Source: Methanosphaera stadtmanae (GTDB lineage Archaea > Methanobacteriota > Methanobacteria > Methanobacteriales > Methanobacteriaceae). Taken from it: DNA of 64,000 nt. Under the pieces are notes generated by a model. The model had not been told where the DNA came from, made no database searches, and saw nothing but the letters and a program-made list of their open reading frames with translations. This document shows positions 1-64,000 of the stretch, piece after piece. The position numbers and the translations under genes were made by a program. How positions within the stretch are numbered: the first letter of the stretch is position 1; each line of letters begins with the position of its first letter. The stretch spans positions 1 through 64,000 of the forward strand of contig SUTR01000002.1 of assembly GCA_015062825.1 (NCBI GenBank), given 5' to 3'.

Positions 1-15
1 TAATAAAAACAAGTT

Positions 16-1515
16 TTATTTTTTATCCATATTTGAAAAGGAGTTTGTTTTGTTGGACTGTATTTCGGACACCCCCTCTGTAAGTGTTGTTTTTAGTGTT
101 TCATGGATTTTCTTTAGGTTGTAGGCGGTTGCATAGAGTTGTAATATGTTTTCTATTTTTTCTCGTCCTCTGTAGTATATTGTGTCTAGGTGGTAGAATT
201 GTTTTAATGTGCCGAATGGTGATTCTACTGTGGGTGCTCGTTGTTTGTATATTTTTTTAGCTTCTTTTTCCCTCATTTTGGTTATCATTTCTCTTTTTTC
301 TGGTGATCCGTAGATGGTGTATGTTTTATGGTGTTGTTTTTCTGTTAAGCATTCTTCTCGTAGTGGACAATCTTTGCATGCTTCTGTATTAACGTATATT
401 CTTTTGGTTTCATTGGGTATTCCTTTTGCTGTTTTCTTTTCATCGTGAACATGGTATGTGTATTCGTTGAAGAGTGGATATCCCATGAAGCATTCTATGT
501 AGTTTTCTTCGTAATGTATTTCTACATTGTCTAAGCTGAAGGGATTGGTTCTTCTTTTTCCTTTGTCTATTCTGGATTGTGTTGCGTTGTAAATGTATCC
601 TTCCATATTTTCTTTTTTAAGAAATGAAAATGTTATTTCTGTGTTGTATCCTACATCAGCCAATACTTCTTGTGGTTTTTGAGGACTATTTTCTATTGCT
701 CTTTCAAGTGTTGGTGGAAGTTCATAGTGATCTGTAGCATTCTGTGATGCATAAACACTTAAGAATAGCTGAGATTCCGTGTCAACACAAGTTTGAATAT
801 TATATGATAATTGTTTCTTCTTTTTCTTATTCAACATCCACCGTGCTTCTGGATCAAATAATGGTATTTTCTTTTTACCATATATCCGCATTTGGATTTT
901 TGCTTCCTCTAGAAACATTATCTTTTGCTCAACAGTCATATTCTTATTATAGTAAAAATTCTGTGCAGATTTCTTAAGTAAAGCAACTTCAGTTACACCA
1001 TATTTCTTATTTTTAAGAATTCTCAATAATCTTCTTAAATCCTTCTTAGTAATATAATTAAAAGATGCATTACAAGCCTTTAATATCGTACCATCAGTAG
1101 CTACACGACTAAAACTAGTTATGTCATAATCATAAGCAAATAACAATGTTTTAGACCGTATTTCCTGATAGTATTTCATGAAATATTCATGATAACGATG
1201 CACACTAGTACGAGAAACACTAACACCCTCCATAATCAACTTAAAAACTGAATCTGTCTTCGTAAACTCCGATATATCACCAGGAGAAAACAACTTAATC
1301 ATATGACAATACAAGAGTAAAGTCAACATATTTTTAGCATTCAAACGTGGTCTACCACGCTCTTTACATTCAAAATCCTCATAAATAGATTTACAATACA
1401 TTTCAACAAAGAACATCACAAAAAACACAACATGATCTTCATCAATATCCTCGATATAACGTCTTTCCACAAAATTTTTCAAAGATTCATCAAATTTCTT
1501 AGAAATCATAAACAT
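16..1515 (-). mobile_element. Transposase, IS1182/IS5-like DDE family
   Basis: 499-aa ORF with N-terminal transposase-type domain (NMLTLLLYCHMIKLFSPGDISEFTKTDSVF), central DDE-type region (VLADVGYNTE) and CxxC-type segment (CKDCPLREECLTEK) typical of IS1182-like transposases. Confidence 0.85.
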
Positions 1516-1854
1516 ATCATCACACGAAATTAATTAGCCATAATTACTCTAAATTAAATAAAAACAATAAAATATTAATAATACATTAAAATACAAATAA
1601 AAAAACTATAAATTTAGGTATAACTAATAATATAATCTTTATTTCAATTATAACTAATAAATAATATGATATTAATAATATAAATACTTAATTATAAAAG
1701 AATAAGAATAATAACTGATTAAAACAAAGAAAACATATAAACACTATGGAAAAATAATAAAAAATATGTTTAAATGTATTACAAATTATTAATAGAAATA
1801 AAAAAAATAAGAAATATTAGCAAGTATAATAAAAAATAGAATAATTTAAAAGGT

Positions 1855-2457
1855 TTAAATAAGAAAAGAAGCTAGTACATAATTTTGGTCAAAACTCAAC
1901 TTATCATTATAACTAGTAAATGTTGAATTGGTAAGTGTTACTGCTCTAGCAGAATTCGTGTCAATTTCATTTATATATGTTACATTTGTTGATGTGATTT
2001 CAGAACCATCTGCAATAATTGCAGAATCATAAAAGTTTTTTATAATTAGATTATTTAACTCAACAGTTGAACCATAGATATCAAAGAGAACTGAATGATT
2101 ACCTAAATCAATGGTATGATTATTTCTATTAATTATAAGATTTTTTCTTCCGGATAATCCTATATCCTCAAAATCACCATCCTCTTCTTCATCATATTTA
2201 TAATCTCTTGTTAGATTGACTACATTTTTATCAAATTCATCACTCAGATTACTTAAGGAACCAGTATCCTCTTTTGTACTGGTAGGATTATTATGATTTG
2301 CCGTATCAATACCAGTATCATCATTCATATCACCTGATACATCAGTATTATTTGATACATCAGTATTATTTGATACATCAGCAGCACTAATAATTCCAAG
2401 AGTTGAAATAATGATAATTATCATAGAAATAAAGACTATTATTCTACTCTTATTCAT
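1855..2457 (-). CDS. Short adhesin-like secreted protein, probably truncated
   Basis: Signal peptide (MNKSRIIVFISMIIIIISTLGIISAA), acidic Asn/Asp-rich linker with SNNTDVSNNTDV repeats, start of a beta-helix-like segment (NLIINRNNHTIDLGNHSVLFDIYGSTVELNNLIIKNF), then abrupt end. Confidence 0.6.
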   Translation of the reverse strand: MNKSRIIVFISMIIIIISTLGIISAADVSNNTDVSNNTDVSGDMNDDTGIDTANHNNPTSTKEDTGSLSNLSDEFDKNVVNLTRDYKYDEEEDGDFEDIGLSGRKNLIINRNNHTIDLGNHSVLFDIYGSTVELNNLIIKNFYDSAIIADGSEITSTNVTYINEIDTNSARAVTLTNSTFTSYNDKLSFDQNYVLASFLI

Positions 2458-2641
2458 ATTTTACCTCCACATTGTTTAATATATTAAATTATATGATACA
2501 AATTATAATTAGTGATAGACAAACAAAAAACATGACATATATATGAAAATCTATTCCCCATTAAGATATCATATAAATACAATACCTATCACATCAGAAT
2601 TGTATACATCCATTAAAATAATACTATTTATCCCAAAATGA

Positions 2642-4090
2642 TTATAATAATGCAAAAGTTCTTGGAGGAATATAGATTATATTATCTTGCTTTTCTATTT
2701 TTACTGTTTTATTTGAAATAATTATACCAAAATCAGAACCATAATGATCCATTGCTGTGAGTATTTGTCTATTATCTTTTTTACCTTTACCTACTTCTAT
2801 TGGAACAGTTTCTACAATAGGTGAATGTATAATAAAATCCACATTTGATTTCTTTGATGCATCATAATATAATGAAAAATTATAATTATTATCAGATAAT
2901 TCATATAGTTTTGATGCAATCATAGTTTCCAATAAAATACCATCCATCTTATTTTTATCAGTAACAATATTACCTGCATAACTAGCAAGTGCATATTTTA
3001 TACTACTTGTTGCAAAATAGTATTTCCAGGATTTTCTACTTCTTTTTGTAGGAGTTCCATAGGCTTCTAAATGAAATATCAAATGAGTTTTAGTTAATAA
3101 GTTTATAATCGTTTCAATGTTTCCAAGAGATGTTTTAAGATAATTGGATATCTTGTTTTGTGAGACATCAGCAGAATCTATCAATGCCATATAATTTAGG
3201 AAACGATTCGTATTGGTACGATTTTCTTCAGATATATTTTTTATCTGAGGTAAATCTTTTTCAACAACTTTTTTTGTCATTCTAACGATTTTATCCCTTA
3301 TTTTTCTTTTATTATCCTCTTTGAAATAAATAGGAAATCCACCATAATATAAAAAATTGTTCCATTCATTTTCATTAAAATTATAGTTTTTCATTATTTG
3401 ATTATTAAATTCATATTCTATTTTAACAGCTTCTTTAATATTACCCTTAAATAATATTTCGTATAGAATAGAATGTTTATGATTTAGTTTTATATTATAT
3501 TTTAATCGTAAATGTTGTAAATAATCGATGGGTCTAATTTCATGAGTAAATGATCTTCGTGCAGCGTCTGCATTATATTCCAAATGTAGTGCTGAAGAAC
3601 CAGTAAATATCATAAATATATTTTTTGTCCTATCATATATTATTTTACCAGATAAAGCCCAATTCTTATCATATTGAGATTCATCAACTAGTAAGAATAT
3701 CTTTTTATCCAATAAACGAATATTATTATCATGATGATTTCTAATATATAATTCAGTTATTTCTCTTAAACTACATTCTGTTATATCATTTACATCATCA
3801 CATGATATGTATAATATTTGATTATAGGGTACTTCTTTTTCTCTAAGCAGATACTCATAAACTTGAAATAGCAGTGTTGATTTTCCAACACCCCTTATAC
3901 CCGGCAATACTATGAAACGTTCATCTTCAATATCATTTAAAAAATTATCTATATAACATTTAATATATTCAAATTCCAATCTGTGATTATATCTCTCATT
4001 ATTAGTACCAATTTTGTTTCTATATGCTAAAGGCATTTGTGTTAAATTTTCATTAATATAATTCTTTAATAATGTATCTTTATCTTCCAT
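2642..4090 (-). CDS. AAA ATPase with DUF4143-like C-terminal domain
   Basis: Walker A GIRGVGKSTLLFQ, Walker B-like KIFLLVDESQYD, C-terminal restriction-endonuclease-like fold typical of AAA_14/DUF4143 proteins. ORF track starts at 4279; start revised to ATG at 4090 (MEDKDTLLKNY) because upstream codons fall in a tandem repeat. Confidence 0.75.
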   Translation of the reverse strand: MEDKDTLLKNYINENLTQMPLAYRNKIGTNNERYNHRLEFEYIKCYIDNFLNDIEDERFIVLPGIRGVGKSTLLFQVYEYLLREKEVPYNQILYISCDDVNDITECSLREITELYIRNHHDNNIRLLDKKIFLLVDESQYDKNWALSGKIIYDRTKNIFMIFTGSSALHLEYNADAARRSFTHEIRPIDYLQHLRLKYNIKLNHKHSILYEILFKGNIKEAVKIEYEFNNQIMKNYNFNENEWNNFLYYGGFPIYFKEDNKRKIRDKIVRMTKKVVEKDLPQIKNISEENRTNTNRFLNYMALIDSADVSQNKISNYLKTSLGNIETIINLLTKTHLIFHLEAYGTPTKRSRKSWKYYFATSSIKYALASYAGNIVTDKNKMDGILLETMIASKLYELSDNNYNFSLYYDASKKSNVDFIIHSPIVETVPIEVGKGKKDNRQILTAMDHYGSDFGIIISNKTVKIEKQDNIIYIPPRTFALL

Positions 4091-4117
4091 TATAATCACA
4101 TACTCCATGACTTTAAT

Positions 4118-4200
4118 TAAATAAATAGTTAAAAAGATAAATAATTTAACTAAATAAATAGTTAAAAAGATAAATAATTTAACTAAATAAATAGTTAAAA
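4118..4200. repeat. Tandem 33-bp AT-rich repeat (about 2.5 copies)
   Basis: taaataaatagttaaaaagataaataatttaac at 4118-4150 and 4151-4183, partial copy 4184-4200. Confidence 0.9.
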
Positions 4201-4739
4201 TCATATAATATATAACTAAATATTTGTATACTAACAGTATATATATTTTTAATTTATTGATGTTGGTTGTTTGCTTCAAAGATTTAAGCTACTTTAATAT
4301 GAGGATTTATCATAAAATGAATACCTCAACATCCATAGATTGAGAATGGAAAGAAACATCAGCAAAGTATAAATTCACTTAAAGCATGCTAAAAAAAAGT
4401 ATTAAAAAAAATAATCAAAAGCCTATCTCTAGGGGATTAATTAATATTGACTTTTGATTAGACACTTTTAAAATGAGTGTTGACAATAATTATTTTTTTT
4501 CACAATTTAGTAATACACTTGTATTATTATTAATAAATATTTATTTTGTTTAATTTTTGAATATTATTTTATTATTACTTATCATCACCCCTCTTGTGTT
4601 AATTATCATCTTTGGATTAAATTTATATAGTAAAATATAAGTAATAATCATATAATTATGAAATTATTTTAATTAAACATGTTTAATTATATTGAATTGT
4701 TTATTTAATTTATTTGTATGTTTTTTGGGTGAATTAACA

Positions 4740-5424
4740 ATGCTACGGTAGAATTTAAGAATGGAAAATACTATGCAGTAGTAAAATGTTGAAACCATAC
4801 ACCAACAATTACCATGAATCTGAAATGACTGTAGGTATTGATATGGGATTAAAAAACATTTTGCAACCTTAAGTAATAATCTGAAGATAGCCAATTTAGA
4901 CGTTACAGATGAAGAAGAAAATGATCAAAAAATACCAGAGAAGCCTCCAGCAGAAAAAGAGTAAAGAAAGTAACAACTACCGATAAAGAACTCAAAAAAA
5001 TATTATAAATAGTAAGATAAAAAAAAACCAATAAAATAAAAGATTACATTGACAAAATCAGCCACAAAAATTGTCTTAGAAAATCAGAAATATTTTGTAT
5101 GGAAGCCCTAAACATTAAAGGTATGAGGAAAAACAACAAATTATCCTCTAAACTACAAAGGATAAGTATCAGCAAATTCATTGACACACTAAAAATACAA
5201 GGCATCCTGGAATAATAGAAACTTCATACAAACAGACAGATTTTACCCATCCAGTAAACTATGCAGCACATGTGGCTACAAATTCAACAATTTAACTTTA
5301 GATATGAGAAAATGGACTTGCCCCTGATTGTAACACCACAGATGACCATGACATTAACGCAGCCATCAACATACTAAAAGAAGGATTAAACATACTTTCA
5401 AAAAGAAATACAAACTACAATTAA
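4740..5424 (+). pseudogene. Degenerate IS200/IS605-type TnpB (OrfB) pseudogene
   Basis: Scattered TnpB motifs in broken frames: TVGIDMGLKN; RFYPSSKLCSTCGYKFNNLTLDMRKWTCP; DHDINAAINILKEGL. Several stops and frameshifts between them. Confidence 0.85.
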
Positions 5425-5453
5425 TTAAAAAGAAACATATGTATCTTTTAGAA

Positions 5454-5541
5454 CCCACGGGACGTGGGGGGATAGCTTGGTATATTTTAAGTTCCAATAA
5501 AAACTTACAACCCAAGAATCTCCATCTTCTACAAGATGGAG
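5454..5541 (+). other. Probable right-end structure of the decayed IS605-type element (two hairpins)
   Basis: CCCACG-GGA-CGTGGG hairpin at 5454-5468; CTCCATCTT-CTAC-AAGATGGAG perfect 9-bp hairpin at 5520-5541, both directly 3' of the TnpB remnant. Confidence 0.5.
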
Positions 5542-5558
5542 AGGTTCAAAGACTTCCA

Positions 5559-6977
5559 TCAGATTTCTATAATTCTCAGATAATTTGTTGTTCTGGCCTT
5601 GCCTAGTGGAAATCCCCCAGTTACTATTATTAAATCACCATCATTTAAGTTAAATTCCTTTTTTGCTATTAGTCTGGAGTTTTCAACCATTTCATCAGTA
5701 TTTTCATATATTTCAGTAGTTACTGGCTTAACTCCAAAGTTTAAAACTACCTTTTCAGCTATATGATTTGATGGACAGCAGGCAAGTATTGTAGTATTTG
5801 GTCGGAGATTACTGATTTTACGAGCTGTAAATCCGGTCATTGTAGTGGTGACAATTAGTTTAATGTCAGAATATTCAACGGCATCAGCCACTAGCTTGGC
5901 AATTGTATCACTTGTTCCTATTGTTCCCTTATATGCAACATGTTTTGAATAGTCTATTGTTGATTCCACATATTTGCATATTCTATTCATTATTGTAACT
6001 GATTCTACAGGATACAATCCTACTGTAGTCTCACCTGATAACATGACACAGTCTGTTCCATCAAGTATTGCATTTGCAACATCAGAGACTTCTGCTCTTG
6101 TAGGCCTTGGATTGTCATACATTGATGCGAGCATTTCTGTTGCTACTATTGCAAACTTGCCCTTCTGTCGGCATTTTCTGATAATGTTCTTCTGAAGCAT
6201 TGGTAACTTCTCCATTGGAACATCCACTCCCAAGTCTCCACGTGCTACCATGATTCCATCGGATTCATCGATTATTTCATCAATATTTTCAATTCCAGTA
6301 CTGCTTTCTATCTTTGAAATAATCAGTGCATCTCCTCCAGCATCTTCAATAATTTTACGAGCTTCAATCACATCTTCTTTTCTGTTTACAAAGGATAATG
6401 CAAGATAGTCACATGCATTTTTTGCAGCAAATGCTATGTCATTCTTATCTGTTTCACTCATAAAATCCAAATTCAAGTTTACCCCAGGAACATTGATTGT
6501 TTTATTATCCAGTATTTTACCATTTCCCAAGGCCTTCAACAGAACATAGTCCTCTTTTTTATCAATTACTTCCAACTCAAGCAATGCATTATCTATTAGC
6601 ACTTTATCTCCTATTTGAATAAAGTCTATTGCTTCATTATGATTTACTCCAAATTCATCTTCATTACCAATTATGCAGGTTTTACTCATCTTAATTGTAT
6701 TGTTCTTTTGAAGAGCAATTCCTCCATCCTTAAATTTTAAAGTTCTGAATTCAGGTCCCTTTGTATCATACATTACTGCAACCGGTACATTAGTTATTCT
6801 ACGTACCTCCCTTATAACATCAATAGTTTCTAGAATGCCTTCTTTTGTTGCATGACTAAGATTAATTCGTGCACAGTCCATCCCATTGTTGACCATTTTA
6901 GTCATTACATCAACTGAATCGGATGCCGGACCAACGCTGCATATAATTTTTGTCTTTTTAATATTATCATCCCACAA
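5559..6977 (-). CDS. pyk: Pyruvate kinase
   Basis: KTKIICSVGPASDSVDVMTKMVNNGMDCARINLSHAT, MVARGDLGVDVPMEKLPMLQK, ATEMLASMYDNPRPTRAEVSDVANAILDGTDCVMLSGETTVGLYPVESV. Confidence 0.97.
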   Translation of the reverse strand: MWDDNIKKTKIICSVGPASDSVDVMTKMVNNGMDCARINLSHATKEGILETIDVIREVRRITNVPVAVMYDTKGPEFRTLKFKDGGIALQKNNTIKMSKTCIIGNEDEFGVNHNEAIDFIQIGDKVLIDNALLELEVIDKKEDYVLLKALGNGKILDNKTINVPGVNLNLDFMSETDKNDIAFAAKNACDYLALSFVNRKEDVIEARKIIEDAGGDALIISKIESSTGIENIDEIIDESDGIMVARGDLGVDVPMEKLPMLQKNIIRKCRQKGKFAIVATEMLASMYDNPRPTRAEVSDVANAILDGTDCVMLSGETTVGLYPVESVTIMNRICKYVESTIDYSKHVAYKGTIGTSDTIAKLVADAVEYSDIKLIVTTTMTGFTARKISNLRPNTTILACCPSNHIAEKVVLNFGVKPVTTEIYENTDEMVENSRLIAKKEFNLNDGDLIIVTGGFPLGKARTTNYLRIIEI

Positions 6978-7707
6978 AAATATTTTTTTGTTTATTTTTT
7001 TTAGATATCCGAGTATAAAATTATAATAGAAATTTAAGAGAAAATTTATCCCATTATAGTATCCTCTTTTTTAATAATAATATTTGATTAAAATAGTTAT
7101 TTAACTTTGGCTAAAGAAGAAAAAATAATAAAGAAAATGTGATAAATTACATGATAAAACTTAGGCTTAACTTATCCAAGTATTACTAATTTAAAAAAGA
7201 AATGAGATATGATGTGTATGTAATTTGTTTTTTTATGATGTTGAAGATATAAATAATAGGAAATTATCCAAATGATTAAATATATTTAATGTTATAGACA
7301 TTAGTTATAATTTATTTTCATCTACATTTACATAATTACTTTAAAGATAGCATATGATTTCAGCATCATGCATTAATCTGAAAAAATATTTTCCAATTTA
7401 TGAACACGTATATTAAAATAATATTCCATTGTGATATCCACTAACTTTTTCTAATTTTGAAAATTTCTAAAAATAGTTACTTCATTTAAACATTTAAAAG
7501 CAGCATTTTAGTAGTTGTTTAGAAAAAAACCCTCTTTTTGAAGAAGTACATAATTGCATTTATAATTTTTTCAACAGCCCTACTATATTCTTCCATAATA
7601 TAACAGGTTAAAAATGAATTATTAATAAGTATAAGTTTAACAGGACAAGAATATAATTATAAAAGAGCCTTAAAATAAAAAAAAAGAAAAAAAAGGTATT
7701 GAATTAA

Positions 7708-8682
7708 TTATTGTGAAGAAGCACTAGCTATACTTGGCTGTTGAGTTTCTGTTTTTTCAACATCACCAGTATTTTGCTGTTGAGTATCTTGAGATTGAGT
7801 ATTATCTGAAGAAGTATTATCAGCAGTATTGTTTGCAGTATCATTGGTTGTATTTGTAGCTGTGCTGTTTTGTGAAGTGTTATCAGTTTCTGCTGAAGGT
7901 GATGGAATTGTTAGGCCATCCCATGATATTGATCCATCAGGATTTAAGACTAAGTTTGAAGTGTCAAATCCTAAATTATGTGCTGCTTCTTTAAATTCAT
8001 CAAAGCTTATAATAGTTAAAAGATAACCTTCTATTAAATCATCAAGTAACATATATTTATCAGCAAGTGTTAATTTATATGTTTGATGACCATTGTTAAA
8101 TATATTATGATTATTGTTGTTGGATACTGCTTGTTTAAGTTGTTCATTTGATGTTCTTTCAATAGCTTTTTGTGTTCTTTGAGGTAGTTTACTTATTTGA
8201 TCACCAGTAATTGTAGATTCAGACTTATTTGAATTGATATTATGTAACATTATGTATAATGTGTAATATTCATCATCACTTAAGTTATTTAATACATCAT
8301 ATAATCCTTCTTCGGTTCTATTGTTACTGTTTAGGTATTTACTAAATTCAACATAATCCTCTTCATCCATTTCTTTAAGTAAACCTAGTAATTGAGCGTA
8401 TTGTTTATCATCAAAGGATGAGAGCATTTCATATAATTTATTTATTTCTGATTTTTTTGTCTGATTATCTGTTATGTTAGTATTATTTTCTGATTCATTA
8501 GTATTGTTTGCTGAATCATTGACAGCAGCCTGTGTTGCTACATCAGCATTATCATTTGTCTGTTCAGTATTTTCGGTTGCTACATCTGCTGTAGATAAGT
8601 TACTATCTTGTGCAGCAATTGCAGTCAATCCTGTGGACAATATACTAATTATTAATAATATTGTTATTATTTTTTTATTCAA
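7708..8682 (-). CDS. Secreted/surface protein with Asn/Thr/Gln-rich C-terminus, function unknown
   Basis: N-terminal signal peptide (MNKKIITILLIISILSTGLTAIAAQ) and low-complexity flanks. Confidence 0.6.
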   Translation of the reverse strand: MNKKIITILLIISILSTGLTAIAAQDSNLSTADVATENTEQTNDNADVATQAAVNDSANNTNESENNTNITDNQTKKSEINKLYEMLSSFDDKQYAQLLGLLKEMDEEDYVEFSKYLNSNNRTEEGLYDVLNNLSDDEYYTLYIMLHNINSNKSESTITGDQISKLPQRTQKAIERTSNEQLKQAVSNNNNHNIFNNGHQTYKLTLADKYMLLDDLIEGYLLTIISFDEFKEAAHNLGFDTSNLVLNPDGSISWDGLTIPSPSAETDNTSQNSTATNTTNDTANNTADNTSSDNTQSQDTQQQNTGDVEKTETQQPSIASASSQ

Positions 8683-8911
8683 TTATTCATCCTCCATATA
8701 CTTATTAGTATATTTAACTGATTATATATAAAATTTTAGATGAATTGAGATAAAAAGTTTTTTAAACCTCATAGAATAAGATTTATTTAAAAAAGAAGAC
8801 TGATAACCATAGATTAATCCGAATTCATTTAATTTAGATTTTTAAAAGTTATATTGGCAATTATTATAAGAGAATCAATGTAATGATTTAAAAAAAATAA
8901 AGATTAGGAGG

Positions 8912-11308
8912 TTAGTTTAATACGTTAATAACTGTTGTAGTATTTCTCTGATTTTTATAAGCTAATCTGTCCTGTGTTACTACTTCAATATTAGTGTATT
9001 TGTTTAATGAAGGTATGTCAATGTTTTGAATGGTTAATATCCCATCGGTTGAATAATAATACATTGGCATTGAATCATTTTTAAGGGTTATTCCATTGAT
9101 TTTTATAATACATTTGTTTGGACCTAGAACTATGTTTCCTAAGTAGTCTCTAATAGTTGTTTTAAGGGAAAGTTTATGTGTCTTGTTGTTTACTACTGCA
9201 TCTGTTATTGTTAGTGTTATGTTTGATCTTTCAACTTGGAATGTTGATGTGTTACGTATTTCGTCTTGGTAATTTTTATTGTAGAACTGTGCAAGTATTG
9301 TATGATTTTTAATTGTCATGCTTCTTCCATCAGTTACTCCTGATAATCCTAATGGTATGGTGTAATTGACTGTTGCTACTCCATTTTTAACTTTTACTTT
9401 TAACATTTCTCCATTTGAATCTTTAAGTGTGATTCCATTTACTTTGAAGAATACGAATTCATCATCGAATTTTGTTAAGTTTGTTGATTTTTTACCATTT
9501 GTTGTATCATAAACTTTAGCTGTTAATGTTAGTACCTGTCCCTGTTTGATTGTTTTCTGATTGCTTGATACTTCTATAGTTGCATTTCTTTTGGATACTT
9601 GTATTTTTGCTTCATCACTTACGGATGCATTATATCTTTGTGTTCCAATATAACTTGCAACATATTTGTTTGCACTTTTCATATCTAAGTCAAGGTTGAT
9701 TGTTGCTGCTGCAATTCCATTTACTACTTTTACTTTTAGTGGATTGGAACTTCCTGTGAGTTTACCATTGTCTTTTACGGTTATTCCGTTGATTTTAAAA
9801 ATCAAGTTACCTTCATTAATCATTCTATTATTGCCGTCTGTTACTGTTGCATTAAGTATGAGTTTTTCACCTAATATTCCACTTGTTGGAGTTGCTGTTA
9901 CTTTAACTGTATTATTAGGATGTAATAACTGATAAATCATATCTTTTAATGTGTTTATTTGACTATTTATATCTGTAAATTCTTGAATTAATCCTATAAT
10001 ATCGTTATTATTGATTAATTCTTGTGTATGGTTGATTTTATCTTTGATAGAATCAATCATATTCAATATGTTTAATCTTTCTTTGATATTATCTATTGCA
10101 TCATCAGCTTGATCAAATATGTCACTTGAATTTATTTTTTGTTTAAGATCATTGAGTGTTTTGTTAAGTGAATTTAACAATTCAGTAGCATTTGCCCTTT
10201 TAGTTAAATTATTATAGGTATCATTTAATGAATTTATTAAATCACTTACATTTAATTTATCAGTAAGATTATTTACTGTATTATTTAATGAGTCAATTAA
10301 ACCAGACGTGTTTAATTTACTTGTAAGATTATTAATAGTATCATTTAATGATTTAGCATAGTCTCCAGAATCTATTTTATCTGCAATATTGTTTAAAGTA
10401 TCATTAAGTGAACTAATTAAATCACTTGCATTTAATTTTGAATTAAGATTATTAATTGTATCATTAATTACACCAGCATAATCTCCAGAATTTATTTTTT
10501 CCTTAAGATTACTGATATCATCATTTAATGATGCTAAAAAATCAACAGAATTCAATTTATCAACAAGATCATTATATGTATTGTTAAGATTTTTAATCTT
10601 ATCCGTCGTATTTAAATTGTCGGTTATATTATTAATTGCATCATTTAATGAATTAATCCAATCACCTGAATTTACATTTTGAGTTAAATTATTAAGTGAT
10701 TGATTTAATAAATTAATCCATTCACTTGCATTTAAATTCTGTGTAAGATTATTAACTGTATTATTTAATGAACTGATTTTATCACTTGCATTTAAATTCT
10801 GTGTAAGATTATTAATTGTATTATTTAATGAACTAATAAAACCATCCACATCAATACCAAGAAGTGAATCCTTAATCTGTTGTAATAAAGTACTGTTTAA
10901 TGAAGCATTATCAGATGCTTGTTTAATAGTCTTGTTATTTGTAGTTATTGTTGGGTTAGTGACAACTGTACTTTCATCAACATTAACTGTGGATTCATCT
11001 TTAGATACGTCATTTTTGTTATCAATATCATTTGAAACATCATCCTCGGATTGTGTTTGTTTATCATCAGATGTATCTTCTTGAATATTTTTTGTAGTAT
11101 TATCTACTTGTTTTTCTATATTTTTTTCCGTTTGTATATTTTCCTTGACATTATTATTGTCATTGACAATTTTTGATTGTGTATCCTGCACTATTTGTTG
11201 ATTGGAATCAGAAACACTGCCAGTATCATCAGATATTTCAGCAGCACTTACAACACCAACCAATAAAGTTAGTAATGCAAGAAAGAAAATTAAATTTTTC
11301 ATTTTCAT
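8912..11308 (-). CDS. Adhesin-like protein: coiled-coil-type repeats followed by Ig-like repeats
   Basis: Signal peptide; many repeats of SLNDTINNLTxKLNASDLI type; C-terminal Ig-like units (VTATPTSGILGEKLILNATVTDGNNRMINEGNLIFKINGITVKDNGK). Confidence 0.8.
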   Translation of the reverse strand: MKMKNLIFFLALLTLLVGVVSAAEISDDTGSVSDSNQQIVQDTQSKIVNDNNNVKENIQTEKNIEKQVDNTTKNIQEDTSDDKQTQSEDDVSNDIDNKNDVSKDESTVNVDESTVVTNPTITTNNKTIKQASDNASLNSTLLQQIKDSLLGIDVDGFISSLNNTINNLTQNLNASDKISSLNNTVNNLTQNLNASEWINLLNQSLNNLTQNVNSGDWINSLNDAINNITDNLNTTDKIKNLNNTYNDLVDKLNSVDFLASLNDDISNLKEKINSGDYAGVINDTINNLNSKLNASDLISSLNDTLNNIADKIDSGDYAKSLNDTINNLTSKLNTSGLIDSLNNTVNNLTDKLNVSDLINSLNDTYNNLTKRANATELLNSLNKTLNDLKQKINSSDIFDQADDAIDNIKERLNILNMIDSIKDKINHTQELINNNDIIGLIQEFTDINSQINTLKDMIYQLLHPNNTVKVTATPTSGILGEKLILNATVTDGNNRMINEGNLIFKINGITVKDNGKLTGSSNPLKVKVVNGIAAATINLDLDMKSANKYVASYIGTQRYNASVSDEAKIQVSKRNATIEVSSNQKTIKQGQVLTLTAKVYDTTNGKKSTNLTKFDDEFVFFKVNGITLKDSNGEMLKVKVKNGVATVNYTIPLGLSGVTDGRSMTIKNHTILAQFYNKNYQDEIRNTSTFQVERSNITLTITDAVVNNKTHKLSLKTTIRDYLGNIVLGPNKCIIKINGITLKNDSMPMYYYSTDGILTIQNIDIPSLNKYTNIEVVTQDRLAYKNQRNTTTVINVLN

Positions 11309-11632
11309 ATTTACTCTTCCATAAACATTATTCTAAAAGAATAATTTTCAAATCATTAGTATATTTATTTCATATTATTAATAATATTATTTGGTATTTA
11401 TTTATTAATTAAATTTAGAATGTATCTTAAAAATAATCTTAAATCAATATCCATTAATGAATAAAAGATGTTTTAAAGATTATTTAAGTAATTGAATAAT
11501 TAATTATAGGATAATAAATAAAAAAAATGGATAAATGAAGTATTATCTATGTTTTGATTTAAATATGGAATTCATTACCCCATGAATTTTAGTTATAAAT
11601 TGAAGGATGTACTTTCAAAGTCTTGAATTTTA

Positions 11633-13894
11633 TTAAACTTTCAGGTAATTTGCCATGTCAAATTTTCTAATTTTTCTAAGGAAGTATAGATTCATTACTG
11701 CTGAGACAGACATTATTATTAGAAACGTTACAGTCAGGTTTGTAATTGATATTGAAGGTATAAGATATATGTCTTCTCCAAATAAGTTTATCATAACCGA
11801 TAAGATATAATAGCTGACTGGTATGCCCAGTAAGAATCCAATAATTATGAAAGCAAAACTTTGTGTTGCTAATAACTTTGCAAGATAGATTGATTTAAAA
11901 CCTAAAATTTTAAGTGTTGCAATTTCATTTTCCATCTCCGTAAATGAGATTGAATTTAAATTATATACAATAATCAATACTAAGAGTACAGCAAAAACTA
12001 TCAGTGAAGAAATTATTAACATTGAAGTTTCTTCCATCTTATCCCATTGATCCATAAGATCATTTAGATAAGAAACAGATTTAATGCCATCATAATCTTT
12101 GGTTACATGTTGTGAAGTTACTATGCTTGTTGGAGTATAATTCAAACCCAATTGTTCTAATTTATGTGGTGACATGACCAATCCCTGAGAAAACGGACTT
12201 GAATGTATTCTATCAATCTTTATGGGAATATTCTCATATGATCCAATAACACGACAGTCAATTGTATCACCAACACTTACATTCATCATGTCTGCCATTT
12301 TTTTAGAAATGGACACTTCATCTTCAGGAAGATCTATCCTATCCTGATTATCATTGGTTAATGTAATTAAATCTGTATTATTCATAACCAACAGCGAGGC
12401 CATTTCTGTTTTGTTCTTAGCTATTTCAACAGTAGATTCCATTATAGGACTACCGTTAACAGTCATGGCAATAGAATTAATTTGAGATAAACTGGAATCT
12501 TCATCAATTATTAATTTAGATTCAAAATGATTAACATCATTAAAATACCAATCTTTTGAGTTATCCACCTGTTCATATAACCCCAACCCAGTAATTAATA
12601 ATATTGTACATCCAAATACTCCTAAAATTGTTACTAAAGCTCTGAATTTATTTCTTTTAATATTTCTGTAATTCCATCGTATATTACAGGAAAACTTTTT
12701 CCAAATCCATAATTTTTCAACAAAGGTAGATGTTGCCACTTTAGGTATCGATGGTCTTATTGTAAGAGACGGTGGCTCATTGACAATATTTTCAATTGAA
12801 TAGTATGAAACCAGAACTGAAATTAAAGTCATTAAAAGTATTATAATTGCCGAATTTATAAATCCTATTGAATTCCAATAAGGAAATTTAAAATAAAGTA
12901 CCCTTGATGGATTAGCTATCATATGAAACGCATTTGGTCCAAGTACAGCTCCCAATATAGATGCAAATAGCACTACAATAGCCCCTATTGATATATAATG
13001 CCATAATATTTTATGATTTTTAAATCCATTTGCCTTAAGAATACCAATATCATATCTTTGAAGTGTAATGACCCTTTTCATAGTTGTTGAAAGCATTACC
13101 ATTGAAATGAAAATGAATATTAATGGCAATATAGAGGATACTGCATTTTGTTGGCTGATTGATTCTTCAACTGCATTTGAACTTGGATGATCACTTCGTC
13201 CTATGAATGCCGTGAAATAACCATCCAAACGATAAGATAATAAATATAAATACATCTCAGGAGTTCCGTCAAATTTAACCTTTAGTACATTATATGGCAC
13301 ATCATCTGATGGAAATGCCTTGTAAGACATGTAAGCAAAACCTGTTGAAGTATCATTTGGTACAATTGAATCCTTAGGCGTGTTAAAGATATATTCTGGT
13401 GAATAACCCAATCCCCGTATATTTTTTTTGACTTTGGTACCGTTACTTTCAAAAGAGATTTCATCCCCAACTTTTAGGTTTCTTGCATCTGCAAAGCTTT
13501 TATCCAACCAAACACCTTCAGAATCATTAAGATCAAACTCCTTTCCTTCAGTTAAATAAAATTTGCCGATTGTATTATTTTCAACAAAATGCAACATTAC
13601 ATTAGGCAGACCCTCCAGGTCAGCATGTGAATCCACCAACAACAGTCTTTCCATTTGAGTAGTTGCTCCCAAGTAATATATCTGATGTAAAAATTCATCA
13701 ATAAGATAATTTGAATATATCCAGCCATCAGCCATATTAGTTTGTTCATAATAGTCATCAATTGTTGTTTCATAGCTGGTTGTTTCTACATGCATTCCTG
13801 TAAATACAAAAACACCGATAAATGCCATTAAAAAAATGGATATGAATTGCACTTTATATTTTAGAACATCTCTTAACATTTTTCTTTTTAGCAT
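11633..13894 (-). CDS. ABC transporter permease, FtsX/MacB-like
   Basis: 753 aa, two FtsX-like permease blocks (TTMKRVITLQRYDIGILKANGFKNHKILWHY; EMENEIATLKILGFKSIYLAKLLATQSFAFIIIGFLLGIPVSYYIL). Confidence 0.85.
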   Translation of the reverse strand: MLKRKMLRDVLKYKVQFISIFLMAFIGVFVFTGMHVETTSYETTIDDYYEQTNMADGWIYSNYLIDEFLHQIYYLGATTQMERLLLVDSHADLEGLPNVMLHFVENNTIGKFYLTEGKEFDLNDSEGVWLDKSFADARNLKVGDEISFESNGTKVKKNIRGLGYSPEYIFNTPKDSIVPNDTSTGFAYMSYKAFPSDDVPYNVLKVKFDGTPEMYLYLLSYRLDGYFTAFIGRSDHPSSNAVEESISQQNAVSSILPLIFIFISMVMLSTTMKRVITLQRYDIGILKANGFKNHKILWHYISIGAIVVLFASILGAVLGPNAFHMIANPSRVLYFKFPYWNSIGFINSAIIILLMTLISVLVSYYSIENIVNEPPSLTIRPSIPKVATSTFVEKLWIWKKFSCNIRWNYRNIKRNKFRALVTILGVFGCTILLITGLGLYEQVDNSKDWYFNDVNHFESKLIIDEDSSLSQINSIAMTVNGSPIMESTVEIAKNKTEMASLLVMNNTDLITLTNDNQDRIDLPEDEVSISKKMADMMNVSVGDTIDCRVIGSYENIPIKIDRIHSSPFSQGLVMSPHKLEQLGLNYTPTSIVTSQHVTKDYDGIKSVSYLNDLMDQWDKMEETSMLIISSLIVFAVLLVLIIVYNLNSISFTEMENEIATLKILGFKSIYLAKLLATQSFAFIIIGFLLGIPVSYYILSVMINLFGEDIYLIPSISITNLTVTFLIIMSVSAVMNLYFLRKIRKFDMANYLKV

Positions 13895-14350
13895 TCATCT
13901 ACCTCAGATTCACAATTTAAAATAATTAAAATATCCATTTATAGTTTAAATTTATTTAAAAAAACTAATTTTTCTATTTAAATCCTGTTCTTTTAGAATA
14001 TTACTTGAATTATAAAATAGTTATACATTATAGTGTTTGATAATATTAATATAAATAGATTTTTAAAGTTAAGACATATTGATAAAATATGAATGATTAA
14101 ATCAATTAAATATGCATTTTAAACAGAGCATTATGATTATAATCATAATAAATCATTTATTGATACGAAATTTAATAGTAATAAGAGTATCACAGAGAAT
14201 ATTCATGTTAACTGTTTAAAAAAAGTAAAATAATTCATAGGATATTCCTCCAAAGTAAAAATAAAAAAAGGAAAATGAAAATTTCAATTAAATCACCCGT
14301 AAATGGAGAATTCATCTTTAGTGTATCTTTCAAGATGAATACGATTTTAA

Positions 14351-15025
14351 TCATATTTTAATTGGGATTTTGGATCGTATCTCATCAGAAATTGTATCAA
14401 TTTTTGAATTAACAGTACTGGAATTTATATCTAAATTAATATTGTTTGAATCAATATTTAGATTCATATTCTTTGGATCAAGGTTAATATTTATATTGCT
14501 TGAATTAGTATCATTTGGATAGACATTTTTGTAAACAAGTGATTTGGCCATATGTACAGCAATATCCTTATTGTTACAACAGATAATTACATTATCCTGG
14601 CTTGTTTGATTAGATGTGGAAATACAGTATAATTTACCATTATAGTTTAATTTAACTACATCAAATATACTAATTTGCAACAGTTCATCAGCATTTATGA
14701 CATGACATCTGAAACCATCCACTTCCTGTATTGGTGCTTTGTCTATTAATTCCTTGATTACATTAAAACTAAGCTGACCTACCTTAATAGCACTATCCTC
14801 ATGAGTATTATATGTAACCAGTATGCCTTTATCCCAATTCCATATTTTAACACCACTGACTTGGCCACAAAACTGGGTTTGATTAGCCGGAACGTCAATA
14901 GTTGTACCATTGGAAGTAATTTCAATTGTTTCATAATTTACTATACTTGACAATATTACCCATATGAGACCTACAATAATTAAAAGCAATATGACAATTA
15001 TTATTATTTTCTTTTTATCCATCAA
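14351..15025 (-). CDS. Membrane-anchored hypothetical protein
   Basis: N-terminal TM (IIIIVILLLIIVGLIWVILSSI) and Asn-rich C-terminal tail; no recognised family. Confidence 0.5.
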   Translation of the reverse strand: MMDKKKIIIIVILLLIIVGLIWVILSSIVNYETIEITSNGTTIDVPANQTQFCGQVSGVKIWNWDKGILVTYNTHEDSAIKVGQLSFNVIKELIDKAPIQEVDGFRCHVINADELLQISIFDVVKLNYNGKLYCISTSNQTSQDNVIICCNNKDIAVHMAKSLVYKNVYPNDTNSSNININLDPKNMNLNIDSNNINLDINSSTVNSKIDTISDEIRSKIPIKI

Positions 15026-15299
15026 TAATCCTTCATTTTATAGTTAGTTTAAGTTATTTATCCTAATTGAGAATAAAAAAATATTTTTTATCGCTAAAAG
15101 CATTGTTCGACAACAATCATTAATATTATCTATATTTTAAATTATTCATCATAATATTTATAATTAAAGAAATATATTAAGGATAACTAAATAGAATAGT
15201 ACAATTTAAATCATGAAATAAAAATAGGAAGAATAACTCTCTGAAAGATATTTATTAAGTTCTAAATAATTAATAGCTAAATGTGTGGATATGAATTAA

Positions 15300-16457
15300 T
15301 TATAAAAAAAAGACTTGTTGATGCTTTGTATGATTCATCCCCTGCAAATTGTACTTTAACCATATAACTTCCGGCAAGCTGTGGTTTATAATAATTTCAT
15401 ATTTTCCATTTTGATATGTATATACACTGCCCACCTTTTTATTGTCTACAATAATGTCTATGAGGAATCTTTCCAAAGTAGGTGACATTTCTGATGAAAA
15501 CTGACCTGTAATATGTATAGCATTAGGAATCACAATTTTTTCAGACAATGAATCCAGGGTTAAGGAAGTATTGTATTTAACCACATGTTGTCTAGTACTG
15601 TTTCTGCTTGATGCATAGGTATCGTTTCCTTCATACACTATGCTTGCAGTATAGTTTCCAGGTTGAATAATGGTATAATCATAAGTATACTTACCTGATG
15701 ATGTTGTCATTGTTTGATTTACTTTTTGATTATTAATATATATGTCAACAGGTGCGTTTGTCAATGGAATATAATTTCTATCATATAAATATCCTTCCAT
15801 GAGGAAATTAGTATCATCTGTAATATTTTCAGAGGTAATTATGAGATTTGTATAATATTTTACTGTGAATGTTTGATTGTTACTGACACTGGATTGATAA
15901 TTATCCAAACCATCATATTCTACCCTGACCGTATAAATTCCTTGCTGTGTTGGAGTATATGTGGCTGTAAAGAATCCAATTTCACTTGTATAAATCCTAT
16001 CAACTTTTTCATTATTTACAAAAAGATCCAAAGCAAATATACCATATGAAGAAGGATCAGTTGTTATCCGACCAGTAATATTAAGTAGAACTTCTGTTGC
16101 ATATTCATCTGTTAATTCATCAAGTGTTATTGTTGTTGAGTAGGTTTGTGTATCCTTTTTTGTCTGACTGTCTTCTTTGATGATGTTATGAGAATCTGTT
16201 TGTGAATTGTCATTCATATTTTCTAATGATTCTTGTTTAATATTTTTTTCTTCTAAACTTTCTATTGTATTCACATTATCATCGTTATCTTGTATGTCTA
16301 CGTTTGGTGTTGTTTGTGTAATATCAGATACTTGTGTATCTGTTGAATTGTCAATGTTTGTTGCACTGACCATACCTGTAAATAGGATAGTTAATAAGAC
16401 AACAGTGATAACTGTGAATATCTTTATTTTTTGATTATTCATATAATCACTTTTCAT
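15300..16457 (-). CDS. Adhesin-like protein with Ig-like (Big-type) repeats
   Basis: Signal peptide; three Ig-like repeats (GRITTDPSSYGIFALDLFVNNEKVDRIYTSEIGFFTATYTPTQQGIYTVRVEYDG). Confidence 0.75.
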   Translation of the reverse strand: MKSDYMNNQKIKIFTVITVVLLTILFTGMVSATNIDNSTDTQVSDITQTTPNVDIQDNDDNVNTIESLEEKNIKQESLENMNDNSQTDSHNIIKEDSQTKKDTQTYSTTITLDELTDEYATEVLLNITGRITTDPSSYGIFALDLFVNNEKVDRIYTSEIGFFTATYTPTQQGIYTVRVEYDGLDNYQSSVSNNQTFTVKYYTNLIITSENITDDTNFLMEGYLYDRNYIPLTNAPVDIYINNQKVNQTMTTSSGKYTYDYTIIQPGNYTASIVYEGNDTYASSRNSTRQHVVKYNTSLTLDSLSEKIVIPNAIHITGQFSSEMSPTLERFLIDIIVDNKKVGSVYTYQNGKYEIIINHSLPEVIWLKYNLQGMNHTKHQQVFFL

Positions 16458-16802
16458 AATATTATTTTTTAAACAAAAAAATTTTGTTTTTATTGAAAAA
16501 TAATGCTATTTATATATTCAATTATTAAAAAATGTTATCAAATTTTATTATATGAGAAAATCATTTAGAATAGGACTGTACTTTAAATTGAATATTCATT
16601 TATCCTTTAAAGACTGTTTTTAGAATAAAAGATACAAAAAAGTTAAAAAAATGAATTTTAAAATCTTTATAAAAAAATAATAGAATTCACATAAAATAAC
16701 TCAAAAAAAATAGTTAAAAAGAAGAAATGATAAAGGCAGGATACCTTTATTAGTTAAAGCATGTGTTATGTGATGTTTCTTATTTATCAAATAGTGACTG
16801 TT

Positions 16803-19106
16803 TTAATTGAATATGTCTGCTTCTTCAAGTTTTTCATCAAAGAACTTGGTACGTTTATCCCATCTTTGTTTAAGGAATATGGACAGTATTATTATTATTG
16901 CTCCCAACATGAATAGTAATATGAACGATGGCATGTAATTAGTCCATATCAATCCCAGCTGAGACTCACGTACAATGTTTATTCCATGAGTCATAGGCAG
17001 ATAAGGATAAATCATTCCAAAGATAACGCTCATAATTTCTACAGGATATATACCACCCGAACCTGATATCTGGAATACCAATAATAAGATTCCAATTGCT
17101 TTTCCAACATCTCCAAATAGCGATATCAAGGAATACATTATTATCATAAATACCATTGCTACAAAATAACATGAAAATATAAACATTAATGGATTTGCAA
17201 CATCCAATCCTAGGATAAATACTCCTATAAGTGTTACAGTTGTTTCTAATATAGCCATGATATTAAACATGACCAATTTACCAAGATACATTTCATGTGG
17301 TTTGTATGGTGTTCCGATACTAGTACCTGTCTTAAACATTACACAGGTAATAAGTGCTCCTACCCACATTGATAATACAATGTAGAATGGGGAAACCTGT
17401 GAACCATAATTATTTGTAGGGAATTCCTCGTGTCTTTTTAATATTACAGGTGAGAAGAAATAATCTCCTGCCTCTTCCTGATTAATATCAGTTACTGCTG
17501 AGAGTTCATCTGCAGCAAATCCTATTTCATCTGATGCATTTCTTAATGCAGATGCTGATGAATAACCTAATAATTCTGCTCCTGATGCCAATTCAATAGT
17601 TCCATTTGCTAAAACATGCACCCCACTTGAAAGTTCGGATGCTCCACTTGCCAATTGATTTGAACCTTGAGCTAATTGCTGAGAACCATCTGCTAATTGA
17701 TTTGCACCTGTAGCAACACTACCTGAACCATTGGCAACTAAATGTGCACCGTTGTTTAAATCATTTATGTTATTGTTTGCATCAGTTAGTTCTTTATCGA
17801 TTTTATCCAGTAATTCTTTGATTTTTGATGGACTTTCTCCATTTTTAATTGCTTCATTTAACCTTGATATATCACTTGAAACATTGTCAAATTGATTAAC
17901 TACTGAGTTTGTTCTGCGTGTTAGATTATTTGATCCTATTGCAAGATTTGCAGAATCACTAGATAAGTTATATGCTCCTGTATATAAGTTTAATGCACTA
18001 TTTGTAAGATCTGATGAATCATTATATAACTGTTTTAGCCGATTATTGATATCTGAAGTATCTGAGTCAAGTTTATCAATATCATCTGCAAGTTTAGATG
18101 TATTTCCACCATTAATTATGGCTTGTTTGAGTCTTGAGTATATATCATATATTTCATTTGATTTAGTGGCTATTTGTTGTGTTCCATCTGCAACTTGACT
18201 TGCACCACTGGCTACTTGGTCTGCACCATTAGCCAATTCAACAGAACCTATTGATAAAGCATTTGCTCCACTGGATAATGTTCTTGCTCCACTTGCCAAT
18301 TGGTCAGAACCACTGGATACTTGATTTGCACCACTGGTTAATTGATCTGCTCCACTTGCTACTTTATCAGCTCCTGCAGATAATTGATTTGCACCATCTT
18401 CCATTTTATCTGCACCAGTTGCTAATCCGTCCTGTAATTCACCCAGTTTTCCTAAAGCTGCCACATCAATAAATGATACTATTTCAGCATTGAGTTTATT
18501 ATAAACTGCTTTAGAAGCAGCATCAGTTAATTTAGCTCCAACAGGGCTGGTTTTTTGATTGACAATATATTCCAGTTCGGCTGAATGAGGTTTGCCTGTT
18601 GTTATTGATACAACCGATTCACTGAAATTCTGTGGAATGATAATACCTGCATAATATGTTCCATTATGAACACCACGACGCAGCTCATCCGACGAAACGT
18701 AAACCCATTTAAAATCATGATTATCCTTTAACGAATCAATTAGTTTTGCACCTACATCAACTCTTTCACCATTATACTCTGAACCCAAATCCTCATTTGC
18801 TATAGCAAATTCTACATTTCCAGTATTTTCATATGGATCCCAACAAGCATATATGTTAATCAAGGCATATAATGAAGGTAATAAAACTATTCCAATAATG
18901 ATTATTATTACAATAGGATTAGTAAAGAATGAGCGAAAATCACCCTTAATAATATCCCGTATTTTAGCTTGAGATTCTTTACGACGATCCTGCAATTCTA
19001 CCCTATCCAATCGTCTAGGAGTAGGAGGAGAATCATCTTCTCTTTTTCTAAGATCTAGTTTTTTCATTTTTACACCACATACATCCTTTGATATCATATA
19101 GAACAA
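16803..19106 (-). CDS. YhgE/Pip-domain membrane protein
   Basis: N-terminal TM plus ABC-2-like ectodomain, repeated GADQLASGA/SGANQVSSG segments, C-terminal multi-TM ABC-2-type region; typical YhgE/phage infection protein architecture. Confidence 0.85.
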   Translation of the reverse strand: MFYMISKDVCGVKMKKLDLRKREDDSPPTPRRLDRVELQDRRKESQAKIRDIIKGDFRSFFTNPIVIIIIIGIVLLPSLYALINIYACWDPYENTGNVEFAIANEDLGSEYNGERVDVGAKLIDSLKDNHDFKWVYVSSDELRRGVHNGTYYAGIIIPQNFSESVVSITTGKPHSAELEYIVNQKTSPVGAKLTDAASKAVYNKLNAEIVSFIDVAALGKLGELQDGLATGADKMEDGANQLSAGADKVASGADQLTSGANQVSSGSDQLASGARTLSSGANALSIGSVELANGADQVASGASQVADGTQQIATKSNEIYDIYSRLKQAIINGGNTSKLADDIDKLDSDTSDINNRLKQLYNDSSDLTNSALNLYTGAYNLSSDSANLAIGSNNLTRRTNSVVNQFDNVSSDISRLNEAIKNGESPSKIKELLDKIDKELTDANNNINDLNNGAHLVANGSGSVATGANQLADGSQQLAQGSNQLASGASELSSGVHVLANGTIELASGAELLGYSSASALRNASDEIGFAADELSAVTDINQEEAGDYFFSPVILKRHEEFPTNNYGSQVSPFYIVLSMWVGALITCVMFKTGTSIGTPYKPHEMYLGKLVMFNIMAILETTVTLIGVFILGLDVANPLMFIFSCYFVAMVFMIIMYSLISLFGDVGKAIGILLLVFQISGSGGIYPVEIMSVIFGMIYPYLPMTHGINIVRESQLGLIWTNYMPSFILLFMLGAIIIILSIFLKQRWDKRTKFFDEKLEEADIFN

Positions 19107-19675
19107 TCATCCAACATTAAAGATATCCCCACTTTTTTAAAAGATGCCTTTAATAAAAATATAGTTTAAGTAATCTTTAAGAAATTTAGATATAAAATAT
19201 GTTTTTAGTAATTGTTTCTATCGATAATATAACCAAAACAAGCATTAAAGCTATTTTTTTAACAGAAACACTGAATAATAGCATTATAAACCATATTCTG
19301 GTAAATTCAAATGTAATTTAGTTAATATTTATAGTATATATTTATATTTGTTTTTTCAGATATATATTATTTTTACTTAATTCTATTAACTTTTCGAAAA
19401 ATAAACACAACAATCCATATTTATCCATTTATTAGGAATATAATAGATGTATTCTCAAAAAAAACTGATGACAAAGTAAAAAAATATAAAAAATAGGCAA
19501 AAATATTGTGTTTATTTCAAATTATAAATTTAATAGATTTAATATTAACAAATATTAAAAAAACATCCATACAACAATTCTGCCAATCAGAACATACATC
19601 CAAGCACAATATAATAAAACATCCGACAAGCCAACTGTATTTTATACCTCAATTTTAATATAATTTAATAAATAA

Positions 19676-20488
19676 ATGTTAATATATAAAAGAATTTGGT
19701 GGAATTTTGTGGATTTATTTACTCATACATTAACTCAATTTGGCAGTGTAATAATTATTTTTTTAATTTTAACAGTTCTAGGTGAATTTATCTATAAAAT
19801 AATAAAAAATAATTATATAAATCACATCAACATGAATGAATATCTACCAGAAGATGAAGTCCATACATTAAGACAGGTCTTTTATCTAATTTTAATGGCA
19901 TTGTGTGTTGCAAATATTTTCTATTATCTTCTTGGTGAAGGAGTAGAATTTATAAATTATTTCCCAATATTTGATATTTTACTTTCATTATACTTTGCAA
20001 TAACATTAGATAAAAGTACTACTAAGAATAAAATCATTTGGGTGTTATTGATTCCTTATGGAACATTATCCTTTGTATTATTTAATGTTACTTTAATATA
20101 TTATATGGATATTATTCATCTGTTAGTATTCGCATACCTTGCAAAACTTAGTTTTGATAAGTTTATGAAGTATACTAATTCAAACGGTTTAGGAATAAGT
20201 ATAGTATTATTGTTTGTAATAATATTTTCCAGTTTCTTTATAACACAATACTCGGAAGGAGTCAATGCATTAGATTCCCTTGTAATGATTTCAAATCAAT
20301 TTACAGGAAATGGTTTTGCTGTTTTTGGAAATAGTATTGCAGGTAAGCTTAATAGTTTACTGCTTGTTTGGGGTGGATATGTCATTTCAGGAGCTAGTGC
20401 TGCAACATTAACTGCAGCAATTTTAATTAAACATTTCAGAAAAAGAATGGAAGAAATCGAAAAGTTAATTGAAGGAGATGATGAATAA
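19676..20488 (+). CDS. Channel-like membrane protein, paralogue of the next gene
   Basis: Six-TM-like profile with pore-loop-like segment VNALDSLVMISNQFTGNGFAVFGNSIAGKLNSLLLVWGG. Confidence 0.5.
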   Translation: MLIYKRIWWNFVDLFTHTLTQFGSVIIIFLILTVLGEFIYKIIKNNYINHINMNEYLPEDEVHTLRQVFYLILMALCVANIFYYLLGEGVEFINYFPIFDILLSLYFAITLDKSTTKNKIIWVLLIPYGTLSFVLFNVTLIYYMDIIHLLVFAYLAKLSFDKFMKYTNSNGLGISIVLLFVIIFSSFFITQYSEGVNALDSLVMISNQFTGNGFAVFGNSIAGKLNSLLLVWGGYVISGASAATLTAAILIKHFRKRMEEIEKLIEGDDE

Positions 20489-21291
20489 TGGATACTGGAA
20501 ATTTATTAGTTCTCATTATTCAATTAGTTGTTACAATTGGAATTTTTTCAGCATTAGTATTTGTTGGCAAATATATTATCAATTATTTTAAGACAAATCC
20601 AGAGTATAAAGATTCTAAATTTTTAAATCCTCTTGAATACTTCCCTCAAGAGAAGGTAGTGTATTTAGAACAACTCTTCTATTTGATAATGATGATTGTT
20701 TTTCTAATACTTGATTTATATCTGATATTTGATTGGGGTGAAGGATCAATCTATATCTTTATTATAGATATTATTGTCTCAGTATACCTTGCTCTTAATA
20801 TGACATTAAAATCATATAAGGATTATATATTATTATTTTTATTAATCCCATTTGGTTCCATATTCAGAATAGCATTAGGAAACACCCTCTTAGTATGGTA
20901 TGATATATTCCATATAATTGGATATTTATATTTCATGATGATTTATTATCGTAAATTCGTCAAGTATACTGAAAACAACGGTCTTGGAATTACAATATTA
21001 TTATTATTTACAATAGTAGTGGTAAGCTTTATATTTACAATGATAGTAGAAGAAGTTTCCCCATTAGATTCAATGGCAATGGTTACAAATGCATTTACAA
21101 GTAATAGTTTTGATGCTGCAGGAAAAAGTGTAATTGGAAAACTCGATTCGTTAGTATTGGCTTGGGGTGGATTCCTATTATCTGGTGTAGGTACGGCAAC
21201 ATTGTCTGTTTCAATTATAAACAGATTTGTAGATCGTGAATTTGATGAATTGGAAGAATTTATTAAAAATAATAAAAAGAAAAATAATTAG
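20488..21291 (+). CDS. Channel-like membrane protein, paralogue of the previous gene
   Basis: Same layout; VSPLDSMAMVTNAFTSNSFDAAGKSVIGKLDSLVLAWGGFLLSGVGTATL; start overlaps the previous stop. Confidence 0.5.
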   Translation: MDTGNLLVLIIQLVVTIGIFSALVFVGKYIINYFKTNPEYKDSKFLNPLEYFPQEKVVYLEQLFYLIMMIVFLILDLYLIFDWGEGSIYIFIIDIIVSVYLALNMTLKSYKDYILLFLLIPFGSIFRIALGNTLLVWYDIFHIIGYLYFMMIYYRKFVKYTENNGLGITILLLFTIVVVSFIFTMIVEEVSPLDSMAMVTNAFTSNSFDAAGKSVIGKLDSLVLAWGGFLLSGVGTATLSVSIINRFVDREFDELEEFIKNNKKKNN

Positions 21292-21434
21292 ATTAGTCAT
21301 ACATGTTGAATAACTTAGGGTTTTCCATTAGAAATAACCATCTGAAATATTGTAGTATTAACCTTGGATAAGTAATGAAAACCCCATAACTCTTTTTTTT
21401 TAAGATTAAAACCCTTAAGTTAAAGGTTGGAAAA

Positions 21435-22073
21435 ATGATTAAAATTGCATATTGTAATGTTGAAAAACTTGATTTGAATAAGACTTATTCTCTTGTTTCA
21501 AGAGATAGACAGAAAAAAATTTCAAGATATCGATTTTTAAAGGATAAAAAACTTAGTTGTGGTGCATATCTTCTTCTAAGAACGCTTTTAGATGAGATTG
21601 ACATTACAAATCCAATATTTAAAACAGAAAAATATGGAAAGGCATACATTACTAATTACTCTGATATTCATTTCAACATGTCACACAGTGGTCGTTATGT
21701 TGCATGTGCAATAGCAGATACGCCCATTGGAGTAGATATTGAATATAATGATTCCAAGATTGATTTGGATATTGCACAATACTACTTTTTTAACAGTGAA
21801 TATGATAGGATTACTAAATCAGATAAACCATTTGATGAATTCTTCAATTATTGGGTTCTTAAGGAAAGTTATATGAAATATACTGGATTGGGTTTTAATC
21901 TTAAACTTGATGAGTTTGAAATAATAATTGATGATGAAAAGATACAACTCAAGGATGATGATAGTATAAAGTTCAACTTGTTTGATGTGGAAAATTACAA
22001 GCTGGGATTTTGTTCAAAGCAAAGTACAAATAAAATTACAGAATATGAAATCACAGATTTATACCCCTTTTAG
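21435..22073 (+). CDS. 4'-phosphopantetheinyl transferase superfamily protein
   Basis: FNMSHSGRYVACAIADTPIGVDIEY and FNYWVLKESYMKYTGLGF match Sfp-type motifs (GxDIE, WxxKESxxK). Confidence 0.9.
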   Translation: MIKIAYCNVEKLDLNKTYSLVSRDRQKKISRYRFLKDKKLSCGAYLLLRTLLDEIDITNPIFKTEKYGKAYITNYSDIHFNMSHSGRYVACAIADTPIGVDIEYNDSKIDLDIAQYYFFNSEYDRITKSDKPFDEFFNYWVLKESYMKYTGLGFNLKLDEFEIIIDDEKIQLKDDDSIKFNLFDVENYKLGFCSKQSTNKITEYEITDLYPF

Positions 22074-22393
22074 TAAATTAATCTATGAACACCAATTACT
22101 CATTTTATACTAAATTTTATTATTTAATATATTTCAAAAATGTAAATATCAATCAATAATTATTTAAATGAATATTTGAGAAACTTTGTTCTTTATAGAA
22201 TAACTTTAATTAAAATTTATGAAAAAGGTATTTTGAGTACTTGACAAAATTATTTTTATTGAAAAAATAGATATATTAAAATAGAGTACTCGATTTATGT
22301 GAGTTAAATAGTGTTAAGGATAAATAATCCAGACACCTAAATGATTTGATGGGAATATATTAAAAAGAATTAAAGAGGAAAATACCCCTTTAT

Positions 22394-22729
22394 CTAGGAG
22401 GTTATATATTTTTTTATTGCTTCTATTGATTTCTTATTGTTTTCCAGCACTTCTGTTATTTGACTGCCTGTTATGTTATCAAGGTGAAAACCTGCTTTAA
22501 TTATTATTGTTGGCGTTTTTTCTTTACTTAATTCTTTTACAATGGGCATAATCATTTCATCTTCCCTGTGATTTGCTATTTTAATTATATTATAGCTTTG
22601 ATTTGATATTACTGCTATACATCCAATATGTTCTTTTCCCCCTGTTATTGTTATGTCTATGTCTTGGCCTATCTTTTGAATGTTGTATGTTATTTCTGTA
22701 GCGTCATGGCCCATTATGAATGTCGTCAT
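22394..22729 (-). CDS. LpdD-like (prenylated-flavin chaperone-type) small protein
   Basis: 111 aa; ITITGGKEHIGCIAVI and KAGFHLDNITGSQITEVLENN resemble LpdD/gallate decarboxylase subunit D-like proteins; clustered with ubiD-family gene. Confidence 0.55.
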   Translation of the reverse strand: MTTFIMGHDATEITYNIQKIGQDIDITITGGKEHIGCIAVISNQSYNIIKIANHREDEMIMPIVKELSKEKTPTIIIKAGFHLDNITGSQITEVLENNKKSIEAIKKYITS

Positions 22730-24465
22730 TAGTGATTTCCCCTTATTTTATTTGTTTGGTCTACATCTATTGTGTCATCATCAGTGATTTTTACACCATA
22801 TATGTTTAGGGCAGATTCCTTTGTAATAATTTCATCAAGGTAGTCATTTAGTACCTGTTTGGCATCACGTTTGTATGGATTTCCATAGCCTCCACCACCT
22901 GCTGAATGTATCTCTATTATATCACCGCTTGATATTTTTCTTGCATCCTCTTTGGTTTTTGTTTCTATCCATTGATTGTCCTTTCTTAGAAGTGGCTTGT
23001 TGAATGAACCTTTTCCACCACCATTTAGTCCATATGGAGGATTTTTAACTCCATCTCCAAACATTACTATTTCACAGCTGTCATCATATACTTGGAATGA
23101 GTATTTTATTCCTGCACCGCCCCTATACTCTCCACATCCTGCAGTGTCTGTTTCCATTTCATGAAATAGTGTTATGTGTGGATATTGTACTTCATTGGAT
23201 TCAATGTTTGGTGTTTTTACCCCACCATAATTTGACATTGGTGACATGTATGGTTTTCCATCTATTCCTTTCATTGCACCGCCAGATCCTAACGAACAGA
23301 ATGTGAATCCTACATAGAATCGTTGATTACGTGGATCCACCCCATAGAATGATGGTCCAATATAATTACCATATCCTGCAGGTAATCTGTCTGGTATTGC
23401 CTTGTTGAATACCATGAATATTGTGCCTATTATTTCACTTGCCGGTGTAAGTGTAGATAATGTCATTGGTGCAGGTTCATAAGGATTTACAAGAGATCCC
23501 TTTGGCAATACCACATCTATCTGCCCAAATGCTCCACCATTACGTGGAATGTCAGAGCCTAAAAACCATAATGATGCAATCTGTGATGCGGCTGTTGCTG
23601 TTACTACTGATGTATTTACAAATCCCTTTACCTGTTTATCTGTTCCGGTAAAATCTATGCATAGTTTGTCACCTTTAATGATTACGGTTACATTGATTTT
23701 TATAGGATCTTCCTGGAATCCATCATCATCTATATAGTTGAATGCCGTGTACTTTCCATCAGGTACTTGACTTATTCTTTTTCTTGTTAATTCTTCTGCT
23801 TGTTTAAGACTTTCCCGTGTAACTTTTTTAACCGTTTGTGCCCCATATTCTGATACCATATTAATGATTCTTTTTCTTGCAATGTTGTTGGAACCAATCT
23901 GTGCAAGAAGGTCGCTTTTTAGCATTGATGGATTTCTTGTGTTCAAGATGATTAGACTCAATATATCATCTATTATCTTATCGTTTTGTATGAGTCTTGT
24001 TGGATGTATCCTTATTCCTTCCTGGAATATTTCAGTTGCCTTTGGATTGTAACTTCCTGCAGTTGAACCACCTATGTCACCATGATGTGCTCTACTTACA
24101 CAGAAGAACAATAATTCATCATCATAGAATACTGGAGTTATTATTCCTATGTCCGGTAAATGATTTCCTCCACAGTATGGATCATTTATTATGAATGCAT
24201 CACCATCATGTATATCTTCACCATATTTTTCTAGGACTTTCTTTACACTAAATGAACCAGCCGTAGCAAGGATAGGTATTCCACTTAATTGTGATACCAA
24301 ATCACCATTATAATCACATATACAACATGCAAAGTCACATGCTTCGGCAAATATTGGTGAATGTGCAGAATGTTCAAGTGAAATTCCCATCTCCTCTGTA
24401 ATATTATCCAATCTATTAGTAATTACTGTACGATTAATTATATCATCAGTTTTCATTGAATTCAA
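22729..24465 (-). CDS. Hydantoinase B/oxoprolinase family protein
   Basis: SLEHSAHSPIFAEACDFACCICD, FIINDPYCGGNHLPDIGIITPVF, HHGDIGGSTAGSYNPKATEIFQEGIRI; typical HyuB motifs. Confidence 0.92.
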   Translation of the reverse strand: MNSMKTDDIINRTVITNRLDNITEEMGISLEHSAHSPIFAEACDFACCICDYNGDLVSQLSGIPILATAGSFSVKKVLEKYGEDIHDGDAFIINDPYCGGNHLPDIGIITPVFYDDELLFFCVSRAHHGDIGGSTAGSYNPKATEIFQEGIRIHPTRLIQNDKIIDDILSLIILNTRNPSMLKSDLLAQIGSNNIARKRIINMVSEYGAQTVKKVTRESLKQAEELTRKRISQVPDGKYTAFNYIDDDGFQEDPIKINVTVIIKGDKLCIDFTGTDKQVKGFVNTSVVTATAASQIASLWFLGSDIPRNGGAFGQIDVVLPKGSLVNPYEPAPMTLSTLTPASEIIGTIFMVFNKAIPDRLPAGYGNYIGPSFYGVDPRNQRFYVGFTFCSLGSGGAMKGIDGKPYMSPMSNYGGVKTPNIESNEVQYPHITLFHEMETDTAGCGEYRGGAGIKYSFQVYDDSCEIVMFGDGVKNPPYGLNGGGKGSFNKPLLRKDNQWIETKTKEDARKISSGDIIEIHSAGGGGYGNPYKRDAKQVLNDYLDEIITKESALNIYGVKITDDDTIDVDQTNKIRGNH

Positions 24466-24475
24466 TCCTCCATTC

Positions 24476-26536
24476 TCATAATTTTTTAATGCTTAATAAT
24501 CCATCATCCAATATTTCTGACTTAAAGCCACATGGTACCAATACACTAGTATAGTCAAATTCAATCAATGCAGGTCCCATTATTGTACCCTCAAGGTCAC
24601 ATTCATGATACAGGGTAACTGTGGATTTATCATTGCAGTTGATTATTTTACCAGAAACTGTCATTTGACTTGTATCTCTTTTTAGAATATCATTGAAGTT
24701 GAATAATGAATTGTCCTTTTTATCTTCAAAGCTTGCAAGTCGTATATTCATTATTTCCCAGTCATTGTTTACTTCACAGTATTGATAGATATCATTATGT
24801 GTCTGGTGGAATAACTGGTTCAATTTCTCCAGTGAATCATTGTCAAATTCAAGAGTGTCTAATTCTATACTTATTTCATGATGTTGTCCTATATAGCGCA
24901 TCTCAAGTATTAATTCATGACGTCTATTATCTCTTGCCACATGTAATTTGTCAAGTTCCACATCTGCTTCTTCAATCATTGCATTTATTGCCTCATTTAA
25001 TCTTTGATAGTCCCATGAATTCTGTTCCATAAAGAAGCTTCTTGTAATATCATATCGACGTTTTGCACCAAGCATTCCCCAGCTGCAGAATACTGGACCC
25101 TGTACTGGAATTATAACCTCATCCATACTTAAGGTGTCCATAATATTACATGCAAAGAGTCCGAATGCACCCCCACTGCTTACAAGACTGTATTGGCGTG
25201 GATCATTTCCTCTTTTTGTAGTTACCAATCTTAGTGCATCTGCCATTAATTGACTTGCAACTGTATATATCATAATGGATGCATCCAATACGGATATGCC
25301 TAATGGTTTTGCAACTTTTTCATTTATTGCATTTATCGCATTTTCTTTTGATAGTTTTAAACGTCCTCCAAGGAAGTTTTCTTCATTTATTAAGTCAAGT
25401 ACCAATAGTGCATCAGTTATTGTAGGATTTTCTCCACCAAGATTATAACAGGCAGGCCCAGGTATTGATGAGGCTGATTCCGGTCCGACATGAACGCGCT
25501 TTGAATCATCCACACTTACAATACTTCCTCCTCCTGCTCCAATGGAATGTATATCCATCATTGGAAGTGTTAATGGATATGAAGCTATTCTTGATTCAGG
25601 TACTAGTTTTGTATGATTATCATCAATTACATGCAAGTCAAAACTTGTTCCTCCCATATCAGCAAGGATTAGATGTTTCTTATTTAAGATTCTGCTTAGA
25701 TTTTCATTACCTACACCACCACCTGCGGGTCCTGATAGTAATGATTTGGCAGCTATTTTCTTCATTGTTGCAACATCAGATAGTCCTCCACTGTTCATCA
25801 TTATATTTATTGGTTTTGTCCATCCGTATTGTGCTAGCTCTTGTTTTAATTTGTCAAAGTATGTTGATATTATTGGAGTTATGCTAGCATTGATTACAGT
25901 GGTTGATGTTCTTTCATATTCTCTTATTTGTGGTGATACATCACTGGATAATGATACGAATACATCTGGAAGTTGTTGCTTTATTATTTGACGTACTCTT
26001 TGTTCATGTGATGAGTTCATAAATGAAAATAGGAAACATACTGCTATTGATTCTACTTTTTCTTTTTTACATATCCTGCATGCTTTTATTACACTTTCTT
26101 CATCAAGTTCTGTTATTACATCACCCTTATAGTCTATACGTTCCCTTATAGGTAATCTTAGTCTTCTTGGAACTAATACTGGAGGTGTAACTGCTCTTAT
26201 ATCCCATTGATTGTCCAATTGTGATCGTCTTAATTCAAGTGCATCACGAAAGCCTTCAGTTGTAAATAATGCTGTTTTTACCCCTTTTTTCTCAATTAAT
26301 GCATTTAATGCCAGTGTTGTTCCATGACTTATCTGATTTGTATTTTCAAGCAATGTTTCCAAATCAACCTTCCAACTGCTTGCAAGTTCCTTTAATCCTT
26401 CAATTATTCCATCAGTAGGATTTTGATGATTTGTAGGGTTTTTTATAAATATCTTCTCTTTCTTTTGATTGTTTAAAGAACCTACTGAGGTATAATCTGT
26501 GAAGGTTCCACCAGTGTCAATTGCAATATCTATCAT
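24476..26536 (-). CDS. Hydantoinase/oxoprolinase A family protein
   Basis: DIAIDTGGTFTDYT, ISHGTTLALNALIEKKGVKTALFTTEGFRDALELRR, LILADMGGTSFDLHVI; typical HyuA motifs. Confidence 0.93.
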   Translation of the reverse strand: MIDIAIDTGGTFTDYTSVGSLNNQKKEKIFIKNPTNHQNPTDGIIEGLKELASSWKVDLETLLENTNQISHGTTLALNALIEKKGVKTALFTTEGFRDALELRRSQLDNQWDIRAVTPPVLVPRRLRLPIRERIDYKGDVITELDEESVIKACRICKKEKVESIAVCFLFSFMNSSHEQRVRQIIKQQLPDVFVSLSSDVSPQIREYERTSTTVINASITPIISTYFDKLKQELAQYGWTKPINIMMNSGGLSDVATMKKIAAKSLLSGPAGGGVGNENLSRILNKKHLILADMGGTSFDLHVIDDNHTKLVPESRIASYPLTLPMMDIHSIGAGGGSIVSVDDSKRVHVGPESASSIPGPACYNLGGENPTITDALLVLDLINEENFLGGRLKLSKENAINAINEKVAKPLGISVLDASIMIYTVASQLMADALRLVTTKRGNDPRQYSLVSSGGAFGLFACNIMDTLSMDEVIIPVQGPVFCSWGMLGAKRRYDITRSFFMEQNSWDYQRLNEAINAMIEEADVELDKLHVARDNRRHELILEMRYIGQHHEISIELDTLEFDNDSLEKLNQLFHQTHNDIYQYCEVNNDWEIMNIRLASFEDKKDNSLFNFNDILKRDTSQMTVSGKIINCNDKSTVTLYHECDLEGTIMGPALIEFDYTSVLVPCGFKSEILDDGLLSIKKL

Positions 26537-26552
26537 ATAATCTCCCCGTAGT

Positions 26553-27923
26553 TTATTTAGTATATTTATGTAATCGTTTAACTGCCTCTTCCACGTCCAT
26601 GTTCATTTCTATTTTTGGTGAGAATCCTTCAAGTGGTTTGGTGGCATCTATTCCCATCTTAGCAGTTCTGCTTAATTCATCAGTTGAAGGATCCAATGTT
26701 TCACCCATTCCCATACTCTGCGGTATGATAAACACGTCCCTATCTGCCTGCAATCTTGTAGCCATTGCCCAGAGTACTTCCTGTTCGTTGAATACATCCA
26801 CATCCTCATCGACCACTACTGCCATCTTTAGATTATGGTCTACTGCAAATGCGGCAAATATTGCCTGTGCTGCCTGTCCTTCTGCTATTTTTTTCATTGA
26901 AATGAAACAATGGAATATCCCACAACCAGATAATGGAGAATGTACTGCTTTTATATTTGGCAATGTGTTTCTTAGAGCATTCAAAAGATCTCCTTCACGT
27001 TGTATTGCTACTACGGTTATGTGTTCACTACTATATCCTGGTGTTAAGTCATGGAATATTGGATTTTCCCTATAGTGTATTGCTTTTACTTTAAATACAT
27101 TTTCTGTACTTCTATGACATGCATAGTTTGTGAATTCTGCAAATGGTCCTTCTTTTTCACGTACATCTGCAAGTATTTCCCCTTCTATTACAAACTCTGC
27201 ATATGCAGGTACTTGTATGTCTATTTTGCTACAGTCTGCTACTTCTAATGCTTCTCCAAATAATCCTGCAATTGATGCGAATTTTCCCTTGTCATATGCT
27301 ATTGCCGCCTGAGATCCTAATGATATGTTTGGATGTACTCCTATTACTATTGCAGCTTCAAGGTTTTCTCCTTTTTCTTCACTTCTACGGAAGTATTCCC
27401 ATAATCTTTGTCTTGAATGTAGAGATATTCCTAGTTTGTCTTTATCTTTTAATTGCATTCTGTGAAATCCTATGGTTTCTGCTCCACTTTCAGGATCTTT
27501 TGCTATTACATGTCCACTTGTTAAATATGCTCCTGCATCTATTGGAAAATGTGTTATTATCGGTAGTTTGTATAAGTCAATGTCATCACCATACATTGAA
27601 TTTGCCATAAATGGAGGATTTTCTATTATTTTATGTTCTTCTATCCTATTTTTTACACGTTTTGCATATTCTTCTGCTACATGTTTTCCATCTACACCCA
27701 TTGCTTTTCCAAATCGGTCTCTTGTTCCTAATATATTAGTTATTACTGGGATGTCACTGCCTTCCACATTATCAAATTGCATTATTGGATAACGATGTTC
27801 CTTTTCCAAGTCCATCATCAGTGTGCTTATTTCATATTCCTTTTTGACTTCTTCCGGTACGTGTTTAATTTCGCCTTCTTCTTCCCATTGTTCTAGTAAT
27901 GTTCTCCAATCTTGTATTGACAT
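26553..27923 (-). CDS. UbiD-family decarboxylase
   Basis: GAYLTSGHVIAKDPESGAETIGFHRMQLKDKDKLGISLHSRQRLWEYFRRSEEKGENLEAAIVIGVHP, KEGPFAEFTNYACHRSTENVFKVKAIHYRENPIFHDLTPGYSSEH; core UbiD motifs. May be the archaeal anhydromevalonate phosphate decarboxylase. Confidence 0.92.
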   Translation of the reverse strand: MSIQDWRTLLEQWEEEGEIKHVPEEVKKEYEISTLMMDLEKEHRYPIMQFDNVEGSDIPVITNILGTRDRFGKAMGVDGKHVAEEYAKRVKNRIEEHKIIENPPFMANSMYGDDIDLYKLPIITHFPIDAGAYLTSGHVIAKDPESGAETIGFHRMQLKDKDKLGISLHSRQRLWEYFRRSEEKGENLEAAIVIGVHPNISLGSQAAIAYDKGKFASIAGLFGEALEVADCSKIDIQVPAYAEFVIEGEILADVREKEGPFAEFTNYACHRSTENVFKVKAIHYRENPIFHDLTPGYSSEHITVVAIQREGDLLNALRNTLPNIKAVHSPLSGCGIFHCFISMKKIAEGQAAQAIFAAFAVDHNLKMAVVVDEDVDVFNEQEVLWAMATRLQADRDVFIIPQSMGMGETLDPSTDELSRTAKMGIDATKPLEGFSPKIEMNMDVEEAVKRLHKYTK

Positions 27924-28362
27924 AGTTTACACCTTTATTTCATTTAAATTATTATCTGTTATTAAATTACCAATTTTTTAAGCATTTATCTTTATCCGTA
28001 TTGTTTTTTTATAAGTATATCTTTTTACAAAAAATCCATTCAAATAATCTTTAAAAATCATTGAATAAATTAATTTAATTTGAATTTAAAGATTTATATG
28101 AGTTATAATTTAATTTAATTAATATAATATATAATATTTACTTTTATCAGCACCAATTTATTAAATATTACTCCTATAAAGCAATATAATCCATTATAAT
28201 TGATTTTTTATTGATTTTTTCAATTAAATTTAAACCAACATTTATAAAGTACTTACCTTGTTAAATATTTAATAAAAACTAGTAGTTTTTTATAAAAAAA
28301 TCTATAAAACAATATTTTAAAAAATAATTGATTTTAATCTAAAAAAATAAATTAAAATTTAA

Positions 28363-29745
28363 TTGGTGAAAAAAATGTATTCAATAGAAGAAAAGTACAT
28401 TATCACTGCAGGTACTCTTGCAACAATAATTGTTGCATTCCTATTAAATGCAGCACCTGTAACATTACCTTCAATAGCAAAAGCATTTGCAATGAATAAT
28501 GTACTTCAAAACTGGGTTGATACACTATACCTATTATCTATAGCAGTGTTTTCAATTCCATGCGGAAAAATTTGTGAAAAATATGGAATAAAAAAAGTAT
28601 TGAAAATTGGATTGATAATATTCTTCATAGGAACCCTCGGAACAGGACTGTCACAAAATGCAATCATGCTACTATTGTTTAGGGCAACATTAGGAATAGC
28701 TGCAGCAATACTAAATGTAGCATCAATAGCATTAATTGTCGAATCAATGGATAATGATAAAAAAGGACCGGCAGTAGCAATTGCAGTTGCAGCAGTATAT
28801 GTTGGAATAGCACTTGCACCAATACTAGGAGGAAGTCTTATATTTAACTTTGGATGGCAAAGCCTATTTTATGCAACATTACCATTCATAATACTAAACT
28901 ATTACCTAGCCCATAAGATTAAAGGTGAAATAAAACATGACAATAACCAAGGCTTTGACATGAGAGGAAGCATCCTATATAGTATTGGTATAATCCTATT
29001 CATCTATGGATTTACAAGAATTCTTGAGACAATAGGGCAGATTATCACAATAGTAGGTATTATATTATTAGTAAGATTTGCACTATGGGAATTAAGAAAC
29101 AAAAATCCTATATTTGAAATGAGACTTTTCAAGAATATAAGATTTTCAGCAGCAAACCTAGCATGCCTATTCAGTTATTTTGCAACATTCATGACAACTT
29201 ATGTATACAATTATCATATGCAGTACATTATGGGTATGGACTCACAGCTTGCAGGAATGTATCTTATAATAACACCAGCAATTATGGTAGTTATGTCTGT
29301 AATATCAGGAGAATTAATCAAAAAGGTACAGGCCGAAATTGTCACAGGAGTAGGACTATTAATATTGACTGTTGCATTTATTATAATGTGCTTCCTGTCC
29401 AGAACAACACCATTATATGTATTGTTAATTGCAATGGGTCTGCATGGTATAGGATATGGTCTATTCTCATCACCAAATACACTACTGATAACTACAACAG
29501 TACCTCCCGAAGAATCATCCAAAGCATCTGCAGCCCTGTCTGCAATGAGACTCATAGGACAAACCGTGAGCCTTGGAATATTCACAACAGTATTTGCAAT
29601 AATCATGGGAAATGTTGCAATTGTTCCAGAATATTATGACTTATTACTCAATAGTTGTCATATAATTATGATACTGGCTGTCATATTTGTATTTATAGGT
29701 GCAGTTATCTCATTTGTTGGACTTAAAGGAACACAAGAAAATTAA
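28363..29745 (+). CDS. MFS transporter (drug:H+ antiporter type)
   Basis: LLNAAPVTLPSIAKAFAMNNVLQNWVDTLYLLSIAVFSIPCGKICEKYGIKKVLKIG; 14-TM MFS pattern. Confidence 0.9.
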   Translation: MVKKMYSIEEKYIITAGTLATIIVAFLLNAAPVTLPSIAKAFAMNNVLQNWVDTLYLLSIAVFSIPCGKICEKYGIKKVLKIGLIIFFIGTLGTGLSQNAIMLLLFRATLGIAAAILNVASIALIVESMDNDKKGPAVAIAVAAVYVGIALAPILGGSLIFNFGWQSLFYATLPFIILNYYLAHKIKGEIKHDNNQGFDMRGSILYSIGIILFIYGFTRILETIGQIITIVGIILLVRFALWELRNKNPIFEMRLFKNIRFSAANLACLFSYFATFMTTYVYNYHMQYIMGMDSQLAGMYLIITPAIMVVMSVISGELIKKVQAEIVTGVGLLILTVAFIIMCFLSRTTPLYVLLIAMGLHGIGYGLFSSPNTLLITTTVPPEESSKASAALSAMRLIGQTVSLGIFTTVFAIIMGNVAIVPEYYDLLLNSCHIIMILAVIFVFIGAVISFVGLKGTQEN

Positions 29746-29951
29746 AATATATTTTCACCCACTATCCCTTACTTTTTTTAAATAAAATTTATCAAAATTC
29801 AATATTAATTTTTAATTTATTAAATAATAATAGTAAATAATGTAAAATTTATAATTGACAATGATATTTTTTCCAATAGGCTAAAGCAAAAAAATTAATG
29901 AATACTAAAAAACATATTATTAATTAACATAATATATTGGAGAGTTAAATC

Positions 29952-31430
29952 ATGTCAGACAATAGAAGTGAGAAAGATAAAAATCAATGGAACAGCACTT
30001 TCACATTTCTCATGGCAATGATAGGGGCGGCAGTAGGTCTAGGTAATATTTGGCGTTTTAGCTATGTATTATATTCCAATGGTGGAGGAGCATTCTTCAT
30101 ACCATACTTTGTTGCAATCTTTATTATGGGAATACCATTTTTAATTCTTGAATATGGTTTAGGAGCAACATTTAAGGACTCCTTATCAAATATCCTTAAA
30201 AAGATACGTCCACAGTTAGAGGTAATTGGTTGGATAACTGCATTTCTGGTATTTTTAGTATTAACATATTATGTAGTTATAATGGGATGGGATTTAATAT
30301 ATCTGATTCTGAGTTTGTTTAAGGGATGGGGTTCTAATCCCGATAATTTCTTTATGACAAACATAGTTGTTGGATCAAATAATTTAAATGGAATCACATC
30401 GTTTGTAATACCAACATTGCTTGCCACACTATTTATGTGGGCAGTTATATGGTTCATTTCCCATAAGGCATTGGATAAAGGAATATCCAAAGTGGTTAAT
30501 ATACTTATACCATTATTATTTATTTTAATGGCTATAATTGTTGCATATTCCTTAACCTTACCTGGAATGTTTAATGGTATCTCAGCATTACTTAATCCTA
30601 ACTGGAATTTATTACTGGACATTAATGTGTGGCTTGCGGCATTTGGTCAGATTATTTTCTCGTTATCTATGGGACAGGCAATTGCTGTAACATATGCAAG
30701 TTATCTTCCTAAGAATTCAAGGTTAGTCGACAATGTATTAATAGTGGTTGCATCAAATTCTGGATTTGAAATATTCACTGCATTTGGAGTATTTAGTATT
30801 TTAGGATTCATGTCATTTACAAGTGGCATGTCAATAAATGAAATAGCCACTAGTGGTACGGGATTATTGTTTGTAGTATTTCCGGAAATATTTAATGTTA
30901 TGGGCGATATGGCATATATCATAGGACCTATATTCTTCTTATGTGTATTGTTTGCAGGAATTACATCTGCATTAGCATTTCTAGAACCTATGACATTAAC
31001 ATTATCAAGAAAGTTCAGACTACCTCGTGTAAGAGCAGTGACTATGCTATGTATATTTGGAGCATTATTATCCATAATTTATACTACCACATCAGGAAAT
31101 TACCTCTTAACTATTGCAGATGCATTTATTAACCAGTTTGGTATAATTCTTGCAGTAATATTACAATCATTAATATTTGGTTGGAGTTATGGAGTTGACA
31201 AGTTGCTGCCTGTATTAAATGAATATTCTACAATTAAGGTTGGAAGAAAATGGGAATTAGTGATTAAATTCATATTACCAGTATTCTTAGCAATCATGTG
31301 GATTATAGGTATTGTTGACTTGTTTAAAACACAATCAATGCTTGATATTATAATACAGTTAATCATTGCATTATTATTTATAGTAGTTCCATTGGTTCTA
31401 ACTATTTTACCATCAAGAGAAGATATTTAA
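29952..31430 (+). CDS. Sodium-dependent transporter, NSS (SNF) family
   Basis: NQWNSTFTFLMAMIGAAVGLGNIWRFSYVLYSNGGGAFFIPYFVAIFIMGIPFLILEYGLG. Confidence 0.95.
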   Translation: MSDNRSEKDKNQWNSTFTFLMAMIGAAVGLGNIWRFSYVLYSNGGGAFFIPYFVAIFIMGIPFLILEYGLGATFKDSLSNILKKIRPQLEVIGWITAFLVFLVLTYYVVIMGWDLIYLILSLFKGWGSNPDNFFMTNIVVGSNNLNGITSFVIPTLLATLFMWAVIWFISHKALDKGISKVVNILIPLLFILMAIIVAYSLTLPGMFNGISALLNPNWNLLLDINVWLAAFGQIIFSLSMGQAIAVTYASYLPKNSRLVDNVLIVVASNSGFEIFTAFGVFSILGFMSFTSGMSINEIATSGTGLLFVVFPEIFNVMGDMAYIIGPIFFLCVLFAGITSALAFLEPMTLTLSRKFRLPRVRAVTMLCIFGALLSIIYTTTSGNYLLTIADAFINQFGIILAVILQSLIFGWSYGVDKLLPVLNEYSTIKVGRKWELVIKFILPVFLAIMWIIGIVDLFKTQSMLDIIIQLIIALLFIVVPLVLTILPSREDI

Positions 31431-31602
31431 CTTCTCATCAACTATTTTTTTAGAATTTAAAGCTTGAAGAGTTTCTTTTTTTGTAGAAAACCTGATTTAA
31501 TAAAAAAAAGAATGAAGAAAGTGAAGATGTTAACTTTTAAATTATTAAATTATAACATCCAATATGCATACTACGAATTTTCAGGTTATATTTTCTAGAA
31601 GT

Positions 31603-32757
31603 TTATGTGAATTTGATTTGTTCTTTTGTTGCATAGTCTTCTACTAAGTCATATGTTAGACTGTTTAGTTTTTCTTTTGTAGGTGCTCTTAATGTTACTC
31701 TCTGATAGTGTTCTGGTCCATGTACAACATAGGATAGGTCTCCTTCAAATACCTTGTTTTCTGGTATCTGTTTATCCTGTGGGAAATCGCCTACAGGCAG
31801 TTCAGCACTGCAATAGCTTTTCATATTCTTTTGGACATCATTGCTGTTCCAATTACCACAAGCCATATCTACCAATTGACATAATGGATATATCCCAGTA
31901 GTTGCAGCTGTCATGTATCTTGTTCCACTAGGTCTGGTATTTAATTCTATTATGTAATCCTCATTTTTATTATTGTCATGCAATATGTCAATGTCCATTG
32001 TTCCTTCAGAATTTACAAGTTTTGCCAGTTTTTCAGCAAGTTGTCTTAGACTTTGGTTGTGTTTTTCATTGTCCAATGAGTCTATGTTTAACGGACCTTG
32101 TTTTATCTTTGATAATGGATGTGTACCATTTAATGTTGTTTGACCTTTGTATATTGGCTGTAATGCTACCTGTTTATCTTTCCATCTTAGTACTTCTATT
32201 GATGCCTCAAATCCTTCAACATATTCTTCTGTAAAAATATTGTTCTTGGATTGTGTGAATTCCTCAATGTCATCTTTTGTCAATGCAATTTTTACTCCTA
32301 TCCCGCCTTGTCCTTCAGGAGTTTTAAGGACCAATGGTAGTTTATCTTCCAATAAATCAATGTCAAAATCTTCATTTAATTTATCAAAGGAGGGTGTTTG
32401 AATATCATTATTTTCAAGAAGCTTTTTTGTTTCATACTTGTTTGCGGCCAGTTTTGCACATTCATATCCTGATGCTATAACAGGAATTCCATAATCTTCT
32501 TCCAGTTCATCTTTCAATTGTCCTACTTGTGTTAGTGGAGGATCTATACCAATTAATGGTATTACTGCATCAACATCTTCTTTTATTGCTATTTCCTTTG
32601 GTTTTTCCATTCCCCTTGGAACGATATAATGTTTATCTGCAAGTTTTAGGTTTTCTTCCTTTTCATTTGATTCTGTTACTATTGATGTTATGTTTTTTTG
32701 TTTTGTATACCATGATACATCATCAAATAGTCTTGTTCCTATGAATAATATTTTCAT
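31603..32757 (-). CDS. ATP-grasp protein (carbamoyl-phosphate synthase large-subunit-like)
   Basis: ANKYETKKLLENNDIQTPSF, LPLVLKTPEGQGGIGVKIA, IIELNTRPSGTRYMTAATTGIYPL. Confidence 0.85.
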   Translation of the reverse strand: MKILFIGTRLFDDVSWYTKQKNITSIVTESNEKEENLKLADKHYIVPRGMEKPKEIAIKEDVDAVIPLIGIDPPLTQVGQLKDELEEDYGIPVIASGYECAKLAANKYETKKLLENNDIQTPSFDKLNEDFDIDLLEDKLPLVLKTPEGQGGIGVKIALTKDDIEEFTQSKNNIFTEEYVEGFEASIEVLRWKDKQVALQPIYKGQTTLNGTHPLSKIKQGPLNIDSLDNEKHNQSLRQLAEKLAKLVNSEGTMDIDILHDNNKNEDYIIELNTRPSGTRYMTAATTGIYPLCQLVDMACGNWNSNDVQKNMKSYCSAELPVGDFPQDKQIPENKVFEGDLSYVVHGPEHYQRVTLRAPTKEKLNSLTYDLVEDYATKEQIKFT

Positions 32758-32771
32758 AACATGTTAACTCC

Positions 32772-33233
32772 TTAAATGTTTTCTATTATTGTCTGAGATA
32801 ATTCCTCTACTGATTCTAATACTTCATCAGATATTATGTTTATTAATCGCATATCCTTTGGCTGAATTCCTATAGTTAATATTTTACATCCTACTGAATC
32901 TTCAAGGTAGTTTATTAGAAAGGATATTGGCATGGTATGTGTTGAGAAGTTAAATGTATCTATCTGTTGTTTGTCAACTATAAGAAATGATCCTGCATCC
33001 TCATCAAATTCCACTGCATCCACTATTATTAGGTGTGTTGGATTTATCTGTCTTATTTCTACTGTATGATTTTCTGGTGCAGTTGCTGCATTTAATAGGT
33101 ATACTTCATCTGAGTTTTTAGTGGAGTTTATTAATTTTTCATATATTGTATCTATTAGCATGGGTCCTAATCCATCATCCCCCCGTAGTGTGTTTCCTAT
33201 TCCCATTATTACTATTTTTTCATAGTCTTTCAT
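32772..33233 (-). CDS. Hydrogenase maturation protease (HycI/HyaD family)
   Basis: IVIMGIGNTLRGDDGLGPMLIDTI; HLIIVDAVEFDEDAGSFLIVD; HTMPISFLINYL. Confidence 0.9.
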   Translation of the reverse strand: MKDYEKIVIMGIGNTLRGDDGLGPMLIDTIYEKLINSTKNSDEVYLLNAATAPENHTVEIRQINPTHLIIVDAVEFDEDAGSFLIVDKQQIDTFNFSTHTMPISFLINYLEDSVGCKILTIGIQPKDMRLINIISDEVLESVEELSQTIIENI

Positions 33234-33237
33234 GAAG

Positions 33238-33999
33238 TCATTTATTTCTTCTGACTGTTGTTTGGATAGAATTTATGCCACCTCCCATCTTATATCTTAA
33301 GTTTATTGTTAATTTTTCATCCATTTTTACTGAGGTATCCTTTATTGGTATTAGAATTGGCGGATTCAACATTGGTGTTGGTGCAAGTATTGTTTCATCG
33401 TTGATTATTGTGTATGTGGTTATTTTTATTGCGTTTATTGTTGTTTTTTTATTGGCTTTAATCTTAATTTCTTTATTTATTTCTTCGTCTATTCTCTTGT
33501 TAAATTCTATGTAGTCATATCTTATTTCATCTGATGCTTCTGTTATCTTTGGATGTTCATCTTCATAATATGTTATGTATGCTATTTTTGTATTGATTAA
33601 TTGTAATGTAGAATATACTGCCTTGGGTATGAATGTTGTATCTTCCTTTGCATATTTGTGTATGTGATTTATGACAGGTACTTGCTGTTCATCTATTAGT
33701 GCTGTGTCCAGCATTTCACATATGATTGTATCGGCCTTTTCAGGTAGTTCTACTTTAGTTGCATCTTCTTGCAAGAATATGATATTTGGATAGTTTTCAA
33801 GTTTTTTTCTGGTTTTTTTAACTATCAATGGATTTGATTCTATTGCATATACCTTTGATGCATATTCTGATGCAGCTTCAGCCAGTATACCTGAGCCTGT
33901 TCCAAGGTCATATGTTATGTTCTTTGTTTCTTGTTTAATTACTTTAGTAAATGCTTCTACTCTTAGTTTATCATTTACCAAGTCATCATAATATGTCAT
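33238..33999 (-). CDS. SAM-dependent methyltransferase, PRMT-like
   Basis: ITYDLGTGSGILAEAASEYASKVYAIESNPLIVKKTRKKL; IICEMLDTALIDEQQVPVIN. Confidence 0.85.
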   Translation of the reverse strand: MTYYDDLVNDKLRVEAFTKVIKQETKNITYDLGTGSGILAEAASEYASKVYAIESNPLIVKKTRKKLENYPNIIFLQEDATKVELPEKADTIICEMLDTALIDEQQVPVINHIHKYAKEDTTFIPKAVYSTLQLINTKIAYITYYEDEHPKITEASDEIRYDYIEFNKRIDEEINKEIKIKANKKTTINAIKITTYTIINDETILAPTPMLNPPILIPIKDTSVKMDEKLTINLRYKMGGGINSIQTTVRRNK

Positions 34000-34159
34000 T
34001 AATTAATAGTTTTATCTGTTGTATGATAAAAATTTTTAGAAAGAAGGCAGTTTTATATGTTAAAAAATAGTAAGGAGTATTATGTTCATTGTTAAAAAGA
34101 ACATTGAATAATAGATAATAATTTTAGTGGGTATAAAAATGATATTGTTTGATTATTAT

Positions 34160-34576
34160 CTATTTCATGTTATCTAACTCACCAGTTCCTGCACTGGTTA
34201 GTTTTACGTGTTCTACACCTTTTAATCTCATGATTTTTTCTGTTAGGTCTCGTATGTAAATAACATCACCTTTTACGATGATGACTTCCAGACAGTAATT
34301 ATCATTCATATGAATATGTAGACTTGCACTGATTTGATTTCTGTATTCATGTTGTATGTCTGTTAATGATTCCATTACGCCTACATAATGATGATCATAT
34401 ATTACAGCTACAACTCCAACACGTTCTCCTTCCATTTCATTCATCCATTGATAACGGAGGATGTAATCTTTTAATGCATCACGTATACCCTTAGAACGGG
34501 ATTGATATCCCCTATCTCTAAGTACCTCATCAAATTCATTTAGTAATTTGTTAGGTAAAGACATACTTATTCTCAT
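34160..34576 (-). CDS. nikR: Nickel-responsive regulator NikR
   Basis: 138-aa RHH/CopG N-terminus (MRISMSLPNKLLNEFDEVLRDRGYQSRSKGIRDALKDYI) and ACT-like metal-binding C-terminus (YRNQISASLHIHMNDNYCLEVIIVKG). Confidence 0.93.
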   Translation of the reverse strand: MRISMSLPNKLLNEFDEVLRDRGYQSRSKGIRDALKDYILRYQWMNEMEGERVGVVAVIYDHHYVGVMESLTDIQHEYRNQISASLHIHMNDNYCLEVIIVKGDVIYIRDLTEKIMRLKGVEHVKLTSAGTGELDNMK

Positions 34577-35100
34577 TGAATCTCTCCTTCACTAAACATT
34601 ATTTATTAACATATCTCATGATGTAATGAAAATAAACTTATTTCAAATCTATTTTTCATGGAATACTTAATAAATAAGTTACTGGTTTGAATAATACAAT
34701 AATTTATATTATTAATATTATGTTTAATTTTTATAATATATACTAATTTAGTTATTAATCATTAAATAAAAATCATCATATATTATTTAAAGTAGTAAAT
34801 ACTCTTTTAAATCAGATTAAATAAGTGGTAAAATTTTTTAATGTAATTCTTTAATGAAACATTGATGAAATTTTTTATAAATATTAAAGGAGGTTAAAAA
34901 TTAATTTTTTTAAAATAAATGATTTGTTTTATTAATTTTTTATATGAAATTCTTTTATCAAAACAAAACTATTTTAATAAATATGATTTTCTGACTAGGT
35001 TAAATTAATAAAATAATAACTCTGAATGGTTTTAAGGGAATTTTATTCTGTTAGATATAACATTTTTTCATAAATTATTATTGAACATAGTGACGAAACC

Positions 35101-35110
35101 TTTATATATA
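35101..35110 (+). promoter_or_regulatory. Putative archaeal TATA box upstream of the tRNA-Gly pair
   Basis: TTTATATATA about 60 nt before the first tRNA; no other gene in between. Confidence 0.4.
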
Positions 35111-35169
35111 ACTTCCAATATACTATAATATAGTCTTTGTTAAAGATGACAAAGATTGTTTTATTATAT

Positions 35170-35243
35170 GCAGCGATAGTCCAGGCTGGCTAAGACTCTA
35201 CCCTGCCACGGTAGTGACCCGGGTTCAAATCCCGGTCGTTGCA
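35170..35243 (+). tRNA. tRNA-Gly (GCC)
   Basis: Acceptor GCAGCGA/TCGTTGC, anticodon stem CTACC/GGTAG with loop CTGCCAC, T-arm CCCGGGTTCAAATCCCGG. Confidence 0.95.
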
Positions 35244-35255
35244 TGATTTTCATAT

Positions 35256-35329
<74 letters not shown>

Positions 35330-35483
35330 TTTACCTTATATATTAAACTTATTTTACTGAATTTATTTTGACATTATTACTCATTTTTCAATTTTAAACT
35401 ATATTATATATAACTTGATATTTCATCAAAATACAACAACATATTAATATATATTGATATATAATAATTTATAGAGGAATTAG

Positions 35484-36134
35484 ATGATAGGTATAATAGT
35501 TGGTGCAGGCCGAATAGGATTCAACCTAGCCCAAAGAATGTCAGAAAAACATGATATTACATTAATAGAAAAAGACAAAGAACGTTGTGAATATGTATCA
35601 GATATGATAGACTGTTATACAATTCATGGAACTGGAACAAACACCACCCTACTTGAAGATGCAGATATATCCAAGGCAGACTTCTTCGTTGCAGCAACAG
35701 CAAATGACGAGGTAAATCTATTATCATCAGTATATGCAAAAGATCATGGAGTGGAAAAAGTAGTTTCAAGATTAAACAACCTGGAAAATACAGATATATT
35801 TAAAAAACTACATATACCATTTATTAATCCAGAAAATAGTGCAAAACGATATATTACAAGAAACATCATAAGACCAACAGCACAAAACCTAGTATCAGTA
35901 GGAAAAGGTGATGCTGAAATAATAGAAGTAGTAGTCAGAAACAAGAACCTACTTTTTACCCCAATATACCAAATAGAAAACAACACAGATAAATTCAAGA
36001 TAATAACAATCTACTCAGGAGATGAAGAAATAATTCCAACCGAAGAAACTGAACTAGACTATGAAGACAGCATAGTAATATTAGTAAAACGTCAATATCT
36101 CAAAGAAGTACGAGAGCTATTTACAAAAAAATAA
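35484..36134 (+). CDS. trkA: TrkA-family K+ uptake NAD-binding protein
   Basis: IIVGAGRIGFNLAQRMSEKHDITLIEKDKERCEYVSDMIDCYTIHGTGTNTTLLEDADISKADFFVAATANDEVNLL; TrkA-N plus TrkA-C. Confidence 0.92.
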   Translation: MIGIIVGAGRIGFNLAQRMSEKHDITLIEKDKERCEYVSDMIDCYTIHGTGTNTTLLEDADISKADFFVAATANDEVNLLSSVYAKDHGVEKVVSRLNNLENTDIFKKLHIPFINPENSAKRYITRNIIRPTAQNLVSVGKGDAEIIEVVVRNKNLLFTPIYQIENNTDKFKIITIYSGDEEIIPTEETELDYEDSIVILVKRQYLKEVRELFTKK

Positions 36135-36159
36135 ATAAAAATGAACAAATTGATCATTT

Positions 36160-37275
36160 ATGAGCTATGAAAAAATATTAACTCTTTCATACTACCTTCG
36201 ATTTGAAAGAATGGATGTCAGCATTAGAAGCAGCATAACAGCAACCCAAGTATGGAACCAATACAAAGATACATTCACTCTCAAGGAACTGAAAGATGCA
36301 TTAAGATGCATATATGTTAAAAACAAGGAAGATCTTCCAAAGTATGAACGAGCATTTAACAATGTATTCATATACAACAGAGATACAAAATACGAAAAAG
36401 CAGATAATACACCCTTAGATATAATTAAAAATCAAAACTACAAATTACAGGAAAGTGAAGAGGGACCACGAGAAGATACTACACGAGAAACTATTATAAG
36501 ACGTAGACTTCAACATAAAAAAGTCATAGACAACACGATTCTAACGCAGGATGTTAAAACATTAGACACAATTGATCAAAGAGTATTTGCATTATGCAGT
36601 AAATTTAGTAAGAAAATAGCCAATCAACGAAAAATAAGAAAAAAAGAAGATACCTCACATCAAATACACATACCTAAAACCATTAGAAAAAACTTGAAAA
36701 ATGGAGGACATCTGATAAATCTGGTATATAAAAAGCCACCTCTTCATAAGTCAAATCATTTATTCCTATGTGACATTAGCAGTTCATGTGAATGGGCTAC
36801 AACATGGTTTTTTGCAATAATGCATGGATGCTATGAATCATTTGATAAACTTACAATATATGATTTTGACCATAGACTTGTTAATGTTACTGATATTTTG
36901 AATATGGAATTTAAAAATTCGTTCCAGATAAATGTTGCACATCAATCATTAGGTCTTTATCCTAGAGCCCATTCTGACATGACAAAATCATTTACACAAT
37001 TTCTAAAAACAAATAAGCTAGACCATAATACAGATGTTATAATACTAACAGACTGTCGTGACTGGAATGGCCGACGTGTAAATGGAGTGTTGGAGAGTGC
37101 TACAATACTTAGAAAAATAGTGGTTAAAAGCCGTAGAGTAATAATATTTAATCCAGAAAACAAGTTCAGATGGAATACTCCTACAAGCTGTGTAAGAGAC
37201 TATGAGGAAGCCGGAGCAAAAGTCTATGAAACCAACACAATTGAACAGTTTGCACAGGCAATAAAAAATATATAA
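36160..37275 (+). CDS. VWA (CoxE-like) domain protein
   Basis: HLFLCDISSSCEWATTWFFAIMHGCYESFDKLTIYDFDHRLV (DxSxS MIDAS-like), VIILTDCRDWNG. Confidence 0.75.
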   Translation: MSYEKILTLSYYLRFERMDVSIRSSITATQVWNQYKDTFTLKELKDALRCIYVKNKEDLPKYERAFNNVFIYNRDTKYEKADNTPLDIIKNQNYKLQESEEGPREDTTRETIIRRRLQHKKVIDNTILTQDVKTLDTIDQRVFALCSKFSKKIANQRKIRKKEDTSHQIHIPKTIRKNLKNGGHLINLVYKKPPLHKSNHLFLCDISSSCEWATTWFFAIMHGCYESFDKLTIYDFDHRLVNVTDILNMEFKNSFQINVAHQSLGLYPRAHSDMTKSFTQFLKTNKLDHNTDVIILTDCRDWNGRRVNGVLESATILRKIVVKSRRVIIFNPENKFRWNTPTSCVRDYEEAGAKVYETNTIEQFAQAIKNI

Positions 37276-37319
37276 AATAAAGAGGGTGAAGAAAAATTAT
37301 TTCATTTTTGTACTTTACT

Positions 37320-38831
37320 TTACTCTTCCAATAATTTATTAATAAAGTCCATATCTATATTCTCAGCATAGAGATCCCCTAACTGATCATAGTTGACTCT
37401 TTTTGCATCTTTAAAGTCATCATTAGTTAATCCTAATGGTTCTAATCCTTTTTTGATTCTTAACATGTCGGTAAAGTTTCTTCTAAATTCAAAGTTATGG
37501 AATATTCCATGGAAATATGTTCCACAGACAGTTCCAGTTATTGCTCCATCATATATCCCATCCTTATCGTTACCATTTCCTTTAGATACTTTTAAAAATG
37601 GTTTTTGGTTCTCTGCCAGATGAGTTATTCCTTCATGAAGTTCATAACCTGTTACTTCTGTATCTTTTTTAAATCCTAAAATGCTGTCACCAATTACAGT
37701 TGCTTGGCTTTGCTTTACAACTTTTTCAATTTGACCAAATTCTGTTTCCATATCTAAGAGTCCTAATGCATCAACTGTTCCATAGTTTGATTCCAGATGT
37801 GATTCATCAATGATTTTATTTCCAAGCATCTGATATCCTCCACAGATGCCAAAGATTGGTATTTTTTCAGACAATTTTTGTATTTTTTCGAATGCCCCTG
37901 ATTTTTTAAGCTCTTCAATATCATGTACAGTATTTCTTGTTCCTGGAATGATTAAAGCATCAATTCCTTCAAAGTCATCATATATGTCTACCAGTTTAAT
38001 TCCTACATCAGGTTCATAATCCAATGGATCTATATCTGTGAAGTTTGCTATTCTTGGTAGTCTAAGTGTTCCGATTGTAATCTTTTGATTTTCTGTAAAA
38101 TGATGTGTTGACAATGATGCAGAATCTTCCTCAGGTACGTTTAGATTTTCTGCATATGGAACTATTCCAATTATTGGTACGCCAATAAGTTCTTCTACCT
38201 TTTCTATACCTGATTTTAGAACATCTGCATTTCCACGGAATTTGTTTATGATAATTGCCTTTATACGTTTTTGATCTTCCTCAGGCAATAGGAAATATGT
38301 TCCAACAATAGATGCGAATACTCCTCCACGATCAATATCTGCCACCAATATTACATCAGCATCAGTTATTCTTGCAATCAACATGTTTGCCAAATCTTTA
38401 TCATACATGTTTATTTCTGCAGGTGAACCTGCTCCTTCAATTAAGGTTATGTCATAATCTTCTTTAAGTATATCCAATGATTCATGTATTGCTTTTAGTG
38501 CTTCTTCCCTGAAACCATCTTGATATTCATCAAACCGCATATCTCCTGCAGGTTTTCCCTGTACTATTACCTGTGAGGTAAAATCTCCCTTTGGCTTTAA
38601 GAGAATAGGATTCATATGACAATTTGGTTCTATATCTGCAGCTTCTGCCTGCATCACTTGAGCTATTGACATTTCATCATTGTCTCTTGTAGTGTATGAA
38701 TTTAAGGACATGTTTTGTGACTTGAATGGTGTTACCCTATATCCTTTTCGTGCTAATAAGTTACATAATGCAGCTACGGTTAAAGTTTTTCCTGCATTTG
38801 ATGATGTTCCTTGAAACATTATGTACTTCAT
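37320..38831 (-). CDS. cobQ: Cobyric acid synthase
   Basis: MFQGTSSNAGKTLTVAALCNLLARKGYRVTPFKSQNMSLNSYTT; HMNPILLKPKGDFTSQVIVQGK; IPIFGICGGYQMLG. Confidence 0.96.
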   Translation of the reverse strand: MKYIMFQGTSSNAGKTLTVAALCNLLARKGYRVTPFKSQNMSLNSYTTRDNDEMSIAQVMQAEAADIEPNCHMNPILLKPKGDFTSQVIVQGKPAGDMRFDEYQDGFREEALKAIHESLDILKEDYDITLIEGAGSPAEINMYDKDLANMLIARITDADVILVADIDRGGVFASIVGTYFLLPEEDQKRIKAIIINKFRGNADVLKSGIEKVEELIGVPIIGIVPYAENLNVPEEDSASLSTHHFTENQKITIGTLRLPRIANFTDIDPLDYEPDVGIKLVDIYDDFEGIDALIIPGTRNTVHDIEELKKSGAFEKIQKLSEKIPIFGICGGYQMLGNKIIDESHLESNYGTVDALGLLDMETEFGQIEKVVKQSQATVIGDSILGFKKDTEVTGYELHEGITHLAENQKPFLKVSKGNGNDKDGIYDGAITGTVCGTYFHGIFHNFEFRRNFTDMLRIKKGLEPLGLTNDDFKDAKRVNYDQLGDLYAENIDMDFINKLLEE

Positions 38832-39058
38832 GTTATTGTACTCCCAATTTATTAAAATATACTATTATCTTTATATCTCAATTTATTAATATGTATTTGA
38901 AAGATATTTTTGGTAGTTAAAAATATATATGAACTATTTTAGAAAAATTTGCAAAAAAGACACTTTTAAATACCTTTTGTAACTTAAATATATTATGTAA
39001 TAATAGGAATAATATAATATAAAAAAAAATATAAAATTAATAAGGTCACATTAACGAA

Positions 39059-41119
39059 TTGAAAGATAAAAATCAAGGAGGGTTAAGTATTACTGATGAA
39101 GATAATAATCAAATAATAGAAGAAAAAATAAATGAAGAAGAAGAAACAACCATCATAAATGAAGAAAAAGAAGATATTGATGAAAATAACCCTGAAACAG
39201 ATACAAAAAATATGGACCATTCAATAGCAGATGTAAATCCTGAAGAATATGTGGATACCGAAAATATTGAAATACCAAAAATGCTTATTGACCAAATCAT
39301 AGGACAGGAAGAAGCAGTAGAAACAATCAAAAAAGCAGCGAAACAAAGAAGAAACGTCTTGCTAATAGGAGAACCAGGTATTGGAAAGTCAATGATTGCA
39401 AAGGCAATGAGTGAATTACTTCCACCAGAAGAACTCCAGGATGTACTATTATACCCAAATATAGAAAATCCAAACAATCCATTGGTAGGAGTAATGCCTG
39501 CAGGTCAAGGACAAAAAATAATGGAAAATGCAAAAAGACAAAACAAGGGACAGGAAGAAAAGAAAAACATCTTAATGATTGCAATAATGGCACTTATTAT
39601 GGCAATAGGATTTATGACTGACCAATTCCTAACAGCAATAATTGCAATTGCAATAGTATTCTTTGCATTCTACCAAATCAAACCAAAAACTCAACAGTCC
39701 ACACCAAAATTACTCATAAACAATGATGAGAAAAAAGTTGCACCATTTGTAGATGCAACAGGAGCACATGCAGGAGCACTACTAGGCGATGTAAGACACG
39801 ACCCATACCAATCAGGAGGTCTTGGAACACCAGCTCATGAAAGAGTAGAAAGTGGAATGATACACCGTGCAAACAAAGGAGTATTATACATAGATGAAAT
39901 CGGAACAATGACCATGAAAACACAACAGGAACTCCTAACTGCAATGCAAGAACACAAATACCAGATAACAGGACAAAGTGATAACAGCAGTGGTGCAATG
40001 GTAAGATCAGAAGCAGTACCATGTGACTTTGTACTAGTAGCATCAGGTAACCTTGAAGTGCTAAAAGACATGCATATCGCATTACGTTCAAGAATAAGAG
40101 GATACGGTTATGAAGTATTCATGAAAGATTCAATGAAAGACACACCAGAAAACCGTAAAAAACTAGGACAATTCGTAGCTCAAGAAGTAAAAAATGATGG
40201 AAGAATACCACATTTCAGCAAAGAAGCAGTTGCAGAAGTAATTAAGGAAGCACAACGTCGTGCAGGTAAAAAAGATGCTCTTACACTTAAACTGAGAGAT
40301 CTTGGAGGACTTGTCAGAGCAGCCGGAGATGTTGCAGTAGAACAAAATGCAAATGAAGTAACTGTAGACCATGTATTTGAAGCTAAAAAACAATCCAGAA
40401 CACTTGAACAACAAATAGCAGACAGATACATATCACAAAGAAAAGAATACAGTGTATTTTCAAATGAAGGATCCAAGATTGGATGTATCAATGGACTGGC
40501 AGTAATCGGAAATTCAAGTGGAATCGTACTTCCAATTGCAGCAGAAGCAGCACCATCACAAAGTAAAGAAGAAGGAAAAATCATTGCAGCAGGTAAACTA
40601 GGAGATATTGCTAAAGAAGCAGTACAGAATGTAGGTGCTATTATCAAGAAAAGCATTGGAACAGATATATCCAACTATGACATACACATCCAGTTTGTAC
40701 AGTCATATGATGGAGTCGAAGGTGACAGTGCAAGTGTATCAATGGCAACTGCAATCATCTCGGCAATAGAAGACATCCCTATCGATCAGACACTTGCCCT
40801 TACCGGTTCACTTAGTGTACGTGGAACTGTATTGCCAATTGGTGGAGCAACATATAAAATTGAAGCGGCAGCAGAATCCGGTATGAAAAAGGTACTTATT
40901 CCATCAAGCAATCTTAACGATGTGCTTATCGAGAAGAAATATGTTGACCAAATTGAAATCATACCAGTGGATACCCTTACAGATGTACTTGAACATGCAC
41001 TTGTAGGACCTAAAAAAGATGCATTCATCAAAAACCTCAAAGAAAACAAAATAGATAAAATCAAAGATATAATACCAAATGCATCAGACATAATACCACC
41101 AAAAGCTACAAGAAACTAA
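39059..41119 (+). CDS. lonB: Archaeal ATP-dependent protease LonB
   Basis: Walker [18 protein letters not shown], membrane helices inserted after Walker A, Lon protease catalytic region [64 protein letters not shown]. Confidence 0.96.
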
Positions 41120-41491
41120 TAACATCCACTTAACTTTTATTTTTTTTTAAATTTTTAATTTATTTTTTGAGTATTTAATAAACATAGATTATCCAATCAT
41201 TTTTTTAATAAAAATAAATATTAGATTTCATAAATTATTATAAACATCATAGATTTTAATCTAAAATAAATAAATAGAAAATAACAGTATAATACATTTT
41301 ACAGTATACATTAAAGCTTTTTTTAATAAAAAATAAATTATTTTTAACTTTTAGAACTTAAAATATCAAAATATTCTATTTTAAATGATATAAACTATAT
41401 TAAATTCTTTTTAGATATATATTAATATTCAAATACTTTTAATTTAACTATAGATAATTTTAAAGGTATTAAAAATTATGGTGAAATTATT

Positions 41492-43996
41492 ATGTCAAAC
41501 AAAAAAATTACTTTGTTTGTAATGACAATGATGCTTTTAATAATTGGATTATCAGCAGTTTCAGCAATTGACAATCAAACAATTGATTCTTCAAATGATT
41601 TTGATAATTCAGTTAAAGAAAACAACATAAATTCAGCTATATATACAGATGAATCAGATATTGCTAAATCTGATAATATAGAAGAGGGCATTACAAATAA
41701 AGATATTCAAATAGAAGATAAAAATATAAAGACAGATAAGACGATTGTAATTAACAATCAAACATTTAGCACATACTTTAAAGATGAATATCTTACTGAT
41801 GAGGTATCACCAGGTGATACTTTGGATTTCCAGGGAAGTTTTCTTGGTGAAGAATTCTCAATGATTATTGACAAACCGGTTAATATCATAACATCAACCA
41901 ATGATGCATACGTATGTGTAAATACAACTTCTGGAGATTTAAGTGGTGCAGCGGCTGTCACATCATTTACAATAATTAATGGTGGATCATATACCAATGT
42001 AAGTGGAATATACTTCTATAATACTCAGATATTTATTAAGAATGCAAATCATGTAACTATAAATAATATATCTGCCATTGTGGAAGATAGGCCTGTTGGT
42101 AGTGGTGTAGGTCAAACTGCAATACGTGAGAATTCAAGTTATATTACAGTGGAAAACAGTACAATATCCACAAAAAACAATGGTGGAAGTACCAGTATGG
42201 CTCTTTCATGGGCAAATAACTGTATCATACGTAACAATAGAATAATTGGTATTGGAAATGTTGGAAATTTATTCTACTTTAACACATTCAATCTGGATAC
42301 TACTCCAACTAATGAAACTGGACAAACAGACTTTTCAATAGTAAATGTAAACAATACAGTAGAAAACAATATTATGATAGGACCGGATACAGCTGCAAGT
42401 ATATGTTATGGAATTGCCATAAGTGGTTCAAACAATATCATAAGAAACAATACCATAAACTATACAGGAATGGGAATAAATAATATGCAAGGTTTACCTG
42501 ACTATTATACTAATATAACCATCATAGACAATACATTTAATGGATGTAACATCAATACACCATGTGGAAGTAGTTTAATAAATAACACTGTTACCGGTTA
42601 TGTAAGATTATGTAAGGAGGATGTGGTATTAGAAAACAACAACATTAAACAACTTCAGGTGACAATAAATAATGTTCAAGTAACAAATCAAACAGTAGAT
42701 GAAGTACTCCTACAAAACTCCATAAAAAACATTACAATAGAAAACTGTACAATAAACGACAACATAACTGTAAAAGGCAGCTCAAGAAATAATGCACCTG
42801 CAAACATCACAATAAATAACAATCAAATAAATGGAAATGTATACCTCAACGGAACAAACACATTAACATTATCAAACAATAACATAACCAATCAAGTAAT
42901 CCTAGGATCAAGAAACTACAATCAAAATGTTAACATAACAAACAACAACATCACAACCGATAATGAATATGCAATCATAGTAAACACCACAATATCCAGA
43001 CTAAACATATCAGACAACTACCTACTAACAAATAACACATCAGGTAACGATGCAATATTCCTCAAATCAAACAGTTCAGACCACATAATAAACAATGAAG
43101 CAATCGAGCCACCAATCAATATAGAAATTAAAAACATAACAATAGATGATGTATTAATCGTCAACAAAACATCAAACATTACAGTAATAGTAACTAATGA
43201 CAATGATGAAGAAGTAAACGGTACCATAACAATAACAGACGGACAAGTAACAGTAACAAGTGATGAAAAAACATTAACCTACACACCAACCACTAGTGGA
43301 GATAAAGAATTGACTGTGACATTTACCAATGGAAAAGAATCTGCTTCTACAAGCATCAACATAACAGTTGAGCCTATTGAACTGGTAGTTGATGATATAA
43401 ATGCAAGGGTAAATCAGACAATCAACATTACCGCCAGAATCACTGCAGTAAATGAAACATTAACTGAAATTAATAAGGGTAAAGTAGTATTTAAGGTAAA
43501 TGGTAAAACACTTAAAGACGAAAATGGCAAAGTAATCTATGCAAAAGTAGTAAATGGAATTGCAACTATAGAAAACTATACTGTACCACAAAGCTGGAAT
43601 AAAGCAGCTATTACAATAGAAGCAGTATACTCTGGATCAGTACAGCAAAATGCATTAAGAAGCCAAAAACAGAATATGACAATTACTCAGGCAGAACCAA
43701 CAATTACAACTGAAGATATCACAGCAAAAATAGCAGATACAATTACATTAAAGGCAACAGTTAATGATAATGGCAATCAATTAAACTCTTCCAAAGTAGT
43801 CTTTAAGATTAATGGAAAAAGTGTTAAAGATGCTGATGGAAAAGTAATCTATGTAGAACTAACAGATAATGTAGCTAGCATTGAATATACATTGCCTTCA
43901 ACATATAAATCCAAATCATATACCATTACAGCAGTACTTATAACTGCGGAGTATAATAGATTTGAAGACAATAAGACATTAACCATTACAAAATAA
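41492..43996 (+). CDS. Adhesin-like protein: right-handed beta-helix plus C-terminal Ig-like repeats
   Basis: Signal peptide; N-rich beta-helix repeats (NNTVENNIMIGPD, NNIIRNNTINYTG); C-terminal repeats KVVFKVNGKTLKDENGKVIYAKVVNGIATIENYTVP and KVVFKINGKSVKDADGKVIYVELTDNVASIEYTLP. Confidence 0.9.
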   Translation: MSNKKITLFVMTMMLLIIGLSAVSAIDNQTIDSSNDFDNSVKENNINSAIYTDESDIAKSDNIEEGITNKDIQIEDKNIKTDKTIVINNQTFSTYFKDEYLTDEVSPGDTLDFQGSFLGEEFSMIIDKPVNIITSTNDAYVCVNTTSGDLSGAAAVTSFTIINGGSYTNVSGIYFYNTQIFIKNANHVTINNISAIVEDRPVGSGVGQTAIRENSSYITVENSTISTKNNGGSTSMALSWANNCIIRNNRIIGIGNVGNLFYFNTFNLDTTPTNETGQTDFSIVNVNNTVENNIMIGPDTAASICYGIAISGSNNIIRNNTINYTGMGINNMQGLPDYYTNITIIDNTFNGCNINTPCGSSLINNTVTGYVRLCKEDVVLENNNIKQLQVTINNVQVTNQTVDEVLLQNSIKNITIENCTINDNITVKGSSRNNAPANITINNNQINGNVYLNGTNTLTLSNNNITNQVILGSRNYNQNVNITNNNITTDNEYAIIVNTTISRLNISDNYLLTNNTSGNDAIFLKSNSSDHIINNEAIEPPINIEIKNITIDDVLIVNKTSNITVIVTNDNDEEVNGTITITDGQVTVTSDEKTLTYTPTTSGDKELTVTFTNGKESASTSINITVEPIELVVDDINARVNQTINITARITAVNETLTEINKGKVVFKVNGKTLKDENGKVIYAKVVNGIATIENYTVPQSWNKAAITIEAVYSGSVQQNALRSQKQNMTITQAEPTITTEDITAKIADTITLKATVNDNGNQLNSSKVVFKINGKSVKDADGKVIYVELTDNVASIEYTLPSTYKSKSYTITAVLITAEYNRFEDNKTLTITK

Positions 43997-44062
43997 TATA
44001 AGAATAAATTTAAAGAAGAAAAAAAAATTTGATAAATATTTTTCCTCTCCATTATTTTTTTT

Positions 44063-44323
44063 TTATTTTTTCCAACGTTTAAGTTGTGGAATGAACTTGT
44101 TTAACATTACAGTTACTGATTGTTCATCCATATCAGTATTTTCAACTGTGAGTGGAATACAGAATTCTATCATCTCTTCCATTGTAAAGTCCTGTGTAAA
44201 TTCACCATCCTCATAACAGTACTTACAGTAATCCTCACTTTTTGAGCCATCCTTATTGTTTCCATATAATTCATCAGTCATTGGCATTCCACATGACTGG
44301 CAATAATTCTGATTATCCATCAT
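44063..44323 (-). CDS. Putative zinc-ribbon protein
   Basis: NYCQSCGMPMTDELYGNNKDGSKSEDYCKYCYEDGEFTQDFTMEEMIEF; CxxC...CxxC zinc ribbon family. Confidence 0.85.
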   Translation of the reverse strand: MMDNQNYCQSCGMPMTDELYGNNKDGSKSEDYCKYCYEDGEFTQDFTMEEMIEFCIPLTVENTDMDEQSVTVMLNKFIPQLKRWKK

Positions 44324-44747
44324 AAATCACCTTATATCTTGTTTATAAATAATTTCAACTTTGATACATTTAAAGTTATGGAAAGAAAATGGGGGGATAT
44401 ATTCTTTAAAAATAGGATTATATATGATAGAGATTATTTAAAACTCAGAAATCTTTAATGATTTCATGAAATATCAATTCAACTGTAATGATTATAGTTA
44501 TAAATTATTATTAAACAAAAAAAATAGATACTAATATATACTATTTAAAAAAGATATTATTACATTATAAAATATTTATATTTCATAATAGCAAAATTTA
44601 AAAGAAAAAATTAAAACTACAACTAAAAAAGATATTAAAATTCCAACAAAGAACAATAAAAATAGAATTAATTAAAAAGAGCATAATACGCCCGTATTAA
44701 ATTATAAAAATAGATATAATAGAAATTTATACCGTTGGAGAATTATT

Positions 44748-46634
44748 ATGGAAAAATTAGAATTTAAAGATTTAAACATATCACCCGAAATACAGAAAGC
44801 AATTGAAGATATAGGTTTTGAAGAAGCCACACCCATCCAATCACTAGCAATACCGAAGATATTAGCACATAAGGACGTGACAGGACAAGCACAGACTGGT
44901 ACTGGTAAAACAGCAGCATTTGGAATACCTCTTCTTGAAAATCTCGACAGCAATGATAAAAGATTACAGGCAATTATCCTATGTCCTACAAGAGAACTAG
45001 CAATACAGGTAGCAGAAGAATTAAGAAAACTATCAACATACCTTCCAAAGATAAATGTACTACCAGTATATGGTGGACAGCCAATAGAAAGACAGATCAA
45101 AGCATTGCATAAAGGAATACAAGTAATCATAGGAACACCAGGACGTGTAATGGATCATATAGATCGTAAAACAATAGATCTTACAAATGTTAAAACAGTC
45201 ATATTAGATGAAGCAGATGAAATGCTTGACATGGGTTTTAGAGAAGATATAGAATATATAGTCGAAGACATACCATATGAAAGACAATTTTTACTCTTCA
45301 GTGCAACATTACCTGATGAAATACTGCAATTATCCAAAAGATACCAGAACAATCCCGAAATAGTTAAGGTTACCCAACATGAACTAACAACTCCCGATGT
45401 AGAACAGAAATACTTTGAAGTCAAGGAGGACATGAAACTAGAACTACTTTCAAGACTTCTTGACCTTAATGACTTTGACCTATCATTAGTATTCTGTAAT
45501 ACAAAAAGAAAGGTGGATAAATTAGTAAGTCATCTGCAAATAAGAGGATATCTAGCCGATGGATTACATGGAGACCTAACACAAAATCAAAGAGACCGCG
45601 TAATGGGTAAATTTAAGAATGGAAATCTGGAGATACTAGTTGCAACTGATGTAGCAGCACGTGGAATTGACGTAAGTGGAGTGGAAGCAGTATTTAACTT
45701 TGACATTCCAAATGACAATGAATACTATGTACATCGTATTGGAAGAACAGGTCGTGCAGGAAAAACAGGTAAAGCATTTAGCTTTGTATCAGGACGTGAA
45801 ATATATCAACTAAGAGATATTCAAAGATATGCAAAAACCAAGATTGAACAGGCACCAATTCCATCACTTAGTGATGTAGAGGAAGTCAAAAAAGACAACT
45901 TTATAGAACAGCTAAAAACCAAAATCAATACAGAAGACATATCCAAGGAAATATACATCATAGAAAAACTCATAGAAGAAGAATACAACTCAATTGACAT
46001 AGCAGCAACACTTCTTAAAGAAATAATTAATGAAGGCAAGATTGCAGAAGAAGAATTTGGTGATACACAGGCACATGAAGGATTTGTAAGATTCTTTATG
46101 ACAGTAGGTAGAAAACAGGACATGACAGTGTCTGTTATAATTAATGCAATCCATGAAAAGACAGGCCTTAACGGTCATCAAATAGGAAGCATTGACATAT
46201 TTGATAATTTTTCATTTGTTGAAATACCAACAGCAAATGCTAGTGACTTCTACCGTTTCATGGGAGAAACACATATTGAAAATAAGCATGTACATATAGA
46301 ACCTGCAAAACCAAGAGAAAACTCTGACAAGGGACATAATACAAACTTTGATAAGAAGAAAAACTACAGTAACAAGCACAGATTTAGAAAAAATCATCCA
46401 AATAAAAAGTTCAATCCACGTCGTGGAGAATACAACAACCATTCCAATTACAACAATCAAAACTACAACAAATCAAATTACAACAGAAAACCAAACTATA
46501 GAAACAACCGACGCAATGATTATAATAATTATAACAACAATAATCATAGAAACAACAATTACAACAACAAGCGTCATCAATACAATAACTATGATGATTA
46601 TGACAGCTATGATGACTATTCAAGATATGACTAA
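44748..46634 (+). CDS. DEAD-box RNA helicase with Asn/Tyr/Arg-rich C-terminal tail
   Basis: TPIQSLAIPKILAHKDVTGQAQTGTGKTAAFGIPLL, VILDEADEMLDMGF, LFSATLP, HRIGRTGRAGKTG; DbpA-like RNA-binding segment then low-complexity tail. Confidence 0.95.
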   Translation: MEKLEFKDLNISPEIQKAIEDIGFEEATPIQSLAIPKILAHKDVTGQAQTGTGKTAAFGIPLLENLDSNDKRLQAIILCPTRELAIQVAEELRKLSTYLPKINVLPVYGGQPIERQIKALHKGIQVIIGTPGRVMDHIDRKTIDLTNVKTVILDEADEMLDMGFREDIEYIVEDIPYERQFLLFSATLPDEILQLSKRYQNNPEIVKVTQHELTTPDVEQKYFEVKEDMKLELLSRLLDLNDFDLSLVFCNTKRKVDKLVSHLQIRGYLADGLHGDLTQNQRDRVMGKFKNGNLEILVATDVAARGIDVSGVEAVFNFDIPNDNEYYVHRIGRTGRAGKTGKAFSFVSGREIYQLRDIQRYAKTKIEQAPIPSLSDVEEVKKDNFIEQLKTKINTEDISKEIYIIEKLIEEEYNSIDIAATLLKEIINEGKIAEEEFGDTQAHEGFVRFFMTVGRKQDMTVSVIINAIHEKTGLNGHQIGSIDIFDNFSFVEIPTANASDFYRFMGETHIENKHVHIEPAKPRENSDKGHNTNFDKKKNYSNKHRFRKNHPNKKFNPRRGEYNNHSNYNNQNYNKSNYNRKPNYRNNRRNDYNNYNNNNHRNNNYNNKRHQYNNYDDYDSYDDYSRYD

Positions 46635-46719
46635 ACTCCCCTATTTTTTCCCTTTTTTTAACCAACCACATAGAAATATCTAAAAAAAGATATAACAAAT
46701 AAACTCGAAGGAATATACT

Positions 46720-47448
46720 ATGAATAAGAAGATAAAAATAGTTTTATGTATAATACTAGCTTTATTGATTGTTTCAATTGGATTTGGTGTATATTATGTT
46801 AATGATTATTATCATGCAGAAAGCAGTATTGCCCATTATCTTGAAGGAAATGAAAACATAACAGTAGAAAAGATAAACAATGGTTATTATCTTGATGGAC
46901 CAGGCAACGATTCTGCATTAATATTTTATCCAGGTGCAAAGGTAGAGTATACTGCATATATGCCCTTGTTGATGAATCTTTCAAATAATGGAGTTGATTG
47001 TTTCCTAGTGGAGATGCCATTTAATATTGCATTTTTTGGAAAGGACCGTGCAGATGAAATAATAAGTAATGACTCATACCATCATAACAACTGGTATATA
47101 TCAGGCCATTCCCTTGGAGGAACTGTCGCATCAGATTATGCATCCTGCAACTCTAATCGTTTGAAGGGAATTATATTAGTTGCATCATATCCAAATAGCA
47201 ATATTACAACCCCGGTATTAATGGTATATGGAACCAATGACAATGTGTTAAATAAGAAAAATCTCAAAGAATCAAAAGAATACATTAAAGGAGAATTGGA
47301 TGAGATTATAATTGATGGAGCAAATCATGCCCAGTTTGGATTCTATGGAAAACAAAATAAGGACGGTATTGCAGGTATTTCACAAGATGAACAAATCAAC
47401 CAGACTGTAAATTACATGTTAGAATTCATCAACAAAACATCAGCATAA
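46720..47448 (+). CDS. Alpha/beta hydrolase
   Basis: N-terminal TM; ALIFYPGAKVEYTAYMPLL; nucleophile elbow ISGHSLGGTVASDYA; GANHAQFGFYG. Confidence 0.85.
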   Translation: MNKKIKIVLCIILALLIVSIGFGVYYVNDYYHAESSIAHYLEGNENITVEKINNGYYLDGPGNDSALIFYPGAKVEYTAYMPLLMNLSNNGVDCFLVEMPFNIAFFGKDRADEIISNDSYHHNNWYISGHSLGGTVASDYASCNSNRLKGIILVASYPNSNITTPVLMVYGTNDNVLNKKNLKESKEYIKGELDEIIIDGANHAQFGFYGKQNKDGIAGISQDEQINQTVNYMLEFINKTSA

Positions 47449-47512
47449 TTGAATTACAATTGTCATTCAAAATCAAAAAAAGATAAAATGATTGGAGGTT
47501 AAAAGAAGATTT

Positions 47513-48385
47513 TTATAGGGATTTAATGTGTTGTGCTATTGTTTGTGCAACACTTATTCCTGAAACTTCACTTTTAAGTGTGTTTGTTGCCTGAAGGTTA
47601 TCTGCACCTGCGGCATTGATTTTTAAAATAGCATCATTTACAAGTACAGGATGTACACAGTATACATCCACTGCTGTTGCTCCTTGTTCTTTTAGTATTT
47701 CAATAGCATTAACTATTGTTCCACCAGTACTTATGATATCATCAATTATAACAACACGTCTATTATCTATGGATATATTTTTTGTTTTGGTCTCAACGAC
47801 TTCCGGTGATAACCTTACCTTTTCAAGATAATCATAATCAGTATCCAATACTTCAGCTATTTCCTTTGCAAAGTTTATCGCACCCTTATCTGGTGCTAGT
47901 ACTACTGGTTTGTCCTCTGTTGTTTGAGCAATGTATTCAGCTATTGCAGGCATTGCAGATAGGTTATCTACTGGTATGTCATATAAGTCACATATGCTCT
48001 GTTCATGTAAATTTATACTGATTACTCTTTTTGCACCCATTGCCTGAATTAGTCTTGCAGTAGCCTTAGCAGATATGCATTCAACATCCTTAAATCTGCG
48101 TTCTTGACGGCTGTATCCAAGATAAGGTGATACAACGATTATATCCTCAACATTCATATCGCTAAGTGTGTCTAATATGAAGAACAACTCCATCATATTT
48201 TCATCTTGAGGATAACCTGTTGACTGTACAACTATTACCCTTTCATCAGGTGCTATTTCATCCTTAATCCTATAATATCTTTCTCCATCCGGAAACTTCT
48301 TTGTTTCAACATGACATAGTTTTTCATCTAATTTTTCTGCAACTTCACCAGCAAGAGCCTGTGAAGCAGATCCTCCAATTATCAT
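47513..48385 (-). CDS. prs: Ribose-phosphate pyrophosphokinase
   Basis: KKFPDGERYYRI, VSPYLGYSRQERRFKDVECISAKATARLIQAMGAKRVISINLHEQSI, RVVIIDDIISTGGTIVNAIE. Confidence 0.96.
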   Translation of the reverse strand: MIIGGSASQALAGEVAEKLDEKLCHVETKKFPDGERYYRIKDEIAPDERVIVVQSTGYPQDENMMELFFILDTLSDMNVEDIIVVSPYLGYSRQERRFKDVECISAKATARLIQAMGAKRVISINLHEQSICDLYDIPVDNLSAMPAIAEYIAQTTEDKPVVLAPDKGAINFAKEIAEVLDTDYDYLEKVRLSPEVVETKTKNISIDNRRVVIIDDIISTGGTIVNAIEILKEQGATAVDVYCVHPVLVNDAILKINAAGADNLQATNTLKSEVSGISVAQTIAQHIKSL

Positions 48386-48894
48386 AATTAATTCTCTCCT
48401 AATATGATGTATTTTAAAAAAATTTTAAAAGCTAATTATATTATAATTATGATGTTCATAGACTAAATAATTTTATATTAAATATATTATGAATTCCAAA
48501 ACATCGAAGCATATACCATTTGCCATAAATAATTATAGACATTAAAATATTCATTTCATTTAAACAAGCTTGGAAAGAAACAAATAACCAAATATAATAG
48601 TATTTATAAATTAGAAAATTGTTTAATAAGATATCTGTACTTTTTTCCAATTTATCTTAATAAGAAATCCATTTAATTATGAGTGACATCACAGAAAATC
48701 ACTTATCTTTCAAATGAAAAAAAGAATTTAAAAAAAAAATATATATTTACCATATCATACTTTAGGGGTAGAATAGTAATAAGAATAAAGATAATATTAA
48801 TATAATGACATATATAATAGTGATAAAATAATTGAAATAAAAAAAAATAATTTTTTAAAAAGAAAAAGAATATTTATAACAATGGAGTTTAAAC

Positions 48895-49272
48895 ATGCAT
48901 GAATTAGCTATGGCAAGCAGTATAGTAGATGCTATACTTAATACTGCTAAAAAGAATGATGCAATAAAGGTAACAGAAGCTGTCTTGGAAATAGGGGATA
49001 TGACTATGCTCAACCCTGAACAACTTAGATTTATGATGAGTATTCTAAGCGAAGACACAATGCTAGAAGATGCTGAAATAATCATTAACATGATTCCAAT
49101 AGAAATAGAATGTGAATCATGTGGATTCCAGGGAGAATCAAAATCTGATGAAAATCAGGACCATTTAATGGCTGTAGCAAGATGTCCAGAATGTGAAAAT
49201 ACACAAGTACATGTAATAAAAGGACAAGAATGTAATGTTAAAACGATAAAAATAGAAAAAGAGGATGAATAA
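48895..49272 (+). CDS. hypA: Hydrogenase nickel incorporation protein HypA
   Basis: [33 protein letters not shown]...[27 protein letters not shown]. Confidence 0.95.
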
Positions 49273-49930
49273 TATGCATATTGTAGCAAGTGTTGAAGTG
49301 GAACAGGATATTATACAAGCAAATGATAAGTTAGCTTATAAAAATCGTAAAGCATTAGATGAAAAAGGAATATTTGCAGTAGATTTAGTAGGTGCTGTAG
49401 GTTCTGGTAAAACATCACTGCTTGAAGTACTTGTAGAAAAGATGGATGAAGATATTGCAGTTATTGCAGGAGACATATTGAGTAAATTTGATACAAAAAG
49501 AATAGAGGCAAAAAATGTACCTGTAAAAGGATTAAATACAGGTAAAGAATGCCACCTTGATGCACACCTTGTAGGACATGCACTAGAAGATCTACCCCTT
49601 GATGATGCAGAGGTCTTATTCATTGAAAATGTTGGAAATCTCATATGTCCTGCAGACTTTAACCTAGGAGTACATGTAAGATGCGTAATAATTAGTGTAA
49701 CCGAAGGAGATGACACTGCAGAGAAACATCCAATGATCTTTAAGACAGCGGACATGGCAATAGTAAATAAGGTTGACTTGGCAGAAGCTGTAGGAGCAGA
49801 TGCTGATAAAATGGTAGATGACATAAACACAATCAACCCAGACATTCCAGTAGTAAAATGCAGCCTTAAAACTGGTGAAGGAGTAGATGAAATCATAGAC
49901 CTATTCAGAAAATTCAAAGATGAAAAATAA
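49265..49930 (+). CDS. hypB: Hydrogenase nickel incorporation GTPase HypB
   Basis: [72 protein letters not shown]. Confidence 0.96.
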
Positions 49931-49989
49931 GATTATTAACTTAACCCCCCACATCTTTAACTTTTTTTTTAAATAAAAAGGCGATAAAA

Positions 49990-51030
49990 ATGAAAGTATG
50001 GATAGATATTGTAAACGCACCCCATGTACGATTCTTTAATGGAATAATAAAAAGACTGAAAGCAGATGGACATGAAGTACTGATAACTGCACGTGACTTC
50101 TCAAACATACATGACTTGCTTGAGATTTTTAATCAGGAATACATATCCATTGGGGATCATGGAGTAACACTTGAAGAAAAACTACTATCCAGTACAAAAC
50201 GTGCATATGAACTATCCCAATTCATAAAAGACCAAGACGTTGATATTGCAATATCCAAACATTCAATAGAAATGCCAAGAGTAGCATTTGGACTTGGAAT
50301 ACCTAATATTTTCATATTAGACAATGAACATGCAATAGCTGCAAACAAACTTACACTCCCATTAACTAGTAAACTGATAATACCAGAAATATTTGATGTA
50401 TGGAATACCATAAAATTTGGAGCAGATGCAAATAATATCATAAGATACAATGGTACCTGTGAGGTTACACATCTTGAAGACTTTGAGTATAATCCAAACA
50501 TACTAGAAGATCTGGGATTGGAATTGAAAAATGATAAGATAATACTTATGAGACCAGAACCTTCACTTGCATCATATCTGGATGCAGATTGTACAAAATC
50601 AGTATTAACACCAATAGTTGAAGAACTTAAAGAGACAGCAGACATACTAATCATTCCAAGATTCAGAACACAGGGAGAAATATTTGATGATATTGAGAAT
50701 GTACATATAATAAAGACACCTGTAGACACATTTAGTCTTATGAAAAAGGCAGATCTGGTAATAGGAGCTGGAGGAACAATGAACAGAGAAGCAGCACTAC
50801 TTGGAACACCAGTAATATCCTGCTATCCCGGAAGACAATTATCTGTAGATAATTATTATATCAACAAGGGATTAATGAATCGTTCAACAAGCCTTGATGA
50901 AATAATTACACTAAGTAAAACATTACTTGAAAAGCCACACAACAATAATCCATTAAAAACAGATAATCTTATTGATTTAATTGTAGATGAAATATATAAG
51001 ACATATCAAGAAAAAAAGATAGTGGACTAA
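49990..51030 (+). CDS. DUF354 family protein (glycosyltransferase-like fold)
   Basis: MKVWIDIVNAPHVRFFNGIIKRLKADGHEVLITARDFSNIHDLL; DLVIGAGGTMNREAALLGTPVISCYPGR. Confidence 0.88.
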   Translation: MKVWIDIVNAPHVRFFNGIIKRLKADGHEVLITARDFSNIHDLLEIFNQEYISIGDHGVTLEEKLLSSTKRAYELSQFIKDQDVDIAISKHSIEMPRVAFGLGIPNIFILDNEHAIAANKLTLPLTSKLIIPEIFDVWNTIKFGADANNIIRYNGTCEVTHLEDFEYNPNILEDLGLELKNDKIILMRPEPSLASYLDADCTKSVLTPIVEELKETADILIIPRFRTQGEIFDDIENVHIIKTPVDTFSLMKKADLVIGAGGTMNREAALLGTPVISCYPGRQLSVDNYYINKGLMNRSTSLDEIITLSKTLLEKPHNNNPLKTDNLIDLIVDEIYKTYQEKKIVD

Positions 51031-51096
51031 TCGGGAGTTGAACCCGAGGCCTCCGCCATGCCAAGGCGACACTCTACCAAGCTGAGCTATTAGCCC
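51023..51096 (-). tRNA. tRNA-Ala (GGC)
   Basis: Reverse complement GGGCTAATAGCTCAGCTTGGTAGAGTGTCGCCTTGGCATGGCGGAGGCCTCGGGTTCAACTCCCGATTAGTCCA; anticodon loop TTGGCAT; G3:U70 alanine identity pair. Confidence 0.95.
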
Positions 51097-51220
51097 ATAA
51101 TATATTTGTATCATTAAATGATACAATTAATATTTATAACAATAGCACTATTTAAAATTACTCATTAAAATAAACACCCAAACTAATTTTATATAGGATA
51201 CAATTCTGAAGTGAATAATT

Positions 51221-51373
51221 ATGAAAATAGAAACTAGATTAAACCCACAACTAGAAACAATAATACCAACAACATTCCTAGAAAAATACAACCTAGAAGA
51301 AGGAGACATAATTGAATGGAATGAAAATGAGAATGGAGAAATCACAATCAAATTCAGGAAGTCGAACTTGTAG
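51221..51373 (+). CDS. AbrB/SpoVT-type small DNA-binding protein
   Basis: 50-aa ORF not in the supplied track: MKIETRLNPQLETIIPTTFLEKYNLEEGDIIEWNENENGEITIKFRKSNL; swapped-hairpin AbrB-like pattern. Confidence 0.65.
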   Translation: MKIETRLNPQLETIIPTTFLEKYNLEEGDIIEWNENENGEITIKFRKSNL

Positions 51374-51457
51374 ATTCCTATTTAATTCAAGTAATAATAA
51401 TGAAATTCGGATAACTAATGTAATAACACAACAGCTAATCCCGGATTAAACATAGAA

Positions 51458-53185
51458 TTAATTAAATGTTTTACAGATTTCCATTGCATCTTCATAATCT
51501 CTATTTACAATCTTAGCAAATAATTCATTATATGAATCAGGACATAGATTTCTATTAAGCAATACTTTAAATAATGGATATCCCTCATCAAATATTTCAA
51601 CATATTCATCAAAGGGTATTTTTTGATTAAATACATTTAACCTTAGCATATACATAATTTTACTATATAATACATTTTCTATGAAAATATTTTCAATATT
51701 CTTTTGCTTGCTAATTTTGTACATCATATTATATGATTTTAATCTACCCATTCTTGTTGAATGATTTGAAATGTATGATACTGATGGATTCTTATCTTTA
51801 TTTCTTCTTAAATTGTGGTTGTAGATACAGTTTGGTATGAATACTGTTTTTTTAGAATTGACCATTGCATCAAATAGGAAATAACTGTCTTCTGCCGGAA
51901 TATATTCAGGAAATGTTATTTTATTTTCTTTGATAAAATGTACATTGAATAGTTTATTGGTAACGGAATATTCTTTCAGGATAAATGGATAATCCCTAAC
52001 ATCATTTATTATTAATTCTTCAGATGCTTCATAGTATTTCATTAATTCAGGTATTATCACATGTTCTAGTTCATATTTTTCTTTGTCTTGCGTTGAATCT
52101 CTTTCAATCAAATGTGTTCCAAATACCATGTCGGCTTCATGTTCTATTATTTTATTGAGTAATATTTCACAGGCATCCTGAATCAGGACATCATCTGAAT
52201 CTAAAAACAATACATAATCGCTAGATACATAATTAAGGCCTTTATTTCTAGGTCTTCCAGCAAACAAGCTATTTTTATCAGTACTGAGTATTTTTATATT
52301 ATCATAGTTATTTTTTAATTCTATGAGTATATTTAAACTATTATCCGTTGAACAGTCATCTACGAATATTATTTCTATCTTGTTAAATATGCTTTGATTC
52401 AATATGGACAGGAAACATTTTTCAATATAATTTTGAGTATTATATACAGGTATTATTATAGTCATTAAGTATTGTTTACTGTTGAATTGAATTTTCTCTA
52501 ACAATTGAGCGTTATTATTTGTTAACAGATACTCATATTTATTATAGTTACTGTCTAATTTTATATTGTTATATTGTGCTTGTTTTTGTAAGTAATGAAT
52601 TTTTTCTAAATTAACCTCATTGTCCTTTAACAATGCTTCATTTTGTTTATTTATCACAGCGACTGTATCTGTTAACTGTTTATTCTGATTCTCCAAGTTA
52701 CTTATTTTTTCTATTATATTATCATATTCGTTTATCTTGGACTTTAAATCGGCATTTTCAGATTCAAGGTGTTTAATGGTATCATTCAACTGTTTATTCT
52801 GAATCTCCACAGAATTAACCATATCACCTATCTTATCATATTCTACCATTCTAGAATTAAGATTATTATTTTCAGATTCAAGGTGTTTAATGGTATCATT
52901 CAACTGTTTATTCTGAATCTCCACAGAATTAACCATATCACCTATCTTATCATATTCCTTTATTCTGGAATTAAGATTTGCATTTTCAGATTCCAGATAA
53001 GTGAGTTTATCATTTTGTTTCTTTAGCTTATTTATTTCCTGATTTTTATGGTATATTTGAAATCTATTATTTCTTAGTAATAAAGTGTTTTTTCTATTAG
53101 TTTCTACCAATTCTTCATATGAATTTTTATAAAATACATATGCTTTACTTCTATTTAATATTATTTCCTTAATACGATCAATCAT
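51458..53185 (-). CDS. Family 2 glycosyltransferase with N-terminal coiled coil
   Basis: LMTIIIPVYNTQNYIEKCFLSILNQSIFNKIEIIFVDDCSTDNSLNIL; FLDSDDVLI; N-terminal heptad-like repeats. Confidence 0.92.
   Translation of the reverse strand: MIDRIKEIILNRSKAYVFYKNSYEELVETNRKNTLLLRNNRFQIYHKNQEINKLKKQNDKLTYLESENANLNSRIKEYDKIGDMVNSVEIQNKQLNDTIKHLESENNNLNSRMVEYDKIGDMVNSVEIQNKQLNDTIKHLESENADLKSKINEYDNIIEKISNLENQNKQLTDTVAVINKQNEALLKDNEVNLEKIHYLQKQAQYNNIKLDSNYNKYEYLLTNNNAQLLEKIQFNSKQYLMTIIIPVYNTQNYIEKCFLSILNQSIFNKIEIIFVDDCSTDNSLNILIELKNNYDNIKILSTDKNSLFAGRPRNKGLNYVSSDYVLFLDSDDVLIQDACEILLNKIIEHEADMVFGTHLIERDSTQDKEKYELEHVIIPELMKYYEASEELIINDVRDYPFILKEYSVTNKLFNVHFIKENKITFPEYIPAEDSYFLFDAMVNSKKTVFIPNCIYNHNLRRNKDKNPSVSYISNHSTRMGRLKSYNMMYKISKQKNIENIFIENVLYSKIMYMLRLNVFNQKIPFDEYVEIFDEGYPLFKVLLNRNLCPDSYNELFAKIVNRDYEDAMEICKTFN
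52755..52957. repeat. Perfect 89-bp direct repeat (period 114 bp = 38 aa) within the glycosyltransferase coiled-coil region
   Basis: ttttcagattcaaggtgtttaatgg...cctatcttatcatattc at 52755-52843 and 52869-52957. Confidence 0.93.
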
Positions 53186-53195
53186 CTAAAACACC

Positions 53196-54419
53196 TTATT
53201 TCTTTTGGTAATTTTTTTTAAATGTCTGGTAATCCTCTGATAGCATTATTGATTCATAAAATTTTTTATGTAATCCCGTTAAATAGATATTTAAATCTTC
53301 ATCCATTTTATACTCATTTCTAAATTTATTTATCATTTTCTTTGATTTGATGAAATATTCTTCCTTGAATTCTTCATTGATAAAACTATATTTATTGCAA
53401 AAGATTTTAAATAGATATTTTAATAATTCCTTTTTATAAATAGAATATATTGAATTTTTTTTAAATACCAATAATATGTATTCGATTATTTGAATTGTGC
53501 CCAGTTCTACTTTATTTGCAAGCTGTGTTATGGAAGTGTCTCTTTTACGATAGTTATAATAATATTCATCAATGAAATAAATTCTATCTGCATGTATCAT
53601 GGTTTCATAAAAAAATGGTTCATCTTGATGAATTAACTTTTCCACAAATTTTACATTTATATTATCTAAAAATGATTTGAGATATAGTTTGTTCCATGGA
53701 ACTACATTAAATTTGAATAAATCATTTCGTTTAATATCATCTATACTGAATAATCTGTTAAGATAATATGTAAGATGTTCCATGACAAAATAATTCCCCT
53801 TATCAAATTCATGATGCTCACTCATATAATTAAGATTTTTAAACATTAGAATTTGTGTCTTATTTGTTTGAGCCATTTCATAGATGTTTTTTAAAGAATT
53901 TGGATCTATCCAATCATCAGAATCCATAAAGTAGATATATTTCCCTTTTGCCTGTTTTAATCCATAATTTCGACATCCACCCGAACCATGTTTTTCTTTC
54001 ATATGAAAACAGTATATGTTGGAATGTTTTTGTGAATAATAATTTAATACATCTCTTGTTGAATCAGTTGAGAGATCATCCACACATATTATTTCTATAT
54101 CATCCATTTCTTGATTTAATATGCTGTTTATACAATCATGAATGTAGTTTTCAACATTATATGTGGGAATGATTATAGATATTGAAATGTCAAATTCATG
54201 AATATTATTATATAAAACATCAATAATGTATCTGAAATACTTATTAAAATAATAATATGCCAAAGCATTGTCTTCTTTACTTATTAACCTATTAATATTT
54301 GTCATGTTCTCTTTTATAGGAATTAATTCATCTTCAGTAGTTATTTTTATCTTGTTAAAATTAATTTCCTGTAGATTCTGTGATAATAAGTCTATGTATT
54401 CGGTTTTATTATTTTCCAA
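53196..54419 (-). CDS. Family 2 glycosyltransferase (likely C-terminal part of a split gene)
   Basis: ISIIIPTYNVENYIHDCINSILNQEMDDIEIICVDDLSTDSTRDVL, YFMDSDDWIDPNSL. Reading frame extends upstream to about 54520. Confidence 0.9.
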   Translation of the reverse strand: MENNKTEYIDLLSQNLQEINFNKIKITTEDELIPIKENMTNINRLISKEDNALAYYYFNKYFRYIIDVLYNNIHEFDISISIIIPTYNVENYIHDCINSILNQEMDDIEIICVDDLSTDSTRDVLNYYSQKHSNIYCFHMKEKHGSGGCRNYGLKQAKGKYIYFMDSDDWIDPNSLKNIYEMAQTNKTQILMFKNLNYMSEHHEFDKGNYFVMEHLTYYLNRLFSIDDIKRNDLFKFNVVPWNKLYLKSFLDNINVKFVEKLIHQDEPFFYETMIHADRIYFIDEYYYNYRKRDTSITQLANKVELGTIQIIEYILLVFKKNSIYSIYKKELLKYLFKIFCNKYSFINEEFKEEYFIKSKKMINKFRNEYKMDEDLNIYLTGLHKKFYESIMLSEDYQTFKKNYQKK

Positions 54420-54489
54420 TAGTTTCTTAGTAATTTGTGATATTACTGTTAGATATTCCGTGATGTCAGTTATTTCTTTAATTTTTTCT

Positions 54490-55074
54490 TCAGTATCGGT
54501 TGACGTGATTTTTTTTATTAGTTAAGATATAGTTTTCTATATTTAATGTGATGTCTGTCAATAAGATTAATTCATAGTAGGGAATATTTTTTATCTGTTC
54601 AAAATCAAGAGAATTTATTAAATAATCCCTTAGGAATACGCTTTCATAGAACATACCGGCATTATGAATATTTATCAGGTCTTCTCTGTAATTTTTTGGA
54701 TAGTCCTCTTTGTTATTTGTCTTTTTATATTGAATAAGTTGAGAATTATTTTTTTCTAATTGTTTGATTAAATTTGATAAAATGGTCGTATTTGAAAATT
54801 CATCACCTATTCTCATAAAATAAATATAGTTTCCATTTGATTGTTTTAATGACCTAGTTAGATATATATTTGAATCATCTTCAAAAGTAGGGATGAATTC
54901 TATCTTGTTATTATATAACAATTTTTCAATATTAACATAATCCATCACAGATTCTGAACATAATATTTCGAAATCCTGAAAAGTTTGATTTTTTATCGAA
55001 TAAATTGTATTGTTTATACTATTTTTATCTATTTTATTCATGACCACCAATACAATCGATAATTTAACCATCAA
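54490..55074 (-). CDS. Glycosyltransferase-like N-terminal fragment (GT2-like)
   Basis: MVKLSIVLVVMNKIDKNSINNTIYSIKNQTFQDFEILC...GNYIYFMRIGDEF; ends just after a run of eight T (plus strand). Confidence 0.7.
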   Translation of the reverse strand: MMVKLSIVLVVMNKIDKNSINNTIYSIKNQTFQDFEILCSESVMDYVNIEKLLYNNKIEFIPTFEDDSNIYLTRSLKQSNGNYIYFMRIGDEFSNTTILSNLIKQLEKNNSQLIQYKKTNNKEDYPKNYREDLINIHNAGMFYESVFLRDYLINSLDFEQIKNIPYYELILLTDITLNIENYILTNKKNHVNRY

Positions 55075-55618
55075 ATCACTATAACTAATATATTTAGTTT
55101 ATAATATAAGTATTTTCTTTAAAATGAAGATTGTTAAAAAATATCATCATATAAATAGTATTTTAAAGAACATCACATTATTAAAAGAAATTTATTGAAT
55201 TCAAGCCAATATTAAAAAAATAGAATAAAAATATGAAAAATCATATGATATTACTTAGTCATATAATGCATATTTGATTAATTGTTTGTATGTCTTATTG
55301 GAGGATAATATGTTTTTATTTCCTATTATTATTAGTTTTCTTTGGACTCATAGTATCAGAATAGTTAATAATTAAAAAAATGAGATATAACTCCTTTTCC
55401 CATACCAACTATTTACTGTTAATATGATAATCAAATTCCATTATTTATTTTTTTTTACATATCCATATTTAATTATTATAAGTTTATTGAAAATTTAAGC
55501 CAATAAAAACACAATATTATAAAATAAATTCCATTTTCTTATCATTCAAGCAATTAAACAAAAAAAATATTAACAAAATATATTAACTATTTATAATAAA
55601 ATATACTGTATGAAAAAA

Positions 55619-55655
55619 TTAGTATAAAGTATTACAAATTGTAGGTTTATACTAA
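55619..55655. promoter_or_regulatory. Perfect 10-bp inverted repeat TTAGTATAAA-N17-TTTATACTAA upstream of the DUF2162/ExbB/DUF2149/CobN operon
   Basis: Arms 55619-55628 and 55646-55655; also a second nested pair GTATTAC (55629-55635) / GTAATAC (55661-55667) immediately before the RBS and ATG at 55681. Confidence 0.6.
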
Positions 55656-55680
55656 AAAAAGTAATACTGGAGGTGTTACT

Positions 55681-56382
55681 ATGTTAGAAATGTTATGGCA
55701 ATTAGGAATATTGTCTGCTGTACTAATTTTTGGAATAAAAATAGGCATGGCTATGGGTTTTGCTGGTATAACAAAAAAACAAGTACTTTTAATATCCCTA
55801 ATTAATGCAATTAGCATAATTATTCTATCAGTACTATGTGAACCATACACAGATTCATTATATCAAATAATCAATCAATATAGTTATGTACTTTTTGGAT
55901 TAATGGCCATAATCATTTTCATAACAGGTATTAAAACAATAAAAGATTGGAAATCAAATCAAAAAGATCATGCAACAGCAACCTGTTTAGCTTTAATTGT
56001 ACCATGTCCTTGTTGTATAGCCGCAATACTTGGTTCAATAATTATTATAGCACCTATAATAAGTATATCAACTTTATTATTAGGTAGTCTATCAGCATTT
56101 TTATTGATGTTAGTGATTGTAATATTTTATTTCTTATCTGAAAAAATCGTGCAAAAAATAAATAAACCATACCCTGTGGTACTTGGAAATTTTATGATCT
56201 TTGTAGGTTTATATTTTTTAATTGCAATGAGTATTTTACCAAATTTAAGCAGGGCATTATTAGATAATTATGATTCATTTTCATTTAATATACCTTATGA
56301 ATTGTTGGGTATTTTTGGAGTGCTGGCTCTAGTAATTATACTAGTATACTACATTGAATCAAAAACAAATTATTTAAATTAA
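55681..56382 (+). CDS. DUF2162-like multi-TM predicted transporter
   Basis: 233 aa, six to seven TM; CLALIVPCPCCIAAILGSIIIIAPIISIS motif; first gene of an operon with ExbB-like and CobN-like proteins. Confidence 0.75.
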   Translation: MLEMLWQLGILSAVLIFGIKIGMAMGFAGITKKQVLLISLINAISIIILSVLCEPYTDSLYQIINQYSYVLFGLMAIIIFITGIKTIKDWKSNQKDHATATCLALIVPCPCCIAAILGSIIIIAPIISISTLLLGSLSAFLLMLVIVIFYFLSEKIVQKINKPYPVVLGNFMIFVGLYFLIAMSILPNLSRALLDNYDSFSFNIPYELLGIFGVLALVIILVYYIESKTNYLN

Positions 56383-56392
56383 TGGTGATAAT

Positions 56393-57034
56393 ATGGCAGC
56401 AATAACTGCAAGTGGAATATTAACTACTATAATAAATGTTATAGCAGAAAGTCTAATTATTCCAGTGTTAATATTATTAGTAATATTCATATTATTAGTT
56501 TTAATTCAATTGGGTGGTGTTTTAGCAGAATATTCACATCGTGTTAAACTATCAGACAAAGAATTAGATAATATTATTAATAGTATTAATGATTCAGAAA
56601 ATTCAGAACAGATTATTAAAATAATTAATGAAAGTAAATTAAACAACAATATTAAAAAAATATTAATAAAAATTACTAATATTGATAATTTAAAACCAAA
56701 TACAAAAGAGGCATATATTCGCAAAATTATTGAAAATGAAGAATATAAATATGCACAGACTTTAAGAAAAACAGAAATTATAACAAGAGTTAGTTCTGGT
56801 TGTGGATTACTAGGTACTTTAATTCCATTAGGTCCTGGACTTGCTTCTTTAGGAACTGGTGATATAGCAACATTATCATCACAATTAATAATTGCATTTA
56901 ACACTACAACAGTAGGATTAACATGTTCATTAGTATCTTATGTTATTTCTAAAATTAGAAAAATGTGGTATAATAATGACATTAGCTTAATTTATACTAT
57001 TAGTGAAGCAATATTGGAGGCTAAAAATGATTAG
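56393..57034 (+). CDS. MotA/TolQ/ExbB-type proton channel protein
   Basis: TRVSSGCGLLGTLIPLGPGLASLGTGDIATLSSQLIIAFNTTTVGLTCSLVSYVISKIR is the ExbB/TolQ core signature. Confidence 0.9.
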   Translation: MAAITASGILTTIINVIAESLIIPVLILLVIFILLVLIQLGGVLAEYSHRVKLSDKELDNIINSINDSENSEQIIKIINESKLNNNIKKILIKITNIDNLKPNTKEAYIRKIIENEEYKYAQTLRKTEIITRVSSGCGLLGTLIPLGPGLASLGTGDIATLSSQLIIAFNTTTVGLTCSLVSYVISKIRKMWYNNDISLIYTISEAILEAKND

Positions 57035-57341
57035 AAAAGGTACCACATCATTTCTTAATGATGAAGAGGAAGACCCTACAGCTAGTTTAGTTAATATGGT
57101 TGACATTATGTTAGTATTAGCAGTAGGATTTTTAATACTTGCAATTACATCAACAGGAATTATGGATGTACAGTCCCAATCCCCACAGTCACAGCCTCAA
57201 ACTCAACTGGTAAATGTTGAAGAAGGACAGGAAATTCCAAACAACATTGCTCAAAGTGATAGTTCAGGTTCAGGATATTCACAAGTAGGTGTTGTTTATA
57301 AAGATCCAAAAACTAACCAATTAGTTATGGTAGATACTTAA
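57027..57341 (+). CDS. DUF2149 ExbD-like protein
   Basis: MIRKGTTSFLNDEEEDPTASLVNMVDIMLVLAVGFLILAIT; start revised to ATG 57027 with ggagg RBS (track start is GTG at 57003); overlaps the ExbB-like stop by 8 nt. Confidence 0.8.
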   Translation: MIRKGTTSFLNDEEEDPTASLVNMVDIMLVLAVGFLILAITSTGIMDVQSQSPQSQPQTQLVNVEEGQEIPNNIAQSDSSGSGYSQVGVVYKDPKTNQLVMVDT

Positions 57342-57356
57342 TGTGAGTAGGATATT

Positions 57357-60300
57357 ATGAATATAAATTTATTTAATGATAAAAAATATTTATTAATAAT
57401 TTGTATTTGTATAATCATCCTAGCATGTACAACCAATGTTTATGCAGATTCCGAATATAATAGTAAAGATTTAGAAACTATTGATAACGGAACAGTCAGT
57501 GGAGGACTTTATTCTGATTCATATCTTGGATATGATGAAAATAATGTGAATATAAATTATTCAAGTACCTATAAAAAAGATAAAAGTACGTCTTCCAATA
57601 ACAATAAAAATGTAACAAATATGGATGATTCTACAATACCAGGAACTAGTTATAATAATCATGAAAACAATGTTGAAACAAAATTTGACGATAGAAATGT
57701 TACTTACATTTACAAACCATTACCATCTAATGCTAAGATAAAATCTGCACATTTAATGGTTGCAGTATATATGGCCAATATGAACAGAAACTATCCTGTT
57801 CCTATTGAATTGACATTTAATGGAAAAACTCTTGTAAATGAAACATTAAGCTCTACATATTCTAATTCAGAAGGCCCTGTAATAATTAATGATAATATAA
57901 ATAGGGTTACTAGTGACTATCTTATACATTTTAATGTAACGGATGATGTTGAATTAGATGGCAATTATGTCCATATTGACTTAACTAAATCACAGACCGC
58001 TAATGTTAAAATGGCAACATTACTCATTGCTTATGATGACGATGATTATGATTTGTATTATTATACTATCAATTATGGTCATGATGTTGTTAATATTGAT
58101 GATTACAGTTCATCCACAAGATTTCAAGGAGTTTATTCCGGTTCAAGAGTATATGATGCACAGCTTACCGCATATTATTTAGCAAGTGTAAATGCCGCAT
58201 ATAAATTTAATGGACGTAGCTTGGACAATATCCAACCACAAGGAGGATATGACGGTTATTGTTCTTGGAATATTACAAGAAGATATCATGTTGGTACTGA
58301 TAATAATATTTTAGAATATTCAAGATTAGGTTCATATTTTAAAATTTTTGCATCAACAATGCTTGTTAAATTCTATAATTCAAATATGTTGCCAGACTTG
58401 ACCGTGACAAATGTTAGAATAAATCCTAATAACTATGAATATAATAATTCAATATTCCTCGATAATGAAAATGAAATCATCGTTGATTTAGAGAATATTG
58501 GAGCAAGAAAAGCAAATGAGTTTAATGTAACATTGACATTAAATGATGAAAATTATACTGAAAGTGTAGATTCATTAGATACATTTGAACATAAATCAGT
58601 AGTATTTAATGTGGATTATAATAAAAATATTACCAATGTAAACTTAACTGTTACTATTGACAAAGATAATCAAGTATCAGAAGTTTCACGTATAAATAAT
58701 CGATATAACATTACAACAGATACAGCATATACAAGATTTCCAGATTTAACTATATCCAATATCATATTAGATGATAATATAGTACTGAAGAATAAGACAA
58801 ATATCAAAATCAACATAACAAATAATGGACTTTTAAAATCCAATAACTTTACAATAGATATATACATGTCTGATGATGTATCTAGAAAACTAATAAAACA
58901 AAGCAAAATAGATCAATTGGAAATAAATCAGTCACAATTAATAAATGTGGATTGGACACCATCTGATTATGGATTATACACAATGGAAATCATTATCACA
59001 TATGATGACAAGGAAATGAATTATACCAATAATCAGATGAATTATACTATAATAGTCAATAACCCAAATAAGCTATCCATATTTATCATAAGTGATAATT
59101 CAGGTACTAACTCATTTAATCAAGCAAGTAAGGCAGTATTAGAAGATTACGCTGGATTAATAGATATACAGATTCGTACAGATAATCAAGCAGTTACAAT
59201 GTCAAATCAAGAATTGACATCATATATGGAATCTGCAGATATAGTAATAGCCGAATGGATTAGTTCCGGTGTTTATGAAAAATTAAATAATATTCTTAAA
59301 GACAATCCTCATATTATAAATAATAAGTTGAATAAGATTTTCTTAATATTAGAACCACCTGTATCTACTACAGCAAGTTCTGTTAATATAATTAAGAATT
59401 CTACATTTTATATTAGAGGAGTAAATAAAATAGCCCAATTAAGTAATGTTAGTAGCGAATTACTATATGATTATTATTTTAATACAACAAGAGGCCTGAA
59501 TTATTCCAGTGTACATGATTACATAGATAACATTAGTACCATTCCAACATTATACAACCAAGCAACATTATACAAAGATTTAAGTAGCGTTGACGGATAT
59601 AGAAATATGCTTTTATGGTTACTTAACTCAATGAATTCCAAATTATACAATAAAACATATACATTACCACCAAATCAATTACATACCCCTACATATGGTA
59701 TTTATCGTGAAAAATGGTATTCAACAATAGATAATGAAGGAAACTGGATTGATGGATATGAAGAGTATGCAAAGGAATATATTAATTCCAGCAGACCTAC
59801 TATTGGAATAATTGAAAGTAAAATGTATGTTGATTCACAACAATTACAACCATATTATGCAATCATATCCAAACTTGAATCCATGCAATTAAATGTCATT
59901 CCTATTGTAGCTTATGGTGGAACAAATGAACAGTTAGAAGTAATGTTAAAAAGTTTTACTAATGAAAGCAGACTTGAAGATATTACATTAGATTCAGAGA
60001 TTCGTATTGATGCAATGGTAAATATGGTAGCTTATGGTTTAGGTGGAACTGACTTTGATAAAGTTACCCCATTCTTCTCAAAATTAAACATACCTATATT
60101 AAAAGCAGTACATTCAGATTATGTATCAAATACTGAATATACCTTAGGAACTACAGGTCTGGGTGCGCTAGGAGGAGATAAATGGTGGCATATTGCTATT
60201 AGTGAAGCTCAAGGAGCGGTTACTCCAACGTTTGTCGGAGGATATGCATATTCAATTGATAATGATACAGGAGCATCCATAAGCGGATATGTTCCCCATG

Positions 60301-63300
60301 ATGGAAATATTGAAGTATTGTGTAATAGTTTATACAATTGGGCTTTGCTAAAACATTTAGCAAATTCCGATAAAAAAGTAGCAATATTATATTACAATTA
60401 TCCACCAGGAAAACAGAACATAGCTGCAAGTTATATGGATCCTGTTGAAAGTACATTGAATTTATTAAATGTACTTAAAGATAATGGATATAATGTCAAA
60501 AACATACCTAAGAATTCAACAATACTTCTTGCACAGATGTTATCACAAGGTACCAATGTTGCAAATTGGGCTAATGGACTTGTAGAAGTAATGGTGGACT
60601 TCAATAATTCATCATATGATGAAATTTATGGATATCAATACAATAATACTTATAAAATAGATTTAGAAAATATGAGTGAAGATGAAATAAATGCTCTCAA
60701 AGACACTCCAGGAGTTTTATTATATCCTGTTTCTAAGTTTAAATTATGGTATGATCAATTGGATGAAATCAATAAATTAACCATATCTGAAGGACCTGTA
60801 GCATATATTGGAGAATATTCAAGAATGGCAGTGCAACTAAACTACAGTAACTTTACCGAAAATATTGATGACTGGTATAATGGAATAAAAGAATTAATTC
60901 CAGCAACAAAGGTTAATTTAGTTCTTCCATTAATCAATAATGTAACTTCATTACTTAAGAATTATGTACTTACTGCAAATGAAACATATTATAATGAATA
61001 TCTTAAGATTAAAGAAGAATTTTTAACTTATAATATTGAAGGATTATCTGGTTGGGGCGAGTTTCCAGGAAATATTATGGTAGTAGAAAGAGATGGAATA
61101 AAATACTTTGTACTTCCAGGTATCCAATATGGTAATGTATTTATCACACCTGAACCACAAAGAGGATGGGAAGGAAATGCAGAACAATTATACCATAATA
61201 CAATAGTTCCTCCACACTACCAATACTTAGCACTTTACTCTTATTTACAAGATGAAGGTTATAATGCAATGGTGTTCATGGGAAGACATGGTACACATGA
61301 ATGGTTATCAGGTAAAGAGGTATTGTGTTCAGATACGGATTTTACCACAGTAATGACTGGTGCAATTCCACAGATATACTTCTACATTACTGATGGTTTA
61401 TCTGAAGGATTAACTGCAAAACGTCGAGCATCTGCAGTAATCATAGACCATTTAACCCCTCCTATGACATTGACCAATTTATATGGAAATCTTTCATATA
61501 TTCATACATTAACCGAAGAATATGAAGTAGGAGATAAGGACAAAAGGGTAGAATTGGCTCAAGAAATTCGTGAAATCATATTATCTGAAGAATATGATAA
61601 GGATATGCAAATAAATGTCTCATCATTAGATGATGATGAATTAGTTTCAGAAGTAAATGATTATATAAATAGTCTGACAAGTACATTATATCCATATGGT
61701 GTACATGTTATCGGACAAAATTGGTCCGATGAGGAAATAGCGTTACTTGTAACTTCCATGTTATCCTCAGAATATGAATATAACCAAGCAGGAGACACAA
61801 CATCACTCCTTAATGAAATGGCATACCTTTTAGATAATAAAGAATATCTTAATTTAAGTAATTCTAAAAGAAGTATTGTTCAAACAAATAGTTTAAAATT
61901 AGTCAATGATTTAATCAGATATGGATTAAATGATACATTGAATAATTTAACAGACAATCCTTCAGAAGGTCTTTTGAAAACCTGCCAACTAGCATTAGAA
62001 TATGTCAATAATTTAAAACAAAGTACCGAAAATGAAATTAAAAGCTTCTTGAATGCATTGAATGGAGGTTATATTGAACCAGGCAGTGGTGGCGATCCAA
62101 TAAATAACCCTAAGGCTATTCAAACAGGTAAAAACTTTTATCAAGATCAATCATCAGAAGTGCCAACCAAATCAGCATATGAAAAATCAAAAGATTTACT
62201 AGACATTACAATAAAAAGCCTTGATAACAACACCAGAAAAATAGTTCTTGGAATATGGGATACTGAAACTGCCCGTGATGACGGTCAATTAATTTCATTA
62301 GTGCTAAGATTATTAGGAATGAAACCAACATGGTCTTCATCACCTAGTGCCGGAGCAGATGGTAAAAAACTAAGAGAAACACCAGAATATGAAGAATTAG
62401 AAGATATGTATAGGCCAGATGGTTATAATAAAACAAGAATTGATGTTGTTATTGTATTAGATGGTAATTTTAGAGATTTATACAGTCGACAAGTAGGATT
62501 ATTAGATAAGGCATTTAGAATAGCATTAGCACGTTCTTACAATACTATCATTAACAATCAAACATTAATTGATGAATATGGAGATAAATTATTAGAAGCC
62601 ATAGATCCTGTTATGGAAGGTATTGGATATTACGGAGTATCTTCTGAAACATTAGATGAAAATGCAGTTGCAAAAGATTGGATTGAAGACTTTAAATATT
62701 ACATGTCACTTAACATGACACCAGAACAGGCAGGTGAATTTGCAATTAGCCGAATCTTTGCACCTCCTGAAAGTGATTATGGAGCATTAATTAGTCAAGC
62801 AGTTAGACAAAGCTGGACATTTAATGATACGAAAGATTTAGCATTAAAATACATTAATCGTATGGGATACATTTATTCAAGCAATAACTGGGGAACATAT
62901 AACTCCAAAGTATTAGAAAGATTGTTAAATTCAACCACATCATTATATACCAGTAGAAATACGAATTTATATGGTGTAATAGATAATGACGATTATTTCG
63001 ACTATTGGGGAGGATTATATAATGCTATGGGCTATATTAATAATAAAGACATATCCTTTAATGTAATTAGATATGGTGAAAATATAAACACCACCATAAC
63101 AGAAATTGGTCAGTTCTTAAAAAGAGAAATGAATACAAGATATTATAATCCACAATGGATTAAATCCATGATGGAAGAAGATTATGCAGGTTCTAGTTAC
63201 ATGTCCAAATTTGCATCAAACCTTTATGGTTGGGCATCAGTTACCGATAAAGTAACAAATAAAGATTGGGATAATATGGTCAGTGTTTACATCGAGGACA

Positions 63301-64000
63301 AATATGGATTAGGTGTTACTGATTTCTTAAATAATGGATATAATTCCTATGCAATGATATCAATGACAGGAACATTATTAACAGCAGCCTATGAAAGTAA
63401 ATGGAAAACTGATGATGATACATTAAGAAAAGTTGCAAATATTTGGGCTCAAAATGTAATAGATAATGGTGTAGCATGTTGTGATTGTAGTTGTGGAAAT
63501 GTATTGATGATGGATTGGTCTTTGAAATTTATTAATCCAGATTTAATGTCTAGGTTAAAAGCCAAATTGTATCAAGCAACCCAAGATAAACGATTCTTTG
63601 AAGATGGATATGGTGAGAGTGATAATGAAAATGGAAATGTTAATGGAACCTCAAATGAAACAGGTAACACAACAGAAAATGAAGGCATAAACACTACTGG
63701 AAACAGCACAGGAGACAATACTGGAAACAGCACAGGAGACAATATAGGTAATAGTACCGGAGAAAATACTGGAAACAATACTGGTGAAAATCCCGGAAAC
63801 AATACTAGCAATATAAATACAAATAGTACTTCGCCAATAAACAATACCAATAGCAATAATACTTCAAATGATACTCCAGCATTAACACCTACAAATACAA
63901 CTAACCCAACAGACAGTACAACACCAACAAACAATACAGACTCACCAACACCTATAAACAACACATCAGAGAACAATACACCAACAACCAACAGCAACAA
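57357..64000 (+). CDS. Exported CobN/magnesium-chelatase H-family protein with DUF3344-like and CARDB-like domains and Thr/Asn-rich C-terminal linker (open at window edge)
   Basis: ATG at 57357; frame checked at 61278, 63591 and 63960. Signal peptide MNINLFNDKKYLLIICICIIILACTTNVYA; ectodomain YIYKPLPSNAKIKSAHLMVAVYMANMN; CARDB-like PDLTVTNVRINPNNYEYNNSIFLDNENEIIVDLENIG; CobN motifs MGRHGTHEWLSGK and YFYITDGLSEGLTAKRRASAVIIDHLTPPM; C-terminal NSTGDNTGNSTGDN linker. Confidence 0.9.
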   Translation, partial: MNINLFNDKKYLLIICICIIILACTTNVYADSEYNSKDLETIDNGTVSGGLYSDSYLGYDENNVNINYSSTYKKDKSTSSNNNKNVTNMDDSTIPGTSYNNHENNVETKFDDRNVTYIYKPLPSNAKIKSAHLMVAVYMANMNRNYPVPIELTFNGKTLVNETLSSTYSNSEGPVIINDNINRVTSDYLIHFNVTDDVELDGNYVHIDLTKSQTANVKMATLLIAYDDDDYDLYYYTINYGHDVVNIDDYSSSTRFQGVYSGSRVYDAQLTAYYLASVNAAYKFNGRSLDNIQPQGGYDGYCSWNITRRYHVGTDNNILEYSRLGSYFKIFASTMLVKFYNSNMLPDLTVTNVRINPNNYEYNNSIFLDNENEIIVDLENIGARKANEFNVTLTLNDENYTESVDSLDTFEHKSVVFNVDYNKNITNVNLTVTIDKDNQVSEVSRINNRYNITTDTAYTRFPDLTISNIILDDNIVLKNKTNIKINITNNGLLKSNNFTIDIYMSDDVSRKLIKQSKIDQLEINQSQLINVDWTPSDYGLYTMEIIITYDDKEMNYTNNQMNYTIIVNNPNKLSIFIISDNSGTNSFNQASKAVLEDYAGLIDIQIRTDNQAVTMSNQELTSYMESADIVIAEWISSGVYEKLNNILKDNPHIINNKLNKIFLILEPPVSTTASSVNIIKNSTFYIRGVNKIAQLSNVSSELLYDYYFNTTRGLNYSSVHDYIDNISTIPTLYNQATLYKDLSSVDGYRNMLLWLLNSMNSKLYNKTYTLPPNQLHTPTYGIYREKWYSTIDNEGNWIDGYEEYAKEYINSSRPTIGIIESKMYVDSQQLQPYYAIISKLESMQLNVIPIVAYGGTNEQLEVMLKSFTNESRLEDITLDSEIRIDAMVNMVAYGLGGTDFDKVTPFFSKLNIPILKAVHSDYVSNTEYTLGTTGLGALGGDKWWHIAISEAQGAVTPTFVGGYAYSIDNDTGASISGYVPHDGNIEVLCNSLYNWALLKHLANSDKKVAILYYNYPPGKQNIAASYMDPVESTLNLLNVLKDNGYNVKNIPKNSTILLAQMLSQGTNVANWANGLVEVMVDFNNSSYDEIYGYQYNNTYKIDLENMSEDEINALKDTPGVLLYPVSKFKLWYDQLDEINKLTISEGPVAYIGEYSRMAVQLNYSNFTENIDDWYNGIKELIPATKVNLVLPLINNVTSLLKNYVLTANETYYNEYLKIKEEFLTYNIEGLSGWGEFPGNIMVVERDGIKYFVLPGIQYGNVFITPEPQRGWEGNAEQLYHNTIVPPHYQYLALYSYLQDEGYNAMVFMGRHGTHEWLSGKEVLCSDTDFTTVMTGAIPQIYFYITDGLSEGLTAKRRASAVIIDHLTPPMTLTNLYGNLSYIHTLTEEYEVGDKDKRVELAQEIREIILSEEYDKDMQINVSSLDDDELVSEVNDYINSLTSTLYPYGVHVIGQNWSDEEIALLVTSMLSSEYEYNQAGDTTSLLNEMAYLLDNKEYLNLSNSKRSIVQTNSLKLVNDLIRYGLNDTLNNLTDNPSEGLLKTCQLALEYVNNLKQSTENEIKSFLNALNGGYIEPGSGGDPINNPKAIQTGKNFYQDQSSEVPTKSAYEKSKDLLDITIKSLDNNTRKIVLGIWDTETARDDGQLISLVLRLLGMKPTWSSSPSAGADGKKLRETPEYEELEDMYRPDGYNKTRIDVVIVLDGNFRDLYSRQVGLLDKAFRIALARSYNTIINNQTLIDEYGDKLLEAIDPVMEGIGYYGVSSETLDENAVAKDWIEDFKYYMSLNMTPEQAGEFAISRIFAPPESDYGALISQAVRQSWTFNDTKDLALKYINRMGYIYSSNNWGTYNSKVLERLLNSTTSLYTSRNTNLYGVIDNDDYFDYWGGLYNAMGYINNKDISFNVIRYGENINTTITEIGQFLKREMNTRYYNPQWIKSMMEEDYAGSSYMSKFASNLYGWASVTDKVTNKDWDNMVSVYIEDKYGLGVTDFLNNGYNSYAMISMTGTLLTAAYESKWKTDDDTLRKVANIWAQNVIDNGVACCDCSCGNVLMMDWSLKFINPDLMSRLKAKLYQATQDKRFFEDGYGESDNENGNVNGTSNETGNTTENEGINTTGNSTGDNTGNSTGDNIGNSTGENTGNNTGENPGNNTSNINTNSTSPINNTNSNNTSNDTPALTPTNTTNPTDSTTPTNNTDSPTPINNTSENNTPTTNSN

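Follow-up and report, generated by a model that had tools for sequence, protein, structure and literature searches.

Positions 55681-64000 of the stretch analyzed here (the window, 64,000 nucleotides) hold four co-directional genes, recognized from open reading frames and Pfam profiles, that encode a DUF2162 membrane protein, a MotA/ExbB-type channel subunit, a DUF2149 protein, and an exported CobN-family protein. The ExbB and DUF2149 genes overlap by 8 nt and the remaining intergenic gaps are 10-15 nt. An earlier note on this DNA had described the genes as tightly spaced or overlapping, and the ORF positions and Pfam matches confirm this; the profiles that it named (PF02514, MotA_ExbB, DUF2149, DUF2162, DUF3344 and CARDB) all matched. 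As a correction, the CobN gene extends beyond the 64-kb window to a stop at contig position 64790. The features of the locus, together with NikR, are as follows.

55629-55667, no strand assigned: inverted repeat GTATTAC-N25-GTAATAC, 0 mismatches, 13 nt before the DUF2162 start codon; candidate NikR-type operator
55681-56382, + strand: DUF2162, a polytopic membrane protein of 233 aa (PF09930, E 2e-58)
56002-56016, + strand: PCPCC motif of DUF2162, aa 108-112, read from the sequence
56393-57034, + strand: MotA/TolQ/ExbB-type channel subunit, HmuU homologue (PF01618, 1.1e-8)
57027-57341, + strand: DUF2149, ExbD-like subunit, HmuV homologue (PF09919, 6.9e-14; ExbD, 1e-3)
57357 to contig position 64790, + strand: exported CobN-family protein, 2477 aa (PF02514, 4.8e-216)
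57357-57446, + strand: signal peptide MNINLFNDKKYLLIICICIIILACTTNVYA, from sequence and hydropathy, with a putative cleavage site
57462-58367, + strand: DUF3344 surface domain, aa 36-337 (E 8.5e-31)
58740-59039, + strand: CARDB domain, the best of two, aa 462-561 (Pfam)
59586-60635, + strand: N-terminal part of the CobN region (PF02514 positions 8-341)
60900-63425, + strand: CobN catalytic body (PF02514 positions 299-1090)
61281-61304, + strand: GRHGTHEW motif, equivalent of the catalytic HmuS His538 (alignment)
62985-63014, + strand: NDDYFDYWGG, the CobN-type Asp-Asp that is Asp-His in HmuS/BchH (alignment)
63468-63500, + strand: Cys cluster GVACCDCSCGN, close to the C-terminus of the chelatase region
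34160-34576, - strand: NikR (NF002169, E 5.6e-69; NF003381, 3.9e-40), His/Cys site HIHMNDNYC intact

The CobN-family protein begins with a signal sequence and ends in a Ser/Thr/Asn-rich stalk, a C-terminal TM helix and a short basic tail. It is predicted to be surface-anchored outside the cytoplasm, which bears out the export claimed for it earlier; cytoplasmic topology is not indicated by this sequence-based prediction. NCBIfam labels it CobN, at scores far below the cut-offs for all of the CobN models. A search of the genome turned up no full-length Mg-chelatase-type ATPase, only short partial PF01078 matches, and the exported protein therefore does not fit the canonical CobN/CobST arrangement of a cytoplasmic CobN with an AAA+ partner. 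The two genes before CobN do resemble the ExbB/ExbD (TolQ/TolR, MotA/MotB) motors. They combine a MotA_ExbB domain with an ExbD-like protein that has a protonatable TM Asp; the TM threonines of the ExbB homologue are invariant, and the TM aspartate of DUF2149 (aa 26) is 100% conserved in archaea and Bacteroidota. Unlike those motors, the window cluster has no separate TonB-like energy transducer that we could find, and the C-terminal TM helix of the cargo may substitute for it.

The same genome encodes a second full DUF2162-ExbB-DUF2149 set with CobN on contig C92 (L010), whose CobN is the genome's only other one, and a third DUF2162-ExbB-DUF2149 set on contig C6 (L011), preceded by an exported FmdE and CbiM (cobalt/nickel transporter subunit) and without CobN. 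Because further sets recur in this way, the four-gene arrangement is far beyond chance.

The candidate operator and NikR

A scan of the 2.6 Mb genome with exact half-sites, a free spacing of 8-38 and a reversed-sequence control found the inverted repeat in five places, versus one in the control, and all five are spaced N25 or N26. Exact sites precede the window operon, a CbiM-PDGLE-CbiQ operon, a NikABCDE-like operon and a heavy-metal P-type ATPase, and the fifth is an unassigned place near cbiD. One-mismatch copies stand upstream of another NikABCDE-like operon and of the surface-protein gene that comes after CobN; the SBP of one NikABCDE-like operon, the one tested, matches TIGR02294 (1.2e-36). 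At two mismatches the scan gave no signal (42 sites versus 41 in the control), and weak sites were discarded. The operator is missing at the paralogous set L010 and at most CobN genes of the L010 clade. With one mismatch or fewer allowed, it stands upstream of 9/44 CobN leaders and 3/13 FmdE leaders in other genera, where about 0 would be expected, and upstream of 0/15 ExbB-only leaders. A sigma-70 style promoter scan came out at chance level and is ill-suited to archaea.

NikR, sited inside the window, is the single match in the genome profile search. Two marks of a NikR regulon, an operator shared with nickel transporters and a NikR encoded in the genome, are present, and our prediction is that NikR binds the operator at 55629-55667. 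Bacterial NikR sites are spaced N13/14 (PMC545781), and since the N25 spacing differs from these published sites, a different regulator is possible.

Gene neighborhoods and a bacterial counterpart

In the phylum, 138 of 154 genomes have DUF2149; in the order, 97 of 120 have CobN. We surveyed about 60 regions picked by DUF2149 or CobN matches, with genes classified by profiles built for the analysis. As counts rather than frequencies, the region sample having been selected by match rank and contig, DUF2162 accompanies 48 of 63 adjacent ExbB-DUF2149 pairs (Trichlorobacter included) and 23 of the 24 pairs that have CobN within 9 kb; the ExbB-DUF2149 pair of the sole exception belongs to a neighboring cluster. 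The four-gene unit is conserved across Methanobacteriales, and the co-conservation proposed earlier thus holds in the neighborhood survey. Most of the 15 pairs without DUF2162 adjoin other large surface proteins, of beta-helix, PKD, DUF11 or unassigned type, that have a signal peptide and a C-terminal TM segment. CobN is absent from the surroundings of many DUF2162-ExbB-DUF2149 sets. Of the 63 pairs, 15 have CbiM within 9 kb, and at one locus FmdE-CbiM-CobN-DUF2162-ExbB-DUF2149 form a single cluster. Because the pairs that lack DUF2162 mostly adjoin other anchored surface proteins, ExbB-DUF2149 looks like a general motor, with DUF2162 as a marker of metal-related cargo.

The Cys cluster, with the consensus G(V/I)xCC(D/H)(C/H)(S/T)C(G/A/K/N/S)N, is found in most exported archaeal CobN and in Trichlorobacter CobN, and is absent in 11/11 HmuS and 8/8 cytoplasmic-type CobN/ChlH examined. 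PCPCC is present in DUF2162 at every CobN-linked archaeal locus examined, reads PCPVC in Trichlorobacter, and is lost in 8/9 DUF2162 linked to FmdE without CobN. The CobN Cys cluster and PCPCC could serve in soft-metal handover.

Methanothermobacter encodes the same four genes (MTBMA_c10520-10570/MTH670-673) in the order CobN-DUF2162-ExbB-DUF2149, with an exported FmdE gene before them. This cluster differs from that of the window in its linkage to FmdE and in having CobN first, split in three ORFs in a marburgensis-like genome; surface DUF3344/CARDB domains are not reported for it. Published annotation places amt2 at c10450 and a CobN-like chelatase at MTBMA_c10550-10570, which, with MTH673, was earlier suggested as a nickel chelatase for F430 (PMC3087415). 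In the marburgensis-like genome, amt2 and the split CobN are separated by exactly nine genes, and by gene count c10520 would be DUF2149, c10530 ExbB and c10540 DUF2162. A Methanothermobacter proteome study reports that limiting Ni2+ or Fe2+ raises the transporters for the metal concerned, and a figure legend there lists ‘Transporter, MTBMA_c10530’ (PMC12350162); its text does not put in words whether c10530 responds to Ni or to Fe. The protein that the gene count maps to ExbB is thus listed with transporters raised under metal limitation, presumably that of nickel. These papers treat the cluster only as a CobN-like nickel chelatase and as a transporter. Because the CobN gene of the marburgensis-like genome is broken into three ORFs, the protein, as the sequence reads, cannot be essential there unless it is read through.

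Among plasmids, pGLOV01 of Trichlorobacter lovleyi ranked second in the match to the CobN core of the window; its gene order is TonB receptor-DUF2162-ExbB-DUF2149-CobN-ExbB-ExbD-TonB-TonB receptor. Anaerobic B12 biosynthesis genes and cbiMNQO flank this cluster, and its first gene is immediately preceded by two cobalamin riboswitches (107 and 65 bits); none was found in seven archaeal/hmu control loci. The cluster (pGLOV01/pSZ77, Glov_3667-3675) shares the DUF2162-ExbB-DUF2149-CobN order of the window, and its CobN is likewise anchored, with the Cys cluster and the DD motif; that CobN has no CobS/CobT partner, and its role was left open (PMC3403914). It differs from the window in its extra TonB, ExbB and ExbD, its two outer-membrane receptors, its riboswitch control and B12 gene surroundings, and a CobN without DUF3344/CARDB. 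With a bacterial sister group of one record, this plasmid, the bacterial copy looks to be for cobalt/corrinoid and the archaeal copy for nickel, and Co and Ni are not separated by the comparison.

Comparison with the Hmu system

The earlier note had likened the locus to the bacterial hmu loci, with small membrane proteins of matching kinds. We compared it with 80 Bacteroidota hmuS loci, gathered with an HmuS fragment as query, and with HmuS features taken from PMC12583661. The earlier note was right that an exported CobN-family protein is tied to ExbB/ExbD-type and DUF2162 proteins, and the likeness to Hmu stands for HmuU and HmuV. In both systems the exported CobN-family protein has membrane segments at its N- and C-terminal ends; in Hmu it is followed by a membrane protein of about 233 aa and the homologues of ExbB and DUF2149. 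The archaeal ExbB profile matches Bacteroidota HmuU at about 1e-40 (best 2e-42) and the DUF2149 profile matches HmuV down to 1e-14, HmuV itself being Pfam DUF2149 at 5e-35; HmuU and HmuV are, by sequence, true homologues of ExbB and DUF2149. The likeness fails for HmuT. It shares position and length with DUF2162, but a relation is undetectable: HmuT has no Pfam match, hhalign gave a probability of 2%, DUF2162 scored over the cut-off in 0/398 Bacteroidota genomes, and we reject an identity of the two. The window thus has homologues of HmuU and HmuV only, with DUF2162 in place of HmuT. Predicted folds of DUF2162 (pLDDT 78, from an alignment without the Trichlorobacter plasmid row) and HmuT (87) had no match in the PDB at E <= 0.001, and a literature search on DUF2162 found nothing.

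HmuS is the closest solved structure to the window CobN by phmmer (top PDB match, 9d26, 4e-81), and the two share the PF02514 fold and a predicted placement outside the cytoplasm with both termini membrane-anchored. The catalytic His538 of HmuS, in HFG(T/A)HG, is kept in GRHGTHEW, where the flanking letters differ. The HmuS motif LSLDHxxEFMGG (His1209, Glu1212) is replaced by IDNDDYFDYWGG, a cobalt-type DD; cobalt-type CobN of Sinorhizobium and Deinococcus has DD at the position where BchH and HmuS have DH. The ligands of heme site 1 are also missing, His254-Gly-Arg aligning to AYGLGG in a comparison where the Met79 region is poorly aligned. A tree built from 59 CobN cores by a quick method, with long branches and unsure deeper joints, gives HmuS as one separate clade (support 100), groups the eight cytoplasmic-type proteins together, and places the window CobN among exported archaeal CobN in a clade of 14 rows (support 100). 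Because the LSLDHxxEFMGG and His254 motifs are replaced and DD is that of cobalt-type CobN, the window protein is not an HmuS, although it may work in a similar way. Hmu differs further in that HmuS lacks the Cys cluster, has LDHxxEFMGG and Met79/His254, and is partnered by a TonB receptor and a hemophore, whereas the archaeal unit lies within a Ni/Co-type regulon.

A metal-starvation model and its alternatives

The earlier note held that the substrate cannot be told from sequence. This now seems too pessimistic, since the operator, NikR, the CbiM neighbors, the cobalamin riboswitches and the published proteomics point to Ni/Co rather than heme. We consider it likely that the unit serves nickel or cobalt acquisition. 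In the model that we favor, shortage of Ni, possibly Co, would switch on the four-gene operon through NikR acting at 55629-55667. The C-terminal membrane helix would hold the CobN-family protein outside the cell, where ExbB and DUF2149, as an ExbB/ExbD-type motor coupled to a proton or sodium gradient, may pull or reshape it. Because the genes are adjacent, the TM Asp and Thr are invariant and the topology is shared with HmuS, we lean toward the view that this motor energizes the anchored CobN. The protein might then open metal-tetrapyrroles (F430, corrinoids) or similar chelates and free Ni2+ or Co2+; de-chelation of tetrapyrroles as the means of acquisition is a tentative suggestion. The freed metal could pass from the C-terminal Cys cluster to the PCPCC protein DUF2162 and into the cell, or might enter through the co-regulated CbiMNQO and NikABCDE importers. 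We give a probability of roughly 57% to the combined model, a nickel- and possibly cobalt-starvation operon with a gradient-energized surface de-chelatase whose chemistry is left open. The earlier proposal of a gradient-driven chelatase or de-chelatase is upheld as plausible. The more specific scheme, in which methanogens strip Ni from F430 and their relatives Co from corrinoids outside the cell, with a gradient-driven anchored chelatase run in reverse and distinct from HmuS, is rather doubtful.

An archaeal heme system, with CobN as an HmuS-type heme de-chelatase supplying iron, would account for HmuS as the top PDB match (4e-81), for the common HmuU/HmuV homologues and the gene order CobN-(membrane protein)-ExbB-DUF2149, and for the shared topology and the retained equivalent of His538. 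It is nonetheless very unlikely, given the replaced LSLDHxxEFMGG motif and His254 heme ligand, the unrelated DUF2162 instead of HmuT, the separate clade of HmuS, and a regulon and neighbors of Ni/Co type rather than iron genes; heme as the main reading, and with it the heme side of the earlier comparison, was rejected on residues, clade and regulon. The chelatase fold of CobN and ChlH runs in the insertion direction, and the protein might instead work forward outside the cell, inserting Ni or Co into a metal-free tetrapyrrole and so making a metallophore to be taken up afterwards. The riboswitch-controlled TonB receptors that flank the bacterial copy are what such metallophore or corrinoid uptake would require. 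No exported metal-free ring or exporter was identified here, however, and chelatases of the CobN/ChlH class, HmuS excepted, require ATP (PMC12583661), which is absent outside the membrane; we regard forward loading as quite improbable.

If ExbB-DUF2149 serves generally as a motor for surface proteins with a C-terminal anchor, CobN could be a non-catalytic metal- or corrinoid-binding adhesin, as the DUF3344 and CARDB domains of the window protein and the 15/63 pairs without DUF2162, mostly beside large anchored surface proteins, would suggest. Against this stand the length and strong conservation of the chelatase core, with its catalytic His retained, and the finding that DUF2162 and the Ni-type operators follow CobN and FmdE cargo rather than beta-helix cargo, which makes an adhesin unlikely. 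An ordinary cobaltochelatase serving cobalamin or F430 synthesis would agree with the nickel chelatase for F430 suggested for MTBMA_c10550-10570/MTH673 (PMC3087415) and with the below-cut-off NCBIfam label CobN. It can practically be set aside: the signal peptide and TM anchor predict a place outside the cell, the Mg-chelatase ATPase (PF01078) is matched in the genome by no more than short partial hits, and every NCBIfam CobN model scores far under its cut-off.

A 2025 study of HmuS calls it unclear how archaea use homologues of HmuS/CobN/ChlH (PMC12583661). Our analysis suggests a use for an archaeal protein family whose role had been open: one widespread archaeal CobN branch is now tied to a four-gene unit, a candidate nickel-type operator and a riboswitch-controlled bacterial sister unit, which makes the question of the archaeal homologues directly testable. 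Nickel is a growth-limiting metal for methanogens, and F430 is the cofactor of their key enzyme. If the model is true, methanogens of gut and sediment could recover and reuse the nickel of F430 at the cell surface, with a nickel-recycling de-chelatase that would be parallel to, and distinct from, the heme de-chelatase HmuS, and energizing of the ExbB/ExbD type would extend to large proteins on the surface of cells that lack an outer membrane.

Additional DUF2162-ExbB-DUF2149 sets in the genome

The window's genome carries a second DUF2162-ExbB-DUF2149 set (locus L010, G000:C92:35001-55000), downstream of which lie genes for a surface protein with Ig repeats, for an ATPase and for an exported CobN. 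This CobN (1947 aa) belongs to a clade other than that of the window CobN, and contains a CCHHTC cluster and the motif GTHGTLEW. At locus L011 (G000:C6:14000-27000), we observe, in order, genes for an exported protein with two FmdE domains, a small TM protein, CbiM and a 161-aa TM protein, followed by DUF2162-ExbB-DUF2149. L011 is thus a DUF2162-ExbB-DUF2149 module with a different cargo, linked to CbiM.

CobN genes without the triplet, and split CobN genes

Triplet-less CobN genes of the window's genus (L124-L126, L227) are preceded by a different repeat, AGTGTATT...AATACACT, which possibly points to another regulator. The plasmid CobN that scores closest to the window CobN (L233, Marinobacter sp. 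M3C plasmid) is flanked by cobO, bluB and an operon for ABC-type cobalamin uptake; DUF2162, ExbB and DUF2149 are all absent at that locus. In two Methanothermobacter-like genomes (L266, L074), the cluster CobN is broken into three or four ORFs, unlike the unbroken cluster CobN of L267, L269 and L270.

Other repeats

A perfect operator copy, whose target gene is not clear, lies ~1.2 kb from the cbiD start. Coordinates of this copy and of a separate short repeat:

G000:C87:52726-52764 (L250), perfect operator copy (GTATTAC-N25-GTAATAC)
window 52769-53026, minus strand, short segment repeated inside a coiled-coil glycosyltransferase gene, with near-identical heptad blocks

ExbB-DUF2149 pairs without DUF2162

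DUF2162 is absent beside the ExbB-DUF2149 pairs of loci L088, L093, L094, L096, L097, L101, L102, L104, L105 and L131, whose neighbors encode large surface proteins with a C-terminal anchor, of beta-helix, PKD or unassigned type. It is possible that ExbB-DUF2149 without DUF2162 serves in Methanobacteriales as a general motor for surface proteins.
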